A DNA stretch of 64,000 bases from the NCBI RefSeq assembly GCF_001613545.1, contig NZ_BDCO01000002.1, positions 1,364,001 through 1,428,000 of the forward strand, in the 5' to 3' direction. Of this stretch, positions 1 to 64,000 are shown piece after piece. The notes beneath the pieces were generated by a model that was given only the letters and a program-made list of their open reading frames with translations, searched no databases and was not told where the DNA came from. The DNA is from Terrimicrobium sacchariphilum (lineage in GTDB: Bacteria > Verrucomicrobiota > Verrucomicrobiia > Chthoniobacterales > Terrimicrobiaceae). Within the stretch, counting starts at the first letter, position 1. Each line of letters begins with the position of its first letter. The position numbers and the translations under genes were made by a program.

Positions 1-33
1 TTCGAACCGGGCGGCCAGAGGCGTCTTCGGTCT

Positions 34-3000
34 GTGATGGATTCCCTTTCGCTGCGCGCCCGTAATGGCGGCACGGAGACGGACTGGCTCCGCCTCGCCC
101 GCTGGCAGCGCTTCCTCCGCGCCACCGACAGTTACCAGCAGACGCTCGCCACCGGGCTGTCGCTCTACCCGTCATCCCGCCCGCTTCGCAATGCCTTCAT
201 CGATGCCCTCGTGGCCGACGGACGCTATGACGGCGCGATCGCGCAGCTGAACCGGTTGGTCAAGACAGCGGAACCCTCCGAGATGGTCGCCCTCCAGCGG
301 CGCATCGGATACCTGGAGATCGAGCGCGGCCAACCTGATCAGGCGCTCGCGATTTTCGAGAGCATCCGGAACGATAATCCCAAGGACTGGCAGGCTCTGT
401 CGGATGTCGCCTTTGCCCAGCAGGCTGGCGGCAACTGGTTCGCCGCGCTGGAAAGCTGGCTGTTTGCGTATCGACTGGCCCCGCCCGATGCCAAGCGGTC
501 GCTCGTTCAGTCCATCCTCGGCGCCGCTTCCCGGTTGCAGCAGTTTGCCCGCGTCCTGGATTTCCTGGCCGCTGCCTGCGAGAGCGAGCGCAATTCCGAT
601 GCCCGGGCCGAGCTGTCGCGGGCGGCTGCGGCGTACTCCAGCGATCACCAGTTGACCGATGCCTGGCTGGAAATCCTCAGGGACAAGGCCGGCCGGTCCG
701 ACGATGCTTTCTGGAAACAGGCCCAGGCGGATGCGCTCCTTGCCGCCGGGAGGACCGAGGAGGCGCGCGAGGCGGGCGGCGTGTTCACTGCTTCCCTGCC
801 GCGCGACGAGGAATCGCTGAAAGCCGCCGTCGGCGAGGCGGTCCGGGCTGGGAACTGGGGCGATGCAGCCCGGCTCACGGGATTGCTGATCGCGCTGGAA
901 AAGGAACCCGATCTTTCTGCATGGCAGCAACGCGCGGAGTATCTGGAAAAGGCCGGGCTGTGGTCCCAGGCGCGGGAAGCATGGGCGGCTGTCTCCAGAC
1001 GGTTTGCGCGAGAACCTGCCGCGCTTCTGGCCGTGGCGCAGTTTCAGGAGCGCGATGGACGTCTCGAGGAGTCCGAGCGCAGTTATCGCATGGCGGGAGA
1101 TCTGGCGGGGAACCCTCCAGCCATCCTCTTCCGGCTTGGACGGCTGGCGCAGGACCGTGGGGACAGGCTTCAGGCAGCGACGGATTTGGAGAAACTGCTG
1201 GCTGTCACTCCGGCCTCCGCGGCGACAGCCCTGCTGCTACCGATCCCTCCGGCTTATGACTCCGGGGATGAAATCTCCGTCGCGTCCGCCACTCCTGTCG
1301 CCCTGGGCATTCCTCGCGACACCTGGCCACGTCCCGCGGAATCCGATGCCCGTGGTGTCCGTCTCCTGGCGATTCGCGATCTGGCCCGCATGCTGGCCGA
1401 CAGCCCGAAACGCGCGGAATGGATTGCGTCATTGACTGATCCCTCTGAGCGGGTGTGGGCGCTGTATTTCTCCGGGGACAAGGGGGCGGCGATTCGCGAG
1501 GCCTCCGCTGCAGCGGCAAAACACGATGCCTTATCCCCTCGCGGGGAGTACCTGATGATTCTGGCCCTGGATGCCGGAGCGTGGTCGGAACTTTCCTCCT
1601 ATCTCGCCCAGCCGGCCGATCATCGGGCCGCGCGATGGAAATCCTTCCAGACGGCCCTGACCTTTCTCCTGGAGAAAGGGTGGCAGCCTCCATCGAAGGA
1701 GTTAACCACCTTGATCAGCTCTGCCCCTGCTTCTGCGCGTTGGGAGATATGCCGAGCCCTGGCGTCCCAAGGGCAGGGGCGGCTGGCTTGCTGGCTCGCG
1801 GAGTCCATTCCCGCCTCATTTCCCTCGGAGCAGGCCGCCCAGGCATGGATCGATATCGGGACGTGGCGGCTGAACCTTCGCCAGCCCGATGCCGCGAGAC
1901 AGGCTTTCGATAACGCGCTGGCTCTTTCCCCGGGGGATATTTCCTATTCCCGGCCATTTTTTGCCGCCCTTAGGGCGCGCTGGATGCTCACGCCGCCGGC
2001 GGAGCGTGCCGCGGTTGAGAAAAAAATCCTTCAGCAGGCGGTCGCCACGCGCAAGCCGGGCTTCCCGGAGGCCGTCGAAGCCTTTTTTGCCGCCCTGGCG
2101 GGGAATTACGAGAAAGCGGGTCAGCTTCTGGAGGAAGTCTTTCAAGCATCCCGCGGTGCACAGGATGCATCCTGGACCGACATCGTGCAGTTGGGGGGGA
2201 GCCAGCTGGAGCGCTGGGGGATGAATCGACTCGCGCGCGAACTGTATCGCACCAGCCTCGAGAGTGACCGTGCGCTCGCTGTCCTGCGAGGTGAGGATTT
2301 CTCACATGGCGCCATGTCGATGCTCGTCCAGAATCGCCTCATCAATGACGATCACACCTCGGCGGCCTATCTGGCCGGGGAGTGGAGCGCGGGAGGCGCT
2401 CGTGTAGAGGATGTGCTGCAGTCCGTCCGCCAATTGCTGGCGGCCTCGCAGGGCGCGAGGGCGGCTTTCCTTATCGACTTCCTGGCTGCCCAGCCCGCGC
2501 TGGATGATACCTCTGTCATCACGCTCTTCACCTTCACCGGGGAAAAGCGCGCACGTGAATCTTTGCGCGGTCTTGTCCTGAAGGCACTGGAGTCTGGCTC
2601 TTCCGTTCCCCTGCGGATCGCGGCGACGCATGCGGCTCTGCGGCTGGCTATCGGCAGCCAGCAGGATGGGGCGACGGATGAGGAACTCGCCCTGATGCAG
2701 CGCATATCGGGGCCCGGCGCGATGTCGCCGGCTTTCAATCTGCAATATGCCCAGGCACTCACCCGGCTGGGGAGGCATCGCGAGGCGCTTGCCGTGCTGG
2801 AGGCGGCGACGGCCATGGCTCCCGACCCGGGTCCCTACATCATGAATCTCGCCGAGTTGCTGGCCTGGTTTGGCCGGGAGCGCGAGGCTGCCGTCATCCT
2901 GGAGAAGCAGGCATCCTCCGTCGGTCCGAATCGCACGGTCGCCGCACAGCGGCTGGCCGCGCTGGCCGACATTCTCGGCGATCAACGACGCAAGGAACTC

Positions 3001-4425
3001 GCCGAGCGGGTTCTCAAGGAGGATGGCCTTGATTCCGCGGCCCAGAGGCTGCCGGAGTCGCCGGAGGAATGGCGCGGCCGCCTGCGCGATCTCCGTTCGC
3101 GCTACAAACAGTCCCGCGAGCAGTTCAATGCCGTGTCAAACTACGTCCTCTCGCAACCCTTGCTGCCGGTCGAGGTGCGGACCGAGGAGATGGCGAGGCT
3201 TCAGGCAATCGCCACCCAGTACCCGGCCTTGATCCCGGCATACTATCTCTTCCGCAAGAATCTCGCTGCCCGCGATAAGAGGCAGGACGACTTTCGCAAG
3301 GAGCTGACCGCCGAATGGCGGCAGGGTGCCGGGCAGTATTTCGCCGGTGAAATGCTAATCCATCTGGCTTTTGAGGAGGCGCGTTTCGATCTCATGTCCG
3401 CGCTCCTGGACGAATACCTGACAGATCGAAATTTCCAGCCCACCGCCTGGAGGCTGCTCGCGCAGCGGTTGATGGAGGAAAGGCAATACGCCCTGGCCGA
3501 GCGCGTGCTGGCGGCAAGCATGCAGCGTTCTGATGGCGATGCCGCCACCGATCTCACGCTGGCCGAGGCGAGGTGGCGCCAGGGCAAGCCGGTGGCGGAC
3601 ATCCTTGCCCGCATCGATGCCATCGGCTCGATCGATCCCGCTCGCCGGCTCGACCTGGCTCGTTTCTACGCCCGGACCAATCAACCGGATCTCGCCGCCG
3701 CCCAGCTTCGCGCCATGGACGGATATTTTCCCGCCGAGGCCGGTACTGGAGGGGTATGGGCGCAGGTGGCGACGAACTGGCTCGAGCGCGGACGGATTTC
3801 AGATGCTGGCGACGTTCTTGCAATGTTGGTGGAGCGCTGGCCACAGCACGTGAGCGGTCGTTTGCTCGCCGACTATCACGAGGCGCTGGGCGCGGCCGCG
3901 CAGCCCGAGGAGATGCTCCCTTTGCTATCGTTCCAGACCCGGCTCGATTACCGGGCGGCCATCTTTGCCGATCTCGTGAGCCGGGGAGACGTGGATGCTG
4001 CCCGGGCATGGGTCATGGCGCACCCGGAGTCTCTTCGTGCCCCGGAGGTTCGTGCCGGATTGCAGAGACTGGAGGTGCTGGATTGGCCGAAAATGGCCAG
4101 GGTCTGGGGTACCGTCGCTCCCGGCAACACGCTGTGGGAGGTTCAGGCGGCTGCGGCCGCTTTCCAGGCACGGTACGCCGCCCAACTGGAGACTGAGGGA
4201 AAATCCCCGCTCTCCGCATTGGGAGAGGCTCACCGCCTGCAGCCCGGAGAGTTCAACTACTCGCGGGCATACGCCAGGGCGCTGGTGAAAAATGGCAAGC
4301 CTGCCCAGGCCATCAAGGTCCTCGAAACCACGGTGAAATCGTACGCATCGCCTGAAGACCGCCGGGCCGCCCAGACAATGTTGGATTCCCTGCGGGCTTC
4401 ACCTCGCTTGCCCGACAGCGCATAA
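34..4425 (+). CDS. Giant tetratricopeptide-repeat protein
   Basis: A 1463-residue protein made almost entirely of helical repeats of about 34 residues, rich in Ala and Leu. Typical TPR signatures occur near residues 85-125, 330-400, 615-650, 930-980 and 1400-1450. TPR arrays are protein-interaction scaffolds; no catalytic domain is visible. The first start in view is GTG at 34 (or ATG at 37), but the frame stays open to base 1 with no stop, so the true start, and any signal peptide, may lie outside the window. It is followed after 18 bp by a small secreted protein in the same direction, which suggests a shared transcript. The TPR assignment is firm; the cellular role is unknown. Confidence 0.85.
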   Translation: MMDSLSLRARNGGTETDWLRLARWQRFLRATDSYQQTLATGLSLYPSSRPLRNAFIDALVADGRYDGAIAQLNRLVKTAEPSEMVALQRRIGYLEIERGQPDQALAIFESIRNDNPKDWQALSDVAFAQQAGGNWFAALESWLFAYRLAPPDAKRSLVQSILGAASRLQQFARVLDFLAAACESERNSDARAELSRAAAAYSSDHQLTDAWLEILRDKAGRSDDAFWKQAQADALLAAGRTEEAREAGGVFTASLPRDEESLKAAVGEAVRAGNWGDAARLTGLLIALEKEPDLSAWQQRAEYLEKAGLWSQAREAWAAVSRRFAREPAALLAVAQFQERDGRLEESERSYRMAGDLAGNPPAILFRLGRLAQDRGDRLQAATDLEKLLAVTPASAATALLLPIPPAYDSGDEISVASATPVALGIPRDTWPRPAESDARGVRLLAIRDLARMLADSPKRAEWIASLTDPSERVWALYFSGDKGAAIREASAAAAKHDALSPRGEYLMILALDAGAWSELSSYLAQPADHRAARWKSFQTALTFLLEKGWQPPSKELTTLISSAPASARWEICRALASQGQGRLACWLAESIPASFPSEQAAQAWIDIGTWRLNLRQPDAARQAFDNALALSPGDISYSRPFFAALRARWMLTPPAERAAVEKKILQQAVATRKPGFPEAVEAFFAALAGNYEKAGQLLEEVFQASRGAQDASWTDIVQLGGSQLERWGMNRLARELYRTSLESDRALAVLRGEDFSHGAMSMLVQNRLINDDHTSAAYLAGEWSAGGARVEDVLQSVRQLLAASQGARAAFLIDFLAAQPALDDTSVITLFTFTGEKRARESLRGLVLKALESGSSVPLRIAATHAALRLAIGSQQDGATDEELALMQRISGPGAMSPAFNLQYAQALTRLGRHREALAVLEAATAMAPDPGPYIMNLAELLAWFGREREAAVILEKQASSVGPNRTVAAQRLAALADILGDQRRKELAERVLKEDGLDSAAQRLPESPEEWRGRLRDLRSRYKQSREQFNAVSNYVLSQPLLPVEVRTEEMARLQAIATQYPALIPAYYLFRKNLAARDKRQDDFRKELTAEWRQGAGQYFAGEMLIHLAFEEARFDLMSALLDEYLTDRNFQPTAWRLLAQRLMEERQYALAERVLAASMQRSDGDAATDLTLAEARWRQGKPVADILARIDAIGSIDPARRLDLARFYARTNQPDLAAAQLRAMDGYFPAEAGTGGVWAQVATNWLERGRISDAGDVLAMLVERWPQHVSGRLLADYHEALGAAAQPEEMLPLLSFQTRLDYRAAIFADLVSRGDVDAARAWVMAHPESLRAPEVRAGLQRLEVLDWPKMARVWGTVAPGNTLWEVQAAAAAFQARYAAQLETEGKSPLSALGEAHRLQPGEFNYSRAYARALVKNGKPAQAIKVLETTVKSYASPEDRRAAQTMLDSLRASPRLPDSA

Positions 4426-4443
4426 AAGTGTAGCGTCCTCCCC

Positions 4444-4983
4444 ATGCGCCTCCCTGTCCTCCTGCTTGCCTGCTCGCTTTTTGCGGGCGTCTTGTGTGCG
4501 CAAGAGCAGGAGCGCTCCCTGGCTCAACGGCTGAACTACATTCCGATGAAGCCGGGAGAGGGGTGGGCTAATCCGCTGGCCAACAAAGAGTTCAATAAAG
4601 CGAGCGTCGTCCCGACCGAATCCAAGGTGAAGGCCGGGTCCTACTCCGGCGAGAAGGACTTTGATGCCGGGACATACTCGAATACCCGGTCGTTTTTTGG
4701 GATCAAGAACCCGTGGTTTGGACGCAAGGTTTTCAAGACCGGGCAGGAAAACCTCACCACAAAGTACGAGCTCAAGGCTACCGAGAAGCAGTTTGTCACC
4801 GACAAGGCCCGGGTGAAATCCTTCGCGGAAACGGATCGCAAACCCATGGATGCCTCGCAGGGGCCGGCCGAGACCAGACCCTTTCTCGTGCAGGGAAAAT
4901 CCCAGAAGGCTCTCGATCAGCAGTCCAATCAAAAAGAGCTTACCATTGACGAGGTGCGCAAAATCCTGAACAAGGACCGCTGA
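4444..4983 (+). CDS. Small secreted protein of unknown function
   Basis: A 179-residue protein starting with a clear Sec signal peptide (MRLPVLLLACSLFAGVLCAQ), probably cut after the CAQ region. The mature part is polar, rich in Lys, Glu and Asn, with no Cys and no motif I recognise. It begins 18 bp after the TPR gene and ends 21 bp before tyrS, so it probably shares a transcript with the TPR gene. It is likely periplasmic or surface-exposed. The coding call rests on the signal peptide and tight spacing; the function is unknown. Confidence 0.8.
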   Translation: MRLPVLLLACSLFAGVLCAQEQERSLAQRLNYIPMKPGEGWANPLANKEFNKASVVPTESKVKAGSYSGEKDFDAGTYSNTRSFFGIKNPWFGRKVFKTGQENLTTKYELKATEKQFVTDKARVKSFAETDRKPMDASQGPAETRPFLVQGKSQKALDQQSNQKELTIDEVRKILNKDR

Positions 4984-5004
4984 CGGTTTTTTAGGATTTT
5001 AGCG

Positions 5005-6177
5005 ATGCAGACCACCTCCGACGCCCTCGATATACTTTGCCGCGGCTGTGAAAAAGTTCTCAGCCCCGATGACCTCCGCGCCAAGCTCGGCGAAAATCGC
5101 CCCCTGCGCGTAAAACTCGGCGTCGACCCGACCGCGCCCGACATTCATCTCGGCCACAGTATCTCGCTTTCGAAACTGCGCGAGTTTCAGGACCTCGGCC
5201 ACGAGGCCATTCTCATCATCGGCGATTTCACCGCCATGATCGGCGACCCGAGCGGACGCTCCGTCACCCGCCCGCAGCTCACACACGAGCAGGTGCTCTC
5301 CAACGCGAAGAGCTATCAGGAGCAGGCGTTCAAGATTCTCAGCCGCGAGCGCTCGAAGATCGTTTTCAACGGCGAGTGGTTTGAGGCGATGAGCTTCGAT
5401 GAGGTCATCAAGCTCAACAGCCGTGTCACACTCCAGCAGATGCTCGTCCGCGAGGACTTCCGCGACCGCCTGGATCGCGGCCAGCCCATCCGCGCCCACG
5501 AGATTCAGTACCCGATCATGCAGGGTTGGGACTCCGTGAAGATCCGCGCCGATGTGGAACTCGGCGGCACCGACCAGCTTTTTAACATCATGGTCGGCCG
5601 CGATCTCCAGCGGGAGGAGGGAATGCCCCAGCAGGTCGCCATGGTCATGCCCATCCTCGAGGGCCTAGACGGCAAGCAGAAGATGAGCAAGAGCCTCGGC
5701 AACTACGTGGCGCTCAACGAAAGTGCCCACGACATGTTTGGCAAGATCATGAGCATCAGCGACGAGCTCATGGTGCGCTATTACCAGATCCTCCTGAAGG
5801 AGACCCTGCCTGCCGACGCTCATCCCATGGAAGCCAAGAAGGCGCTCGCCCAGCGCGTCGCCGCCCGCTTCCATACCGCCGAGGAGGCCCAGGCCGCCCG
5901 CACCGATTTTGAGACCCGCTTCAGCAAGAAGGACCTCGACCACGCCGACCTCCCGGCCTACACGCCGGGTGAGGCGCGCGACTTCCTCAGCCTCGTTGTC
6001 GAGGCCTATGCGAAGTGCTTTGGTATTGCCAAATCCCGCAGCGACGCCCGTCGCCTTCTTGAGGGTGGCAGCGTGCAGTGGAAGGGCGAGAAGATCGGCG
6101 ACGTCAAGGCCGTGCTGGCCGGGGGCGAGGCCGGTGTCCTGCGCCTCGACAAGACCCGCGCCGTCCGCATCGGTTAA
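5005..6177 (+). CDS. tyrS: Tyrosyl-tRNA synthetase
   Basis: Charges tRNA-Tyr with tyrosine in the cytoplasm. The 390-residue protein carries the class I signatures: the HIGH-type motif HLGHS after VDPTAPDI (near residue 45) and the KMSKS motif within KQKMSKSLGN (near residue 230). The C-terminal 60 residues look like an S4 RNA-binding domain (SRSDARRLLEGGSVQWKGEK). Length and motif spacing fit the shorter bacterial TyrRS subclass. It starts at ATG 21 bp after the upstream secreted-protein gene and ends 6 bp before the converging DNA polymerase gene. No T-box leader is visible. Confidence 0.97.
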   Translation: MQTTSDALDILCRGCEKVLSPDDLRAKLGENRPLRVKLGVDPTAPDIHLGHSISLSKLREFQDLGHEAILIIGDFTAMIGDPSGRSVTRPQLTHEQVLSNAKSYQEQAFKILSRERSKIVFNGEWFEAMSFDEVIKLNSRVTLQQMLVREDFRDRLDRGQPIRAHEIQYPIMQGWDSVKIRADVELGGTDQLFNIMVGRDLQREEGMPQQVAMVMPILEGLDGKQKMSKSLGNYVALNESAHDMFGKIMSISDELMVRYYQILLKETLPADAHPMEAKKALAQRVAARFHTAEEAQAARTDFETRFSKKDLDHADLPAYTPGEARDFLSLVVEAYAKCFGIAKSRSDARRLLEGGSVQWKGEKIGDVKAVLAGGEAGVLRLDKTRAVRIG

Positions 6178-6183
6178 ACCCAG

Positions 6184-8265
6184 CTAGAGCAGCGGAAGGT
6201 CGTCGGGACTTTCCGCGAACTCGGCGAATTTCTTCGCCAGTTCGTGCAGCTTGCCCACGTAGTACTCGACGTTTTCATCGCGCGCTTCGGGATTCCATTC
6301 CGAGGCCAGTCGTGCGTTTTCATAGGCGACGACCTTTTTCTTCGTGCCGGTGATGTAATAGCTCACCTGATCGCCCGCCTGGTAGTCGCGTCCGCTCTTG
6401 ATCGCGAGTTCGAAGGCCGCCGCACGGTTGCGGGATGAGGCGCTGATCTTCTTCTGATACGATGCGACGGAATCCTGGAGCGCCTCGGTCTTGGCCAACA
6501 CCTCGATGGAGAATTCTCCCCGGCGCAGTCGCCCCTCGACCTCGTCGCGCAAGCCACCGGCGTCGCGCGGCTTGCCCTCGAGGAGTCGGCGGACGAATTG
6601 CTCAAGATAGTCGCGCAGAAAAGGCTCCATCCCGCGCGACTTGAGTGCCGCGCCCTTGATCGACATCGAGCCGTCCTCGTGAAGCAGCGCGTAGTTCTTC
6701 GCCTTGTAGCTGAACATCGCGGTGTAGCGCTCGTCGAATTCCACGTCGATGCCCTCCGGCAGTTCCGCGGTGAGCCCTTTCTGGAGCACCTCGGCATCGG
6801 CGCCCTCCGGCGGATGAAAGTAGATGCCGTCGGTGTCGATCTCGATTACCTCCGCTCCTTGTTTCCCGAGCCAGTCGACCATCAGGCGCAGCAATTCGCG
6901 GCCCTTGGCGGTCACGGTCTCCGCCACATCGAAGTCGGCAAAGTGCCCCTGCGCAAACCCGAGATAGCCGTAGAAGGAATTGATCAGGATCTTGAACGTG
7001 CTCTGGAGCGCGTCGAGTTGGCTGCGTTCGCGGGCGCTTTCTGCCTTCCGCATCTCGGCTTTTGCGGCCACGCGGAAGGTGCGGAGTTCGCTCAGGAGAT
7101 TGCGGAAGAGGTCCAGCTTGTCGCCCGCCGGAGTGTAGCCAAAAGCCAGGATCACCGACGGATAGAGCGAGGTCACGTCGCAGTGCCACACGTTGGGAAT
7201 CACTCCCGTCTTGAAAATGTCGGTGTAGCCGCCCTCGAACGGTCGCGCCTCAGGGTAGTCCGGGAGCGAATGCCCGCGCCGCAGATACTCACGGAGGAAG
7301 AGCGCGTCGATCTTTGTCGCGTTTCCGCGAATGATCACATCCTGGTAGTTGTAGGGAAAAATCTGCGCCTGGATGAAATAGCTCCGGCTCAGCGCCGCCG
7401 CGAGCGCGCGGGTCTCGCGCACGATGGAGAGCGCGGTGCGTCCGTCTGCTGAATCCTTGTCCGCCACGCCGAAATGCTGAGCGACCTGCTCCAGAGCGAA
7501 GCTCTCCAGCTCCCGCGAGGAAACGTCATAATACTGCGCGAGCACCCACGTATCGACGAGGTGACGGCCCGGAACGACAAATTTCGGATACTGTATCGTC
7601 TTCTCCGCGATCTGGAGGCGCGACGGGCGGGATTTCAGCACCTCGCCGTTGCGGCCCCATGGCAGTTTCGTTTTCAGCTTCTTCGCCCGGGCGGCGAGGA
7701 AGGCGAGGTCCACCTTGAAGAGATTGTGCCCCTCGATCACGTCGGGATCGCGCTCGGCGATCTGGGCCGACAGCCACTCCAGTGCGGCGCGCTCGCTCTC
7801 CACGAGTCCTGGCTGCACGGCGAAAACCTCCTCCCACCCGCTGGAGTCGGCGAGCGCGATGGCGGTGAGACCGTTTTCGTCGGTCTGGAGGCCGACCTGC
7901 ATGCGCCGCAGATCCTCGAAGAGCATTCCCTTGAACAACGTACGCCCCGACTGGGTGAGGTACTGCTGCACCGGGTCGTTCAACCAGAAAGTCGGCATCG
8001 TGCTGGCGGCTTCCGACCGGGTGGCCTGGCACTCCGCCCACGAGTCGCAACGGACGAGGCGATCCAGGGGCAGTCCGCCAGAGAGTTCCAGCCCGGCGTC
8101 TCCGGCACACCAGAAAAACGGCTGAAAAACCTCCCGGACGCGGGCGGTGAATCCATCCGCCTGGCGCACATAGAGGTCGATTGCGTTGGGTTCGGCGAAT
8201 TCCGCAGCCACCACTCGGGGCAGGGGATCGAAACCGAAAAGTTGCTCGTTCTCGCCAAAATTCAC
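6184..8265 (-). CDS. Family B DNA polymerase with degenerate exonuclease motifs
   Basis: A 693-residue family B polymerase. Motif A is DVTSLYPS (residues 363-370), motif B is KILINSFYG (425-433), motif C is DTD (477-479), and a KxxNY thumb-side motif follows, so the polymerase site looks complete. The N-terminal RNase H-like exonuclease domain is unusual: Exo II (NLFKVD, 181-186) is kept, but the position expected for Exo I D-x-E reads GLQ (125-127) and Exo III Y-x3-D reads TALSI (277-281). Proofreading is therefore probably lost, judged against my memory of the family. It starts at GTG, with an in-frame TAG four codons upstream, and converges on tyrS. Probably an accessory or repair polymerase. 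Confidence 0.93.
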   Translation of the reverse strand: MNFGENEQLFGFDPLPRVVAAEFAEPNAIDLYVRQADGFTARVREVFQPFFWCAGDAGLELSGGLPLDRLVRCDSWAECQATRSEAASTMPTFWLNDPVQQYLTQSGRTLFKGMLFEDLRRMQVGLQTDENGLTAIALADSSGWEEVFAVQPGLVESERAALEWLSAQIAERDPDVIEGHNLFKVDLAFLAARAKKLKTKLPWGRNGEVLKSRPSRLQIAEKTIQYPKFVVPGRHLVDTWVLAQYYDVSSRELESFALEQVAQHFGVADKDSADGRTALSIVRETRALAAALSRSYFIQAQIFPYNYQDVIIRGNATKIDALFLREYLRRGHSLPDYPEARPFEGGYTDIFKTGVIPNVWHCDVTSLYPSVILAFGYTPAGDKLDLFRNLLSELRTFRVAAKAEMRKAESARERSQLDALQSTFKILINSFYGYLGFAQGHFADFDVAETVTAKGRELLRLMVDWLGKQGAEVIEIDTDGIYFHPPEGADAEVLQKGLTAELPEGIDVEFDERYTAMFSYKAKNYALLHEDGSMSIKGAALKSRGMEPFLRDYLEQFVRRLLEGKPRDAGGLRDEVEGRLRRGEFSIEVLAKTEALQDSVASYQKKISASSRNRAAAFELAIKSGRDYQAGDQVSYYITGTKKKVVAYENARLASEWNPEARDENVEYYVGKLHELAKKFAEFAESPDDLPLL

Positions 8266-8306
8266 ATCCCTACGCTAGATTGCTCCCGGACTTTGTCCAA
8301 CCACCG

Positions 8307-9077
8307 ATGAAAATCCTCTCTCTCTCGGCCCTGGCCTGTTTTTTGTGCCTGTCGCTGGCTCCTGCCCAGACGATCCATCTCGACGACGCCCAGGCGTTGG
8401 AAATCGGTCGCCGCATCTGGAAAAACGAGTGCGCCGGCACGGTCGAGGGCCTGACCTCGTGGAATAAAGGCGAGGACTTCGCCTCGCTCGGCATCGGGCA
8501 CTTCATCTGGTATCCGCGCGGGAAATCCGGCCCGTTCGAGGAGAGCTTTCCCAAGCTGGTTGTTTACCTTGCCGGGCAGGGCATCATGGTGCCGAGCTGG
8601 ATGCGGCAGGCCTGCCCGTGGTCCACGCGAGCGGTCTTTCTCGCAGACGCGCAGGCGCCCCCGATGGTCCAGTTGCGCAATCTCCTCCGTACCACCGTGC
8701 CGCAGCAGGCGCGGTTCGCCGCGCTCCGCCTGGAACAGGCGCTACCCAAGATGCTTGCGGCCACCGCTCCCGGGGATCGCGAGCGCGTACGCGCCAACTT
8801 CTACCGCGTCGCTGCCCAGCCGCTCGGCATGTATGCGCTCATAGATTATGTGAACTTCAAGGGCGAGGGCGTCTCACCCACCGAGCGCTACAACGGCAAG
8901 GGCTGGGGCCTGCTCCAGGTCCTCCTGACCATGAGCCCGTCCGGCGATCCGCTGGATTCCTTCGCCCGGGCGGCGGACCAGGTGCTGACCACCCGCGTGA
9001 AGAATTCTCCCCCGGAGCGCAACGAGGCCAAATGGCTTCCCGGCTGGCGCAACCGTATTGCCACCTACACGCGATGA
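8307..9077 (+). CDS. Secreted protein with lysozyme-like motif
   Basis: A 256-residue protein with an N-terminal signal peptide ending near APAQ (residues 18-21). The mature N-terminus has a conserved-looking block with E41, TSWN (50-53) and SLGIGHFIW (60-68). The Glu plus GIGH arrangement resembles the active-site region of T4-type lysozymes (E followed by TIGxGH), which hints at a peptidoglycan-cleaving or lysozyme-fold role; this is inference only. The ATG at 8307 is chosen because it opens directly on the signal peptide. Its stop overlaps the polX start (ATGA at 9074-9077), implying co-translation with a DNA repair gene, an odd pairing for an exported protein. Confidence 0.82.
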   Translation: MKILSLSALACFLCLSLAPAQTIHLDDAQALEIGRRIWKNECAGTVEGLTSWNKGEDFASLGIGHFIWYPRGKSGPFEESFPKLVVYLAGQGIMVPSWMRQACPWSTRAVFLADAQAPPMVQLRNLLRTTVPQQARFAALRLEQALPKMLAATAPGDRERVRANFYRVAAQPLGMYALIDYVNFKGEGVSPTERYNGKGWGLLQVLLTMSPSGDPLDSFARAADQVLTTRVKNSPPERNEAKWLPGWRNRIATYTR

Positions 9078-10810
9078 CCAAGGACGAGATTTCTGACATT
9101 CTGGAAAACATTGCCCGGCTCCTCGAGCTCAAGGGCGAGAACCCCTTCAAAATTCGCGCCTATACCAATGGCGCCCGCGCTCTCGACACGCTGACCGAGG
9201 ATTTCGACAAGATCGTCGCCCGCGACGGTCTCGGCGAGGTGGAGGGAATCGGCAAGGCGCTGGTAGAAAAAATCACCACGCTCGCCCGCACCGGCAAGCT
9301 CGAGTACTACGAGGAACTCCGCGAGCAGTTCCCGCCCGACATTTTCACCCTCTTCGACGTGCCTGGCCTGGGTGCGAAGAAGATCAAGGCACTCTACGAC
9401 CAACTGGGCGTCCATTCCCTGACCAATCTCGAGCGCGTCTGCCGCGACGGGCAGGTGGCGGCGCTCCCGGGTTTTGGAGCCAAGACAGCGGAGAATATCC
9501 TGAAAGGCCTGGAGCAACTCAAGAAAAGCGCCGGGCAGTTCCGCCTTGGTGACATCAGCGGACTGGCCGAGTCGCTTCTCGACGACCTCCGCAGCCACCC
9601 GCGCGTGAGCCTCGTGCAGGTGGCGGGCAGCTATCGGCGCAAGAAGCCGATCGTGCGCGACCTCGATTTCATCGTCTCGACGCGACACCCGAAGATCGTG
9701 CTGGAGGATTTTGTCGGCCACCACCTGGTCGATTCCGTCCTGGCTCATGGAGATACCAAGGCCAGCGTGATCCTGAAAAACGGCATCCAGTGCGACATCC
9801 GCGTGGTGAAGTCGGAGGAATACCCCTTCGCCGTCGTCTACTTCACCGGTAGCAAGGAACACAACGTCCGCCTCCGTTCCCGCGCCCTGGAGCGCGGCTG
9901 GTCGCTGAACGAATATCGCTTCAGCCTGGCCGAGGGACGCGAACTCAAGGAGCCGATTCCCGAGGTTTACACTGAGGCCGATGTCTATCGCGCGCTCGGG
10001 CTGGCTTTTGTGGAACCGGAACTCCGCGAGGATCGCGGGGAAATCGCCGCCGCCGAGGCAGGGGAGCTTCCCCAGTTGATCGAATGGCAGAATCTCCGCG
10101 GCACCTTCCATTGCCACACCCATGCCAGCGACGGACGCGCCTCGCTGGAGGAAATGGCCCACGCCGCCGAGGATCTGGGACTCCAGTATCTCGGCATCGC
10201 CGACCACAGCAAAAGCTCGGTGCAGGCCAACGGCCTCGACGAAAAACGCCTCCTCGAGCAGGTTGCCCGCATCCGCGAGCTCAACCAGACCTTCGACGGC
10301 TTCCGGATTTTCGCCGGAACCGAGTGCGACATCCGCAAGGACGGCTCGCTGGATTTCTCCGACGAAATCCTCGCCCAGCTCGATTATGTCGTCGTCTCGG
10401 TACACGCCGCCTTCTCTCTCTCCGAGGTGGAGATGACCGATCGCATCATCAAGGCGATCTCCAATCCCTACGTCACCATGATGGGGCACCTCACTGGCCG
10501 ACTCCTCCTGACCCGCGAACCGTACAAGGTCAACGTTCCCGCCATCATCGAGGCCGCCGCCGCGACCGGCACCATCATCGAGCTAAACGCCAACCCTCGC
10601 CGCCTCGACATGGACTGGCAATGGTGGCCGCTCGCAAAGGAGAAGGGCGTTCGCTGCTCGATCAATCCCGACGCGCATTCCACGGCAGGTTTGCAGGACC
10701 TCATCTTCGGCGTCGGCAGCGCTCGCAAGGGCTGGCTCACCCGCAATGACGTGATCAATACCCTCCCTCTCGGGCAGATCGAGCAGGAGCTCGCCCGCAA
10801 GCGCAAGTAG
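9074..10810 (+). CDS. polX: DNA polymerase X with PHP domain
   Basis: A 578-residue bacterial PolX, a gap-filling repair polymerase with a C-terminal PHP phosphoesterase. Domains in order: an N-terminal helical region starting IARLLELKGENPFKIRAY, helix-hairpin-helix segments (GLGAKKIKALYDQLG; LPGFGAKTAENIL), the nucleotidyltransferase core with GSYRR and catalytic RDLDF plus a third Asp in IQCDIRV, then the PHP domain with FHCHTHASDG, GIADHS, GTECDI and NPDAHS metal ligands. The length matches the family. The start codon overlaps the stop of the upstream secreted-protein gene, so translation is probably coupled. Likely role: base excision repair of small gaps, with the PHP domain supplying 3'-5' exonuclease or AP-endonuclease activity. 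Confidence 0.97.
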   Translation: MTKDEISDILENIARLLELKGENPFKIRAYTNGARALDTLTEDFDKIVARDGLGEVEGIGKALVEKITTLARTGKLEYYEELREQFPPDIFTLFDVPGLGAKKIKALYDQLGVHSLTNLERVCRDGQVAALPGFGAKTAENILKGLEQLKKSAGQFRLGDISGLAESLLDDLRSHPRVSLVQVAGSYRRKKPIVRDLDFIVSTRHPKIVLEDFVGHHLVDSVLAHGDTKASVILKNGIQCDIRVVKSEEYPFAVVYFTGSKEHNVRLRSRALERGWSLNEYRFSLAEGRELKEPIPEVYTEADVYRALGLAFVEPELREDRGEIAAAEAGELPQLIEWQNLRGTFHCHTHASDGRASLEEMAHAAEDLGLQYLGIADHSKSSVQANGLDEKRLLEQVARIRELNQTFDGFRIFAGTECDIRKDGSLDFSDEILAQLDYVVVSVHAAFSLSEVEMTDRIIKAISNPYVTMMGHLTGRLLLTREPYKVNVPAIIEAAAATGTIIELNANPRRLDMDWQWWPLAKEKGVRCSINPDAHSTAGLQDLIFGVGSARKGWLTRNDVINTLPLGQIEQELARKRK

Positions 10811-10826
10811 ACCTTTTTGATCATGG

Positions 10827-10848
10827 CCCGTCTCGCAAATGAGGCGGG
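10827..10848 (+). terminator. Hairpin after polX
   Basis: An 8-bp stem CCCGTCTC/GAGGCGGG (one G-T pair) with loop GCAAAT lies 16 bases after the polX stop. There is no clear T-run behind it, so it may be a weak or factor-assisted terminator or only an mRNA 3' structure. It separates polX from the MscS gene. Confidence 0.4.
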
Positions 10849-10927
10849 TCGACGCGCTTTCAGGCTTGAAAGTTGCGCCCTTAGGGCGTGCTAATACCGC
10901 CCGTCAGCACGACATTTACCAGCAGGC

Positions 10928-12514
10928 ATGATTCTTCCACTCCTCATCGCTGCCGCGACTCCCGAGCCTTCCCCCTCCGCCTCGCCTGAGGCGCTGATTA
11001 GCGAAAGCGTCATTACGGAGGGTATCAAGGTGACCAACAAGGCGCTGATCTATGGCGGCACCGCGATAGCGATCTATCTGGTCCTGTTCATTCTCGGACG
11101 CTTCTTCAAGCGGCGCTTCCAGGTGCCGCTGGGCTGGTTCTACCATATCTTTTGCCTGACCTTCGCCCTGTTCGTGGCGCAGATGCTGCCGATGATCGAT
11201 TTCGGCGTGGCGGAGGAGCACGTCAATGCGGCGGTGGTTCTTTCTGGAGCGTTCATCGTCATCACCCTGCTGCGACATTATTTTGTCGCGATTTTCGGGC
11301 GAGGGGACGGAATGAACGCGAAGGTTCCCAAACTGCTCAGCCAGTTGGTCTCGCTGGTCGTTTTTCTCTTCGCCTTCGTCATCGTCATCCAGAATATCTA
11401 CGGCCAGCCTCTGGGGGGCCTGCTCGCGGGCGCAGGTGTCGTAGGTATCGTTCTCGGTCTCGCCTTGCAGGATACGCTCGGCAATCTTTTCGCCGGATTT
11501 GCCATCTACTTCGGCGGGCAGTTCAAGCCGGGCGACTGGCTTAAGGTCGGGGAGGAACACGCCGAGATCATGGAGGTGAACTGGCGCTCCACCCGCCTCC
11601 GCACCTGCGACGACATCTACCTCGATATCCCGAATAGCAACATCACCAAGGAAACGGTGACGAACTTCAGTCACCCGACCGCGCGGCATGCCCTCCGTAT
11701 CGAGGTCGGGCTGGATTACGATGTCGCGCCCACCAAGGTGCGCAAGGTGCTGGTCGAGGCCTGCCTCATGGGCAAGGGCGTGCTGGCGGAACCCGCTCCT
11801 GCGGTCTTTCTCAAGGAATTCGCCGCTTCCAGCATCACCTACGACCTGAAGTTCTGGATCGAGGATCACGGCTGCTTTGAGGAGATCCTGAGCAGCGTGC
11901 GGACGAATCTCTGGTATGCCCTGCGCCGCCACAATATCTCGATCCCGTACCCGATCCAGCTTGAGACCCAGTATGTTCCCGCGGTCCAGCCACCGGATTG
12001 CCCGGCCCTGATCAAAGATGGACTCAAGAAAGTTTTCTTTGCCAGCGTCCTGAATGACGGCCAGAAGACCTATCTTGTCGATCATGCCCGTGTGGTTTCG
12101 TTCGGCGAAGGGGAAAAGCTTATCAAGCAAGGCGATGCCGGATCATCAATGTATATCATCCTTGAGGGGCTGGCTGATGTGTTGGTGGACATCGGAGGCG
12201 CGATCCGCTCCGTGGCCAAGATCAACCCCGGCGAGTGCATCGGAGAGATGTCCCTGCTCACCGGCGAGGCACGCAGCGCCACCATTGTGGCGTTGGAGGA
12301 CACGACTGCGGTCGAGATCGACAAGAGTGTTCTGGCTCCGATCATCGCGGACAGCCCGGAACTCGTCGAAAACCTGAGCGACCTGCTCGCCCGCCGCCGT
12401 CTCCAGAATGAAGGCGTCTTGTCGGAATCGACGAATTCCGCGCTGCTCGCCGAGAAGCAGCAGGATTATCAGTCGAACTTCCTGCGCAAGCTCCGCAAGT
12501 TTTTCGAGCTATGA
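10928..12514 (+). CDS. MscS-family mechanosensitive channel with cyclic-nucleotide-binding domain
   Basis: A 528-residue membrane channel. Several hydrophobic segments occupy residues 35-165. The MscS pore helix and beta domain follow, with the Gly/Ala-rich GAGVVGIVLGLALQDTLGN and then FGGQFKPGDWLKV. The C-terminal part from about residue 370 is a cyclic-nucleotide-binding domain with the phosphate-binding cassette IGEMSLLTGEARSATI, keeping the Glu and Arg that bind ribose and phosphate. It therefore looks like an osmotic-release channel gated or tuned by a cyclic nucleotide. The stop overlaps the next gene's start (ATGA at 12511-12514), so the two are probably co-translated. Confidence 0.94.
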   Translation: MILPLLIAAATPEPSPSASPEALISESVITEGIKVTNKALIYGGTAIAIYLVLFILGRFFKRRFQVPLGWFYHIFCLTFALFVAQMLPMIDFGVAEEHVNAAVVLSGAFIVITLLRHYFVAIFGRGDGMNAKVPKLLSQLVSLVVFLFAFVIVIQNIYGQPLGGLLAGAGVVGIVLGLALQDTLGNLFAGFAIYFGGQFKPGDWLKVGEEHAEIMEVNWRSTRLRTCDDIYLDIPNSNITKETVTNFSHPTARHALRIEVGLDYDVAPTKVRKVLVEACLMGKGVLAEPAPAVFLKEFAASSITYDLKFWIEDHGCFEEILSSVRTNLWYALRRHNISIPYPIQLETQYVPAVQPPDCPALIKDGLKKVFFASVLNDGQKTYLVDHARVVSFGEGEKLIKQGDAGSSMYIILEGLADVLVDIGGAIRSVAKINPGECIGEMSLLTGEARSATIVALEDTTAVEIDKSVLAPIIADSPELVENLSDLLARRRLQNEGVLSESTNSALLAEKQQDYQSNFLRKLRKFFEL

Positions 12515-13107
12515 CGCCCGAGGTGCGCCGGATTCGCGAGGGTCTCGTGATCTGGCAGCTTTATGTCGACCGCGTGAAGGTCGACTGCACCAGCACGCTG
12601 CTGCGCGCGTCGGATGGCTGGGTGGTCTTTGATCCTGTCGACATCCCGATGGATGCACTCTCGCCGGTTCTCGATGGCGAATCCGTTTCCCGCATCGTCC
12701 TTACCAGCGAAAATCATCAGCGGGATTCCGTGGCGCTCGCGAGGCTGTGGGATTGCCCGATCCTCGCCCCGGCGGAGGCGAGGCCGGAGCTGGTTGCCGA
12801 CCAATGGTACGCCGCCGGGGACGTCCTGCCGGACGGTTCGCGCGTCATTCCGCTGCCCGGAGTGGCTCTGGGAGAAAGTGCGTTGCTTTGCGGTGACGTT
12901 CTCGTCGTCGGCGATGCGCTGATTCACTTGAAGGAGTTCGACATCCTTCCGGACAAGTATTGCCTTGATCCCGCGCGGCTTCGTTGCTCGCTTGCGGCGC
13001 TGCTCGACGAGGATTTCTCGACGCTCTGCTTTGCCCATGGACTGCCGCTTGAGGAGCAGCCTCGCGAGCGGCTGAGGGCCTTGCTTACGAGTGCTTCGGC
13101 GCCTTGA
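12511..13107 (+). CDS. Degenerate metallo-beta-lactamase-fold protein
   Basis: A 198-residue protein with the order of elements of the metallo-beta-lactamase fold: an early strand pair ending in STLLRASDGWVVFDP (28-42), then a loop where HxHxDH would lie that here reads TSENHQRD (65-72), GDVLVVGDALI near 128-138, and a late CFAHGLPL. Most zinc ligands are missing, leaving H69, D72, the GDALI Asp and a late His. It resembles the divergent MBL family with an NHxRD-type motif, so it may be non-hydrolytic or use another metal set. It is translationally coupled to the MscS-CNBD channel and overlaps the converging HAD gene by 23 bp. Confidence 0.8.
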   Translation: MTPEVRRIREGLVIWQLYVDRVKVDCTSTLLRASDGWVVFDPVDIPMDALSPVLDGESVSRIVLTSENHQRDSVALARLWDCPILAPAEARPELVADQWYAAGDVLPDGSRVIPLPGVALGESALLCGDVLVVGDALIHLKEFDILPDKYCLDPARLRCSLAALLDEDFSTLCFAHGLPLEEQPRERLRALLTSASAP

Positions 13108-13969
13108 CTGTGCCAGCTTCGAGGTCGATGCGGCGACGGTCGAGGATGGAGTTGGCGATATCCTGTACCATCTCCTCGATGAGGAAGCGCAGGTGGCTGC
13201 CCTGGCGAAAATCCGATGGCGCGATGTTTTTCACCCGCTCGGCGTGGGCGCTGAGCTGGTAGCATTTCTTGAAGCTTGAGCGCGTCGGGTCGTTCGGATT
13301 GTAAACCGCGATGGCCTTGCCGCCATTGCGCTGCATCACGGTGAAGCACGGCACGTCCGTCGGCCCGTCACCGATGTAGACCATGTTGGGAAACGGGATC
13401 GGGCGGAGGTCAGGAGCCATGTGGTCATTCACGTCCTCGCTGAGGTCGAGCATGCCCTTGTTGATGCGGAAGAGGAATTGCGTCTTCTGCGTATGGCTGA
13501 TCGCCCGCTTGGGGAAGGTGATGCGGCCTTGTGAATCCTCGCCGAATTCGCAGCCAAAGATCGCTTTGACATACGGCGCGAGGCGGCTGCCCTCCAGCAA
13601 CACTTTCAGCCCGCTGGAGACGATGTAGTGCTCGACCGTGATCCCGTAAGCCTTGTGCTCCGGGGAAAGGAGGTCTGTCTGGAACTCCTCAAACATCTCC
13701 GGGAGGCCGGGATAAAAGTTCAGCTTCGCCCCGAGAGACCGCAGTTCCTCATTGGTCGGGCGGTCCATCTCCAGCGTGTCGAGCAGCACCTTCATGTAGG
13801 CCAGCTCGTTGTCGTAGTTCTGCTCCCGCACGAGAGCCTGGCATTGTTTCCAGAAGCGGTCGGCATGGATGCCGAATTGCGGAAAAATCGCCTCCTCCTG
13901 CATGTAGGCCGGCGAGAGGGTTTGATCGTAATCGTAGATCAGGGCGATGGTATTCTGCGGCGCGGACAT
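13085..13969 (-). CDS. HAD-family phosphatase
   Basis: A 294-residue haloacid-dehalogenase-superfamily enzyme. Motif I is DYDQTLS (residues 13-19) with nucleophile D13 and acid D15. Motif II fits the Ser/Thr in IVSSGLK, motif III the Lys in the following segment, and motif IV is YIGDGPTDVPCF. The large insert after motif I suggests a C1-type cap. Such proteins hydrolyse small phosphorylated metabolites; the substrate cannot be told from sequence. The start ATG at 13969 opens shortly before motif I. Its 3' end overlaps the converging MBL-fold gene. Confidence 0.9.
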   Translation of the reverse strand: MSAPQNTIALIYDYDQTLSPAYMQEEAIFPQFGIHADRFWKQCQALVREQNYDNELAYMKVLLDTLEMDRPTNEELRSLGAKLNFYPGLPEMFEEFQTDLLSPEHKAYGITVEHYIVSSGLKVLLEGSRLAPYVKAIFGCEFGEDSQGRITFPKRAISHTQKTQFLFRINKGMLDLSEDVNDHMAPDLRPIPFPNMVYIGDGPTDVPCFTVMQRNGGKAIAVYNPNDPTRSSFKKCYQLSAHAERVKNIAPSDFRQGSHLRFLIEEMVQDIANSILDRRRIDLEAGTVKAPKHS

Positions 13970-14001
13970 GGATAAACCTCTACCCTAGCAGGCCGGACCG
14001 C

Positions 14002-15039
14002 CTACACAATCTCAGTGTCAGTCACTTCACGGACCAGAAAGTCCGGCAGCTTGCCCGGATGCGCCATCACCACGAGGGAATCCCCTTTCTCCAGAGCCAG
14101 CGTGTCGAGGTCCTTGCGAAGGATTTCGCCGCCCGGTTTGCGGATGGCCAATACCATGAGTTTGCCCTCCGCCGCCCGCTGGATTTCGCCAATCGTCCAA
14201 CCCTCGAGATGCCCCTGCTGATTGAGGGAAAGCTCGTGGATTTCCAGTCCGAGATGGTGGAAGTCCGCCCCGCCGATCCCTTCCTTGCCGCCAATGAAGT
14301 CGGTCAGCGACGGCTTCGTAATGCTGTGGGCGATGCGCAGCGCTCCGATGGTGGCGGGGAGAATCACCTCGTTGGCTCCCGCCTGGCGGAGCTTCTTTTC
14401 TGTCGCGGGTTGTTCGCCGCGAGCGATGATGCGTACGAGGGGATTCAGATTTCGAGCCGTGAGGGTGATGAAGACATTCAGCGTATCCTGCGGCAGGACG
14501 GTCGCGAGAACGTCGGCCCGGTTGATGCCCGCCCGCACCAGTGTGTCTTCATCGGTGGCGCTGCCCTCGACTACCAGATATCCCCGGGCATGAGCGTCGG
14601 CGATGCGCTCCTTGTCCACGTCGACGATGATGAAGCGATGGCCAGCCTGGGCGAGTTCCGCGCTCAAGACCTGTCCGATGCGGCCCCATCCGCAGATGAT
14701 GGTGTGATGGCTGATCTCCTCCACTTTCTTGCTTTCCTGCATATCGCCCAGGGCCTTGACGATTTCGCCTCCCGTCAGGGTCCGCACCACCTCGCCGACC
14801 ACGTAGATCGCGGCCGAGTTGCCACAGATGATCAGCAGGATGGTAAAAATTCGCTCCGAGGTCTGGTCGACCGGCTCCACCTCGCCGTAGCCGACGCCGA
14901 AAATCGTGATGACCACCATGTAGACGGCATCGATGAGCTTCCAGCCCAGGATGACATAGCCGATCACGCCCAGCAGACAGACTGCGGAGAATATGGCCAC
15001 GCTGATCAGCAAACGATAGCGCAGCCGGGAGATCTTCAT
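14002..15039 (-). CDS. Potassium channel with TrkA-N (RCK) domain
   Basis: A 345-residue two-helix potassium channel. TM1 spans about residues 10-32, the pore loop with selectivity filter FGVGYGE lies at 47-53, and TM2 lies at about 63-85. A TrkA-N/RCK domain begins at HTIICGWGRIGQVL with the GxGxxG nucleotide-binding fold and ends in a TrkA-C-like domain (residues about 265-340). It probably gates K+ flux in response to a bound nucleotide or ion. I chose ATG 15039, with GGTGAG seven bases upstream, over a GTG ten codons earlier. The DUF456 membrane protein lies just upstream on the same strand, probably in the same operon. Confidence 0.93.
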   Translation of the reverse strand: MKISRLRYRLLISVAIFSAVCLLGVIGYVILGWKLIDAVYMVVITIFGVGYGEVEPVDQTSERIFTILLIICGNSAAIYVVGEVVRTLTGGEIVKALGDMQESKKVEEISHHTIICGWGRIGQVLSAELAQAGHRFIIVDVDKERIADAHARGYLVVEGSATDEDTLVRAGINRADVLATVLPQDTLNVFITLTARNLNPLVRIIARGEQPATEKKLRQAGANEVILPATIGALRIAHSITKPSLTDFIGGKEGIGGADFHHLGLEIHELSLNQQGHLEGWTIGEIQRAAEGKLMVLAIRKPGGEILRKDLDTLALEKGDSLVVMAHPGKLPDFLVREVTDTEIV

Positions 15040-15090
15040 GCCGGTGCTCACCGTCGGGAGCGGCAGCACGTTTCACGCCAAGAACTTGAT

Positions 15091-15564
15091 TCAGATCAGG
15101 CAGGCCACGCCGAACCAGACGACCATGATCAATCCGATCGCGACCTTGCCCACGATCCCCGCCGTGGTTCCCAGGAAGGTGCCCCAGCCCGACTGCCCGG
15201 CCGGGAGGAGTCCCTTGCCACCGAGCAATTCCCCGAGAAATGCCCCCACCAGTGGCCCGATCAGCAGGCCGAGGATGCCGAAGAACAACCCGACAACCGC
15301 CCCGAGGATGCCACCGATCGCCCCCCAGCGCGTCGCCCCGAACCACTTCGCCCCCACCGCACCGCTGACGATATCGAGCGCCTGGGCCAGTAGCATGAGC
15401 AGGGTCAGCCCGATCAAAGTCGGCCAGCCGATGGAGTGCAGGGTGAAGTGATTCAGCACCGCTCCGGCAAGGATGAGGATCGTCCCCGGCAGCAACGGGA
15501 TGACTGTGCCGACCAGGCCGACAACCATCAGCGTGATCGTGAGGCTCCACCAGAGGATTTCCAT
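15091..15564 (-). CDS. DUF456-type small membrane protein
   Basis: A 157-residue, very hydrophobic protein with about four membrane segments and glycine-rich stretches. The pattern matches the DUF456 family: an LPGT motif near residue 27, AVGAKWFGATRWGAIGG in the middle, and GPLVGAFLGELLGG later, the repeated Gly-zipper-like segments resembling membrane-perturbing glycine-zipper proteins. Function is not established. It precedes the K+ channel gene by about 50 bp on the same strand, so the two are probably co-transcribed, consistent with a membrane or ion-homeostasis context. Confidence 0.88.
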   Translation of the reverse strand: MEILWWSLTITLMVVGLVGTVIPLLPGTILILAGAVLNHFTLHSIGWPTLIGLTLLMLLAQALDIVSGAVGAKWFGATRWGAIGGILGAVVGLFFGILGLLIGPLVGAFLGELLGGKGLLPAGQSGWGTFLGTTAGIVGKVAIGLIMVVWFGVACLI

Positions 15565-15644
15565 GCGCGCACTGTTTCACAGGACCATGAGGGGCGCCAG
15601 CGTCGTCTTGCCGGGTGATTGGCAGACCGATAGGCTCATCGCCC

Positions 15645-16358
15645 GTGAAACTTTGCTTCGCAGTCCTCCCCGCCCTCATCTGCTCCGCCGCACTTCTTCC
15701 CGCAGCGCCGAAATCGATCGAGGATTATCGCGCCACATTTCAGCAGGCGGTCACCCAGAAAGACAAGGCGCTGCTTCAGGAGCTTATCTATGCGGAAGGA
15801 CTGAGCGATGAAGACAAGGCGTTGGCCGCCAGGTCGACCGAGATGTTTGTCAGCGGTCCCGGCGTAGTGGAATCCGTCACGGTCGTTCCGGTACCCAACA
15901 GCCTGAACAAGGTACGCATCGCCCGGGGAAAGAAATGGGAACCCAGTCTCCCGCCTGCGGGCGCCCTCTTGATCAAGATGAAATCTCCCGACGGCAAATC
16001 GGAGACGACGTACACCTCTGTATTTGGCGAGAGCGGCGGGGAATACTACCTCGTGGCAGCTAAAAGCACGAAACTCGATTGGAACGGTCCGGAGGACAAG
16101 ACGCTCAACTTTATCGTGATGGGAAAGGGGCAGAACGCGGTAAAGATCGCCTATCGCTGGAATGTCAGCGGTGTCAATATGGAGGAGGTTGCGGATTCAC
16201 CTTCGATTTCTTTCCTTGGCCAGTACATCGAGTCCATGACGGTAACCAGCGATTCCGACGATACGGATGTCACCCTAAGCATCAGGGAGGGTGGAAAAGA
16301 GATCTACACCTCCCAGCCCTTGAAGGGGAAGGGGACGCTGGAGTACAAGCGCCCCTAG
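15645..16358 (+). CDS. Secreted protein of unknown function
   Basis: A 237-residue protein if started at GTG 15645, which opens directly on a signal peptide (VKLCFAVLPALICSAALLPAA). An earlier in-frame GTG at 15615 would add ten polar residues. The mature part begins with a short helical stretch (SIEDYRATFQQAVTQKDKALLQELIYAEG), as in proteins that count or position residues before a beta-rich domain, and the C-terminal half is beta-like (VTVTSDSDDTDVTLSI). No known domain is recognised. It is followed by a short palindrome over the stop codon (GCGCCC-CTA-GGGCGC). Confidence 0.8.
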   Translation: MKLCFAVLPALICSAALLPAAPKSIEDYRATFQQAVTQKDKALLQELIYAEGLSDEDKALAARSTEMFVSGPGVVESVTVVPVPNSLNKVRIARGKKWEPSLPPAGALLIKMKSPDGKSETTYTSVFGESGGEYYLVAAKSTKLDWNGPEDKTLNFIVMGKGQNAVKIAYRWNVSGVNMEEVADSPSISFLGQYIESMTVTSDSDDTDVTLSIREGGKEIYTSQPLKGKGTLEYKRP

Positions 16359-16622
16359 GGCGCAGGCGTATCATTACGCAACGCATGCAACGCCGTCGGG
16401 CGCAAGTTTTCTCTTGCCCTTGCCGCGTGCATCTCTAGGTTTTCCACTCCCCACGTCATCGCGTGGCTTCTGTGGTTTTACCCGCCTTGGGTAGCCCTTT
16501 TGAAAGGCGATGGCCGGGGTATTTAACTAAAAACGCATGCTCGAACGGTTTACAGACAGGAGAGATTTCCTGGCGATCACGTCGCCGGGTGCCCGGTCGT
16601 TCCGCTAAAGCGCCATTTCCCT

Positions 16623-18767
16623 ATGTCCGCCAATCCGAATTCGCCCAACCGCGCGTTTCCTCTCGAACGCACTCGTAACATCGGTATCGCTGCCCACATC
16701 GATGCCGGCAAGACCACTCTGACCGAGCGTATCCTTTTCTACACCGGCATGATCCACAAGATCGGTGAGGTGCACGAGGGCACGACCGTGACGGACTGGA
16801 TGGAGCAGGAGCGCGAGCGCGGCATCACGATCACCTCCGCCGCCACCACCTGTTCGTGGCTCCAGCGCAAGGAAGAGAACATCTACAAGGCCTACGAAGG
16901 CATCAAGATGCGCGTGAACATCATCGACACTCCCGGCCACGTGGACTTTACGGCCGAGGTGGAGCGTTCGCTCCGCGTGCTCGACGGCGCTGTCGCCGTG
17001 TTCTGTGGCGTGGCCGGTGTGCAGCCGCAGTCCGAGACCGTCTGGCGTCAGGCCACCAAGTACGGTGTGCCCCGTATCGCTTTCGTGAACAAGATGGACC
17101 GTACCGGCGCGGATTTCGACGCCGCTGTGGCATCCATGCGCAACAAGCTCGGCGCCAACGCCTGGCCGGTGCTCATCCCGCTCGGTCGTGAGGATTACCT
17201 CAAGGGCCAGATCGACGTCCTCAACCAGAAGGCCGTCATTTACTCCGACAACGACCAGTTTGGTTCCACCTACGAAGTCGTCGACATCCCGGAGGATCAC
17301 AAGGCCATGGCCGAGAAGGCCTACCAGGACCTCGTTGAGCAGATGTGCGATCTCGACGAAGAGATCGGCATGCTCTTCCTCGAGGAGAAGCCCATTTCCA
17401 AGCAGGAGCTCAAGGCCGCCATCCGCCGCCAGACGATTGCCAACCGCTTCGTCCCGGTCGCCGGTGGTTCCGCGTTCAAGAACAAGGGCGTGCAGTTCCT
17501 CGTCGACGCCGTCGTCGACTATCTCCCGAGCCCGCTCGACATTCCCGCCGCCAAGGGCCAGAACCCCGACAACGGCGAGCCGATCGAGGTCTCCTCGGAT
17601 GACAATGGCAACTTCTGCTCGCTCGCGTTCAAGCTGTGGAGCGATCCGTTCGTCGGCAAGCTCGTGTTCTTCCGTGTCTACTCCGGCAAGCTGAGCAAGG
17701 GCGACACCGTCTACAACCCGCGCACCAACAAGCGCGAGCGCATCAGCCGAATCATCCAGATTCAGGCCGACAAGCGCGAGGACATCGAGACCTGCTACTC
17801 CGGCGACATCGCCGCCATCGTGGGCATCAAGAATATCACGACGGGCGACACCCTTTGCGACGAAGATCATCCGATCCTTCTCGAGCCGCCGTCCTTCCCC
17901 GACCCCGTTATCGAAATGGCGGTCGAGCCGAAGACGAAGATCGACCAGGAAAAGATGGCCAACGCTCTCCAGCGTCTCGCCGAGGAAGATCCGACCTTCC
18001 GCGTTTTCACAAACGAAGAGACCGGCCAGACTGTGATCGCGGGCATGGGCGAGCTTCACCTGGAAATCATTCGCGACCGTATGATGCGCGAGTTCAAGGT
18101 CGAGGCCAACGCTGGCAAGCCGCAGATCGCCTACAAGGAAACCATCCTTGCTCCCGCCGATGGCGAAGGCAAGCTGGTCAAGCAGTCCGGTGGTCGCGGT
18201 CAGTACGGTCACGTGGTCGTCAAGATCGCCCCGAACGAGCGTGGCAAGGGCCTCACCGTCGAGAACAAGATCGTCGGCGGCGCCATCCCGAAGGATTACA
18301 TCCCGGCCTGTATCAAGGGCATCAACGAAGCCGTGCTCAACGGTGTCGTCGGCGGCTACCCCGTCATCGACGTGCACGTTGACATCGTCGACGGCAGCTA
18401 CCACGACGTGGACTCGAACGAGCTCGCGTTCAAGCTCGCTGCCATCTTCGCGGTCAAGGACGGCCTGAAGAAAGCCAAGCCGATCCTGCTCGAGCCGATC
18501 ATGAAGGTCGAAAACATCACCCCGGAGGAATTCCAGGGTGATATCATGGGCGACCTCAATCGCCGCCGTGCCCGCATCAGCGGCATGGAGACCAAGGGCA
18601 ATCTTTGCACCATCGCTGCGGAAGTGCCGCTCGCCGAAATGTTCGGCTACGCCACGGCAATCCGCTCGCTGTCGAAGGGCCGCTCCTCGTACTCGATGGA
18701 GCCGTCGCACTTCGAGCAGGTCCCGACGAACGTGCTCAACGCCGTTCTCGACCAGCAGAAGGGCTAA
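16623..18767 (+). CDS. fusA: Elongation factor G
   Basis: A 714-residue translational GTPase that drives ribosomal translocation and, with RRF, recycling. The G domain has [13 protein letters not shown] (G1), the switch I region [16 protein letters not shown] (G3) and [10 protein letters not shown] (G4). Domains II-V are complete; domain IV carries [10 protein letters not shown]. The length matches canonical EF-G. The gene stands alone: no rpsL, rpsG or tuf flanks it, so the usual str operon is broken up here. About 265 non-coding bases precede the ATG, room for its own promoter, and a strong intrinsic terminator follows, so it is probably transcribed as a single gene. Confidence 0.98.
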
Positions 18768-18788
18768 GGATTTCCCCAGCCAGATAAG

Positions 18789-18828
18789 AAAAGGGGGCGC
18801 TTCGCAAGAAGCGCCCCTTTTCGTTTTT
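18789..18828 (+). terminator. Intrinsic terminator of fusA
   Basis: A perfect 10-bp stem GGGGCGCTTC/GAAGCGCCCC (18794-18803 and 18808-18817) with loop GCAA, flanked by AAAA on the left and TTTTCGTTTTT on the right. This is a textbook rho-independent terminator 21 bases after the fusA stop. Confidence 0.95.
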
Positions 18829-18905
18829 ATAAGCATTCTCCGCAGCCCGGGGATTCTTGGTTTTTGGCTCGCCGCATGGGGGAAAAGAGTCTAAGTGCCG
18901 GGGTA

Positions 18906-19424
18906 ATGAAGAAGCTCTTCCTCCTTCCCCTCCTGCTTTCGGCCACCTCGATCTTCGCCCAGGCCCAGCTCCCGCCCCTGCCTCCCAGCGGCTTTGTCAC
19001 TCTCGACCAGATTGTCAACGAGTTCTCCACCCAGCCCGACGCGGCGTTGCAAAAGTATAACGGCCAGCGCGTCGCGGTCTATGGAAGGGTGGGGCAGGTC
19101 GAAAAGTCCGATGATACCGAAGGCAATCCGCTCGTCGCTTATCTCCAGCGCGCAGACAATCCCTCGCCGGATGTGAAATGTGTCTTTTCCGCGGATGACG
19201 TGCCGACCACCAACGTCATGATCAGCGATGACCAGTCCCAGGCCATCATCTTCCATCGCAATAGCGATGGACAGCTCACCGAGCAGCGCCCCTTCATTGT
19301 GGTCGGTCAGAACGTGGTGATCCGCGGCACCTTTTCCAACTACGTTGCTGGCGACGTCGTCCTCAAGGACACCCACCTTTTGAAGAAGGAAGAAGCCAAG
19401 AAGCTGATCGAGGAAAACAAATAG
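18906..19424 (+). CDS. Secreted OB-fold (tRNA_anti-like) protein
   Basis: A 172-residue protein with a signal peptide (MKKLFLLPLLLSATSIFAQA). The mature part fits the tRNA_anti-like OB-fold: KYNGQRVAVYGRVGQVEKS, then VKCVFSADD, then GQNVVIRGTFSNYVAGDVVLKDTHLL. In such secreted versions the OB-fold is a small binding module of unknown ligand. ATG 18906 is preferred over an ATG 14 codons upstream because it begins the signal peptide. A large hairpin follows the stop. Confidence 0.85.
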   Translation: MKKLFLLPLLLSATSIFAQAQLPPLPPSGFVTLDQIVNEFSTQPDAALQKYNGQRVAVYGRVGQVEKSDDTEGNPLVAYLQRADNPSPDVKCVFSADDVPTTNVMISDDQSQAIIFHRNSDGQLTEQRPFIVVGQNVVIRGTFSNYVAGDVVLKDTHLLKKEEAKKLIEENK

Positions 19425-19434
19425 AACGACCTTT

Positions 19435-19476
19435 GATCTGACCGGGTGGCGGCTGCTTTGCCGCCACCGGGATCAG
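19435..19476. terminator. Large hairpin between converging genes
   Basis: A perfect 9-bp GC-rich stem GGTGGCGGC/GCCGCCACC (19445-19453 and 19460-19468), loop TGCTTT, extended outward by CTGACC pairing with the GG and TCAG on the other side. It sits between two converging genes (stops at 19424 and 19496), so it may terminate both. There is no good T-run on either strand. Confidence 0.55.
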
Positions 19477-19495
19477 AATATGTGAGCAGTATGGA

Positions 19496-19996
19496 TTACT
19501 GCTGGGGGCCTTTGTGCGGGCGGGGACCACTTTGTTCGCCCCCGTCAGCGGGCTCGGCTGGCAGGGCAAATTCTCCGGCGTCGAAGAGCGCCTTGAGCTC
19601 GCCCGTGGTGTCCACGAGATAGATCTTCATCCGGCCCTTTTCACCCCCGCCGGCTAGAAACAATCCTTTGAGGATGGTGGAGTCATTCTTTCCGTCGAAG
19701 TCCGTGCCATACTTGCGCGCAAACGCGCTGGCATCGGCGGCCTTTACCGCGACAAGAATCCCACCGCCGGGCTTCTTGTCTGTTCGGTCGATCGTCATGG
19801 CATGAAAGAACTGGAAGTCGGGATTGGGGCTGACCCAGTGGACCGGTTTGACGAAGGCGACATCCAGGGAAACGATCTGGTTGACGAAATCCTGCGGAGT
19901 GGTGAGGAAGTACTCTGCGGTATGTTTGGATTCCGCCCGGAGCGGAGCGGTGGCTGCGAGCAGTACGATGGTTAGGGTAATGAGGGGACTCTTCAT
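19496..19996 (-). CDS. Secreted protein of unknown function
   Basis: A 166-residue protein with a signal peptide (MKSPLITLTIVLLAATAPLRA). ATG 19996 is preferred to a start 12 codons upstream because the signal peptide begins there. The mature part has KHTAEYFLTTPQDFVNQIVSLDVAFVKP at its start, resembling small OB-like exported domains that begin with a membrane- or ligand-facing strand, and ends in a low-complexity Pro/Gly/Glu tail. It is divergent from the Ada-like gene. Function unknown. Confidence 0.78.
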   Translation of the reverse strand: MKSPLITLTIVLLAATAPLRAESKHTAEYFLTTPQDFVNQIVSLDVAFVKPVHWVSPNPDFQFFHAMTIDRTDKKPGGGILVAVKAADASAFARKYGTDFDGKNDSTILKGLFLAGGGEKGRMKIYLVDTTGELKALFDAGEFALPAEPADGGEQSGPRPHKGPQQ

Positions 19997-20085
19997 ACAG
20001 GATGGAACGCGTGGCTTTCTCCCGAGTTTCAAAAAATTTCACTGATACTTCGTCGCAAGAACCGGGTGGGCGCGAAGGTGAGTTC

Positions 20086-20934
20086 ATGCGAGAGTGGGCT
20101 TTCATGAGCGACTACCAGCGCATAGCGGAGATCATCCGGTATCTTGATGGGAATTTTGTCGATCAGCCGGATCTCGCGACCTTGGCCTTGAGGGCTGGCT
20201 TGAGCGAATCACACTTTCATCACGTGTTTACGGACTGGGTCGGTGCGACACCCAAGGAGTTTTTGCAGTGCCTCACGGTAAGCCACGCGCGCCGCCTTTT
20301 GCTGGAGGGAGAGAGCGTCCTGACCGCAGCCTATGAGTCCGGGTTGTCCGGCCCTGGCCGGCTGCACGATCTGTGCGTCTCACTCGAGGCGGCTTCGCCC
20401 GGTGAGATCAAAGCCGGAGGGCAGGGATGGAAGATCACTGCGGGCTATGCATCCACGCCTTTTGGAAAGGTCTTGATCGCACAAAGTCCGCGAGGAGTGT
20501 GCTGGCTTTCCTTCCCGGATGGAGCAACCGGAGCATGGGAGGAGATGGCATCCCAGTGGCCGAGGGCGGAGTGGCTGCACTCGGATGGGGCCGCGCAGCA
20601 ACTGGCCGATCAGATTTTTCAACCTTCAGCCAGCCGTGTCCCGATCCGGGCCCACGTACGAGGCAGCGACTTTCAGGTCAAGGTCTGGCGAGCTTTGCTG
20701 CGCATCCCGCCCGGTTCTCTGGTCAGCTATGGGGCATTAGCGATGGCAGCTGGATTCCCTGCGGCTTCGCGCGCAGTCGGCACGGCTATCGGACAGAATG
20801 CGATTTCCTATCTCATTCCCTGTCATCGGGTCATCCGACAGACGGGCGTGATGGGAAATTACCGCTGGGACCCAATCCGCAAGCGGGCCATGATCGCGTG
20901 GGAGGGGTGTCTCTCCGCCCACGCGTCAGATTGA
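20086..20934 (+). CDS. Ada-like regulator/methylated-DNA methyltransferase lacking the N-terminal zinc domain
   Basis: A 282-residue two-domain protein. The N-terminal part is an AraC-type helix-turn-helix (LATLALRAGLSESHFHHVF), and the C-terminal part is an O6-alkylguanine-DNA alkyltransferase with the RALLRIPPGSLVSYG region and active-site IPCHRVI (C246). It removes alkyl groups from guanine O6 by suicidal transfer to C246, and may regulate its own regulon. E. coli Ada has an extra N-terminal zinc domain with a second acceptor Cys; that domain is absent, so classic phosphotriester-triggered activation is not expected. ATG 20086 has AAGGTGAG upstream; ATG 20104 is an alternative. Confidence 0.93.
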   Translation: MREWAFMSDYQRIAEIIRYLDGNFVDQPDLATLALRAGLSESHFHHVFTDWVGATPKEFLQCLTVSHARRLLLEGESVLTAAYESGLSGPGRLHDLCVSLEAASPGEIKAGGQGWKITAGYASTPFGKVLIAQSPRGVCWLSFPDGATGAWEEMASQWPRAEWLHSDGAAQQLADQIFQPSASRVPIRAHVRGSDFQVKVWRALLRIPPGSLVSYGALAMAAGFPAASRAVGTAIGQNAISYLIPCHRVIRQTGVMGNYRWDPIRKRAMIAWEGCLSAHASD

Positions 20935-20938
20935 ATCA

Positions 20939-23767
<2,829 letters not shown>

Positions 23768-24130
23768 GGGCGAATCAACCAGACTGCCTCGCCTGCCGCC
23801 TGAGTCAAGCGGGTTCCAATTCCCGGGCACTGCTCGCAGCAGGTCCGGCCCCCGGGAATGGTCTTCCAGAGGAATCGGGGAAGGCCCGGGACATGGATTG
23901 TCCTTTTCCCTGTGAAAGTCATCCTCTCTCTCGTCACGACTTTCGCCTTGCTCGTGTTTCTCTCGGCGTCAATGTCGGAGCCCGTTTCGGTATGGCCCGG
24001 CGATCGCCTGGTTGGACACGCCAGCTGGTTGTTGCGGTTGAGGTGTTTTTTCCCAATATGCGGGGGTGCTCTGAAGTGTGGTGTGAAGCGACTTGCCACC
24101 AGCACTGGGCGCAAGCCCGTCTTCCGGCGC
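23768..24130. other. 363-bp intergenic region upstream of alaS
   Basis: Between the alaS start and the stop of the histidine kinase gene, both on the minus strand. I see no convincing gene, RNA or repeat here. It must hold the alaS promoter and leader, and probably the 3' end of the kinase transcript; a weak short inverted repeat (GGGCGCAAGCCC near 24104) is the only structure noted. Confidence 0.5.
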
Positions 24131-26098
24131 TCAGTGGAGGACCGACATGATCGCGCGCTGGAGACTTTCTCCAGTGAATGGTTTGCCGAGGACAGAGGTC
24201 ATTCCGACTGCCAGGCATTCCGTGCGTTCCGCCTCGGTCACTCCGGCCGTGATGGCGATGATGGGGACAGGCTGGGCCTGCTTCCGGGATTCGGCCTCAC
24301 GAATGAGGCGGGTGGCCTGGAGACCATCCATGCCGGGCATGCTGACATCCATGAAAATCATGTCAAAATCCCCGGTGACCGCGAGATCCACGCAGTCCTG
24401 GCCTGTGGATACAATCGTTGTTTCGCAGGATAACCGTTCCAGCATGCGGCGGATCAGCTTTTGGCTGAGGATGTTGTCCTCGGCCACCAACACGCGCCAT
24501 CCTCCAGGGACCATATTGCCTCCCCGGGTGGATGAGGGGCTGGGCGAGTTTGCCTGGGAGGGCGGTCGTACCAGGATGGATGCGGAGAAAGTGGAGCCCT
24601 TTCCGGCGATGCTTTCAAAGCGTATGCCGCCGCCCAGGAGTTCGCACAGGCTACGCACGATGGTGAGGCCCAGCCCGGTGCCGCCGTATTTGCGCGTGAG
24701 CGAGGAATCCGCCTGGCTGAAGGGTTGAAAGATCTTTTCATGGTCGGCTTTCGCTATCCCGATGCCGGTGTCCTGCACGGTAAAATGAATCTCGAGCGAT
24801 CCATCGTCGCTCCGTATCCCTGTCTGCACCGAGAGCGATACGGACCCCTCGTGGGTGAATTTCAGGGCATTGCCGAGCAGGTTGCCGAGGATTTGATGAA
24901 TGCGGATAGAGTCGGACTCCACCCAGGCCGGGACGTCATCCCCTATGGTGCAGAAGAAGGAGATTCCCCGGCGGCGAGCGTCCAGCTCCGTGCCTCGCGC
25001 GATATCGGCGATGAGAGCGCGGAGGTCGATGTCGCGGAGATCGAGCGTGAGACGGCCGGCCTCGATGCGTGAGAGGTCCAGGACATCGGAGACGAGCGAC
25101 AGGAGCAGTCTGCTGCTTTGATCGATGCTTTCGACGATTTCTCTCTGCTCGGTGCTGAGCTCGGTTTTCTGCAAAAGCGAGGTGAATCCAATCACCCCGT
25201 GAAGCGGGGTGCGGATTTCGTGGCTCATCGTGGTAAGGAACTGGCTCTTTGCGAGATTGGCGCGATCCGCCTCCTCCTTGGCCTTGCGCAGAGCCTCCTC
25301 CGTACGCTTGAGCGCGCTGAGGTCCGTGGCCTGGATGACGAGGTACTTGGGGTTTCCCTCCAGGTCTCGGGCGAGGGAAATACACGACAGGGTCCAGATG
25401 ATCGAGCCATCCTTGCGGACGTAGCGAAACTCGCCCTCAAAATGCTCCCGCTGCCCGGTGATGATCTCCTCCATCGTCTTCTGTAGCGTGGGCAGATCGG
25501 CCGGAGTCGTGACGTCCGCATAGCAGCGGGCATGAAATTCATCGACCGTGTAACCCAGCAGGCGCGCCATCGCCGCGTTCGCCGTCTTCCAGGAAAAGTC
25601 GACCGGTGTAATGACAAATCCAACCGACGGACTGGAGAGCAGGGTTTGAAACCGGGATTCGCTCTCGAGCAGCGCGTCCTGCTGGATCTTTCGTTCTGTG
25701 ATATCCGTGATAAACCCGTTCCAGATCACCGTGCCGTCGCTCTCGCGGCGGGAGAGATGTCCCTGGCTTTCCACCCAGCGGAGTCCCAGCTTGGGAAAGA
25801 TATACCGGTATTCCCGGTGCCACGGGCGGAGAGTGCGGATGTGCTCTCGCGAGGCGGCAAGCATGCTCTCCCGGTCATCGGGATGGACGAACTTATGGAA
25901 ATACGTGGAGTCGCGCAGGAGGTCTTCCGGATTGAGGCCGAAGATGTCTCTCACGGCATCGTTCATGAAGGTGAGGCGCGACCGCCCGTCCGGGTAGATC
26001 TCGCATTCATACATGATGCCGGGGAGGACCGCCGTCATTCTCCGCAGACGGGCCACCGTGATTTCAGCGTCGGAGACCGAGATCGGCACGTCGCTCAT
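24131..26098 (-). CDS. Hybrid sensor histidine kinase with two PAS domains and a receiver
   Basis: A 655-residue cytoplasmic two-component protein. Domains in order: PAS with PAC (about residues 15-140), a second PAS/PAC (about 145-265, ending in QATDLSALKRTEEALR), a HisKA dimerisation domain with phosphorylation motif SHEIRTPLHG, HATPase (NLLGNALKFTHEG; DTGIGIA; GGTGLGLTIV), and a C-terminal receiver with acidic residues in VAEDN, phospho-acceptor Asp in IFMDVSMPGMDG, and a later Lys in VLGKPF. No transmembrane segment is seen, so it senses an internal signal through PAS. No output regulator gene lies next to it, so the partner is unknown. Confidence 0.95.
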   Translation of the reverse strand: MSDVPISVSDAEITVARLRRMTAVLPGIMYECEIYPDGRSRLTFMNDAVRDIFGLNPEDLLRDSTYFHKFVHPDDRESMLAASREHIRTLRPWHREYRYIFPKLGLRWVESQGHLSRRESDGTVIWNGFITDITERKIQQDALLESESRFQTLLSSPSVGFVITPVDFSWKTANAAMARLLGYTVDEFHARCYADVTTPADLPTLQKTMEEIITGQREHFEGEFRYVRKDGSIIWTLSCISLARDLEGNPKYLVIQATDLSALKRTEEALRKAKEEADRANLAKSQFLTTMSHEIRTPLHGVIGFTSLLQKTELSTEQREIVESIDQSSRLLLSLVSDVLDLSRIEAGRLTLDLRDIDLRALIADIARGTELDARRRGISFFCTIGDDVPAWVESDSIRIHQILGNLLGNALKFTHEGSVSLSVQTGIRSDDGSLEIHFTVQDTGIGIAKADHEKIFQPFSQADSSLTRKYGGTGLGLTIVRSLCELLGGGIRFESIAGKGSTFSASILVRPPSQANSPSPSSTRGGNMVPGGWRVLVAEDNILSQKLIRRMLERLSCETTIVSTGQDCVDLAVTGDFDMIFMDVSMPGMDGLQATRLIREAESRKQAQPVPIIAITAGVTEAERTECLAVGMTSVLGKPFTGESLQRAIMSVLH

Positions 26099-26186
26099 GG
26101 TGCGAAAGATAGGAGATGCTCAGCGAAAAAGGGACTGAAAAATGCAGGGTGTTTCAGCGGGTTCCCTTCCCCCTGCACACTTTGTT

Positions 26187-27569
26187 TTATTTCGGCGCCT
26201 GCCAGTCGCGAGGATCGGAGGGCAGTGCGCTCAGGATGGCCGCGGGAACTTTTGCGACCTCCAGGGAATCGTTCATACGAGTCAGAACCTGGCCGTCTTT
26301 TTCCGCACCGAAGGAAATCGTGGCGATGTTCCGTGCTCCCGCAGTGGTCTCCGGGGTGTTCTCCGACAGGACGGAAAGAAACTCGACCTTGATGCGTGGC
26401 GGAGCGAGCTGATCTCCTTCAAGCTTGTCGGCACTGGTCAATACATACGCGGAGACCCGGGTCGAGCTGATTGCATCCACGAGCGCGCGGATAGCCTGGT
26501 TGCTGGCCGGGCGGATCTCCGGTCCCGCTTTCAGCAGCCAGCCGTCCCCCTTGCGCCGGAGCTCGATCGTGTTTTCTGGAAAGGTGATGCGAATCATGTC
26601 GACCAGATCGATGTTGAGCGGAAACAGGCGATGATCGCGCAGGGCGTCCGGCGTGACGTTCAGGAGCTTGATCGTCTCGGGCGGAAGGCGGAAAATCGAG
26701 TCCCGCGCTGTAAACTCCGCCACGACGGAATCCTGGGTGGCCTGTCCGATGCGAAGCGTCTGGTGGCGCTCCTTGCCCTCAGCGTAAAATGAGATCTCAT
26801 TCGTTCCCTCGACGATGCCGAAGCGGCTCAGGTCTCCAGAGTCGTCGGAGAGCACCTCGCGAATCGTCAATCCCAGGAGGGTGTTGAGGAAGGCATTGAC
26901 CGAGGCTTGGTCAGCCGGGGCGCTGAGCGGCTTGACCATCCGCCAGCCGCGTGCGTCCTGGGAAAGCTCGATCTGGCCGTCGCTGCGGCGAATGATCACG
27001 CGGTCCACCTGGTCGGCCTCGAGGTCCGTCAGGCGCGGATCGCGGAACTTTTGCGCATCCTGAAAGGCGAGCTTGAGGATGTCGTCATCGATCACATAGA
27101 CGTCGCGGTCACTGCCCCGGCGAACGTAGATCTTTCCATCTCCTGCCGCATCCTTTCCGATGAGGAGGGTGACGTCCTGATCACCGAAAATCTGGATCTT
27201 CCGCTTGGGCTTTTTCAACCCAAAGTCGCCGAGATCGTCGTCGCTGCGAAATTCGCGTCCATCGACCCGGTCGGAGTACTGGAGATTTGACGCGAGCTTG
27301 AGCACATCGCGAATGAGCGCCGGGTTGGCCCGGTCCTTGTCATCGCCCTCGATACGCCACCCGTTGCCGCGTCGCTTGATAATGAGCTCGTCGCTGGGGG
27401 AGGTAATGCGAAACTCCTTCACTCCGGCGGGATCGAAGTCGAGGACCCTTCCGCCCAGGGCGAGTTGCGCCTTTTCTCGCGTGCTGCGGGTCAGCGGCTC
27501 GTAGATCGCCAGGAAGCCGATCGCAACGACTGCCAGGAGGCAGAGGAAGATGGTCCAGCCCCGGCTCAT
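26187..27569 (-). CDS. DUF4340 protein of the ABC/GldG operon
   Basis: A 460-residue protein with one N-terminal membrane segment (TIFLCLLAVVAIGFLAIYEPL) and a long outer portion made of repeated beta-rich units, fitting the DUF4340 family. Units recur around FRITSPSDELIIKRRGNGWRIEG (about 50-75), QVDRVIIRRSDGQIELSQDARGWRM (about 190-215) and IRITFPENTIELRRKGDGWLLKAG (about 325-350). It is the last gene of the four-gene cluster; its start overlaps the stop of the GldG-type gene by 4 bp. Members accompany ABC exporters of the gliding-motility type; the biochemical role is unknown. Confidence 0.9.
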   Translation of the reverse strand: MSRGWTIFLCLLAVVAIGFLAIYEPLTRSTREKAQLALGGRVLDFDPAGVKEFRITSPSDELIIKRRGNGWRIEGDDKDRANPALIRDVLKLASNLQYSDRVDGREFRSDDDLGDFGLKKPKRKIQIFGDQDVTLLIGKDAAGDGKIYVRRGSDRDVYVIDDDILKLAFQDAQKFRDPRLTDLEADQVDRVIIRRSDGQIELSQDARGWRMVKPLSAPADQASVNAFLNTLLGLTIREVLSDDSGDLSRFGIVEGTNEISFYAEGKERHQTLRIGQATQDSVVAEFTARDSIFRLPPETIKLLNVTPDALRDHRLFPLNIDLVDMIRITFPENTIELRRKGDGWLLKAGPEIRPASNQAIRALVDAISSTRVSAYVLTSADKLEGDQLAPPRIKVEFLSVLSENTPETTAGARNIATISFGAEKDGQVLTRMNDSLEVAKVPAAILSALPSDPRDWQAPK

Positions 27570-29050
27570 GCGCGTCGTCGGAGCCAGGCGATGATCCCGA
27601 AGAGGGCGGCCACCCCGGGGATCGCGATAAGGATGTAGAGCGAGATCGAGCTTAGCTGGGCATCCGAGAGATTGATCGAGAACTGGTCGATCTTCTTGGG
27701 CACTGCTCCGGTGAACTGGCGCCGGTCGAGCAGCCAGTTGGCCGAGCTCATCAGGAAGTCGAGCGCCTGCGGCTGCTGCGAAAGTGCGACATCCAGGGCG
27801 AATTGACTGCTGCCCACCGCGATGAGCTTGGACGACTCGACATCCACGCGGTCGTCATCCACTCCTCCGCGGGCTGCTGCCACCGCCACGTAGACGGGGT
27901 ATCCCACGTCCTTGCCCTCATCGTAGCGCACGCCCTTCTTTTCATCCGTGACGTACTCCGACTCACCCCAGAATTTCTCCTTCGCGATCAGCAGGGGCCA
28001 CAGCTGGATCTTGTCCGACTTGGCTTGCTCCGGGTCCATGAACAAGGACTGCGTCTCGCCCGTGAGCAGCATCTCGAGTCCGACGAGCCGTTTCGTGACA
28101 GGGTTCCTGTCCATGAAGTCGACGGTTACTTCGCGCAGGATGCCTGTGGCAAATCCCAGGCGCACCGTGCAGAGCACCCGATTGTCCATGGGCAGTACGC
28201 CGCGTCGCGCCAGGAAACGGTGGAGCTGGACCGTGCGGGCCGATGGATCGAGCAACACCAGCACGCGGCCTTGCTCGGAACTCCAGAACCGGTCGAGGAT
28301 GGCTGCCTCGCGCTCGGTCAGGTCGACCTGTGGAGCCGCGATCACCAGGAGGGAGCAATCGGATGGCACGCTATCCGCAGAGCCCAGCGAGAGGGGAAGC
28401 GTCTCGGCATTTTGCTTTACGAGATACTCGCGGAAGAGGCCGAGAGGAGTCGGGCCGTCGATGGGCGGCTCTCCATGGCCCTGGAGGAAATAGATCTTCT
28501 TCTTGTCGGGCGAAAGCAGCGAGAGCATCGCGTTGGTGAGCACCATTTCGCCGCCAAAGGAGAGCAGACGCGGGGTTTCTCCCTGCTGGACTCCCTCGAG
28601 GTTGATGTCTCCCAGATCTCCGGCGGGGATGAATTTGCTTCGTCCCTCGTAGTCGACGATCACGACATTCTCGGTGGCGCTGAATTTGTACTGCGCCTGC
28701 AAGGCGCGCGCCCGGGTAAGGTCGCGGGTGGGGTCCACGTACTCGACATGGATCAGCTTGCGCCCGGAGAAGGTCAGTTCCTTGAGGAGATTTCGCAGAT
28801 CATTGAAGACCACGCGATCCGGTGCGACCGACGTGGGGGAGAAGAAGACCACGATATTCACCGGCTTCTTCAGCTCGCGAATGACGCGCTTCGTCTGTTC
28901 CGAAAGGACAAACTTCTGCGACCGCGAGTAATCCGCGCGGACATAGTGGTTGAAGCTGTAGTAGTTCACCGCCACCAGCAGCACAAACATGGCGATGATC
29001 TGCACCAGCACATTGATGCGGATCGTCTTGCGGGGGATCTTCGCCGTCAT
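27566..29050 (-). CDS. GldG-family ABC auxiliary protein
   Basis: A 494-residue protein with one N-terminal membrane helix (INVLVQIIAMFVLLVAVNYYSF), a large extracytoplasmic domain with the ABC-transporter auxiliary/GldG pattern (VIRELKKPVNIVVFFSP; KIYFLQGHGEPPIDG; DCSLLVIAAPQVDLTE), and a C-terminal membrane helix (ISLYILIAIPGVAALFGIIAWL). It belongs to the GldG family of ABC auxiliary proteins, named for Bacteroidetes gliding genes but widespread in non-gliders. ATG 29050 is used; its ATGA overlaps the permease stop, so it is co-translated with its partners. Confidence 0.92.
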   Translation of the reverse strand: MTAKIPRKTIRINVLVQIIAMFVLLVAVNYYSFNHYVRADYSRSQKFVLSEQTKRVIRELKKPVNIVVFFSPTSVAPDRVVFNDLRNLLKELTFSGRKLIHVEYVDPTRDLTRARALQAQYKFSATENVVIVDYEGRSKFIPAGDLGDINLEGVQQGETPRLLSFGGEMVLTNAMLSLLSPDKKKIYFLQGHGEPPIDGPTPLGLFREYLVKQNAETLPLSLGSADSVPSDCSLLVIAAPQVDLTEREAAILDRFWSSEQGRVLVLLDPSARTVQLHRFLARRGVLPMDNRVLCTVRLGFATGILREVTVDFMDRNPVTKRLVGLEMLLTGETQSLFMDPEQAKSDKIQLWPLLIAKEKFWGESEYVTDEKKGVRYDEGKDVGYPVYVAVAAARGGVDDDRVDVESSKLIAVGSSQFALDVALSQQPQALDFLMSSANWLLDRRQFTGAVPKKIDQFSINLSDAQLSSISLYILIAIPGVAALFGIIAWLRRRA

Positions 29051-29802
29051 GAGCGCCACCTCCGATGCTGGAAGATATGGAAGGTGAGGAACAGGGTGAA
29101 AAGAGTCAGGCTCACGTAAAGTACGATCGGACGACTGTCGAACACCCCCTGCGAGAAGTCGGCCATGTGCTCGATGGTCGAGAAGTAGTAGACGATGTCG
29201 CCGAGGAACCGGTCCGCAGAGGGAAAGACAAAGGTCACCACACTGAGAAAGAACATCAGGCAGATGATGGCAAAGGAGACGATGGCTGCGACGATCTGGT
29301 TGCTCGTGAGGGAGGAGGCCAGGCAGCCGATGGAGAGGTAAAACATGCCGACCAGCAGCAGCAGGAGGTATGACCCAAAGTACTGGCTGAATGACTGCGC
29401 GGCCGATTGTCCCGTGACCACGTGGAAGATCACGAAATACAGGATCGTGGGAGCCCAGAGAACGAGGTAGAAGGCCAGGGCTCCGAAATACTTTGAAAGC
29501 ACCACGGCGAGGTCTCCCACCGGGGCGGTCATCAGGGTCTCGATCGTCCCGAGCTTATATTCCTCGCTGAATAGCCGCATCGTCAGCAGGGGAAAAGTGA
29601 GGATGAAAGGGAACCACAGCAGGATGCTGTCAAAAAACGCCTCGATCACAGTTGTCTGCGACGTCGCCCGATTCAATGCGCCGACTCCGAGTTGAAAGAT
29701 AAACCCGACGATCAGCAGGAAGCAGAAGAGGACGATGTAGGCGAGGGGCTGATGAAAATAGTGCCGGATTTCCCGCTTCAGCAGGGTGAAGAATCGACGC
29801 AT
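29047..29802 (-). CDS. ABC-2 type transporter permease (GldF-like)
   Basis: A 251-residue integral membrane protein with about six hydrophobic segments, starting MRRFFTLLKREIRHYFHQPLAYIV. Its pattern is the ABC-2 permease family, including the MRLFSEEYKLGTIETLMTAPV segment common to GldF-like permeases. ATG 29802 is preceded by GGAGGATATCTAGG, a strong ribosome-binding site inside the end of the ATPase gene. It should pair with the adjacent ATPase to form the transporter core, with the GldG and DUF4340 proteins as extracytoplasmic partners. Confidence 0.93.
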   Translation of the reverse strand: MRRFFTLLKREIRHYFHQPLAYIVLFCFLLIVGFIFQLGVGALNRATSQTTVIEAFFDSILLWFPFILTFPLLTMRLFSEEYKLGTIETLMTAPVGDLAVVLSKYFGALAFYLVLWAPTILYFVIFHVVTGQSAAQSFSQYFGSYLLLLLVGMFYLSIGCLASSLTSNQIVAAIVSFAIICLMFFLSVVTFVFPSADRFLGDIVYYFSTIEHMADFSQGVFDSRPIVLYVSLTLFTLFLTFHIFQHRRWRS

Positions 29803-29803
29803 C

Positions 29804-30736
29804 CTAGATATCCTCCTTGTGGGTGATCTCGGCAAAAATCTGCTCGAGGGTGGCGACGCGGCGGGTTAGCTCGCGTACGCGCCAGTTTTCCCGCACGGCG
29901 AGGTTGTGCAGGTCCTCGCGCAAGTCCTCGTCGGCCTGGATGAGGTAGCGGGTCCAGTCCTGCGTGCGGTGCGAGTTGAGGCTCTTCACGTGGGGCAGGG
30001 TTTTGATCTTGGCCGTAGCTGCCGCCGGGTCGGGGGCGTTGACCTCAAACAGGATCTCCCCCTCTTGCGTCAGGCGCGAGCGGAGGTTCTCCGGAGTATC
30101 AGAGACCTCGATGCGGCCCTTGTTGATAATGATGACCCGGGTGCACGTCATCTCCACCTCGGAGAGAATGTGGGTGGAGAGCAGGATCGTGTGGTGGCGG
30201 CGCAGGTTGCGGATCAGGTCGCGCACCTGTCGGATCTGGTTCGGATCGAGGCCGATTGTCGGCTCGTCGAGGATGAGCAACTCCGGCTCATGGATCATGG
30301 CGTCGGCCAGTCCCACCCGCTGACGGTACCCTTTGGAAAGTGCGCCGATGAGCTTGCGGCTCACGTCATTGAGGCTGCAAAGTTCGCAGACATCGGCGAG
30401 GCGCTCCTTGATCCGGCGTCCCGGCACTCCCTTGAGTGCAGCGCGGAAGCGCAGATACTCATCCACCCGCATGTCCTGCGGGAGCGGGACATTCTCCGGC
30501 ATGTAGCCGATATGCTCCCGCGCCCGGAGGGAATCGCGAAAGATATCATAGCCTGCGATCTCCGCCGTGCCCGAGGTGGGGGGGAGGTAGCAGGAGAGCA
30601 TGCGCATTGTCGTGCTCTTTCCGGCGCCATTTGGCCCGAGGAACCCGACGATCTCGCCTTTGCCGACCTCAAACTGGATCTCATTGACTGCGGTGACGCT
30701 TCCGTACCGTTTCGTCAGGTTTTGAACCTTGATCAT
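29804..30736 (-). CDS. ABC transporter ATP-binding protein (GldA-like)
   Basis: A 310-residue cytoplasmic ATPase that powers the adjacent permease. Walker A is GPNGAGKST, the Q-loop segment follows, the signature reads LSKGYRQRVGLADAM, Walker B is LLILDEPTIGLD, and the switch His is in LLSTHIL. The C-terminal 90 residues resemble the extra domain of drug- and gliding-type ATPases. It is the first gene of a four-gene unit transcribed leftwards (ATPase, permease, GldG, DUF4340). ATG 30736 is used, since upstream codons lack conserved sequence. It is divergent from sucA. Confidence 0.95.
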   Translation of the reverse strand: MIKVQNLTKRYGSVTAVNEIQFEVGKGEIVGFLGPNGAGKSTTMRMLSCYLPPTSGTAEIAGYDIFRDSLRAREHIGYMPENVPLPQDMRVDEYLRFRAALKGVPGRRIKERLADVCELCSLNDVSRKLIGALSKGYRQRVGLADAMIHEPELLILDEPTIGLDPNQIRQVRDLIRNLRRHHTILLSTHILSEVEMTCTRVIIINKGRIEVSDTPENLRSRLTQEGEILFEVNAPDPAAATAKIKTLPHVKSLNSHRTQDWTRYLIQADEDLREDLHNLAVRENWRVRELTRRVATLEQIFAEITHKEDI

Positions 30737-30839
30737 TAGGGAATCTGTTCGTTTACCGTGGTTTTGGACCTCTTTCAAGCGGCGTGGCGTAAAAATCGGC
30801 CGGAAATCCGTGTCATGCCGTAAAAATTCGATTCGTAAG

Positions 30840-30941
30840 ATGCTTTATTCGTTTGACTTGCGCTTGCTTGTTCTCGTTTCTGCGAGTTTGCGGGATGTTA
30901 GCTTGCGCTCCGCGTTTTCATCCTGCAAGGTGCAGAGGTAG
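30840..30941 (+). other. Possible leader ORF upstream of sucA
   Basis: A 33-codon open frame (ATG 30840) rich in Leu, Ser and Arg ends 6 bases before a terminator-like hairpin in the sucA leader. The position would suit a leader peptide, but composition and lack of a clear ribosome-binding site make this speculative. Confidence 0.2.
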
Positions 30942-30947
30942 TGTTAC

Positions 30948-30977
30948 GGGGCGGCCAACATGCCGCCCCCTTTCTTT
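30948..30977 (+). terminator. Terminator-like hairpin in the sucA leader
   Basis: A perfect 8-bp GC stem GGGGCGGC/GCCGCCCC (30948-30955 and 30962-30969), loop CAACAT, followed by CTTTCTTT. It lies only 20 bases before the sucA start codon and after a small hairpin CTGCA/TGCAG (30923-30935). The only gene upstream runs the other way, so it cannot be a normal gene terminator; attenuation of sucA or the end of a short RNA are the options. Confidence 0.6.
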
Positions 30978-30996
30978 ACATAGAGACTCATTTCGA

Positions 30997-33747
30997 ATGA
31001 AAAGTTCCTTTACCGCTCGCTGGAGCGAGGCGCTGATTGACGAGAACTATGCCCGATGGGTGGCTGACCCCCGCTCGGTCGATGCCAATTGGGCAGCATT
31101 TTTCGAAGGCTTTGAACTTGGCTCGGCTCGATTGGAAGCCGAGGGCGATGCTGCGCCTGCGGCCTCGCTGAATGGCGCGCCCGCTGCTGGCGGAGACGGC
31201 CTGTTTCAAGCCAAGGTCGAGGCCCTCGTCTTTGCTTATCGCACGCTGGGTCATTCGATCGCAGATCTCGATCCGTTGGACGTTCTCATCCGCGAAAATC
31301 CGCTTCTATCCTTGAACGAACTGGGCTTTGAGGAGGCCGATCTCGATCGAGAGGTTTCCACTCGCCTGTTCCGCGATGGCAAGCCGATGCGTCTCCGCGA
31401 GATGATTGAGGAACTCAAGGCCACCTACTGTAGCACGGTGGGCGCCGAGTTCATGCACATCCAGAACCCTCGCATTCGCAACTGGGTGCTGGAGCATTTT
31501 GAAAATCGCGACACCAGCCTGCGCACAAATCGTGACCTGCATCGCGACATCCTCCGCAAGCTCTATGAGGCGGAGACTTTCGAAAATTTTCTCCACACCA
31601 CTTACGGTGGCAAGCGCTTCTCCCTCGAGGGCGGTGAGACGCTGATCACGGCGCTGGAGTCGATCATTCAGAACAGCGAGGCCCGGGGTGTTCAGGAGAT
31701 CGTCATGGGCATGGCCCATCGCGGCCGTCTGAATGTTCTGGCAAACATCGTCAACAAGCCGCTCGATGTGATCTTCAACGAGTTCCAGGGCAACTTCCGC
31801 CCGGAATCCGTCGGCGGCAGTGGCGACGTGAAGTACCATCTCGGCTTCGAGAACATTCGCACCACCCCCACCGGTTACGAGGTGCGTGTCGCTCTCGCTG
31901 CCAACCCGAGCCATCTCGAGGCTGTCGACCCGGTCGTGCAGGGCAAGGCCCGCGCCCGCCAGCGCGTCCTCAATGACACGGGTGAGCGCAAGAAGGTGGT
32001 CCCGATCCTCATCCATGGCGACGCGGCCTTCATTGGTCAGGGCGTTGTGGCCGAGGTGTTTAACATGTCTCAGCTCCCGGGCTATCGCACGGGCGGCACC
32101 ATCCACCTGGTGGTGAATAACCAGATCGGCTTCACCACTCTGCCGGCAGACTCGCGTTCGACACCGTACTGTACGGAGATCGCGAAGATGATCGACGCTC
32201 CCATCTTCCACGTGAACGGCGAAGACCCGATCGCCGTGGTGGAAATCGCCCGCCTTGCCCTGGAGTTTCGCCAGGAGTTTGGCCGCGATGTCGTCATCGA
32301 TATCTACTGCTACCGCCGTCACGGTCACAACGAGGGTGACGAACCGACCTTCACGCAGCCCGACCTGTACAACAAGATCAAGACGCATCCGCTCCCGAGC
32401 GAGGTCTTCGCCAAGCAGATCTTCCCGCTCGGCACCATCTCGCCCGACGAGGCGGCTGCGCTCAAGGCCGAGCAGATCCAGGAGCTCGAGGACGCGCTGA
32501 ATCAGGTGAAGAAAAAGAATGGCTCGGATGAGGGCGAATTCGCCGGTTCCACCGCCATCTTCCAGGCGCCCTACTCGCACGAGCCCTCCGATACGAAGAT
32601 CTCCCGCGAGATGCTCGACCAGATCGTGACGGGCCTCACCACCGTGCCCGAGGGCTTCCGCGTCCTGCCCAAGATCCGCCGCATCCTCCTCGATCGCCGC
32701 CTCCAGGCCTGGCAGGCGGGAGGCCCCTATAACTGGGCTTTCGCCGAGGCGCTCGCCTTCGGATCTCTGCTTCTCGAGAAAACCCCCGTGCGTCTCTCCG
32801 GTCAGGATAGCCGCCGCGGGACCTTCAGCCACCGTCACAGCGTGCTCTATGACGAGGTGAATCGCGAGCGGTACATCCCGCTGATGAACCTCGGGCCGGA
32901 CCAGGCCCGCTTCTGCGTCTACAACAGCCCGCTCTCCGAGTACGCCGTCCTTGGCTTTGATTACGGCTACTCCATGGACTACCCCTCGATGCTCTGCATC
33001 TGGGAGGCTCAGTTTGGCGACTTCGCCAACGGTGCCCAGATCATCATCGATCAGTTCATTGCGTCGTCTGAGGGCAAGTGGCGTCGCCCGACCTCCATCG
33101 TGCTGCTCCTGCCGCATGGTTACGAAGGCCAGGGTCCCGAGCACTCGAGCGCACGTCTCGAGCGGTTTCTCCAGCTCTGCGCCAACGAGAACATGCAGGT
33201 GTGCAATCTCACCACGCCCGCGCAGTACTTCCACGCGTTGCGCCGCCAGGCTCACCGCGAGTACCGCAAGCCGCTCGTCATCATGACGCCGAAGAGCCTG
33301 CTCACTTACGAAAAAGCGGTGTCGCAGACCGAGGACTTCACGGACTCCCGCTTCTACGAGATCCTCGCCGACAAGGAGGCCGAGGCCAGCAAGGTCAAGC
33401 GCGTCGTATTCTGCTCCGGCAAGGTCTACTACGACCTGATCAAGTACCGCGACGAGAACAAGATCGAGGACACGGCGATCGTCCGCATTGAGCAGCTCTA
33501 CCCGCTTTACGAGGAGAAGCTCAAGCGCACCGTCGCCCCCTACACCAACGCGAACAAGTTCGTGTGGTGCCAGGAGGAGCCGGAGAACATGGGCGCATGG
33601 ACCTTCATCCTGCCGCGCCTCCTCAATCTCTTCCCCGGCTATATCTATTATGCAGGCCGTCCCTCGAGCGCGAGTCCGGCCGCCGGCACCATGCAGATGC
33701 ACCAGCGGGAGCAAGCCGCGCTGGTCAAGCAAGCCTTCGAGGTGTAA
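30997..33747 (+). CDS. sucA: 2-oxoglutarate dehydrogenase E1 component
   Basis: A 916-residue thiamine-diphosphate enzyme that decarboxylates 2-oxoglutarate in the TCA cycle and passes the succinyl group to E2. The start MKSSFTARW followed by DENYARWVADPRSVDANWAAFFEGFE is typical of E1o. The TPP-binding core contains GMAHRGRLNVLAN, NPSHLEAVDPVVQGKARARQ, then IHGDAAFIGQGVVAE. The transketolase-like C-terminal half has FSHRHSVLYDE, PHGYEGQGPEHSSARLERFLQ and the final PSSASPAAGTMQMHQREQ. The sucB gene follows 18 bp later; no lpd (E3) gene is nearby. Confidence 0.98.
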   Translation: MKSSFTARWSEALIDENYARWVADPRSVDANWAAFFEGFELGSARLEAEGDAAPAASLNGAPAAGGDGLFQAKVEALVFAYRTLGHSIADLDPLDVLIRENPLLSLNELGFEEADLDREVSTRLFRDGKPMRLREMIEELKATYCSTVGAEFMHIQNPRIRNWVLEHFENRDTSLRTNRDLHRDILRKLYEAETFENFLHTTYGGKRFSLEGGETLITALESIIQNSEARGVQEIVMGMAHRGRLNVLANIVNKPLDVIFNEFQGNFRPESVGGSGDVKYHLGFENIRTTPTGYEVRVALAANPSHLEAVDPVVQGKARARQRVLNDTGERKKVVPILIHGDAAFIGQGVVAEVFNMSQLPGYRTGGTIHLVVNNQIGFTTLPADSRSTPYCTEIAKMIDAPIFHVNGEDPIAVVEIARLALEFRQEFGRDVVIDIYCYRRHGHNEGDEPTFTQPDLYNKIKTHPLPSEVFAKQIFPLGTISPDEAAALKAEQIQELEDALNQVKKKNGSDEGEFAGSTAIFQAPYSHEPSDTKISREMLDQIVTGLTTVPEGFRVLPKIRRILLDRRLQAWQAGGPYNWAFAEALAFGSLLLEKTPVRLSGQDSRRGTFSHRHSVLYDEVNRERYIPLMNLGPDQARFCVYNSPLSEYAVLGFDYGYSMDYPSMLCIWEAQFGDFANGAQIIIDQFIASSEGKWRRPTSIVLLLPHGYEGQGPEHSSARLERFLQLCANENMQVCNLTTPAQYFHALRRQAHREYRKPLVIMTPKSLLTYEKAVSQTEDFTDSRFYEILADKEAEASKVKRVVFCSGKVYYDLIKYRDENKIEDTAIVRIEQLYPLYEEKLKRTVAPYTNANKFVWCQEEPENMGAWTFILPRLLNLFPGYIYYAGRPSSASPAAGTMQMHQREQAALVKQAFEV

Positions 33748-33765
33748 TCCCGAAAAGAGTATCCA

Positions 33766-34869
33766 ATGAGCGTTGAAGTCAAAGTTCCTGTCGTCGGAGA
33801 ATCCATTACCTCCGGCATTATCTCGACCTGGCACAAGAAGGACGGAGAAACCGTTTCGGCTGGCGAAGTCCTCTTCACCCTGGAGACCGACAAGGTCTCA
33901 ACGGAGGTCAACTCTCCGGAATCCGGCGTCCTGAAAACTCAGGCCGCAGAGGGCGATGAAGTGAAGATCGGTCAGGTCGTTGCTTTGATCGAAGCGGGTG
34001 GCGCCGCTCCGGCACCCAAGGAGGAAGCCCCCAAGGCTGCTGCTCCGAAGGCGGAACCCGCTCCTGCCAAGCCGGAACCTGCTCCCAAGGCCGCAGAGCC
34101 TGCCAAGCCCGCTCCCGCGCCAAAGCCCGCCGTCCCCGCCGCCAAGCCGGCTGCACCGGTCTCCGAGGACGGACGCACCACGCGCAAGAAGCTGACCCCG
34201 CTCCGTCGCAAGATCGCGACCCAGCTCGTCAACGCCCAGCACACCGCCGCGATCCTCACCACCTTCAACGAGTGCGATATGAGCACCGTGATGAGCCTGC
34301 GCAAGGCGATGCAGGACGAGTTTGTGAAGAAGCACGGCATCAAGCTCGGCTTCATGTCGTTCTTCGTCAAAGCTGTCGTCGACGCGCTCAAGGCGACCCC
34401 GGCGATCAATTCCCGCCTCGATGGCGATGAACTGATCCAGAATCACTACTTCGACATCGGCGTGGCTGTGGGCACCGAAAAGGGCCTCATGGTCCCGGTG
34501 CTCCGCGATTGCGACAAGAAGTCGTTCGCTGAGATCGAGCAGGAACTCGGTGAATACGCCGTGAAGGCCCGCGAGGGAAAAATCTCTCTCGAAGACCTCC
34601 AGGGAGGTGTCTTTACCATCTCCAACGGAGGCGTTTACGGCTCGCTCCTCAGCACGCCGATCCTGAACCCGCCGCAGAGCGGCATTCTGGGCATGCACAA
34701 GATCCAGGAGCGCCCAGTCGCCGAGAAGGGCCAGGTCGTCATCCGCCCGATGATGTATCTCGCCCTCAGCTACGACCACCGCGTCGTGGACGGCAAGGAG
34801 GCTGTGACATTCCTCGTGCGCGTAAAGGATTGCATCGAGAATCCCGCCCGATTGCTCCTGGGTACGTAA
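33766..34869 (+). CDS. sucB: Dihydrolipoyl succinyltransferase (E2) without visible E3-binding domain
   Basis: A 367-residue E2 subunit of the 2-oxoglutarate dehydrogenase complex. The lipoyl domain occupies residues 1-77, with the lipoylated Lys in [10 protein letters not shown] long Ala/Pro/Lys linker covers about 80-130. The catalytic core starts near [15 protein letters not shown] (about 140) and contains the active-site HRVVDG near the C-terminus. The peripheral subunit-binding domain normally found between lipoyl and catalytic domains is not visible: the linker runs straight into the core. The length, somewhat below the usual 400 or so, agrees. It directly follows sucA. Confidence 0.96.
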
Positions 34870-34873
34870 GGCT

Positions 34874-34911
34874 CTGATTGAACGACAGGGGAAAATCCGC
34901 TGTCGTATCAG
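34874..34911 (+). terminator. Extended hairpin after sucB
   Basis: Five bases after the sucB stop begins CTGAT-(tga)-ACGACAG-GG-loop-CC-(g)-CTGTCGT-ATCAG: paired arms 34874-34890 and 34897-34911 with small bulges. It lacks a T-run, so it may stabilise the 3' end of sucAB mRNA or terminate with help. It separates sucAB from the glycosyltransferase gene. Confidence 0.55.
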
Positions 34912-34965
34912 GGTAAATGTATCCGAAATGTGCAGGGCCGGGAAAAATCGGCCCGAGGGGCTCGC

Positions 34966-37900
34966 ATGAATAAAGAGGGCTTCGTATTTTTTGACCCGAA
35001 TCGCCGTCGCTGGACGTGGGTTCGGGTGGTTGTGGCCATTGCTGTGGTGGTCGTTCTCGCCGCCTCGGTGGTTTTTGTGAAATCCCTGCTCATTCAGCCG
35101 CTGCTGAAGATGCCGGATTCCCTGATGGCCCTACGGCTGAAGCTGCACGCCCTGGAGGCAAAGCCTCACCTGATGGCGGAGCGCAAACCTTGGGAGGCCA
35201 TGCTGCAGAAGTCTCTGGGCCATGCCCACCAGACACGCGCCGCTCTCGCAAAGAGCGGGGAGGTGCGTGCCGCGCTTCTTGATGATGGCGATCAGCGCAG
35301 CCTGGCTTCCTTTGCTGCCCACGCCGGGGAGCTGACCCACGTCTGCCCGGAGATCATGTCCGTCGGTGGCGTACCGGCCCATATACGGGTTGAGGTCGAG
35401 CCGAGTGTGCTCACGCTGCTTCACAGCTCGCGCGCGAAGATGGTGCCGGTCATGACCAACGCCTCGGGCGACTCGTGGGACAGCGACGCCATTGAGGGCC
35501 TGCTCGAGAGTGATGCCGCCCAGCAGCAGCATTTTATCCAGGCTTTGCGGGATTCCCTGCGCGATATCGGCGCCGCCGGTGTGCTCCTGGACTGGCAGGG
35601 GCTTGATCCCTCGTTTTCCGATCGGCTCACCAGCTTTCTGGGGCAGATCCGGGATGCGCTGCATCAGGATGATCGCGAGCTTTGGCTGAGCATCCCGGTC
35701 GGCGATGATCTCAAGGTCTTCGACCTCGATCAGATTCCTGGCGTGGTCGACCGCATGGTCGCCCAGTTGCATGATGAAAATGCCGAGCAGGATGCCCCCG
35801 GCCCCGTCGCCGCCCAGCCTTGGTTCGAAGGGTGGCTCAAGGCATTGCTGGGTTATGGAGACCCTTCGCAATGGATCATCTCGATCGGTGCCTATGGGTA
35901 TGATTGGAATACCACGAAGACCCATGCGACGACTCTGAGCTTTGCCGATGCCATGGCCCGCGCCCAGCGCGCCAGCACGACGAGCGTCATCAGTCAGGCT
36001 CCGTATTACAATCCTTCCTTCTCCTATGGCTACGAGGGCGAGACCCACGAGGTGTGGTTCCTCGATGCGACAACCTTTGCCAATCAGCTCAAAGCGGCCA
36101 GTGATCAGAAGACCGGAGGCATCATGGTCAACCGTCTCGGCAGTGAGGACCCCACGATCTGGAAGGTCTTTGGCAAAAACGAGAGTGCCATCGGCAGCCG
36201 CCACCGCCAGACCTACCTCGAGTATCTGGACCCGGGTGCCGTGATAGCTCATGTGGGCGAGGGGGATTTTATTCGAGCGGAACTCGAGTCTCATAGCGGG
36301 CGGAGGGAGGTCGATACGGATGCCTCCGGGTATCTCACGGAAACCTTTACGGCCTGGCCGGTCTACCCGGTGGCGGTGCACTGGGGAGGCTTCAACCCGC
36401 ACCGCGTGGCCCTGTCCTTTGACGATGGCCCCGATCCGGAGTGGACGCCCAAAATCCTCGACATCCTCAAGGCGCGAGGGGTGCATGCCACCTTTTTCAT
36501 CCTCGGCAAGCATGCGGAGGAGCATCCGGAGCTCGTCCGCCGCATCCTTCGCGAAGGGCACGAGATCGGCAGCCACACCTATACGCATCCCAATCTCGGA
36601 GAGGTCAGTACGGATCAGACCATACTGGAGTTGAACGCCACCGAGCGCCTCTTTGAGTGGATCACGAGGCGGTCGCCGATCCTTTTTCGCCCGCCGTACA
36701 ATGCGGATTCCATGCCCGCCAGCCTCTCCGACCTGCGGCCTATCGCCCAGGCCAGCGCGATGGGCTATCTCACGGTCGGCGAAAGCGTCGACCCGCAGGA
36801 TTGGGCACGGCCCGGGGCGGACGCCATCGTCCGCCGCGTGCGGGAGGAACGTCTCACCGGCAGCGTGATCCTGCTGCACGATGCGGGCGGAGATCGCAGC
36901 CAGACGGTCGAGGCGCTGCCCCATATCCTCGATTTCCTGCAGGACCGCGGCGACCAGATCGTTCGCGTCGGAGCCATCATGGGGTTGAAGCGGGAGCAGT
37001 CCATGCCGAAGATGCCGATCGACGCCGCCACCGCACCCCTGATCATTTCCAATATCGCTCTCGCCCTGGCGCACTGGATCGAGGATTTCATCTGGGCCTT
37101 CATGATTATCGCCTGCCTGATCACCCTGGCGCGCAGCGGCATCATGGCCGCGCTGGCCCTCGCCTGGCGCAAGCGCGAGCCGCAGGAGGGCTTCGCTCCA
37201 CCCATCTCGATTGTCGTGGCCGCGTACAATGAAGCCAAGGTCATTGATGGAACGCTGAAAGCCCTGCTCAACACCGACTACCAGGGAGAGGTCGAGGTGG
37301 TGGTCATCGATGACGGCTCCTCCGACGGCACTGCGGCCAAGGTTGAGGAATTCGCCGCCACCGAGCCGCGCGTCCGCCTCATCCAGCAGGCAAATGCCGG
37401 CAAGGCAGTCGCGCTTTCCCGAGGATGCGAGGTGGCGCACCACGAGATGATCGTCTTTCTCGACGCCGATACGCATTTCCAGCGCGACACCCTGCGCCAT
37501 CTCGTCGCGCCGCTGGCTGATCCCAAGGTGGGCGCGGTTTCCGGCCACGCCAAGGTCGGCAACATTCGCAACTGGGTCACCAAGTTCCAGAGCCTCGAGT
37601 ACACCTGCGGGTTCAACCTCGACCGCCGCGCCTACGACAAGATCAACGCCATCACCGTCGTCCCCGGCGCGATCAGCGCCTTTCGCAAGTCGGCCATCGA
37701 GGACTGCGGCGGCTTTGCCTTTGACACACTGGCCGAGGATACCGACCTCACACTCAGCCTGCATCGGCGCGGCTGGCGCGTGACGTACACTCCCGACGCC
37801 ATCGCCTGGACCGAGGCGCCCGAGACGATGTCGGGCCTCGCCAAGCAACGCTTCCGCTGGGCTTTTGGCACCATGCAGTGCCTGTGGAAGAATCGCGATA

Positions 37901-38274
37901 TGATCCTGAGCGCACGCTATGGCTGGCTCGGCTGCTTCAGCCTGCCGGGTGTCGTGATCTTCCAGATCATCCTCGTGGCGACGATCCCGCTGGTGGATTT
38001 CCTCTTGATCGTGTCGATCCTCTCCGGCGGCGGGCTGCCCTTTGTGGGCTACTTCCTGGCGTTTCTCATCTGCGATCTCCTGCTGGCCTTCATCGCCTGC
38101 GTGATCGAGGGGGAGAAGCTGAGCCGGTCGCTGTGGATCATTCCGATGCGCTTCGTGTATCGACCGCTCCTGGCCTACGTGGTCTGGCGCTCCATCTTGC
38201 AAATCCTCCAGGGTGCCTGGGTGGGATGGGGCAAGCTCGAGCGTCGTGGAAACCTCCTACCTGCCGAACAGTGA
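34966..38274 (+). CDS. Three-domain GH18-like/polysaccharide deacetylase/GT2 membrane protein
   Basis: A 1102-residue polysaccharide-synthesis protein. One N-terminal membrane helix (about 17-42) leads to a GH18-like TIM-barrel region (about 100-430), a NodB-type deacetylase (FDDGP 485-489; H537 and H541 in SHTYTH; RPPYN), then membrane helices and a processive family 2 glycosyltransferase (ISIVVAAYNE near 747; DDGSSDG; DAD; AEDTD; QRFRW near 961) with C-terminal helices. The GT resembles NodC/PgaC and could make a beta-linked N-acetylglucosamine polymer, deacetylated by the middle domain. In the GH18-like domain the catalytic Glu position reads DWQ (209-211). It overlaps the GH26-like lipoprotein gene by 4 bp (GTGA), suggesting one exopolysaccharide unit. 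Confidence 0.93.
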   Translation: MNKEGFVFFDPNRRRWTWVRVVVAIAVVVVLAASVVFVKSLLIQPLLKMPDSLMALRLKLHALEAKPHLMAERKPWEAMLQKSLGHAHQTRAALAKSGEVRAALLDDGDQRSLASFAAHAGELTHVCPEIMSVGGVPAHIRVEVEPSVLTLLHSSRAKMVPVMTNASGDSWDSDAIEGLLESDAAQQQHFIQALRDSLRDIGAAGVLLDWQGLDPSFSDRLTSFLGQIRDALHQDDRELWLSIPVGDDLKVFDLDQIPGVVDRMVAQLHDENAEQDAPGPVAAQPWFEGWLKALLGYGDPSQWIISIGAYGYDWNTTKTHATTLSFADAMARAQRASTTSVISQAPYYNPSFSYGYEGETHEVWFLDATTFANQLKAASDQKTGGIMVNRLGSEDPTIWKVFGKNESAIGSRHRQTYLEYLDPGAVIAHVGEGDFIRAELESHSGRREVDTDASGYLTETFTAWPVYPVAVHWGGFNPHRVALSFDDGPDPEWTPKILDILKARGVHATFFILGKHAEEHPELVRRILREGHEIGSHTYTHPNLGEVSTDQTILELNATERLFEWITRRSPILFRPPYNADSMPASLSDLRPIAQASAMGYLTVGESVDPQDWARPGADAIVRRVREERLTGSVILLHDAGGDRSQTVEALPHILDFLQDRGDQIVRVGAIMGLKREQSMPKMPIDAATAPLIISNIALALAHWIEDFIWAFMIIACLITLARSGIMAALALAWRKREPQEGFAPPISIVVAAYNEAKVIDGTLKALLNTDYQGEVEVVVIDDGSSDGTAAKVEEFAATEPRVRLIQQANAGKAVALSRGCEVAHHEMIVFLDADTHFQRDTLRHLVAPLADPKVGAVSGHAKVGNIRNWVTKFQSLEYTCGFNLDRRAYDKINAITVVPGAISAFRKSAIEDCGGFAFDTLAEDTDLTLSLHRRGWRVTYTPDAIAWTEAPETMSGLAKQRFRWAFGTMQCLWKNRDMILSARYGWLGCFSLPGVVIFQIILVATIPLVDFLLIVSILSGGGLPFVGYFLAFLICDLLLAFIACVIEGEKLSRSLWIIPMRFVYRPLLAYVVWRSILQILQGAWVGWGKLERRGNLLPAEQ

Positions 38275-39344
38275 GAATATCCCGATTCCTTCCCATCCTA
38301 TGTGTGGTGCTGCTCGCGTCCTGCTCCAGGCCCGCTTCCCCGCCGCCCGCGCCGCCGGCCCAGCCGAAGCAATTCCAGGTTCCCGTCACGGGCGCCTATA
38401 ATGGCGGCTATCTCGATTTCGGTGACCACGAGGACGACGTGACGCTGGAGGGCATCGAGAGTTTTGAGCAGGAGACCGGCCGCAGTCTCGCCATCATCGC
38501 CTCGTCGAGCTACTGGGGGGAGCAGCGTTTTCCCCGGCGCAACATGGACATCATCAGCCGCCATGGCGCCATCCCGCTGGTCTATTGGTCTCCCTGGGAT
38601 CGGCCGTATCAGCAGGACCGCCCGCCGGATCAGTTCAGCCTTCAGTCGATCCTGGACGGCAAATGGGACGCCTACATCGACCAATGGGCCGACTCCGCCA
38701 AGGCCTTCGGCCACCCCATGCTCGTCGCCTGGGGCATCGAGATGAATGGCACGTGGTTCCCGTGGTCCGGTTACCGCAACGGCGCCGATCAACCTTTGGG
38801 CAACGGTCTTTTCGCCGGTCCCGAGACCTACAAAAAAGCCTACCGGTACGTCGTTGATCGTGTCCGCGCCCGTGGGGCAAAAAACATCCTCTGGGTCTTT
38901 CACGTCAACAACCAGAATGCTCCTCCGGACCCCTGGAACTCCATGGCCGCCTACTATCCCGGGGATGACTACGTCGACTGGCTCGGCCTCAGCGCCTATG
39001 GCGCCCAGTTTCCCTCCGACCCGTGGTTTACCGTCGAGTCCACCTTCCAGCAGGGATACAACGAACTCGCCGCCATCAACCCTGCAAAGCCCATCATGCT
39101 GGCGGAGTGGGGGATTGGGGAGTTTCCCACCGTCGGCCCCAAGGACCAGTGGATCGTCGATGCTGTTGAGTACATGAAAACCCGCATGCCTCGGCTCAAA
39201 GCAGCCGTGGTGTGGAACGAGCGCTGGGAAAATGGCGACGGCTCCTACAGCAACCTGCGCGTCACCTCCTCGCCGAAATCCCTCGAGGCCTTCCGCAAGG
39301 TTTCCGCAGATCCATTCTGGATCGATCACGCGATTTACAAATAA
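38271..39344 (+). CDS. GH26-like glycoside hydrolase lipoprotein
   Basis: A 357-residue lipoprotein: the signal peptide ends in the lipobox LASC (Cys at residue 18), followed by a Pro/Ala linker. The catalytic domain resembles GH26 endo-glycanases: GAYNGGYLDFG, the acid/base Glu in WGIEMNGTWFPWSG (E157), and the nucleophile Glu in LAEWGIGE (E279). It begins at a GTG overlapping the stop of the preceding synthase (GTGA), so the two are co-translated, suggesting it trims or releases the polymer made by that protein. Other beta-glycanase specificities are possible. Confidence 0.9.
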   Translation: MRISRFLPILCVVLLASCSRPASPPPAPPAQPKQFQVPVTGAYNGGYLDFGDHEDDVTLEGIESFEQETGRSLAIIASSSYWGEQRFPRRNMDIISRHGAIPLVYWSPWDRPYQQDRPPDQFSLQSILDGKWDAYIDQWADSAKAFGHPMLVAWGIEMNGTWFPWSGYRNGADQPLGNGLFAGPETYKKAYRYVVDRVRARGAKNILWVFHVNNQNAPPDPWNSMAAYYPGDDYVDWLGLSAYGAQFPSDPWFTVESTFQQGYNELAAINPAKPIMLAEWGIGEFPTVGPKDQWIVDAVEYMKTRMPRLKAAVVWNERWENGDGSYSNLRVTSSPKSLEAFRKVSADPFWIDHAIYK

Positions 39345-39406
39345 CGGGAAATTTTATCCCTTGCATTATTTCGGAAAGCAGAGATTATCAGCCCTCCCAA
39401 ATTCAA

Positions 39407-39482
39407 GGGGTCATAGCTCAGTTGGTAGAGCGCCTCAATGGCATTGAGGAGGTCTGGGGTTCGAATCCCCATGGCTCCACCA
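39407..39482 (+). tRNA. tRNA-Ala (GGC)
   Basis: A full cloverleaf: acceptor GGGGTCA/TGGCTCC (one G-T pair), D-arm GCTC/GAGC, anticodon arm CCTCA/TGAGG with loop ATGGCAT giving anticodon GGC, T-arm TGGGG/CCCCA with TTCGAAT, discriminator A, and CCA encoded in the DNA. It lies after the GH26-like gene on the same strand and is followed by a hairpin that begins with the CCA. Confidence 0.97.
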
Positions 39483-39537
39483 CTTCAGCTTCAGCGACTT
39501 ACGCTGGCTGTAAGTGGGGCAAGGTTTTCCATGGTGC

Positions 39538-41370
39538 CTACTTGTTCCCGCTGGCAACGACCGGGAGCCACAGGCAGGACGGCGTCGCTGCACTGTGATG
39601 AATGGTAATGACGGCTTTTTGCGTTTCGCTGCTGACGGTCTCAGACTTCCCGGTTTGAAGATTCCGGGAATAGGTTGGGAACCATGAGGCAATCAGGTAG
39701 ACGCGCAGCCGATGGCCTTTTTTGAACAGGTTTCCTGTGATCAGATTGTCAAAATTCACCGTCGCGATCTCTCCCGGCTTGAGCAGACGGGGCGTTTGCG
39801 TTTTGTCGCGCAGGCTCACGCGGACCACCTCATGTCCGGCCCCTTCGAGGTTGTAGGCGGTGCCATCGGGAGCCACGTCGATAAGCCTGAGATAGAGGTC
39901 GAAATCGGGGGCATCGCTCGAGACCCGGATTTCCGCACGCCCATTCCCGACGATGCTGACATCGGTGGAGAACGGCTCGGTTTCAAAGGCGAGCACCGAG
40001 GGATTTGTGCTTAAGTCGCGGAGATCGAAACCTCCCCAGTTGGTATCTTTGGTGTCTTTCACCGGGTTTGCCGGGTCTGACGGGAAGGAGCTTGTGCCTG
40101 TCGCCAGGGCTTGGCGAGTCGCGATGGCTCCGGCTGCCTCGCCGGGCGTAGCCGTCGACGCGAGATAGAATGGCTGCACCTCTGTTTTTCGGAGAGGCCA
40201 GGTGGCATCCGTCTCCCAGGTGTCGGCTCCCATCACATAGGCCCGGACATTGGGCCATTTTTCAACGCCGTTATCGAGTCCTCGGACATAATGGTCCAGC
40301 CAATCGAGGACGACGGAGTGGTAATCGATTCGAGCGCCTGGGCCGAGCTTCCGCTCCCCTACGACATCCTGCCCGGTTGCATCCACGCCGTGAATCCACG
40401 GACCGAGAATCAGCTTGCTGCGAGGGTCCGGGTCGTTGCGACGGCTGCCGACGATGCCGAGGAAATTCGTGATCGCTCCCTCGCTGCCATACGGTTCGTC
40501 ATGCCAGCCTGAGATGTTGAGTACGGCGGCTTTGACGTTTCCGTATTTCGTTCGGAAATTTCCCCACTCCCACCACGGATCGTACGGCCCATGCTCAAGC
40601 CAGGTGTAGTGGTAGGCCGCGACATCTTTGAGGTAAGGCATCTGCAGGCTGGGCAGCCAGCCCTGGATCGTATCGGCCCCGCCGAGCCGGGCCCATTCGG
40701 CTTTGGCTTCGGGAATGGTCTTGGGGCCGGGCAGGTTATTTTTCACACGCGTGTCCGGGGACATGTTGATGTAGGACCAGTTGGCCCACCCGGACTCAAA
40801 GACACCGCCGAAGTAAATGCACTGGGGGCCCATCGTGGACGGGCACATCGCCGGTACCATCGCCTTGAGATGAGGCGGGTTCTCCACTGCGGCCAGCCAT
40901 TGCACTGCACCGGGATAGGAAAGCCCGAAGGTGCCGACCCTTCCGTCCGACCATGGCTGTTGCGCCGCCCACTCGATGGTATCGTAACCATCTTTGCCCT
41001 CGTTTTGATAAGCGACAAACTCTCCGTCGGAAGCATAGCGGCCGCGAACGTCCTGAATCACCATCACGTATCCGCGCCGGACGGCCTCGGCGAAGGTCTT
41101 TTCGTTCTCCGCATCGCCCTCGTCTTTATCGTAGGGCGTGCGAAAAATGAGGACGGGATGCCTGCCGTCCCGATCCGGTCGGCGGACATCGGCCCGAAGG
41201 ATGACTCCGTCACGCATGACGACAGGGACATTCTTCTCGATAACGATTTTCACATCTTCGCCGTGAGCGGACGACGAAATGCCCGACAAAGCGAGGACGC
41301 AAAGCCAGATGAAAGTCCTCCAATGGGTGAAATGGGAGAAGCTGTCGCCGGGGAGCGAGGAGGTTTTCAC
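39538..41370 (-). CDS. Secreted CocE/NonD-type alpha/beta hydrolase
   Basis: A 610-residue exported hydrolase of the CocE/X-Pro dipeptidyl-peptidase family. A signal peptide (about 17-37, ending SSSAHGED) precedes the catalytic domain: nucleophile Ser in GLSYPG (S151), Asp in SGWHDEP and His in GPWIHG. The C-terminal 200 residues form the jelly-roll X-Pro-DPP C-domain (LYLRLIDVAPDGTAYNLEG). Members cleave esters, acyl amides or N-terminal dipeptides; the substrate is open. The start codon is GTG. It converges on tRNA-Ala, and no partner gene is adjacent. Confidence 0.93.
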   Translation of the reverse strand: MKTSSLPGDSFSHFTHWRTFIWLCVLALSGISSSAHGEDVKIVIEKNVPVVMRDGVILRADVRRPDRDGRHPVLIFRTPYDKDEGDAENEKTFAEAVRRGYVMVIQDVRGRYASDGEFVAYQNEGKDGYDTIEWAAQQPWSDGRVGTFGLSYPGAVQWLAAVENPPHLKAMVPAMCPSTMGPQCIYFGGVFESGWANWSYINMSPDTRVKNNLPGPKTIPEAKAEWARLGGADTIQGWLPSLQMPYLKDVAAYHYTWLEHGPYDPWWEWGNFRTKYGNVKAAVLNISGWHDEPYGSEGAITNFLGIVGSRRNDPDPRSKLILGPWIHGVDATGQDVVGERKLGPGARIDYHSVVLDWLDHYVRGLDNGVEKWPNVRAYVMGADTWETDATWPLRKTEVQPFYLASTATPGEAAGAIATRQALATGTSSFPSDPANPVKDTKDTNWGGFDLRDLSTNPSVLAFETEPFSTDVSIVGNGRAEIRVSSDAPDFDLYLRLIDVAPDGTAYNLEGAGHEVVRVSLRDKTQTPRLLKPGEIATVNFDNLITGNLFKKGHRLRVYLIASWFPTYSRNLQTGKSETVSSETQKAVITIHHSAATPSCLWLPVVASGNK

Positions 41371-41616
41371 GGGAACTTAAGCTGACATTTTTGCTAACGC
41401 AGATCAATCCTATGGCCCGCCGCTGCGGCGGCGATAGACCCATTTGCATAGTTTTTTGCGATGCCACGAGAGAAGCCGTCCCGCCTGACAGCCCCTGTTT
41501 ATGAGGCTCGACGCGGTGGAGAGGTGGATGGCTTGTCCTGCGGTCGTGGCGAGATCGCGATGGAGGCCTTTTTATGACCAGGGCTTTCGGGTGATGACTT
41601 TTCGATGAATTCGCCC

Positions 41617-42522
41617 CTACAGGCCCGGAATCGCAAACTTCACGGTGATTCCCGCGCTGAGATCCGCATACCGCGATCCCGCGTTTGTACTGGAAGACAG
41701 AGTTTCAATGCAGGACAGGCCGATCGAGAGATTGGGAGTAGCCTGCCAGTCCGCATTTGCTCCGATGTACTGAAGGAAATCTGATTGTCCGATCGTCGGA
41801 TAATAATTGATCCCTCCGCTCCAGTAGGCGCCGACGGTGACAGTGTTTGTCACCTGCCAGGTCCAGCCTGCCGTCGGCGTCAGTGACAAAAAGGAATTGG
41901 AGCTTGCGCGCTCGGGGAAGGCCTGAAGTCCCGTGGCGTCCGGCGTGAAATAGAGGGAGTGCCCGCAACCGAGATCGAGGTCGATCGTGAGGCCCAGGGA
42001 GAGAGAGGCCTCCCAGTCATCGGAGGCAAAGGCGGAGTTCATATTGTAGTCGCATGCTGCCACGGCATAGCCCGAGACCGATAGCCAATCACTGCGGGCG
42101 AGAGTCGTGGTGATCCCGGCGGAAACTTCGGCGAAGGCTGAGTTGAGTTCCGGAAAGCGGATGTATTGATAATCGGCAAAGGATGCGCCGAGATACCAAT
42201 TTGTGTCGCGGTCGAGGGGCTTTTTCCACTCCGCCGTTACCCAGGGACCAAAGTACATGTCGGCAGAACCGCCGCCGGGAATGGACTGCGGGTTGGTGGT
42301 CATGAAGAAGGGCGTCGCCGCGGTCAGTGAAAGCTGCCCCGCTTGACGCTCCGAAACCTGTTCGGGCCGTCCGCGTGTGCTCGCCAGCCATTGCAGGTTA
42401 AAGATGTCTTTGAGCTGCCGCTGGTCCGACTGGGAAAAGACCACGTCCGGCCAGAGCAGACAGACCAGGGTCAAAGCAGGAGCCACGGTCCATCTGCGCA
42501 ACTTGCCGCGACGGAACTTCAC
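41617..42522 (-). CDS. Probable outer-membrane beta-barrel protein
   Basis: A 301-residue protein with a signal peptide (RRWTVAPALTLVCLLWPDVVFS). The rest is alternating-residue beta-strand-like sequence rich in aromatic and Gly/Ser/Thr residues, e.g. NWYLGASFADYQYI, TNTVTVGAYWSGGINYY and YADLSAGITVKF at the C-terminus, as in outer-membrane barrels. No named family is recognised. It starts at GTG. The neighbouring genes are secreted proteins, so a surface or nutrient-uptake role is possible but unproven. Confidence 0.82.
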   Translation of the reverse strand: MKFRRGKLRRWTVAPALTLVCLLWPDVVFSQSDQRQLKDIFNLQWLASTRGRPEQVSERQAGQLSLTAATPFFMTTNPQSIPGGGSADMYFGPWVTAEWKKPLDRDTNWYLGASFADYQYIRFPELNSAFAEVSAGITTTLARSDWLSVSGYAVAACDYNMNSAFASDDWEASLSLGLTIDLDLGCGHSLYFTPDATGLQAFPERASSNSFLSLTPTAGWTWQVTNTVTVGAYWSGGINYYPTIGQSDFLQYIGANADWQATPNLSIGLSCIETLSSSTNAGSRYADLSAGITVKFAIPGL

Positions 42523-42669
42523 GCCGCTTGTTATGGAAAGAACCAGTTAGTTTGCCAATGCAAAACGCCCGGCACCAGCTCGCTTACAAATGGGAAAAAT
42601 AGGGGTCAGTGTGCGAGTTGGCCGCGGAGAGGAGAGAGGCTCCCGCGCCACGAGCGCACGAAAGGGAGC

Positions 42670-42690
42670 GATTCCGCCGGAAGCGGAATC
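42670..42690. repeat. Perfect inverted repeat GATTCCGC
   Basis: GATTCCGC (42670-42677) and GCGGAATC (42683-42690) with a 5-base loop, between two minus-strand genes. It could be a terminator-type hairpin of the secreted protein gene upstream of it, or an operator; there is no T-run. Confidence 0.4.
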
Positions 42691-42799
42691 TTGAAGGAAG
42701 GACAAAGCTCACCGACATCAGACTGAACATTCCAACGCCGGGTCCGCCACGGAGCGCTGTCCCGGGTAAGCAGTCCAGAGTCCGGAGGCGGTGAGGGGG

Positions 42800-43366
42800 T
42801 TATTTGCCTTTGACGTAGATCGTTCCTTCTCCCGGAGGAAACAGGAGCGCGACCTCACGCTGACGGGCTTTCAGCTTGGGGAAGCTTTCCGAGAACGTCT
42901 TCCAGGTTCCGAGAGGGGTCAGGGACCTGGGGCGGTAGTACCAGGTGTCGTCGTGGACGCGCATGAGAAAATCGCATTTCGGATAAACCAGCGCGCTCCA
43001 GACATACCCGCCTCCCTGCTGGAAATCGACGTCGGAGTAATCCTTGGACTCCGGCAGGCGAACGAATGTCGGATCGGCCATGACCTGCACGGAGTACTGG
43101 ATTTCCGTATCCTTTTGCTTGGGGCGCAGGGTCTGGTGAACTTCCTTCCATGCGTTTTTGCTGAGCTCGATTTTCAACCCCGGCACGGAGCCCGCAGCGG
43201 CCGTGTCGGAAATGGTCCCATCCGCGGCGAAATACACGACTTTGCCATCTCCCATCCATCCGGTTTTTCCCTTGGAAAAGTCCGGATTATCGACCTCCTG
43301 GGCGAAGGTGCTGTTCAGAAAAAGTCCGAGGATGCCCGCCGCGAGTGCAAGAGACACTTTAATCAT
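42800..43366 (-). CDS. Secreted protein with possible carbohydrate-binding fold
   Basis: A 188-residue exported protein with signal peptide (IKVSLALAAGILGLFLNSTFAQ). The start of the mature part, NPDFSKGKTGWMGDGKVVYF, followed by beta-rich sequence with VHQTLRPKQKDTEIQYSVQV, resembles a CBM4/9-type jelly-roll binding module. No catalytic motif is seen. The fold is my inference. The gene stands alone, with about 280 non-coding bases on each side; a perfect inverted repeat lies 110 bp downstream. Confidence 0.8.
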   Translation of the reverse strand: MIKVSLALAAGILGLFLNSTFAQEVDNPDFSKGKTGWMGDGKVVYFAADGTISDTAAAGSVPGLKIELSKNAWKEVHQTLRPKQKDTEIQYSVQVMADPTFVRLPESKDYSDVDFQQGGGYVWSALVYPKCDFLMRVHDDTWYYRPRSLTPLGTWKTFSESFPKLKARQREVALLFPPGEGTIYVKGK

Positions 43367-43655
43367 GGAGCTTTCCTTAAAGTCTTCCTAAGCGAAAGTG
43401 TCGATCTCTAAAGTAAGGCGATTCGCTAAGCGGAGGGGGGATGGCGTAAGCGGGCGGAGTAAGCCGCGAGCATGGTCAACGCCGCGCTGCCAGGCCGAAC
43501 TCCGACTTGCCACGGTCAGGCCTTCCCGATACCTTCTCGCTCAGCCACCCCAAAGACGGTCATGGCGGGTCACTGATCCGTAGCCGTCCACGAAACCGGG
43601 TGGCTTTTTGCTGCCCATACCCGTTGTCAGTCCGGCCACGACTGGCTTTGAAAAA

Positions 43656-44654
43656 ATGCAGACGGTTCCTCAGGCAGGCGGCGAAATCTCCCGATTCATC
43701 CGCCATCATTTCCGGCACTTCAACGCGGCTTCGCTCCGGGACGCCGCCGATGGTTACACCGCCCACCTCGACCGGGGCGGCGTGATGTTCCTCACCATGG
43801 CGGGCGCGATGAGCACGGCGGAGATCGGGCTTTCCCTCGCGGAGATGATCCGCCAGGGCAAGGTGCATGCCATCTGCTGCACAGGGGCGAATCTCGAGGA
43901 GGATGTCTTCAATCTCGTCGCGCACGATTTCTACGAGCGTGTGCCCCATTACCGCGACCTCACGCCTGCCGACGAACAGGCGCTGCTCGACCGGCACATG
44001 AACCGCGTGACCGATACGTGCATCCCCGAGATGGAGGCCATGCGTCGTATCGAGGCGGCGGTGCTGGCGGAATGGCAGGAGGCGGATCGTGCGGGTGAAC
44101 GCTATTTTCCACACCAGTTCCTTTACCGCATCCTGCTGGGAGGGAAGCTGGAAACCCAGATCGACCCTGCGAATAGCTGGCTCCTTGCCGCGGCGGAGCG
44201 CAACCTCCCGATGTTCGTCCCGGGGTGGGAGGATTCCACCCTCGGCAACATGTACACCGGTCACTGCATCAGCGGGGACATTCGCAATGTGCACACCGTG
44301 CGCACCGGCATCGAGTACATGATCTCGCTCGCGGAATGGTATACCGCCACCGCCCACCCCATGGGTGCGACCGGCTCGGTCGGATTCTTCCAGATCGGCG
44401 GAGGCATCGCGGGGGATTTCCCGATCTGCGTCGTCCCGATGCTGCATCAGGATTTGCAGCGCGAGGACGTGCCGCTGTGGGGATACTTTTGCCAGATCAG
44501 CGATTCCACCACGAGCTACGGCAGTTATTCCGGCGCCGTGCCGAATGAAAAGATCACCTGGGGCAAACTCGGTATCGCGACGCCAAAGTACATCATCGAA
44601 AGCGATGCCTCCATCGTGGCCCCGCTCATCTTTGCCCAGGTGCTCGGCTGGTAG
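43656..44654 (+). CDS. Deoxyhypusine synthase homologue
   Basis: A 332-residue member of the deoxyhypusine synthase family: NAASLRDAADGYTAHLDRGG, TMAGAMSTAEIG, CTGANLEEDVFN and the catalytic Lys in TWGKLGI (K304). In eukaryotes and archaea it transfers aminobutyl from spermidine to eIF5A/aIF5A. Bacteria lack that substrate, and bacterial homologues are thought to act on polyamines (homospermidine-type synthesis); here the substrate is undetermined. ATG 43656 is preferred to a TTG 16 codons earlier. Its stop abuts the stop of the converging deoxyribosyltransferase gene (44654/44655). Confidence 0.92.
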   Translation: MQTVPQAGGEISRFIRHHFRHFNAASLRDAADGYTAHLDRGGVMFLTMAGAMSTAEIGLSLAEMIRQGKVHAICCTGANLEEDVFNLVAHDFYERVPHYRDLTPADEQALLDRHMNRVTDTCIPEMEAMRRIEAAVLAEWQEADRAGERYFPHQFLYRILLGGKLETQIDPANSWLLAAAERNLPMFVPGWEDSTLGNMYTGHCISGDIRNVHTVRTGIEYMISLAEWYTATAHPMGATGSVGFFQIGGGIAGDFPICVVPMLHQDLQREDVPLWGYFCQISDSTTSYGSYSGAVPNEKITWGKLGIATPKYIIESDASIVAPLIFAQVLGW

Positions 44655-45155
44655 CTAGACGATCGTCGCCAGATACTCGGCGGCTTCGCGCAGGGTCGGT
44701 TTGATGGCGCGCACGGATTGCGTGAGCATGAGGTTGTCGATGCCTTCAAAGTGCTCGATCTCGTGGCCGAGATGGTCCACGGGATCGGTCTCGGCCAGCG
44801 AGAAGCCGCTGTGGTACACCTTCGTGCGATAGGGCGTGAGGATTTCCGTGTAGCCCACGATGGGCTTGCCCTGCGCGTAGGCGTAGCCGATTTCCCACGC
44901 CGTCCCGACATCCATCGAGGGACCGCGAAAGGGGATCATATTGGCCAGCACCGCATCACAGGAGTCGATCAGCCGATAGTTGGCCTCAAAGATCGCCAGC
45001 GCTGTTTCCTGGAGGGTTGCAGCCTGGATCTGATTATCGAGCGGGAACTGCCCATCGAGGCCGTACTCGGCGAGGATGGCTTTGTACGTCACGGCCAGAT
45101 TTTTGGCATCGGGGAAAAAGACGTCCGGTCCTGCGAGGTAAACGCGTGCGCTCAT
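44655..45155 (-). CDS. Nucleoside 2-deoxyribosyltransferase
   Basis: A 166-residue protein with the motifs of the family: RVYLAGPDVF at the N-terminus, the substrate-binding DAVLANMIPFRGPSMDVGT and the following catalytic Glu in AWEIGYA. The enzymes exchange or hydrolyse the base of 2'-deoxyribonucleosides in salvage. The exact substrate is unknown. It begins at ATG 45155, and its stop directly touches that of the deoxyhypusine-synthase homologue. Confidence 0.92.
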   Translation of the reverse strand: MSARVYLAGPDVFFPDAKNLAVTYKAILAEYGLDGQFPLDNQIQAATLQETALAIFEANYRLIDSCDAVLANMIPFRGPSMDVGTAWEIGYAYAQGKPIVGYTEILTPYRTKVYHSGFSLAETDPVDHLGHEIEHFEGIDNLMLTQSVRAIKPTLREAAEYLATIV

Positions 45156-45249
45156 GGCTCTGGCAATGTGCGGTTTATTCCCGCGAGGTCAAGCACGCGG
45201 GCGATGTTGAATCCGTCGGGAAAAACTGAGAGCATCCCATTTCAGAGCC

Positions 45250-46335
45250 ATGCAATCCCCGGACGCCATCCCGTCACCGGCCCTGATCGTCGATCTCGAC
45301 CGCCTCGATCGCAACATCTCCTCCATGCAGGCCGCCTGCGATGCCGCCGGAGTCGAACTCTGGCCGCACATCAAGACCCACAAATCCGTGGCCGTCCTGA
45401 AAAAGCAGCTCGCCGCCGGGGCGAAGGGCGCGACCTGCGCGAAGCTCGGCGAGGCAGAGGCCATGCTCCCCTCCGGCGTGCGGCGCATTTTCATTGCCTA
45501 TTCTCTGGCCGATGTGAGCAAGGCCCGTCGGCTGCGAGAACTGGCGGGAATGCTCGATGAACTCATCCTCGCTGTCACCAGCGAGGCTCATCTGGAGGTG
45601 CTGGAAAAGGTGCTGGAGGCTGCGGGTATTTCCGTCCCGGTGCTCATGGCCGTCGATACCGGACTGCTTCGCGAGGGCGTTCGCACTCCGGTCGCCGCCG
45701 GGGAACTGGCGGACCGCATCCGCTCATCGCGGCGTATGAAGCTCGCCGGTCTCTATACCCACGAGGGCCATGCCTATCAGGCTCGCACCCCGCAGCAGGT
45801 TGAGCTTCTCGTCCGGGCGGCGGAGGATTCGCTCGAGGCAGCGCGCGACGAAATTGGCGAGGACATTCCCATCTGGCCGGGATGCAGTGTCACGGCGACA
45901 GAGTTTCTCAAGCGTTTCCCGGTGAAAGCCGTGCGTCCGGGTGCCTATGTTTTCGGCGACCTGAATCTCGCGGAGGGCCCCGGCGGGATGACCTTCGACG
46001 ATGTCGCCCTCCATGTGCTCGCCACCGTCGTGGACCGTCCCGAACCCGATCTGGCCTTGATCGATGCCGGTTCAAAGGTTTTCTCGAGCGACAAATACTC
46101 CGGCAACATCACCGCCCGCGCCGTGGATCGCGAGGACGTGAATGTGACGCGACTCAGCGAGGAGCATGGCTTTGTCACCGGCCGCGGTGTTTCCAACCTG
46201 CGGGTGGGGGACCGGCATCTCTTCATCCCGGCTCACGTTTGCCCCGTGGTGAACCTTGCCGACCGCGTGCATGTGGTGCGAGGCGGCGAGGTGGTCGATG
46301 TCTGGCCTGTCGATGCCCGCGGGCGATCCGACTAG
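45250..46335 (+). CDS. D-threonine aldolase/D-serine dehydratase-like PLP enzyme
   Basis: A 361-residue fold-type III pyridoxal-phosphate enzyme with an alanine-racemase-like N-terminal barrel. The PLP lysine lies in PHIKTHKS (probably K42); the C-terminal beta-domain ends with the metal-site region HVCPVVNL, the H-x-C pair used by D-threonine aldolases and D-serine dehydratases. It may act on a D-hydroxy amino acid; specificity is not readable. The FAH-family gene and the MFS transporter follow, so the region may form a small catabolic group. Confidence 0.93.
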   Translation: MQSPDAIPSPALIVDLDRLDRNISSMQAACDAAGVELWPHIKTHKSVAVLKKQLAAGAKGATCAKLGEAEAMLPSGVRRIFIAYSLADVSKARRLRELAGMLDELILAVTSEAHLEVLEKVLEAAGISVPVLMAVDTGLLREGVRTPVAAGELADRIRSSRRMKLAGLYTHEGHAYQARTPQQVELLVRAAEDSLEAARDEIGEDIPIWPGCSVTATEFLKRFPVKAVRPGAYVFGDLNLAEGPGGMTFDDVALHVLATVVDRPEPDLALIDAGSKVFSSDKYSGNITARAVDREDVNVTRLSEEHGFVTGRGVSNLRVGDRHLFIPAHVCPVVNLADRVHVVRGGEVVDVWPVDARGRSD

Positions 46336-46436
46336 ACGTTCCGGTTGAGCCTGCACTGTCTTCAGGCTGGCCTTACCGCCTGACGGAGTGTTAGGGAAAA
46401 TATCCGCCACGCGAAGAGTGGCATCCTTTACCAGCC

Positions 46437-47234
46437 ATGAAGATCATTCGTTACTCGGATAGTGCCGGAGCCATTCACCTCGCCCGGGAGGTCAGTGGTT
46501 CCTATGAACGCCTCGACGGTAGGTTGTTTGGCGAATTGACTCCCACCGGCGAGGCCGCCGATGTGGCCAAGCTCCTCGCTCCGCTGGTTCCCGTAGCGAT
46601 CCTTTGCATTGGGCTGAACTACCGCCGCCATGCGGAGGAGACAAAGGCGAAGCTCCCCGAGTTTCCCATCCTTTTCATCAAGACGCCAAATACGCTCCAG
46701 AATCCGGGCGACCCCATCCTGCTCCCGACGGCGCTGGCGAGCCACCAGGTGGATTATGAGTGCGAACTCGCGGTCGTCATCGGCAAGACCTGCAAGAACG
46801 TGAAGCGGGAGCATGCGCTCGATTATGTCTTTGGCTACACCGCGGCCAATGACGTGAGCGCCCGCGACTGGCAGAAGAACTGGGGCGGTGGCCAGTGGTG
46901 CCGGGGCAAGTCCTTCGATACCTTCGCGCCCCTTGGCCCCGTGCTGGTCACGAGTGATGAAATTCCGAATCCCAACAGCCTCGGGATCAAGACGATCGTC
47001 AACGGCGAGACTTTGCAGGACTGGAATACCGGAGACATGATCTTCGATGTGCCTGCGCTCATCGAGTTTCTCAGCGGCAGCACGACCCTCTATCCGGGCA
47101 CGGTTATTCTCACCGGCACGCCGCATGGCGTCGGCATGGCGCGGACACCGCCTCGCTGGCTCCAGCCGGGTGACGAGGTGACCGTCGAACTCGAAAAAAT
47201 CGGTCGCCTCACGAATCCCGTCGTCTCCGAGTAG
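46437..47234 (+). CDS. Fumarylacetoacetate hydrolase family protein
   Basis: A 265-residue FAH-superfamily enzyme. It shows CIGLNYRRHAEE, the metal-binding DYECELAVVIGKTC, GYTAANDVSARDWQ, and the C-terminal LTGTPHGVG with GDEVTVELEKIG. Family members hydrolyse C-C bonds, hydrate or decarboxylate oxo acids from aromatic or sugar-acid breakdown. The neighbouring PLP enzyme and transporter hint at use of an acquired carbon source. The start ATG 46437 has an N-terminal small domain (KIIRYSDSAGAIHLA) like many bacterial members. Confidence 0.95.
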   Translation: MKIIRYSDSAGAIHLAREVSGSYERLDGRLFGELTPTGEAADVAKLLAPLVPVAILCIGLNYRRHAEETKAKLPEFPILFIKTPNTLQNPGDPILLPTALASHQVDYECELAVVIGKTCKNVKREHALDYVFGYTAANDVSARDWQKNWGGGQWCRGKSFDTFAPLGPVLVTSDEIPNPNSLGIKTIVNGETLQDWNTGDMIFDVPALIEFLSGSTTLYPGTVILTGTPHGVGMARTPPRWLQPGDEVTVELEKIGRLTNPVVSE

Positions 47235-47267
47235 CGGGATTTTTGCGGGGTCCGAATAGCGCACGGG

Positions 47268-48725
47268 ATGCGAATCCTGAGCGTGAATGCTTCTCCCTGG
47301 ACGGAAACGCGCATCCCGGAGCGGATGGATCGCCTGCCGTGGACGCGCTGGCACTGGCTGGTCGTCACGGCTCTCGGGGTCACGTGGATTCTCGATGGCC
47401 TGGAGGTTACGCTCGCTGGTGCGCTGGGCGGCGTTCTGACCCATTCCGAGGCACTGTCCCTGTCGCCCGTCCAGATCGGCGCGAGCGCCTCGGCCTATCT
47501 CATCGGGGCCGTGCTTGGCGCGCTCGGCTTTGGCTGGGCCACCGACCGGTTTGGACGCAAGAAGCTTTTCTTTGTCACGGTGGGCGTTTACCTCACCGCC
47601 ACTGCGGCGACGGCGTTCTCATGGGATTTCTGGAGCTACATCGTCTTCCGCGCTCTGACCGGCGCCGGTATCGGCGGCGAGTATGCGGCGATCAACTCCG
47701 CCATCGATGAACTCATTCCCGCCCGGCTCAGGGGACGGGTGAATCTCATCATCAACGCCACCTTCTGGATCGGCGCGGCCATCGGATCGAGCGCGACGCT
47801 GGTCTTGTTGCATCCCGATTTTCTTCCGGTCTGGCTCGGCTGGCGCCTGGCTTTCGGTATCGGCGCCTTGCTGGGTCTTGTCATTCTGTTCTTCCGCCGC
47901 TGGGTTCCAGAGAGTCCGCGCTGGCTCATGGTTCATGGACGGGCGGACGAAGCCGAGCAGATCGTGGCCGGGGTGGAGCGTCATGCCATTGCGCATCATG
48001 GCGCGCTGGCTCCCCTTCGGGAGCCGTCAATACGAGTCCATGCCCGCAAGGGAACGGCTTTCCGGGAGATCTGGCATGCCGTGGCTCATGAGCACCGGAG
48101 TCGCTCGGTCCTGGGGCTTGCGCTCATGATCGCCCAGGCCTTCTTCTTCAATGGCGTGTTCTTCACCTATCCGCTGGTGCTGGTACGCTATTTCGGCGTG
48201 TCGGAATTGACGGTCGGAGGATATCTGCTGCCCTTTGCCCTGGCCAATGCGGTCGGCCCCATGGTGCTCGGACGTTTCTTTGACACGTGGGGCCGCAAGC
48301 CAATGATCGTCTTGACCTACGCGGGCAGCGGACTGCTTCTCGTCGGATCGTCGATCCTGTTCCTTCAGCATGCTCTCTCCTCCACCGGGCAGACTGCGGC
48401 GTGGATGATGATCTTCTTCGTGGCCTCGGCGGCGGCGAGTTCGGCCTATCTGACCGTGAGCGAGATTTTTCCGCTGGAGATGCGCGGGCTGGCGATCGCG
48501 ATCTTCTTTGCGGTGGGCACTTTCTTTGGTGGCGTCGCGTCGCCGCTGCTTTACGGCTGGCTGATCGATGTGGGAGGGCAGGATCGCTGGCCGCTTTTCC
48601 TCGGCTACCTGCTCGCGGCGGTACTCATGATTTTCGCGGCTCTTGTCGAGGCGTGGCTCGGCGTAAAGGCGGAGCGGAAATCCCTTGAAAGCATCGCGTC
48701 TCCCCTTGCCACCCGGGAGGGCTGA
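47268..48725 (+). CDS. MFS transporter (sugar-porter type)
   Basis: A 485-residue, 12-helix major facilitator. The loop 2-3 motif is GWATDRFGRKKLFF, its repeat in the second half is GRFFDTWGRKPMIV, and the RARRL-like motif after helix 6 is RRWVPESPRWL, as in sugar porters and related acid or metabolite permeases. The start at ATG 47268 is assumed; ATG 47325 (MDRLPWTRWHW) is an alternative. It follows the FAH-family gene after 33 bp, probably in one transcript, and may bring in the substrate for the two enzymes upstream. Confidence 0.94.
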   Translation: MRILSVNASPWTETRIPERMDRLPWTRWHWLVVTALGVTWILDGLEVTLAGALGGVLTHSEALSLSPVQIGASASAYLIGAVLGALGFGWATDRFGRKKLFFVTVGVYLTATAATAFSWDFWSYIVFRALTGAGIGGEYAAINSAIDELIPARLRGRVNLIINATFWIGAAIGSSATLVLLHPDFLPVWLGWRLAFGIGALLGLVILFFRRWVPESPRWLMVHGRADEAEQIVAGVERHAIAHHGALAPLREPSIRVHARKGTAFREIWHAVAHEHRSRSVLGLALMIAQAFFFNGVFFTYPLVLVRYFGVSELTVGGYLLPFALANAVGPMVLGRFFDTWGRKPMIVLTYAGSGLLLVGSSILFLQHALSSTGQTAAWMMIFFVASAAASSAYLTVSEIFPLEMRGLAIAIFFAVGTFFGGVASPLLYGWLIDVGGQDRWPLFLGYLLAAVLMIFAALVEAWLGVKAERKSLESIASPLATREG

Positions 48726-48782
48726 CATCTTTCTGGGGGTGCTCACCGATTGCGGGTTTTTCCGGCTGGGTGATGTTGCTGC

Positions 48783-49622
48783 ATGAGCACCGAAAAAGCA
48801 CTTATCACCGGCGCGACCAGCGGTATTGGCTTACACTTGGCGCGGGAATTCGCGAGTCATGGGCATCCTCTTGTGCTCGTCGCTCCTGTGGGGGGCGAGT
48901 TGCGCGACGTCTGTCGGCAGATTCAGGGAGAGTTTGGCGTGGAGGTCATGGCCATCGCGGCGGACCTTCGCGAACCTGCCGCGCCAGAGCGTCTCTTCCA
49001 GCAGGTGGGCGAAACTGTCGACATCCTCGTCAATAACGCGGGCCATGGGCAAAAGGGCGCCTTTTGGGATTACCCGATGGACGAGGACATCTCGATGCTG
49101 CGCCTGAATGTCGAAGCCGTCGTCCGCATGACCAAGGTGTTCGTCGCCCATATGGTCCGCCGTGGACATGGGCGCGTTCTGAACGTCGCTTCAGTCGCCG
49201 GATTTGTCCCTGGTCCTGGGATGGCGACCTATCACGCGACGAAGGCTTTCGTCCTTTCTCTCAGCGAGTCGCTGGCCACCGAGCTGGAAGACACGGCGGT
49301 CACTTTGACCGCACTTTGCCCAGGCCCCACCGACACGGACTTTTTCATCAAGGCGGATGCTCTCGCCTCGGGAAACGTCAACAAGGCGCCCGTGATGGCT
49401 CCGCAGGATGTCGCCCGCGAGGGCTACGATGGCCTGATGAGTGGCGACCGCGTGGTTGTTCCCGGTGCGGCCAACAAGGCCATGGTCTTCAGCCGCCGCG
49501 TCCTGCCGGAATCCGTCCAGGCCAAATGGCAGGAGCAGATGGTGGCCGATGTCCCGCCGGATAAGCAGAGGTATCACCGCGGAGAAAAGGAGGCAGAGGC
49601 CGAGGCAAGGGACGCGAGTTAG
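48783..49622 (+). CDS. Short-chain dehydrogenase/reductase
   Basis: A 279-residue NAD(P)-dependent oxidoreductase. The cofactor motif is TGATSGIG near the N-terminus, NNAG lies mid-protein, the catalytic Ser is in NVASVAG, and the catalytic YxxxK is YHATK. The C-terminal part is longer than in classical SDRs, with a polar tail. Substrate is unknown. It follows the MFS transporter by 57 bp on the same strand and may belong to that unit. Confidence 0.95.
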   Translation: MSTEKALITGATSGIGLHLAREFASHGHPLVLVAPVGGELRDVCRQIQGEFGVEVMAIAADLREPAAPERLFQQVGETVDILVNNAGHGQKGAFWDYPMDEDISMLRLNVEAVVRMTKVFVAHMVRRGHGRVLNVASVAGFVPGPGMATYHATKAFVLSLSESLATELEDTAVTLTALCPGPTDTDFFIKADALASGNVNKAPVMAPQDVAREGYDGLMSGDRVVVPGAANKAMVFSRRVLPESVQAKWQEQMVADVPPDKQRYHRGEKEAEAEARDAS

Positions 49623-49648
49623 TCTTTCCCGTCGCGGGGTGGGTGAGG

Positions 49649-50491
49649 TCAGGCCACCTCGATGACGATCGCTGTCGTATTGTCTCGTCCCGAGCGCTCC
49701 ACTGCGGTCGTGACGAGACGCTGGGCCGGGTCGTGTACGCGTTCCCCCGGCTCGGGGTCTTTCAGGAGGCGGCGGATTTCGTTGTCAAACAACCCGTCCA
49801 CCACGCCATCGCTGCACAGGACAAAAACGTCGCCCTGCTGGTACGCCACCGCGCCGACCTGGGGATCGACGAATTGATGGCCCGCCCCGAGCGCCTTCTG
49901 CAGGGACGTGCGGCCGGGATGCTGCTTTGCCTCCCACTCGCTGATTTTCCCCTGGCGGAAAAGCCATCCGACATAGGTGTCGTCATGGGAGAGCTGCTTG
50001 ATCCCATCCTCGCTGGCCGGGAGGTAGTAAAGCCGGCTGTCGCCGATATGGCCAAAATACATCCATCCCGGCGTGAACCACGTCAGCGTGAGGGTGGCCC
50101 CCATCCCGGCGCAATCCGGGTCGCCCCATGAGAGATAGGAAATCGCCTTGTGGATCTCGTGGTACAGCTCGGTGAAAATATCGGCAAACCCGGCAGCCAG
50201 ACCCTGAGCCGACCGCTTGAAGGCCGCCGGCATGAAGCGTGTCACCTTGTCCACCGTGATGCGGCTGGCAAACTCGCCTGCTGCCGCACCCCCCATGCCA
50301 TCGCTCACGGCAAACACATAGTCGCCGTGGTCGGTCGATCCGTCGCCCTCGCGTCCCAGGTATCTCAGCTCCTGGGCATCGAATTGCAGGCCGAGAAAGG
50401 TATCCTCATTGTTCGACCGGACGCGGCCCGTATTGCTGCGACCGTGCCAGATCAGGCGTTGGTTCGGTATGACTTGGTTGATTGGCTCCAT
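49649..50491 (-). CDS. PP2C-type Ser/Thr protein phosphatase
   Basis: A 280-residue PPM/PP2C phosphatase. The metal-binding aspartates sit in the family motifs: RSNNEDTFL, VSDGMGGAAAGE, GDSRLYYL, LCSDGVVDGLFDN and RDNTTAIVIEVA at the C-terminus. It removes phosphate from Ser/Thr residues of target proteins. It starts at ATG 50491 (a TTG 11 codons earlier is possible) and overlaps the miniature kinase gene by 86 bp in another frame, which implies translational coupling and joint function. Confidence 0.95.
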   Translation of the reverse strand: MEPINQVIPNQRLIWHGRSNTGRVRSNNEDTFLGLQFDAQELRYLGREGDGSTDHGDYVFAVSDGMGGAAAGEFASRITVDKVTRFMPAAFKRSAQGLAAGFADIFTELYHEIHKAISYLSWGDPDCAGMGATLTLTWFTPGWMYFGHIGDSRLYYLPASEDGIKQLSHDDTYVGWLFRQGKISEWEAKQHPGRTSLQKALGAGHQFVDPQVGAVAYQQGDVFVLCSDGVVDGLFDNEIRRLLKDPEPGERVHDPAQRLVTTAVERSGRDNTTAIVIEVA

Positions 50492-50879
50492 CGGCCTCTT
50501 CAAACCCCGGCAAAATGGTCGCAAACTCGAAATCGATCAAGCAGAAGCGCCCATCCGACTGCCGGTAGGTAACGTTGCGTGTCTCGGCGTCGTCGTGCCG
50601 CACGCCATATTTCTCCAATTCCGCAAAAAGCTCCAACCGGCGGTCGTCGTCCAGGTGGTCGACGCGCTGACCGCAGCTCGATGTCACGATTTTCAACTGC
50701 TCCGGGTCAGATTCCAGCAGGCGGGGCACAAAGGGACACTGCATCTTCTCCAAAAAGCGCAGCACCTTGACCTCGGTATCGAAGCGTTCCTGGGCGTTCG
50801 GCCCGCGGAAGGTCTTGTGGACGCGTCCATCGTAACCGATACGCACCGTGGCGCGGAGGGTGTCTTTGACCTGGTGCAT
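50406..50879 (-). CDS. Miniature kinase-like protein coupled to PP2C
   Basis: A 157-residue protein with the residues of a reduced protein kinase fold: a putative ATP Lys in RVHKTF (near 23) with Glu in TEVKVLRFLE, the catalytic loop HDDAETRN (HxDxxxxN), and LIDFEF where DFG is expected, so the metal Asp is kept but Gly is Glu. It is shorter than standard kinases (250 or more residues) and resembles the small RIO/Bud32-like or phage-type kinases. The 3' end overlaps the PP2C gene by 86 bp, a kinase-phosphatase arrangement. Activity is plausible but unproven. Confidence 0.85.
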   Translation of the reverse strand: MHQVKDTLRATVRIGYDGRVHKTFRGPNAQERFDTEVKVLRFLEKMQCPFVPRLLESDPEQLKIVTSSCGQRVDHLDDDRRLELFAELEKYGVRHDDAETRNVTYRQSDGRFCLIDFEFATILPGFEEADGANQPSHTEPTPDLARSQQYGPRPVEQ

Positions 50880-50962
50880 TCGGCTATTATCGTCGCTGCT
50901 CGTCGCCTTTGCTGCAAGTTCTCACCCGGGATTTTCGGATCGTCTCCGGATCTTCTTGAGGG

Positions 50963-50979
50963 TTGGCATTGTTCCTGCT
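50963..50979 (+). promoter_or_regulatory. Candidate sigma-54 promoter of glnA
   Basis: TTGGCATTGTTCCTGCT matches the -24/-12 consensus, with the invariant GG (50965-50966) and GC (50977-50978) separated by exactly ten bases. It would start transcription near 50990, giving a leader of about 87 bases before the glnA ATG. Confidence 0.6.
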
Positions 50980-51076
50980 CTTCAATAGGTGCGCCGTACG
51001 GATAAAGGGTAAAAAATAACACTTATGCGGTCCCCTCCGGCGCGGTCCGCGCAAAACAAGACACTCGAAGAATAAT

Positions 51077-52096
51077 ATGGCGAAGTACAAACTGGAATAC
51101 ATCTGGCTCGATGGTTACGAGCCGGTGGCCAATCTCCGTGGCAAAACCCAGATCAAGGAATTTGACTCTTTCCCGACTCTTGAGGAGCTCCCGCTCTGGG
51201 GCTTCGACGGCAGCTCGACGAAGCAGGCCGAGGGTCACAGCTCGGATTGCGTGCTGAAGCCCGTTGCAGTTTTCCCCGACGCCACCAAGACCAATGGCGT
51301 CCTCGTCATGTGCGAAGTGCTCCTTCCGGACGGCACCCCGCACCCGACCAACGCTCGCGCCACCATCGTGGACGACCCGGATACCTGGTTCGGCTTCGAG
51401 CAGGAGTATTTCCTTTATCAGGACGGCCGCCCGCTCGGCTTCCCGCGTGAGGGTTATCCCGAGCCGCAGGGCAAGTACTACACCGGCGTCGGCTACAGCG
51501 CCGTGGGCGACATCGCCCGTGAAATCGTCGACACTCACCTCGACCTCTGTCTCGAGGCCGGCATCAACCACGAAGGCATCAACGCCGAAGTGGCCAAGGG
51601 CCAGTGGGAGTTCCAGGTTTTCGGCAAGGGCTCCAAGACCGCTGCTGACCAGGTGTGGATGGCTCGTTACCTCCTCCTCCGTCTTTGCGAAAAGTACGGT
51701 GTGGACGTGAACTTCCATTGCAAGCCGCTCGGCAAGGATCTCGACTGGAACGGCTCCGGCATGCACTCCAACTTCTCGACCAAGTACATGCGTGAAGTCG
51801 GTGGCAAGGAGTACTTCGAGGCCCTCATGGCTGCCTTCGACAAGTACAAGAACGAGCACATCGCCGTTTACGGCCCGGACAACCACCTCCGTCTCACTGG
51901 TCTCCACGAGACCCAGTCGATCGACAAGTTCAACTACGGTGTGGCCAACCGCGGTGCTTCCATCCGCGTCCCGCACAGCTTCGTCAACAACGGCTACAAG
52001 GGCTACCTCGAAGACCGTCGTCCGAACTCCGCTGGCGATCCGTACAAGATCGCGAGCCGTATTCTCCAGACGATTGCCACGGTCCCGACCCCGTAA
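51077..52096 (+). CDS. glnA: Glutamine synthetase, eukaryotic-type (GSII)
   Basis: A 339-residue enzyme that makes glutamine from glutamate, ammonia and ATP. It belongs to the GSII class, shorter than GSI (about 470): WGFDGSST (41-48), WFGFEQEYFL, GQWEFQ, NGSGMHSNFSTK, and ANRGASIRVP. GSII has no adenylylation loop, so control is expected at expression level. A sigma-54-like promoter lies about 100 bp upstream, and a strong terminator follows the gene. It is read divergently from the kinase gene. Confidence 0.97.
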   Translation: MAKYKLEYIWLDGYEPVANLRGKTQIKEFDSFPTLEELPLWGFDGSSTKQAEGHSSDCVLKPVAVFPDATKTNGVLVMCEVLLPDGTPHPTNARATIVDDPDTWFGFEQEYFLYQDGRPLGFPREGYPEPQGKYYTGVGYSAVGDIAREIVDTHLDLCLEAGINHEGINAEVAKGQWEFQVFGKGSKTAADQVWMARYLLLRLCEKYGVDVNFHCKPLGKDLDWNGSGMHSNFSTKYMREVGGKEYFEALMAAFDKYKNEHIAVYGPDNHLRLTGLHETQSIDKFNYGVANRGASIRVPHSFVNNGYKGYLEDRRPNSAGDPYKIASRILQTIATVPTP

Positions 52097-52119
52097 TCGC
52101 CGAGAGTTACCGATTCAAG

Positions 52120-52155
52120 AAAACGCCGCCTTCGCAAGAGGGCGGCGTTTTTCTT
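52120..52155 (+). terminator. Intrinsic terminator of glnA
   Basis: Stem ACGCCGCC/GGCGGCGT (52123-52130 and 52141-52148) with extra A-T pairs, loop TTCGCAAGAG, followed by TTTTTC. It lies 23 bases after the glnA stop. The loop matches that of the fusA terminator (CTTCGCAAGA). Confidence 0.93.
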
Positions 52156-52210
52156 TGGTGACGCCGGCTCCGGGAGAGTCCGGCTTGCGGGGCACGACGG
52201 GAGTTCTGCG

Positions 52211-53509
52211 TCAGTTCTCCGAGATTTCCTTCGCGATGATGCGGTAGATATCCGTGTTGTCGATGGACCCATGGATCGCTTCCGACCCCGGTCCATCAGC
52301 CACCAGCCATACATCGCCGCCGGTGTGATAGGCCGATCCGCGCGGCAGCAAGGCAGGCTGGGTCGCCTCAAAGTGGTCCTCGGCTACAGGCGTGGCATCC
52401 GGCTTCGGTGGATTCGCTCCCGGACCACTGGCCCAGGTGAGATAGGGGTGCTCGCTGACCGGGTTTTTCCCCAGCAGGGCATCGCCCTTGATTCGTAGCG
52501 GCGCCGGGGGGCCATTGAAGATCAGCCCGCCGGTGTTGTGGTCGGTGGTGACGATGATCAGGACATTCGGCCCGGCGTTCTTCTTCAGCCAGTCCAGGGT
52601 GGCATCCAGTTCCAGCACTTCCGTGATGGCGCGCTTGGCATTGTTGGCATGGCAGGCTTTATCGGGAAGCCCTGCCTCGGCCACGAGGAGGTACGGCTTG
52701 CCGCCGGCTTTGAGGAACTTCACCGCCTCGCCGACCATGTCACGCAGCCGCAAAGTGCGGGTGCCATCCGCGTAGTAGGGGAAGGCATCCGGGAAAAAGG
52801 TACCGAGTACGGGTTTATCCCCCTTCCTGGCCTCTACGAAGGCGCTCCAGTCGTCGAAGTACGCCACGTTGGATTGCTCCCTCTTCTCGGCATTCTTTCG
52901 TACCTGGGCGGGCTGGTTTTCCTTGTACTTGACCGCGGGATCGGCCGAGCGGTCGCTGAACCACTTGTAACCCCCACCGAGCACGATATCGACCCGTTTG
53001 CCGAACTGATCGAGGATTTTGTCGGCGATCAGGTCATACTGGGCGCGGCTGCGATGCTCGACGAGGAACGATGCCGGTGTGGCTCCCGTGACGGAATCAT
53101 CGCTGACCACCCCGGTCGACCATCCTTTGGCCTTGGCGAGGTCGAGGATGCTCGCCGGGCCGGAGGCCGAGTCAGGTGCGGCCTGGCCGACCACTCCGTT
53201 GATCGCTTTGATTCCTCGCGCCATGGCCGTCGCTCCCGCGCTGGAATCCGTCACGAGATCGGATGCGGAGTACGTGCGGACAAATGCCGTGGCGGGAAAT
53301 TGATCCCAGGCGAGCTTGCCATCGGCCCCCAGGGCATAGTCTCGGGTGGTGGTGATCAATTCCAGGGACGTTCCATCGGAAATAATGAGGACAATGCCAT
53401 CGAGCTTCTTGTTCGCCTCGGCGTGAACAAAAGGGGCCCCGAAAAGGCAGATTCCCCCGAGAATGAGACCCGCCAGGGCATGGCGAAAGGGCTGGGTGAT
53501 GGTGGTCAT
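52211..53509 (-). CDS. Alkaline phosphatase (PhoA-type)
   Basis: A 432-residue secreted enzyme with a signal peptide (RHALAGLILGGICLFGAPFVHA). It hydrolyses phosphomonoesters outside the cytoplasm, using two zinc ions and magnesium. Key elements: metal Asp in ISDGTS (D45), nucleophile Ser in TDSSAGATA (S89), GATPASF, the metal-binding ACHANN region, TTDHNTGG and YHTGGDVW. ATG 53509 is chosen for the signal peptide; upstream in-frame ATG 53536 is possible. It is divergent from a PiT transporter over 118 bp, a phosphate-acquisition layout. Confidence 0.94.
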   Translation of the reverse strand: MTTITQPFRHALAGLILGGICLFGAPFVHAEANKKLDGIVLIISDGTSLELITTTRDYALGADGKLAWDQFPATAFVRTYSASDLVTDSSAGATAMARGIKAINGVVGQAAPDSASGPASILDLAKAKGWSTGVVSDDSVTGATPASFLVEHRSRAQYDLIADKILDQFGKRVDIVLGGGYKWFSDRSADPAVKYKENQPAQVRKNAEKREQSNVAYFDDWSAFVEARKGDKPVLGTFFPDAFPYYADGTRTLRLRDMVGEAVKFLKAGGKPYLLVAEAGLPDKACHANNAKRAITEVLELDATLDWLKKNAGPNVLIIVTTDHNTGGLIFNGPPAPLRIKGDALLGKNPVSEHPYLTWASGPGANPPKPDATPVAEDHFEATQPALLPRGSAYHTGGDVWLVADGPGSEAIHGSIDNTDIYRIIAKEISEN

Positions 53510-53627
53510 CGGAAGGTCGATCTTTACTACCCCCATGGTCGAAATGCTAAAGGAATATTGAAACAACCTTTTGACGTCGATGTCTCCAGTCCCCCTGATT
53601 GGAGGCTCCCCTCAGTCCCGTTTTTGC

Positions 53628-54647
53628 ATGGAAGTACCGTTAGTTCTGCTCGTTATCGTGGTGATAGTCGCCCTGGTGTTTGATTTCACCAATGGCTTTC
53701 ACGACGCGGCAAACGCCATTGCCACCGTCGTTTCCACCCATGCGATGACCTTGAAATCCGCCCTTATCATGGCGGCGGTGATGAATGTCGCGGGGGCGTT
53801 CTTCGCCACGGAAGTGGCGACAACCATAGAGAAAGGGATCGTCCGCGATGTGGGTACTCCGCTCAATGCCCAGTTGATTGTCCTGTCTGCTCTCATCGGA
53901 GCCATCGCCTGGAACATCACCACCTGGTACTTCGGCATGCCCAGCAGTTCCTCGCATGCGATCGTGGGTGGGCTGGTGGGGGCGGGTGTCACCTATGGCC
54001 ATGCCCATGGCGTCATCTGGACCTCGATCATGGACAAGGTGCTCATCCCCATGCTCCTGTCCCCCATCTTTGGAGCCATGGTGGCCGCCCTCATCATGGG
54101 CCTGATTTATGTCATTTTCCTTTTGATCCGGCAGGAAAGGCAGCAGCACATTTTCCGTCCATTGCAGATCATGGCGGGGGCCATCATGGCTTTTTCTCAC
54201 GGGTCCAATGACGCGCAGAAGACCATGGGCGTGATCACCCTCGCTCTCATCGGCGGGCGCGTGCTCCCGGCGAACAGTCCCATCCCCTGGTGGGTCGTGA
54301 TTCTTTGCGCCGTTACGATGGGACTCGGTACGCTGGCGGGTGGACGCCGCATCATTGAGACCACTGGCAAAAAGATCACCATTCTCGACCAGGAGAATGG
54401 CTTCGCGGCCAATATCGGCGCGTCCATCACGATTCTGCTCTGTTCGCGCTTCGGCTTGCCGGTGAGCACGACGCATGTCGTGATCGGCTGCATCACAGGC
54501 GCGGGCTTGGTGCGGGATCGCCGGAAGATCAATTTTGGCACCTGGGGCAGCATGCTGGTGGCCTGGATTTGTACCATTCCGGGTGCGGCGGGCTTTGCGG
54601 TCGTCACCTACCTTGTTCTCGAGCGCTTCCTTGTCCCCTTGCTTTAG
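53628..54647 (+). CDS. pit: Inorganic phosphate transporter (PiT)
   Basis: A 339-residue multi-helix membrane protein of the PiT family, a low-affinity metal-phosphate/H+ symporter. The hallmarks are DFTNGFHDAANAIATVVST near the N-terminus, the repeat GAIMAFSHGSNDAQKTMGV in the second half, and GGLVGAGVTYG. ATG 53628 opens directly on the first membrane helix; the upstream start would add 19 non-conserved residues. It is divergent from the alkaline phosphatase gene. Confidence 0.95.
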   Translation: MEVPLVLLVIVVIVALVFDFTNGFHDAANAIATVVSTHAMTLKSALIMAAVMNVAGAFFATEVATTIEKGIVRDVGTPLNAQLIVLSALIGAIAWNITTWYFGMPSSSSHAIVGGLVGAGVTYGHAHGVIWTSIMDKVLIPMLLSPIFGAMVAALIMGLIYVIFLLIRQERQQHIFRPLQIMAGAIMAFSHGSNDAQKTMGVITLALIGGRVLPANSPIPWWVVILCAVTMGLGTLAGGRRIIETTGKKITILDQENGFAANIGASITILLCSRFGLPVSTTHVVIGCITGAGLVRDRRKINFGTWGSMLVAWICTIPGAAGFAVVTYLVLERFLVPLL

Positions 54648-54706
54648 CGCAAGTTCTTGTGGAATTCGGGTTTGAAGAGGGCGCGAGGACGTTATAAACA
54701 CTCCCG

Positions 54707-55105
54707 ATGGCCCGTCGTGGTAAGAACTCCGTCAAACCCCTCTGGATCGGTATAGCGCTGGCCTTGGTTGTCGTCGCCTTCCTCGGTTCCCGGTTCTTTA
54801 GTTCGTCCGGCAGCGATCCCTATCGCACCATCCAGACGCTCGATAGCAAGGCATACCTCGACAATGCCAACAGCCTGCGGGGCAATGTGTACAAGGTGGA
54901 GGGAGAGATTGTGAATTCCCTCGCGCTCTCTCCGGCGGAGGGGCGTTTATTTTCCGTCACCGTCGACTCCGGGGACTACGTGCTCCCGGTGCTGGTGACA
55001 AAGGATTTTAACGAAGTGAATATCCAGAAAGGGCAGAAGTTTATTTTTCTGCTCGAAGTCGACGACAAGGGTATATTGCGCACCAAGAAGCTGACCAAGG
55101 CATGA
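54707..55105 (+). CDS. Small membrane-anchored protein of unknown function
   Basis: A 132-residue protein with an N-terminal membrane helix (PLWIGIALALVVVAFLGSRFF) and a small outer domain that looks beta-rich (YKVEGEIVNSLALSP; LFSVTVDSGDYVLPVLVTKDFN; GQKFIFLLEVDDKGIL), resembling an OB-like barrel. No family is assigned. Its stop overlaps the start of the next gene (ATGA at 55102-55105), so the two proteins are produced together, likely on the outer face of the inner membrane. Confidence 0.85.
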   Translation: MARRGKNSVKPLWIGIALALVVVAFLGSRFFSSSGSDPYRTIQTLDSKAYLDNANSLRGNVYKVEGEIVNSLALSPAEGRLFSVTVDSGDYVLPVLVTKDFNEVNIQKGQKFIFLLEVDDKGILRTKKLTKA

Positions 55106-56997
55106 AGCATTTCCCCCTGATACTGCTCCTGGCGGGCACCGGTATCGCCTTTGCCCAAGGCGATGTTTCCTCCGAGTTCAAACCTGGCCAGGCCGGTCAG
55201 GCTCAGCCAGCTCCGGCGAATTCCGGAGGGGCTGCTGCACCTGCCAATGGCGGGGGAGGAGGCGGAACAAGCTTTCTCGGCAAGGATATGCCGGTCTTTG
55301 ATCCCGGCAGCGAGATCGTCTCCTGGGATGGCAAGAACTGGAACATCAACAACAACCGCCTCCTGGAAGCACGGTTCGAGAAGTACTTGAACTCGCCTCC
55401 GGCTGTTTCCGAGGCGGACGAGGAGTATCAGAAAATTCTCCAGTCCATCATGGATAAGCTCGCTCCCGGGCGGGTCACACCCAAGTCCTCCGACGAGGCA
55501 TTCCAGCTTCTCGCCAAGGCCTCTCAGTATCCGGACGATGCGAGACTGTGCGACGCCATCGCAAACCAGGTCTACTCCGCCTGGCTGGCTCGCAAGAACG
55601 GGGATCGTGTCAACGCGGCCAACCGCAGCCTCGAGGAGGAGCGCAAGCGCCTGGAATGGAATGCCCGCATCACTGCCAAGGAAAAGGCCCTGGATAAAAC
55701 GATCGCCAAGACAGGCGGCGGCGGAAATGTGAAAGGCGCGGAATTCAGCGGAGATGCTCAAGCCAAGATGCTGGAGCAGGACATGGAGATGCAGCCGATC
55801 ATCACGCGTCTTGCCGAGGTGAATGCGCTCATGAAGGCCAACCAGCTCAAGAAGGAAGTGGCCGAGTTGCAGGTGAAAATCGAGTTTCAGGCCCTCATCA
55901 TCCAGCACTTCCTCCAGCGCCGCTTCCAGCATGTGCTCATTGGCACGCGGTTTTACCGGTCGATTTTCTCCGATGGCGACAGCCAGCTCCGGGTGGGCGA
56001 GGATGCCAAGAGTCTCTTTGCCAAGACGACCGGCATGCCTCCGACCGTGGGCACGCTGGATTCCACGGCCAATGAAATCATCCGCGATGTCCGGCAGGGC
56101 ATCGATGCCTTCAAGTTCCTCATCGAGAAAAGCGAACTCGAGAGCGCGACGAAGCGGCTGGCTGAGACATTTCTTATTGGAGAATATTTGCCTGAGGTGC
56201 GCACGCTTGACCGCGAGGACAAGCGCAAGGCGCTCGCTTTTGTCAAAACGTCAAATCAGCTCATCAGCGCCATCGATGTGAAGGACTACACGCTGGCCGA
56301 CAAGCTGGTGAAGCAACTTTCCGAGACGGCCAGGGACTTTGACAGCTCCAAGCCGACTGCTGCCATCGAGACGGCGAAACAGGTCTCGGCGATGCATATC
56401 GCCAAGGCTCGCAATGCCGCAGTCAGCGGGGACAAGGCCACGCTCGAGACGGAGCTGCGCTCCGCCACCGAGATCTGGCCGCGCAACCCCGCCCTCGCCG
56501 AGGTATCCGGACTCATCTTCTCGCAGGCCGACGTCCAGTCGCGCGCCCTGGTGGATTTTGATCAGCTGCTCAGCCAGAAGAATCACCGCCAGATCTACGA
56601 TGACAAGATGCGCTTCATCGCTGCCACGGCCATGTATCCGGACAAGCAGGAGCAGCTTCGCCAGGTGCTCGACGAGATGCAGCAGATCGAGACGGCGATC
56701 ATTCAGGCTCAGGAGATCGAAAAACGCGGCGACTATGCCGGCGCTTGGGAGAGCGCGGAGAAAGCCTTCCGCCAGTACCCGGATGATAACAAACTGAACC
56801 AACTGCGCGCCGATCTCACCACGAAGGCCGCGGAGTTCGTACGGGCCTTGCGACAGGCCGAGGATCTGGAAAAGCGCAACCAGCCCGGCTCGAGCCTCGC
56901 GTGGTATCTCAAGGCCCAGTCGGTTTATCCATCGAGCGACTTCGCGCGCGAGGGCGTCCAGCGCGTGACCAAGGAACTCTTTCCCGACTCGATCTAG
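55102..56997 (+). CDS. Large secreted helical protein with repeats
   Basis: A 631-residue exported protein: signal peptide (MKHFPLILLLAGTGIAFAQ), a Gly/Ala/Pro-rich linker (residues about 30-65), then long amphipathic helices (Lys/Glu/Ala rich; e.g. ANRSLEEERKRLEWNARI; AKEKALDKTIAKT), and TPR-like repeats toward the end (about 440-610: YDDKMRFIAATAMYPDKQEQLRQVLDEM region). No catalytic domain. It is co-translated with the small membrane protein upstream. The last stop codon shares a CTAG with the stop of the converging glycosylase gene. Confidence 0.86.
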   Translation: MKHFPLILLLAGTGIAFAQGDVSSEFKPGQAGQAQPAPANSGGAAAPANGGGGGGTSFLGKDMPVFDPGSEIVSWDGKNWNINNNRLLEARFEKYLNSPPAVSEADEEYQKILQSIMDKLAPGRVTPKSSDEAFQLLAKASQYPDDARLCDAIANQVYSAWLARKNGDRVNAANRSLEEERKRLEWNARITAKEKALDKTIAKTGGGGNVKGAEFSGDAQAKMLEQDMEMQPIITRLAEVNALMKANQLKKEVAELQVKIEFQALIIQHFLQRRFQHVLIGTRFYRSIFSDGDSQLRVGEDAKSLFAKTTGMPPTVGTLDSTANEIIRDVRQGIDAFKFLIEKSELESATKRLAETFLIGEYLPEVRTLDREDKRKALAFVKTSNQLISAIDVKDYTLADKLVKQLSETARDFDSSKPTAAIETAKQVSAMHIAKARNAAVSGDKATLETELRSATEIWPRNPALAEVSGLIFSQADVQSRALVDFDQLLSQKNHRQIYDDKMRFIAATAMYPDKQEQLRQVLDEMQQIETAIIQAQEIEKRGDYAGAWESAEKAFRQYPDDNKLNQLRADLTTKAAEFVRALRQAEDLEKRNQPGSSLAWYLKAQSVYPSSDFAREGVQRVTKELFPDSI

Positions 56998-57593
56998 CGG
57001 GTCGCAGGGTGCTCCGACAGAAGCGCCAGGGATTTCGCCAGCAGGGTCTTGCCGGGTTCCATCCGGTGCCATGTGGAGGCGCCGGAGGGATGCGGCAGCG
57101 GGATCATTTCCGTGCGATGCCCGCGATAGTCGATCGGTACGACCCGCCCGACGATTTCGGCCAGGGAGGAGAAGGAATGGAAGCGTGAAATCGCCAGCTT
57201 GCCCACAGGCAGCACGAGCGATGGCTGGAGGATGTCGAATTCCCGCTCCAGCCAGCCCGAGCAGTTTTCCATCTCGGTCTCGTCCGGCACGCGATCTCCG
57301 CCCTTGGGGTTCTTGCCCGGAAAGCACCGACAGACGGCGGCAAAGTATATGCGCTCACGCGCCGTCTCCTCATCCCACCCCAGGGCGCCCTCGATCCAGC
57401 GAAACAGCGTCTTCCCGGCCGTCCAGGCAAAGGGGCGTCCCAGCACCGGTTCCTTGACGCCGGGCGCCTGGCCCACCAGCAGGATCCTGGAAAGAGACGG
57501 TCGGCCGACGACGACCGGCTTGTGCATGGCCGGGCATCTGTCGCAGCGACTGAGGGCGCGGAGGTGACGATCGAGGAGGGCCTGGGTGCTCAT
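56994..57593 (-). CDS. Uracil-DNA glycosylase superfamily protein
   Basis: A 199-residue glycosylase-fold protein. Motif 1 is VGQAPGVKEPVLGRPF with the polar residues that activate water, and the HPSGAS motif lies near the C-terminus, as in the UDG superfamily (families 4/5/6-like). One Cys pair (CDRC) occurs near the N-terminus but a full four-Cys Fe-S set is not evident. It probably removes deaminated or modified bases. ATG 57593 is chosen; an upstream-extended frame is poor. It overlaps the DUF4112 gene start by 4 bp. Confidence 0.92.
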   Translation of the reverse strand: MSTQALLDRHLRALSRCDRCPAMHKPVVVGRPSLSRILLVGQAPGVKEPVLGRPFAWTAGKTLFRWIEGALGWDEETARERIYFAAVCRCFPGKNPKGGDRVPDETEMENCSGWLEREFDILQPSLVLPVGKLAISRFHSFSSLAEIVGRVVPIDYRGHRTEMIPLPHPSGASTWHRMEPGKTLLAKSLALLSEHPATR

Positions 57594-58096
57594 GCGCGGA
57601 ACATCCAGCCAATGAAGCTCGTTACGATGTAAAGGGCCATGAAAGTGATCACGAGGCCGGTGCCGATCACGATGGCAATGATCGCGCCGAGGAAAATCCA
57701 GTCGCCCACCGTGTTTTTGCGCGAGGTCCCTGCGTGACGCTGGAGGAGTTGGTAGTTTTTGCGATTCGATTTGTACCATGCCGAGAAGACATCGCCGACA
57801 CCCGGGATGGCGCCTATCCCGGCATTGATCAGGATGTTCACAGCCATGCGTGTGATGACCACCTTGGGCACTCCGGCCCGCAGGGCCTGTACCAGCAGCA
57901 GGGAGGCGATGGCGGTCGACGAGGAGTCTCCCAGCCCCGGAATGAGGCCGATAATCGGATCGAGCCCGACGCGAAACTTTGTGCCCGGGATCGTAAAGAG
58001 ATCGTCGAGTATCCAGGCCAGCAGCCGCGCCAGGTCGGGATCTGCATTCTTTGACTCCGGTGGGAGCACTTCGGTCTCGATCGGCTTGGCTTCCAT
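57590..58096 (-). CDS. DUF4112 membrane protein
   Basis: A 168-residue protein with the DUF4112 pattern: WILDDLFTIPGTKFRVGLDPIIGLIPGLGD, then PGVGDVFSAWYKSN, and two or three membrane segments toward the C-terminus (WIFLGAIIAIVIGTGLVITFMALYIV). Function is not known for this family. The stop overlaps the next gene (ATGA at 57590-57593), so it is probably co-translated with the glycosylase. ATG 58096 begins just before the conserved region. Confidence 0.9.
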   Translation of the reverse strand: MEAKPIETEVLPPESKNADPDLARLLAWILDDLFTIPGTKFRVGLDPIIGLIPGLGDSSSTAIASLLLVQALRAGVPKVVITRMAVNILINAGIGAIPGVGDVFSAWYKSNRKNYQLLQRHAGTSRKNTVGDWIFLGAIIAIVIGTGLVITFMALYIVTSFIGWMFRA

Positions 58097-58191
58097 GAAC
58101 CTCTCATAGATGCCATGGGTTCGCCTTCCGGCAAGCGGCAAACCGAAATCCTTCTTTTCTCCTGCGTCGGCAGGGAGTAGGGATACGGCCC

Positions 58192-58824
58192 GTGAAACCT
58201 GTTTTGCTCCCCTTGGCTGTTTGTGCGGCATTCGCTCTGGCCGGATGCGCCGGCACGTCGTCCACCTCGCGTCCGACCGCCGCTCAGCTTTCCTCCACCA
58301 GCTATGAAACGCTGTACCTCGGGGCAAATGGACAGGTTGTTTCCAAGACCACCCAGGCCGGGAAACGGCAGGAGCAGGGATATTGGAAAGGCACGGGCAT
58401 GACAGGAGCACCTTCCATCGTGATCGATCTCTCCGCCCAGGAGGCCTATTTTTACAAGGGCGGGCAGCTGGCTGGCATGTCGCCCGTATCCACCGGACGC
58501 GAAGGTTACAACACCCCGACAGGCAACTTTCACATCATCCAGAAAAACCCGAACCATGTTTCAAACCTCTACGGCAACTTCGTAGACGATTCGGGCAAGG
58601 TCGTGGAGGCAAACATCAGCTCACGCGATCGCGCTCCCGCCGGGGCGCATTTCGAGGGCGCCCCGATGCCCTATTTTATGCGCGTCACCGGAGCGGTGGG
58701 CATGCATCAGGGCTTTCTCCCGGGCGTGCCGGATAGCCACGGGTGCATCCGCATGCCGAAGGAAATGGCCCAGATATTCTTTGAAAATGCTCCGCTCGGC
58801 ACCCCGGTGCGGATTTCACACTAG
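58192..58824 (+). CDS. L,D-transpeptidase (YkuD) lipoprotein
   Basis: A 210-residue lipoprotein: signal peptide with lipobox ALAGC (Cys at residue 19), a Ser/Thr-rich linker, and a YkuD domain with catalytic SHGCIRMP (H183, C185) and HQGFLPG just before. Such enzymes form 3-3 crosslinks in peptidoglycan or attach lipoproteins to it; the substrate here is unknown. It is divergent from DUF4112 and converges with the deacetylase gene. Confidence 0.94.
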   Translation: MKPVLLPLAVCAAFALAGCAGTSSTSRPTAAQLSSTSYETLYLGANGQVVSKTTQAGKRQEQGYWKGTGMTGAPSIVIDLSAQEAYFYKGGQLAGMSPVSTGREGYNTPTGNFHIIQKNPNHVSNLYGNFVDDSGKVVEANISSRDRAPAGAHFEGAPMPYFMRVTGAVGMHQGFLPGVPDSHGCIRMPKEMAQIFFENAPLGTPVRISH

Positions 58825-58851
58825 GGGTCCTGGGCGCTGGCGGCTTCTGCC

Positions 58852-59808
58852 TTAGCGGGTTCCCTGGGATGTGGCCGCCGGAGCGCTCTGCTGCTTGGCC
58901 TCCTCGCGCTTCACGAGCTGTGTCGGCTGATCCATCGCGATCAACTCGGACACGGTGACAAACTTGTATCCCTTGGCCAGCAATGCATCGAAGGTCTCGG
59001 GCATGGCGGCCACGGTCGTGGCGTGAATGTCATGCGAAAGAATGATGGCTCCCGGGTGGGCTCCCTGGATGATCTGGGAAGAAACCCGGGCCGAGTTGCG
59101 GTATTTCCAATCGAGCGGATCGACTGACCACAGGATGACCTTCATGCCGTACTGGTCGGCGTACCGGCGATTTAGGATCTGGCTCGTCGCACCGTAAGGC
59201 GGGCGCATCACGGTGACCTTCTGTCCGGTGGCCTGCTCGATCGCGGCATTTGTGCTCTCGATCTGCTTTTTGACACCATCGGCTCCGAGCTTGGTCAGGG
59301 CCGGGTGGCTCCAGCTGTGATTGCCGATTTCATGTCCCTCGGCGACCATGCGCTTGAGGATGTCGGGATATTGGGCGGCATTCTGGCCGACCACGAAAAA
59401 AGTGGCTTTGATGCCGCGAGCCTTGAGGATGTCGAGCAGCTTGGGGGTGAGCTCCGGGCTGGGACCGTCATCGAACGTCATCGCGATGTACGGGCCGTTC
59501 ACGTTGCAGGAGTTGTAGCTGATCCTGGGGCCAGTCGCCGCCGTCGACTGTGTGGCCGGAGGCGGAAGAGCCATCTGCATGTCGCTGGAGTCGCCACGCA
59601 ACTCCTGGGCGGGAGAGGCTTGAGGAGCTGGGGCCGCGCTGGCGTTGGTTGCCGGTCCCACGGACGGCTCACGGGAAAGTTCATCCGTCGGCACGACGAC
59701 GACTTGCGGCTGGGGAGCAGGCGTTTGAGACTGGTTTTGTGTCCGTGCCGACTGGCACGAGCAGAAGAAAGCAATCGGCAGGATTGCAGCGGTGATAAGG
59801 CGTTTCAT
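58852..59808 (-). CDS. Secreted polysaccharide deacetylase (NodB domain) lipoprotein
   Basis: A 318-residue protein with a signal peptide (MKRLITAAILPIAFFCSC, probable lipidation at C18), a low-complexity linker rich in Pro, Ala and Ser, and a NodB domain: TFDDGPS, the metal-binding His pair in NHSWSHPA, RPPYGAT, WSVDPLDWK and ILSHDIH. It deacetylates N-acetylated sugars of a polymer, e.g. peptidoglycan or an exopolysaccharide. It converges with the L,D-transpeptidase gene, so a cell-envelope role is plausible. Confidence 0.94.
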   Translation of the reverse strand: MKRLITAAILPIAFFCSCQSARTQNQSQTPAPQPQVVVVPTDELSREPSVGPATNASAAPAPQASPAQELRGDSSDMQMALPPPATQSTAATGPRISYNSCNVNGPYIAMTFDDGPSPELTPKLLDILKARGIKATFFVVGQNAAQYPDILKRMVAEGHEIGNHSWSHPALTKLGADGVKKQIESTNAAIEQATGQKVTVMRPPYGATSQILNRRYADQYGMKVILWSVDPLDWKYRNSARVSSQIIQGAHPGAIILSHDIHATTVAAMPETFDALLAKGYKFVTVSELIAMDQPTQLVKREEAKQQSAPAATSQGTR

Positions 59809-59861
59809 AAAGCCGGGCTTCCCACTTATTGCACGTATGCAGCGGGCTGCATACTGGAAAT

Positions 59862-60794
59862 TTACTGCCCGCCTGCGCTGGTGCGGGGGCGCGGCGTCGC
59901 ACCAAATCCGTCGATTTCGGTGTTTTCCAGCAGGTCGAGGAATTCGCGCAAGGCGGGGGAAACGCGGGCGGAGCGCCGGGTGAGCGCACCCAGTGGACGC
60001 CAGACGTCGGCTCCGTCGAACTCAATAGCCTGGAGCGAGCCCGAGGCGACCTCGCTGCGCACGGCTGTTTCCGGCACGATGGAGAGACCGTTCTCGACCT
60101 CCACCGCGCGCTTGACTGTCTCGATATTGTCAAACTCCAGCGCCAGCTTCACCTTGACCCCGGCCGAACGCAGCATCCGGTCGATTTCACGGCGGGTCGG
60201 CAGGTCGGGCTCGAAAGCGATGAATTTCTCCCCGTTCAAGTTGGAGAGCGAGAGGCGGCGGCGGCCAGCCAGCGGATGGGCGGGCGAGCAAATAAGGACC
60301 AGTCGATCCTTCCAGAAGGTGGTGGCGCGGATTCCCCGGCGTGCACTCGGGTAGGCGACCAGGCCGAGATCGGCGCGTCCCTCGAGTACGGCGGTATAAA
60401 CCTCCGAGGAGCGCTTGTACTCCACACGCACATCGACATCCGGGAAGTCGCGGCGGAAGATCTTCAGGTAGGGGGGCAACTCGTGCAGGCCGATACTGAA
60501 AATCGTGGCGATGCGCAGCTCTCCGGCGACCATGTTCTGGAGCTGGCTGATCTGGCTTCCCAAACCCTCGAGCGTGCCAAGAATTTCGCGGCTTGCTTCG
60601 AGAAAGGCTCGACCTTCGGGCGTCAGCGAGAAATTTTTACGGCCTCGCTCGATCAGTTTGACATGAAATCTCTTCTCGATTGCCCGCACCTGCTGGCTCA
60701 CCGCGCTCTGGGTGATTCCGTTGATCTCTGCCGCTTTTGAGAAACTGGAGGTTTCGGCAAGATCGGAAAATACCTTAAATGATTGAATCTGCAT
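59862..60794 (-). CDS. LysR-family transcriptional regulator
   Basis: A 310-residue LysR protein: winged helix-turn-helix (about 1-60, FSKAAEINGITQSAVSQQVRAIEK), then an effector-binding PBP2 domain (about 90-300; ELRIATIFSIGLHELPPYLKIFR). The C-terminal tail is Pro/Ala-rich. It is divergent from the yggS-like gene, with 58 bp between them that include a direct repeat, so it probably controls itself and that gene. The CbbR/CysB-type group is the closest resemblance by pattern. Confidence 0.94.
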   Translation of the reverse strand: MQIQSFKVFSDLAETSSFSKAAEINGITQSAVSQQVRAIEKRFHVKLIERGRKNFSLTPEGRAFLEASREILGTLEGLGSQISQLQNMVAGELRIATIFSIGLHELPPYLKIFRRDFPDVDVRVEYKRSSEVYTAVLEGRADLGLVAYPSARRGIRATTFWKDRLVLICSPAHPLAGRRRLSLSNLNGEKFIAFEPDLPTRREIDRMLRSAGVKVKLALEFDNIETVKRAVEVENGLSIVPETAVRSEVASGSLQAIEFDGADVWRPLGALTRRSARVSPALREFLDLLENTEIDGFGATPRPRTSAGGQ

Positions 60795-60803
60795 TTACGG
60801 CTT

Positions 60804-60833
60804 TCGGATAAGAATTGCTAATAATCGGATAAG
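60804..60833. promoter_or_regulatory. Direct repeat, candidate LysR operator
   Basis: TCGGATAAG occurs at 60804-60812 and again at 60825-60833, a 21-bp period, i.e. two helical turns, in the 58-bp divergent region between the LysR gene and the yggS-like gene. A regulator could bind both copies on one DNA face. Confidence 0.5.
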
Positions 60834-60852
60834 GTAAAGAGCCTTTTTCTAT

Positions 60853-61551
60853 ATGGATATCGCGAATCGTCTTACGGAAACCCTGGATCGTATCAACCTG
60901 GCCGCCCAGCGGGGTGGCCGCGACCCTAGTGAAATCCAGCTTGTCGCCGTCTCAAAAACCCATCCGCCCGAGGCGGTGCAGGAAGCCTTTGAAGCAGGCC
61001 AGCGAATCTTTGGCGAGAGTCGAGTGCAAGAACTTTTGGCCAAGGCTCCCTCGCTTTCATCCGCGATTCGCTGGCATTTCATTGGCCATCTCCAGGCGAA
61101 CAAGATACGCAAGATGTTGCCTCTGTGTGAGTTGATTCATGGCGTTGATAGTTCTGACCTCGCTCGTGACATTGATCGCATAGCCGGGGAACTGGGGCTT
61201 TTTCCTCGCATCCTTCTGGAGGTGAATGTCTCGGGTGAGGGGACAAAGTTTGGCTTCAAGCCCGATGCGCTTCGCGAGCAGATCGACGAGTTGCTCGCTC
61301 TCCCCCGGGTGCAGGTCGAGGGCCTCATGGCCATTCCAGCTCCGGTGGCCGATCCCGAGGACGTGCGCCCGGCTTTTCGGCTCTTGCGCGAGCTGCGCGA
61401 TGAAATCTCCTCCACTACAGGAACCCCGCTGCCCGTGCTTTCCATGGGAATGAGTGGCGATTATGAGATCGCCATCGAGGAGGGGGCTACGCTTGTGCGG
61501 GTGGGGACGGCGATCTTTGGGCATCGACCGAGGCTCAAGCCGGAGGCCTAG
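60853..61551 (+). CDS. YggS-family pyridoxal-phosphate-binding protein
   Basis: A 232-residue PLPBP, a PLP-carrier that buffers vitamin B6 and amino-acid homeostasis. The PLP lysine lies in LVAVSKTHP, and the family sequence continues with HFIGHLQANKIRKML, VNVSGEGTKFGF and LSMGMSGDYEIAIEEGATLVRVGTAIFG. The length is typical. It begins 58 bp from the divergent LysR gene, whose operator-like repeat precedes it. Confidence 0.96.
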   Translation: MDIANRLTETLDRINLAAQRGGRDPSEIQLVAVSKTHPPEAVQEAFEAGQRIFGESRVQELLAKAPSLSSAIRWHFIGHLQANKIRKMLPLCELIHGVDSSDLARDIDRIAGELGLFPRILLEVNVSGEGTKFGFKPDALREQIDELLALPRVQVEGLMAIPAPVADPEDVRPAFRLLRELRDEISSTTGTPLPVLSMGMSGDYEIAIEEGATLVRVGTAIFGHRPRLKPEA

Positions 61552-61564
61552 GCACCCTGCGGGA

Positions 61565-62167
61565 TCACTTCAGGTTTTCGGCGGCGAGGTAGTCGGCCAG
61601 TATCTCCAGCCTGCGGGAGGCATCCAGTTCATGGAAAAGGTGTTCGCGCATAGACGGGTCTCCGACGAGGGTCGAGGCGACAAGGTCGCTAAATTCCGCG
61701 GGTCCAGAGCTCATGGAGACCGCGTTTTCAAAATGCGGAGGCATCTCCCGGCCCTTTCGCGCCAGGGACCGGCAAAGCCGGGTGATCTCTTTTTGCAGGG
61801 CGTCGACCTCGCCCGGAGCCGAGTAATGACTTTCCAGCATCCGAGGCTTTACTGCGGGGTACCCCCGGTCGCGGACCCAATCCACGATGTGAAAGCGGCT
61901 GATCCCAAGCAGCACGAGGTGAGAGGTGCCGTCCTCGTTGCCGACGCAGGCGCGGATCAGGCCGGCCCCGCCGATTCCGTGCCTGCCACCCTCCGCCTCA
62001 GCGTGTGGGACGATGCCGAATACCCGCTGCGTCGCGAGCGCGTCGGCCAGCATCTTCCTGTAGCGCGGCTCAAAGATATAGAGAGGCACGAGTGAGCCAG
62101 GAAAAAGCAGCACGCCGGGCAAAACCATCACGCCCAGCACCTCGGGAAGTTCGATTTCCAGTTTCAC
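61565..62167 (-). CDS. Lon N-terminal (substrate-binding) domain protein
   Basis: A 200-residue protein with the Lon N-terminal fold: LPGVLLFPGSLVPLYIFEPRYRKML at the start, QRVFGIVPHAE, and SRFHIVDWV. It lacks the AAA+ and protease domains, like other stand-alone members of unknown function. The family normally starts just before LPGVLLFPG, so GTG 62167 is the likely start; an earlier frame start at 62266 lacks similarity and would overlap the next gene's 5' end on the other strand. Confidence 0.88.
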   Translation of the reverse strand: MKLEIELPEVLGVMVLPGVLLFPGSLVPLYIFEPRYRKMLADALATQRVFGIVPHAEAEGGRHGIGGAGLIRACVGNEDGTSHLVLLGISRFHIVDWVRDRGYPAVKPRMLESHYSAPGEVDALQKEITRLCRSLARKGREMPPHFENAVSMSSGPAEFSDLVASTLVGDPSMREHLFHELDASRRLEILADYLAAENLK

Positions 62168-62244
62168 TAGGAATGTTACGTTTCGTCTCCCGGATGGACG
62201 CTCGTTCTTCTCGCTATTGTCGGATTTTCGTCTAAAGTTCCGCC

Positions 62245-62967
62245 ATGGCTTCAGGCAACCCTGCATTCAACGAGAAGACCTTTCAGCAGATCAGCCGCTC
62301 CGGCGGCGCCGCCATGACCGTCACGGGAACGATTTCCAAGACGGCCATTCTCCTTCTCCTGGTCATTCTCGGCACCACCTTCACGTGGAATCTCTCTGGT
62401 CCCCTGGCCATGCCGCTCATGTTTGGAGGCATGATCGGCGGATTCATCGTCAGCCTCGTCACCATCTTCAAAAAGGAATGGGCTCCCGTGACTGCGCCAA
62501 TTTACGCGATCCTTCAGGGCTTGTTCCTCGGCGGTATCTCGGCGGCGTATAATGCGCAGTTTCATGGCATTGTCCTGCAGGCGGTGTTGCTCACCTTTGG
62601 CGTGGCGGCAGCCATCCTCGGCCTGTACCAGACCCGTGTCATTCGTGTGACGCAGCGACTGCGCTCCATCATCTTCGCCGCTACGGCGGGCATCGCGATT
62701 TACTACCTCATCGCCATGGGAATGAGCTTCTTTGGCATGCAGGCGCCCATGATCTGGGATACCGGCTGGCTGGGCATCGGATTCAGCGTCTTTGTCGTGA
62801 TCCTTGCCGCCTTCAACCTCCTCCTCGACTTTGACCTGATCGAGCAGGGCGTGGCCTACGGCGCTCCCCGCTACATGGAGTGGTATTGCGGTTTTGGCAT
62901 CATGGTCACCCTCGTGTGGCTGTATCTCGAGATTCTCCGCCTGCTCAGCAAATTGCAGCGGCGCTAA
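62245..62967 (+). CDS. Bax inhibitor-1/YccA-like membrane protein
   Basis: A 240-residue protein with seven hydrophobic segments, matching the YccA-like branch of the Bax-inhibitor-1 family: NPAFNEKTFQ at the N-terminus, APIYAILQGLFLGGISAAYN in the middle, and NLLLDFDLIEQGVAYGAPRYMEWYCGF near the end with the conserved acidic residues. Members act as membrane channels or as modulators of FtsH (YccA in E. coli). It precedes mqnC by 29 bp, probably in the same transcript. Confidence 0.95.
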   Translation: MASGNPAFNEKTFQQISRSGGAAMTVTGTISKTAILLLLVILGTTFTWNLSGPLAMPLMFGGMIGGFIVSLVTIFKKEWAPVTAPIYAILQGLFLGGISAAYNAQFHGIVLQAVLLTFGVAAAILGLYQTRVIRVTQRLRSIIFAATAGIAIYYLIAMGMSFFGMQAPMIWDTGWLGIGFSVFVVILAAFNLLLDFDLIEQGVAYGAPRYMEWYCGFGIMVTLVWLYLEILRLLSKLQRR

Positions 62968-62996
62968 CTTTCAAATCGTAGGAATAGATAAGGATT

Positions 62997-64000
62997 ATGT
63001 CGGCAGTATTGGATGGCAGTTCGGTGGTGGACAAGGTGCTCGATGGAGCGCGCATCGATCAGGATGACATGCGGGAGCTGTATCGCTTGCCCCTGCAGGA
63101 ACTCGGCGCACTGGCGGATTTTCGTCGACGCGTAGCCAAGAAGGACGCCTACGATGGCCGCGGCAATGACGTCGTCACCTACATCGTCGACCGCAACGTC
63201 AACTACACCAACGTCTGCAACGTCTACTGCAAGTTCTGCGCGTTCTACCGCACGGAGAAAGATGCCGACCACTATGTCCTGAGCCGCGAGGAGCTCGACC
63301 AGAAGCTCGATGAACTCGCCGCCGAGGGCGGTGTACAGGTGCTGCTGCAGGGCGGGCACAATCCCAGCCTCAAGATCGACTTCTACCTCGATATGCTCTC
63401 CCACATCCGGGAGAAATATCCGCAGATCAACATCCACGGGTTCAGCCCGCCGGAGTTCAATCACTTCTCCGAGGTCTTCCAGATGCCGCTGCGCGAGGTC
63501 GTCGCAAAGTTCAAGGAAGCCGGTCTCGGGTCCATTCCCGGCGGCGGTGGTGAAATCCTCGTCGACCGTGTGCGCAACCGCATCGCTCCGCTGAAGTGCG
63601 ACAGCGATCACTGGCTCGAGGTCATGCGCATCGCGCATCAGCTCGGCATGCGCTCCAGCGCCACCATGATGTTTGGCCACGTCGAGACGCTCGATGATCG
63701 CCTTGAGCATCTCCAGCGCCTGCGCGATTTGCAGGATGAGACGCATGGCTTCACGGCCTTTATCTGCTGGACCTTCCAGCCGGAGAATACCCGCCTCAAG
63801 GCCGAGACGGTGACCTCTGCGGAGTACCTGCGCATGCAGGCTCTCGCCCGCATCTTTCTCGACAACTTCGACAACGTGCAGAGTTCCTGGGTTACCCAGG
63901 GGCCAAAGATCGGCCAGGTTGCGCTCAAGTACGGGGCGAACGATTTCGGCAGCGTGATGATGGAGGAAAATGTGGTGTCCAGCGCGGGCACGACCTTCCG
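62997..64000 (+). CDS. mqnC: Cyclic dehypoxanthinyl futalosine synthase (partial)
   Basis: A radical-SAM enzyme of the futalosine route to menaquinone. The frame opens at ATG 62997, with AGGA just upstream, and runs past the window end after about 334 codons without a stop. The cluster motif CX3CX2C is TNVCNVYCKFC (C74, C78, C81), followed by GVQVLLQGGHNP, HGFSPPEF and GSIPGGGGEIL, which are hallmarks of the MqnC/MqnE group. Its presence implies menaquinone made through futalosine rather than isochorismate. The 3' end is missing. Confidence 0.95.
   Translation, partial: MSAVLDGSSVVDKVLDGARIDQDDMRELYRLPLQELGALADFRRRVAKKDAYDGRGNDVVTYIVDRNVNYTNVCNVYCKFCAFYRTEKDADHYVLSREELDQKLDELAAEGGVQVLLQGGHNPSLKIDFYLDMLSHIREKYPQINIHGFSPPEFNHFSEVFQMPLREVVAKFKEAGLGSIPGGGGEILVDRVRNRIAPLKCDSDHWLEVMRIAHQLGMRSSATMMFGHVETLDDRLEHLQRLRDLQDETHGFTAFICWTFQPENTRLKAETVTSAEYLRMQALARIFLDNFDNVQSSWVTQGPKIGQVALKYGANDFGSVMMEENVVSSAGTTF

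Follow-up and report, generated by a model that had tools for sequence, protein, structure and literature searches.

Kinase–PP2C pairs are well known, bacterial GSI is controlled by adenylylation with GlnE as the adenylylating protein, and the activity of OspG-type miniature kinases is partner-dependent. Among kinases of solved structure, the archaeal RNA kinase ArkI (Ark1; PDB 8yv4 and 8yv5) resembles the protein described here in having a small kinase fold with DFE. An excerpt of PMC9095486 gives HGQ as the catalytic loop of TkArkI and reports that mutating its C-terminal YKR helix abolishes activity; it also describes extra C-terminal helices, a tRNA substrate and the eraser KptA. The excerpted table of a review (PMC6213207) names the substrates of bacterial Ser/Thr kinases, GlnA (glutamine synthetase) being one of them. 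For type II glutamine synthetase (GSII), a portion of PMC5127829 describes control in Sinorhizobium as mainly transcriptional, with glnII activated by NtrC together with RpoN. A search of the PMC literature, a scope with most subscription journals and bioRxiv outside it, gave no description, among the matches listed, of a miniature kinase and PP2C pair accompanying GSII, and the pair reported here, which is distributed with GSII through verrucomicrobial genomes, is probably an undescribed phosphorylation switch on nitrogen assimilation. If this is true, ammonium assimilation would be switched by a new means, a kinase/PP2C pair that accompanies GSII throughout a phylum, and the miniature kinase, if active, would test the minimum size of a working protein kinase. 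The pair is a concrete, genetically defined candidate for phosphorylation-based nitrogen control.

The locus lies within a 64,000-nucleotide stretch of the Terrimicrobium sacchariphilum genome, the whole of which is referred to as the window, where a miniature kinase gene (mini-kinase) and a PP2C gene diverge from glnA (Table 1). It is proposed, with a probability of roughly 0.55, that the mini-kinase and PP2C form a dedicated reversible-phosphorylation switch that acts on GSII, or on the proteins immediately regulating it, and thereby on nitrogen assimilation. The proposal draws on the complete catalytic residues of the kinase, the near-constant presence of PP2C, the fusion of the two proteins and a distribution tied to GSII and not to PII.

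Table 1. Features of the mini-kinase locus, in coordinates of the window
Feature	Position	Strand	Description
PP2C phosphatase gene	49649..50491	-	280 aa, Stp1/PphA type; alternative TTG start at 50524
Overlap of both frames, 86 bp	50406..50491	-	Covers part of the non-conserved kinase tail
Mini-kinase gene	50406..50879	-	157 aa; conserved core is residues 1-124
DFE replacing DFG	50526..50534	-	Residues 116-118; invariant in 81/81
HDDAETRN catalytic loop	50574..50597	-	Residues 95-102; H95, D97 and N102 invariant in 81/81
Intergenic region shared by GSII and kinase, 197 bp	50880..51076	.	
Sigma54-like -24/-12 site TTGGCATTGTTCCTGCT	50963..50979	+	Directed toward glnA
glnA, type II glutamine synthetase (GSII)	51077..52096	+	339 aa; proposed target

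A preliminary description of the window had reported a 157-residue protein with HDDAETRN and DFE, and the corresponding open reading frame was recovered; the overlap it had noted with the PP2C gene, in another frame, is confirmed at its full length when PP2C starts at the ATG at 50491. A search of 197 related genomes returned mini-kinase matches in 83, of which 81 are strong (E <= 2.9e-40, 50–100% identity) and two are weak (G173 and G181, E 0.005–0.008), the weak matches being excluded from every later count. With 81 of the relatives giving strong matches, a chance ORF or shadow frame is ruled out. The window's own genome gives a single match, and one relative (G057) carries an extra weak match besides its first one. 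A contig scan confirmed 235 stretches encoding the mini-kinase; the best 80 of these (L031–L110) were used for all locus counts and were aligned with the window protein to give 81 sequences, some of which are near-copies.

Residues invariant throughout this alignment include K5, T7, R9, K22 and E36, together with GVRH at 92–95, D97, R101, N102 and IDFEF at 115–119. Conservation ends near residue 124, eight residues past D116, and the unfused homologues are 125–140 aa long in 66 of 74 cases (range 124–157). The last 33 residues of the window kinase (125–157) form a tail that is not conserved, is modeled with low confidence and contains no predicted helix. Because the long overlap with PP2C arises from this tail, it is a local oddity. 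At the 73 loci where the genes are unfused and PP2C is visible, and where spacing was measured to the residue aligned with Met1 of the window protein and is therefore approximate, 47 show an overlap of 1–23 bp, five an overlap of at least 60 bp (two of these being near-copies of the window), 19 a gap of 0–41 bp and two a larger gap. Mean identity to the window is higher for the kinase core (0.74, n = 78) than for PP2C (0.57, n = 73).

Structure prediction with AlphaFold2 (56 sequences) gives the mini-kinase a kinase fold, so that neither outcome named in the preliminary description as a refutation, a predicted fold lacking the kinase core or a pair missing from relatives, was observed. The model has a mean pLDDT of 88 and a pTM of 0.77, with residues 11–120 at 94–98 by block, and its elements follow the order kinase N-lobe, one helix, catalytic loop and DFx hairpin. 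The predicted fold ends just past DFE and has no counterpart of the activation segment or the later C-lobe helices. None of the 81 aligned sequences departs from the catalytic residues K22, E36, H95, D97, N102 and D116; with the beta3 Lys, alphaC Glu, HxD, Asn and DFx Asp all present, the protein belongs to the protein-kinase-like fold. It falls outside the canonical (Hanks/ePK) Ser/Thr kinases. The usual position of the glycine-rich loop is taken by a short beta1–beta2 turn in KDTxRA that is not glycine-rich, and PF00069 is absent from the Pfam matches of the window protein at E <= 1. The nearest Pfam profile is APH (PF01636), which the window protein matches at 22.9 bits against a gathering cut-off of 23.2 and which, at E <= 0.1, detects every one of the 56 members of the alignment, with a best E of 1.9e-9.

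A PDB sequence search with the single protein gave no matches, and a search with the mini-kinase profile gave non-significant matches only, among these 8yv4 at E 0.39. Foldseek against the PDB ranks Ark1 first (E 3e-7, TM 0.58 by query), followed by Kae1–Bud32, Rio2 and PRPK. VIA-align superposes the 50 best solved kinases with Z of 10–13 over residues 1–126 or slightly more (CDKL1 13.4, Rio2 12.6, PRPK 12.5, Ark1 11.9, where differences within 1 are ties). The atypical Bud32/PRPK and RIO kinases share a compact core with the mini-kinase, and the match to the Bud32 profile TIGR03724 is weak (21.6 bits, below the cut-off of 125). Unlike the mini-kinase, the solved single-domain chains matched by Foldseek and VIA-align have 220–290 residues or more. 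An OspG-type miniature kinase (PDB 4q5h, Z 10.4) likewise has a kinase fold, in a 169-residue chain bound to a partner, but it is a pathogen effector with an unrelated role and is longer than the conserved core of the mini-kinase.

The overlapping gene is a PP2C phosphatase, as first described, on the evidence of profile, metal-site motifs and structural matches. Its score of 59.6 bits with PF13672 (cut-off 24) assigns it to the PP2C/PPM family, and the metal-site motifs shared with the Stp1, PstP and PphA phosphatases are largely intact, with RxxNED in 76, GD[ST]R in 76, DGMGG in 72, G[KR]DNxT in 69 and DG[VILT][TVY][DE] in 62 of 76 near-complete sequences. It differs from the Stp1 type in its partner, the mini-kinase, and in its score with the Stp1/IreP equivalog NF033484 (173.5 bits, below the 230-bit cut-off). 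A structural search run with the fused kinase–PP2C model found S. agalactiae Stp, PstP, S. aureus Stp1 and tPphA as the closest solved structures.

The pair is conserved in relatives, and the suggestion of the preliminary description that it could be a compact module is strengthened by this pairing and by its fusion in several lineages. PP2C lies directly downstream on the same strand at 79 of the 80 kinase loci, and at the remaining locus (L103) the contig ends. Every kinase-bearing relative (81 in total) also has PP2C, as does one further genome (G105, a contig-edge fragment), and the two genes share a contig in 80 of the 81, the exception being G129. Chthoniobacter flavus Ellin428 (L051) is among the strains that carry the module. 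The two proteins are fused in frame at six of the 80 loci (L064, L086, L100, L102, L104 and L108), they occupy one open frame in 13 f13/g27 genomes, and a relative recovered from IMG/VR (L192) has a fused protein of 447 aa. In three f17/g56 genomes the kinase frame extends to 432–435 aa; PP2C was checked in one of these, G531. The fused L086 model has a pLDDT of 92 and a pTM of 0.75, scores that carry no interface confidence.

In the preliminary description glnA was placed divergent from the pair and no target gene was seen adjacent to it. The divergence stands, and the second part is not supported: the divergent glnA encodes GSII, a eukaryote-like enzyme, and the presence of GSII tracks that of the pair; among the four nitrogen genes tested (GSII, PII, GlnD and GlnE) it alone does so, and it does so also at non-adjacent loci. 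Kinase and GSII occur together in 78 of the 197 relatives and are both absent from 114, leaving three with the kinase only (G022, G023 and G153, completeness 72–86%) and two with GSII only (G012, 99% complete, and G024, 64%). In a phylum-wide sample of 194 genomes, drawn evenly and sharing few genomes with the set of relatives, the kinase is present in 31 and GSII in 37, and all 31 kinase genomes have GSII. The six other GSII genomes, of families f30 and f37 ('same phylum', not 'same class'), have a distant GSII with 59–62% identity. All of these co-occurrence figures are raw counts that ignore shared ancestry.

PII is present in 192 of the 197 relatives and GlnD in 187 at E <= 1e-10 (169 over the family cut-off), both irrespective of the kinase, and this near-universal distribution rules out either as the tracked partner. 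The same distribution argues against the unlikely alternative that the pair regulates another protein of the nitrogen network (PII, AmtB or an NtrC-type activator), as PphA does, with GSII a mere neighbor in the regulon. That alternative gains from the occurrence of glnB (PII) and amtB downstream of PP2C at nine and seven of the 80 loci and from the place of tPphA, the cyanobacterial PII phosphatase, among the closest solved PP2C relatives; an excerpt of a 2015 review (PMC4285133) also describes the cyanobacterial PII kinase as unidentified at that date. The kinase nevertheless tracks GSII, whereas PII and GlnD are found with or without it.

A rather improbable explanation for the co-occurrence is that it mostly reflects linkage and the joint inheritance or transfer of neighbors, with no direct functional tie to GSII. 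GSII is visible at 46 of the 80 kinase loci, divergent at 45 and upstream co-directional at one (L064), and in the phylum-wide sample the two genes are divergent neighbors at 124–314 bp in 27 of 31 genomes, an adjacency that linkage would account for. The association also holds, however, where adjacency is lacking: the genes lie on different contigs in the other four of the 31, and a genome-wide search for 17 of the 34 loci without a nearby GSII located one elsewhere in 15 of 17 (in G207 as two contig-end fragments alone). Joint inheritance is further opposed by families f4, f5, f6, f7 and f13, each of which holds both-positive and both-negative genomes, with kinase and GSII in agreement in 83 of 84. 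In the GSII tree, the sequences from L064 and from the planctomycete genomes with the kinase group together (100/99) inside the larger clade of kinase-bearing GSIIs, a topology consistent with joint transfer of GSII and the kinase. The kinase-negative GSII of G319 also falls inside the larger kinase-bearing clade.

That GSII stands alone in many other lineages likewise speaks for linkage. In a sample of 199 genomes of Planctomycetota, to which G197 (the source of L100) belongs, 15 carry GSII and only the seed G197 carries the kinase, so that 14 of the 15 GSII-bearing genomes are without it. GSII is also found on 119 plasmid records, mostly of Sinorhizobium/Rhizobium, with best matches 81–82% identical; a kinase search of the same collection, which holds plasmids only, gave just five weak Streptomyces/Streptantibioticus matches, and two GSII plasmid neighborhoods inspected contain neither kinase nor PP2C. 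GSII therefore does not require the pair. An extract of PMC2978018 places the alpha-proteobacterial GSII within Verrucomicrobia, and, to the extent of that extract, GSII can thus move without the kinase–PP2C pair. In one kinase-negative genome of the planctomycete sample (G319; L158, 113–2934), GSI and verrucomicrobial-type GSII genes lie side by side, the GSII being 78–79% identical.

GlnE, by which a dedicated reversible covalent control of GSI is exerted, offers an analogy for a switch on GSII. The proposed switch differs in using phosphorylation and unrelated proteins, and GlnE, present in 77 of the 197 relatives, co-occurs with the kinase in only three of 81 (G035, G092 and G093), while 42 of the 197 have neither. 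A single family (f8) supplies most of the genomes with GlnE, so that few independent events underlie this contrast.

The intergenic region between glnA and the kinase contains a promoter-like site. Across 45 such regions (the window and 44 loci, with L110 and its 1383-bp gap excluded), sigma54-like sites directed toward GSII number 35 with <=2 mismatches and 44 with <=3, against 0 and 4 toward the kinase and 0.55 and 3.0 in shuffled sequences, a descriptive count since the sequence scored merges the sigma54 consensus with the site of the window itself, and since L031 and L032 are nearly identical to the window. The site fits a nitrogen-regulated GSII, by analogy with Sinorhizobium.

For the proposed switch on GSII, the mini-kinase would phosphorylate either GSII or a protein that acts on GSII directly, and the co-encoded PP2C would remove that phosphate. 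Since the kinase is without the lobe that normally holds peptide substrates, recognition supplied by a partner is probable, and this partner may be the GSII oligomer or PP2C, which in some lineages is part of one protein with the kinase. The sigma54-type promoter would set the amount of GSII and the kinase–PP2C pair its activity, in lineages mostly without GlnE; catalysis, the direct substrate, the direction of the effect on GSII and the signal sensed belong to the inferred part of this model. At L064, GSII and the fused kinase–PP2C follow one another in the same direction with 98 bp between them and could therefore form one operon. A bolder version, a further mode of covalent control of a bacterial glutamine synthetase in which GSII is phosphorylated by a kinase that has lost almost all of the fold past its DFx motif, uses its phosphatase or substrate as the missing lobe, replaces GlnE adenylylation in much of Verrucomicrobiota and ranks among the smallest active protein kinases, is possible but doubtful.

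It is quite improbable that the protein is instead an RNA or small-molecule kinase of the ArkI/Bud32/APH neighborhood whose pairing with PP2C is secondary. Ark1 is the best Foldseek match in the PDB, TkArkI likewise has DFE, and APH is the best Pfam family, but of the ArkI (AQ578) features the mini-kinase has only DFE (81 of 81). HxD..N is invariant where TkArkI has HGQ, the conserved chain stops after DFE and before any YKR-type helix, and, on the excerpted account of TkArkI, the absence of both HGQ and that helix makes an ArkI-like RNA kinase less likely. A protein phosphatase, moreover, accompanies the kinase at 79 of 80 loci. One divergent homologue is more favorable to such an activity: in G585 (L173, 1288–3077) a protein of 131 aa with 51% identity is encoded directly after an MgtE-type Mg transporter gene, whose end it overlaps by four bases, with no PP2C within 1.3 kb downstream. 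From this context the mini-kinase can serve another setting; the GSII of G585 lies on a different contig, and the genome is counted among the 31 with kinase and GSII.

A defence system is disfavored by weak PADLOC matches (the kinase reaches E 0.005 at best and PP2C 6e-5) and a metabolic context, and a tblastn search of 50,697 phage records with the kinase found nothing at E <= 1. PHROG 3297 'kinase' matches the mini-kinase at E 5e-9, so phages have distant small kinases, and a viral fold search returned mostly giant-virus and phage kinases, which added nothing on function.

Candidate phosphosites were sought in GSII. T96, T235, Y246, Y307 and Y310 seemed discriminating against 18 kinase-negative GSIIs and were dropped because two rhizobial GSIIs keep all five residues; with these two included, no Ser, Thr or Tyr cleanly separates the enzymes with and without the kinase. 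Separately, residues 276–283 (window 51902–51925), beside the conserved HET motif, hardly vary among the GSIIs examined from kinase-bearing genomes, and the two rhizobial enzymes have a different segment there, with Pro at the position of S281. S281 is not proposed as a phosphosite, since Ser also occupies this position in 11 of 18 kinase-negative enzymes, that of G319 among them.

The IMG/VR scan for the mini-kinase yielded one relative, L192, in which GSII is followed by the fused kinase–PP2C gene in the same direction with about 600 bp between them. The module (1302–4263) lies on a 52-kb contig near ribonucleotide reductase genes, and this contig may be a misfiled bacterial sequence or a phage carrying the module.
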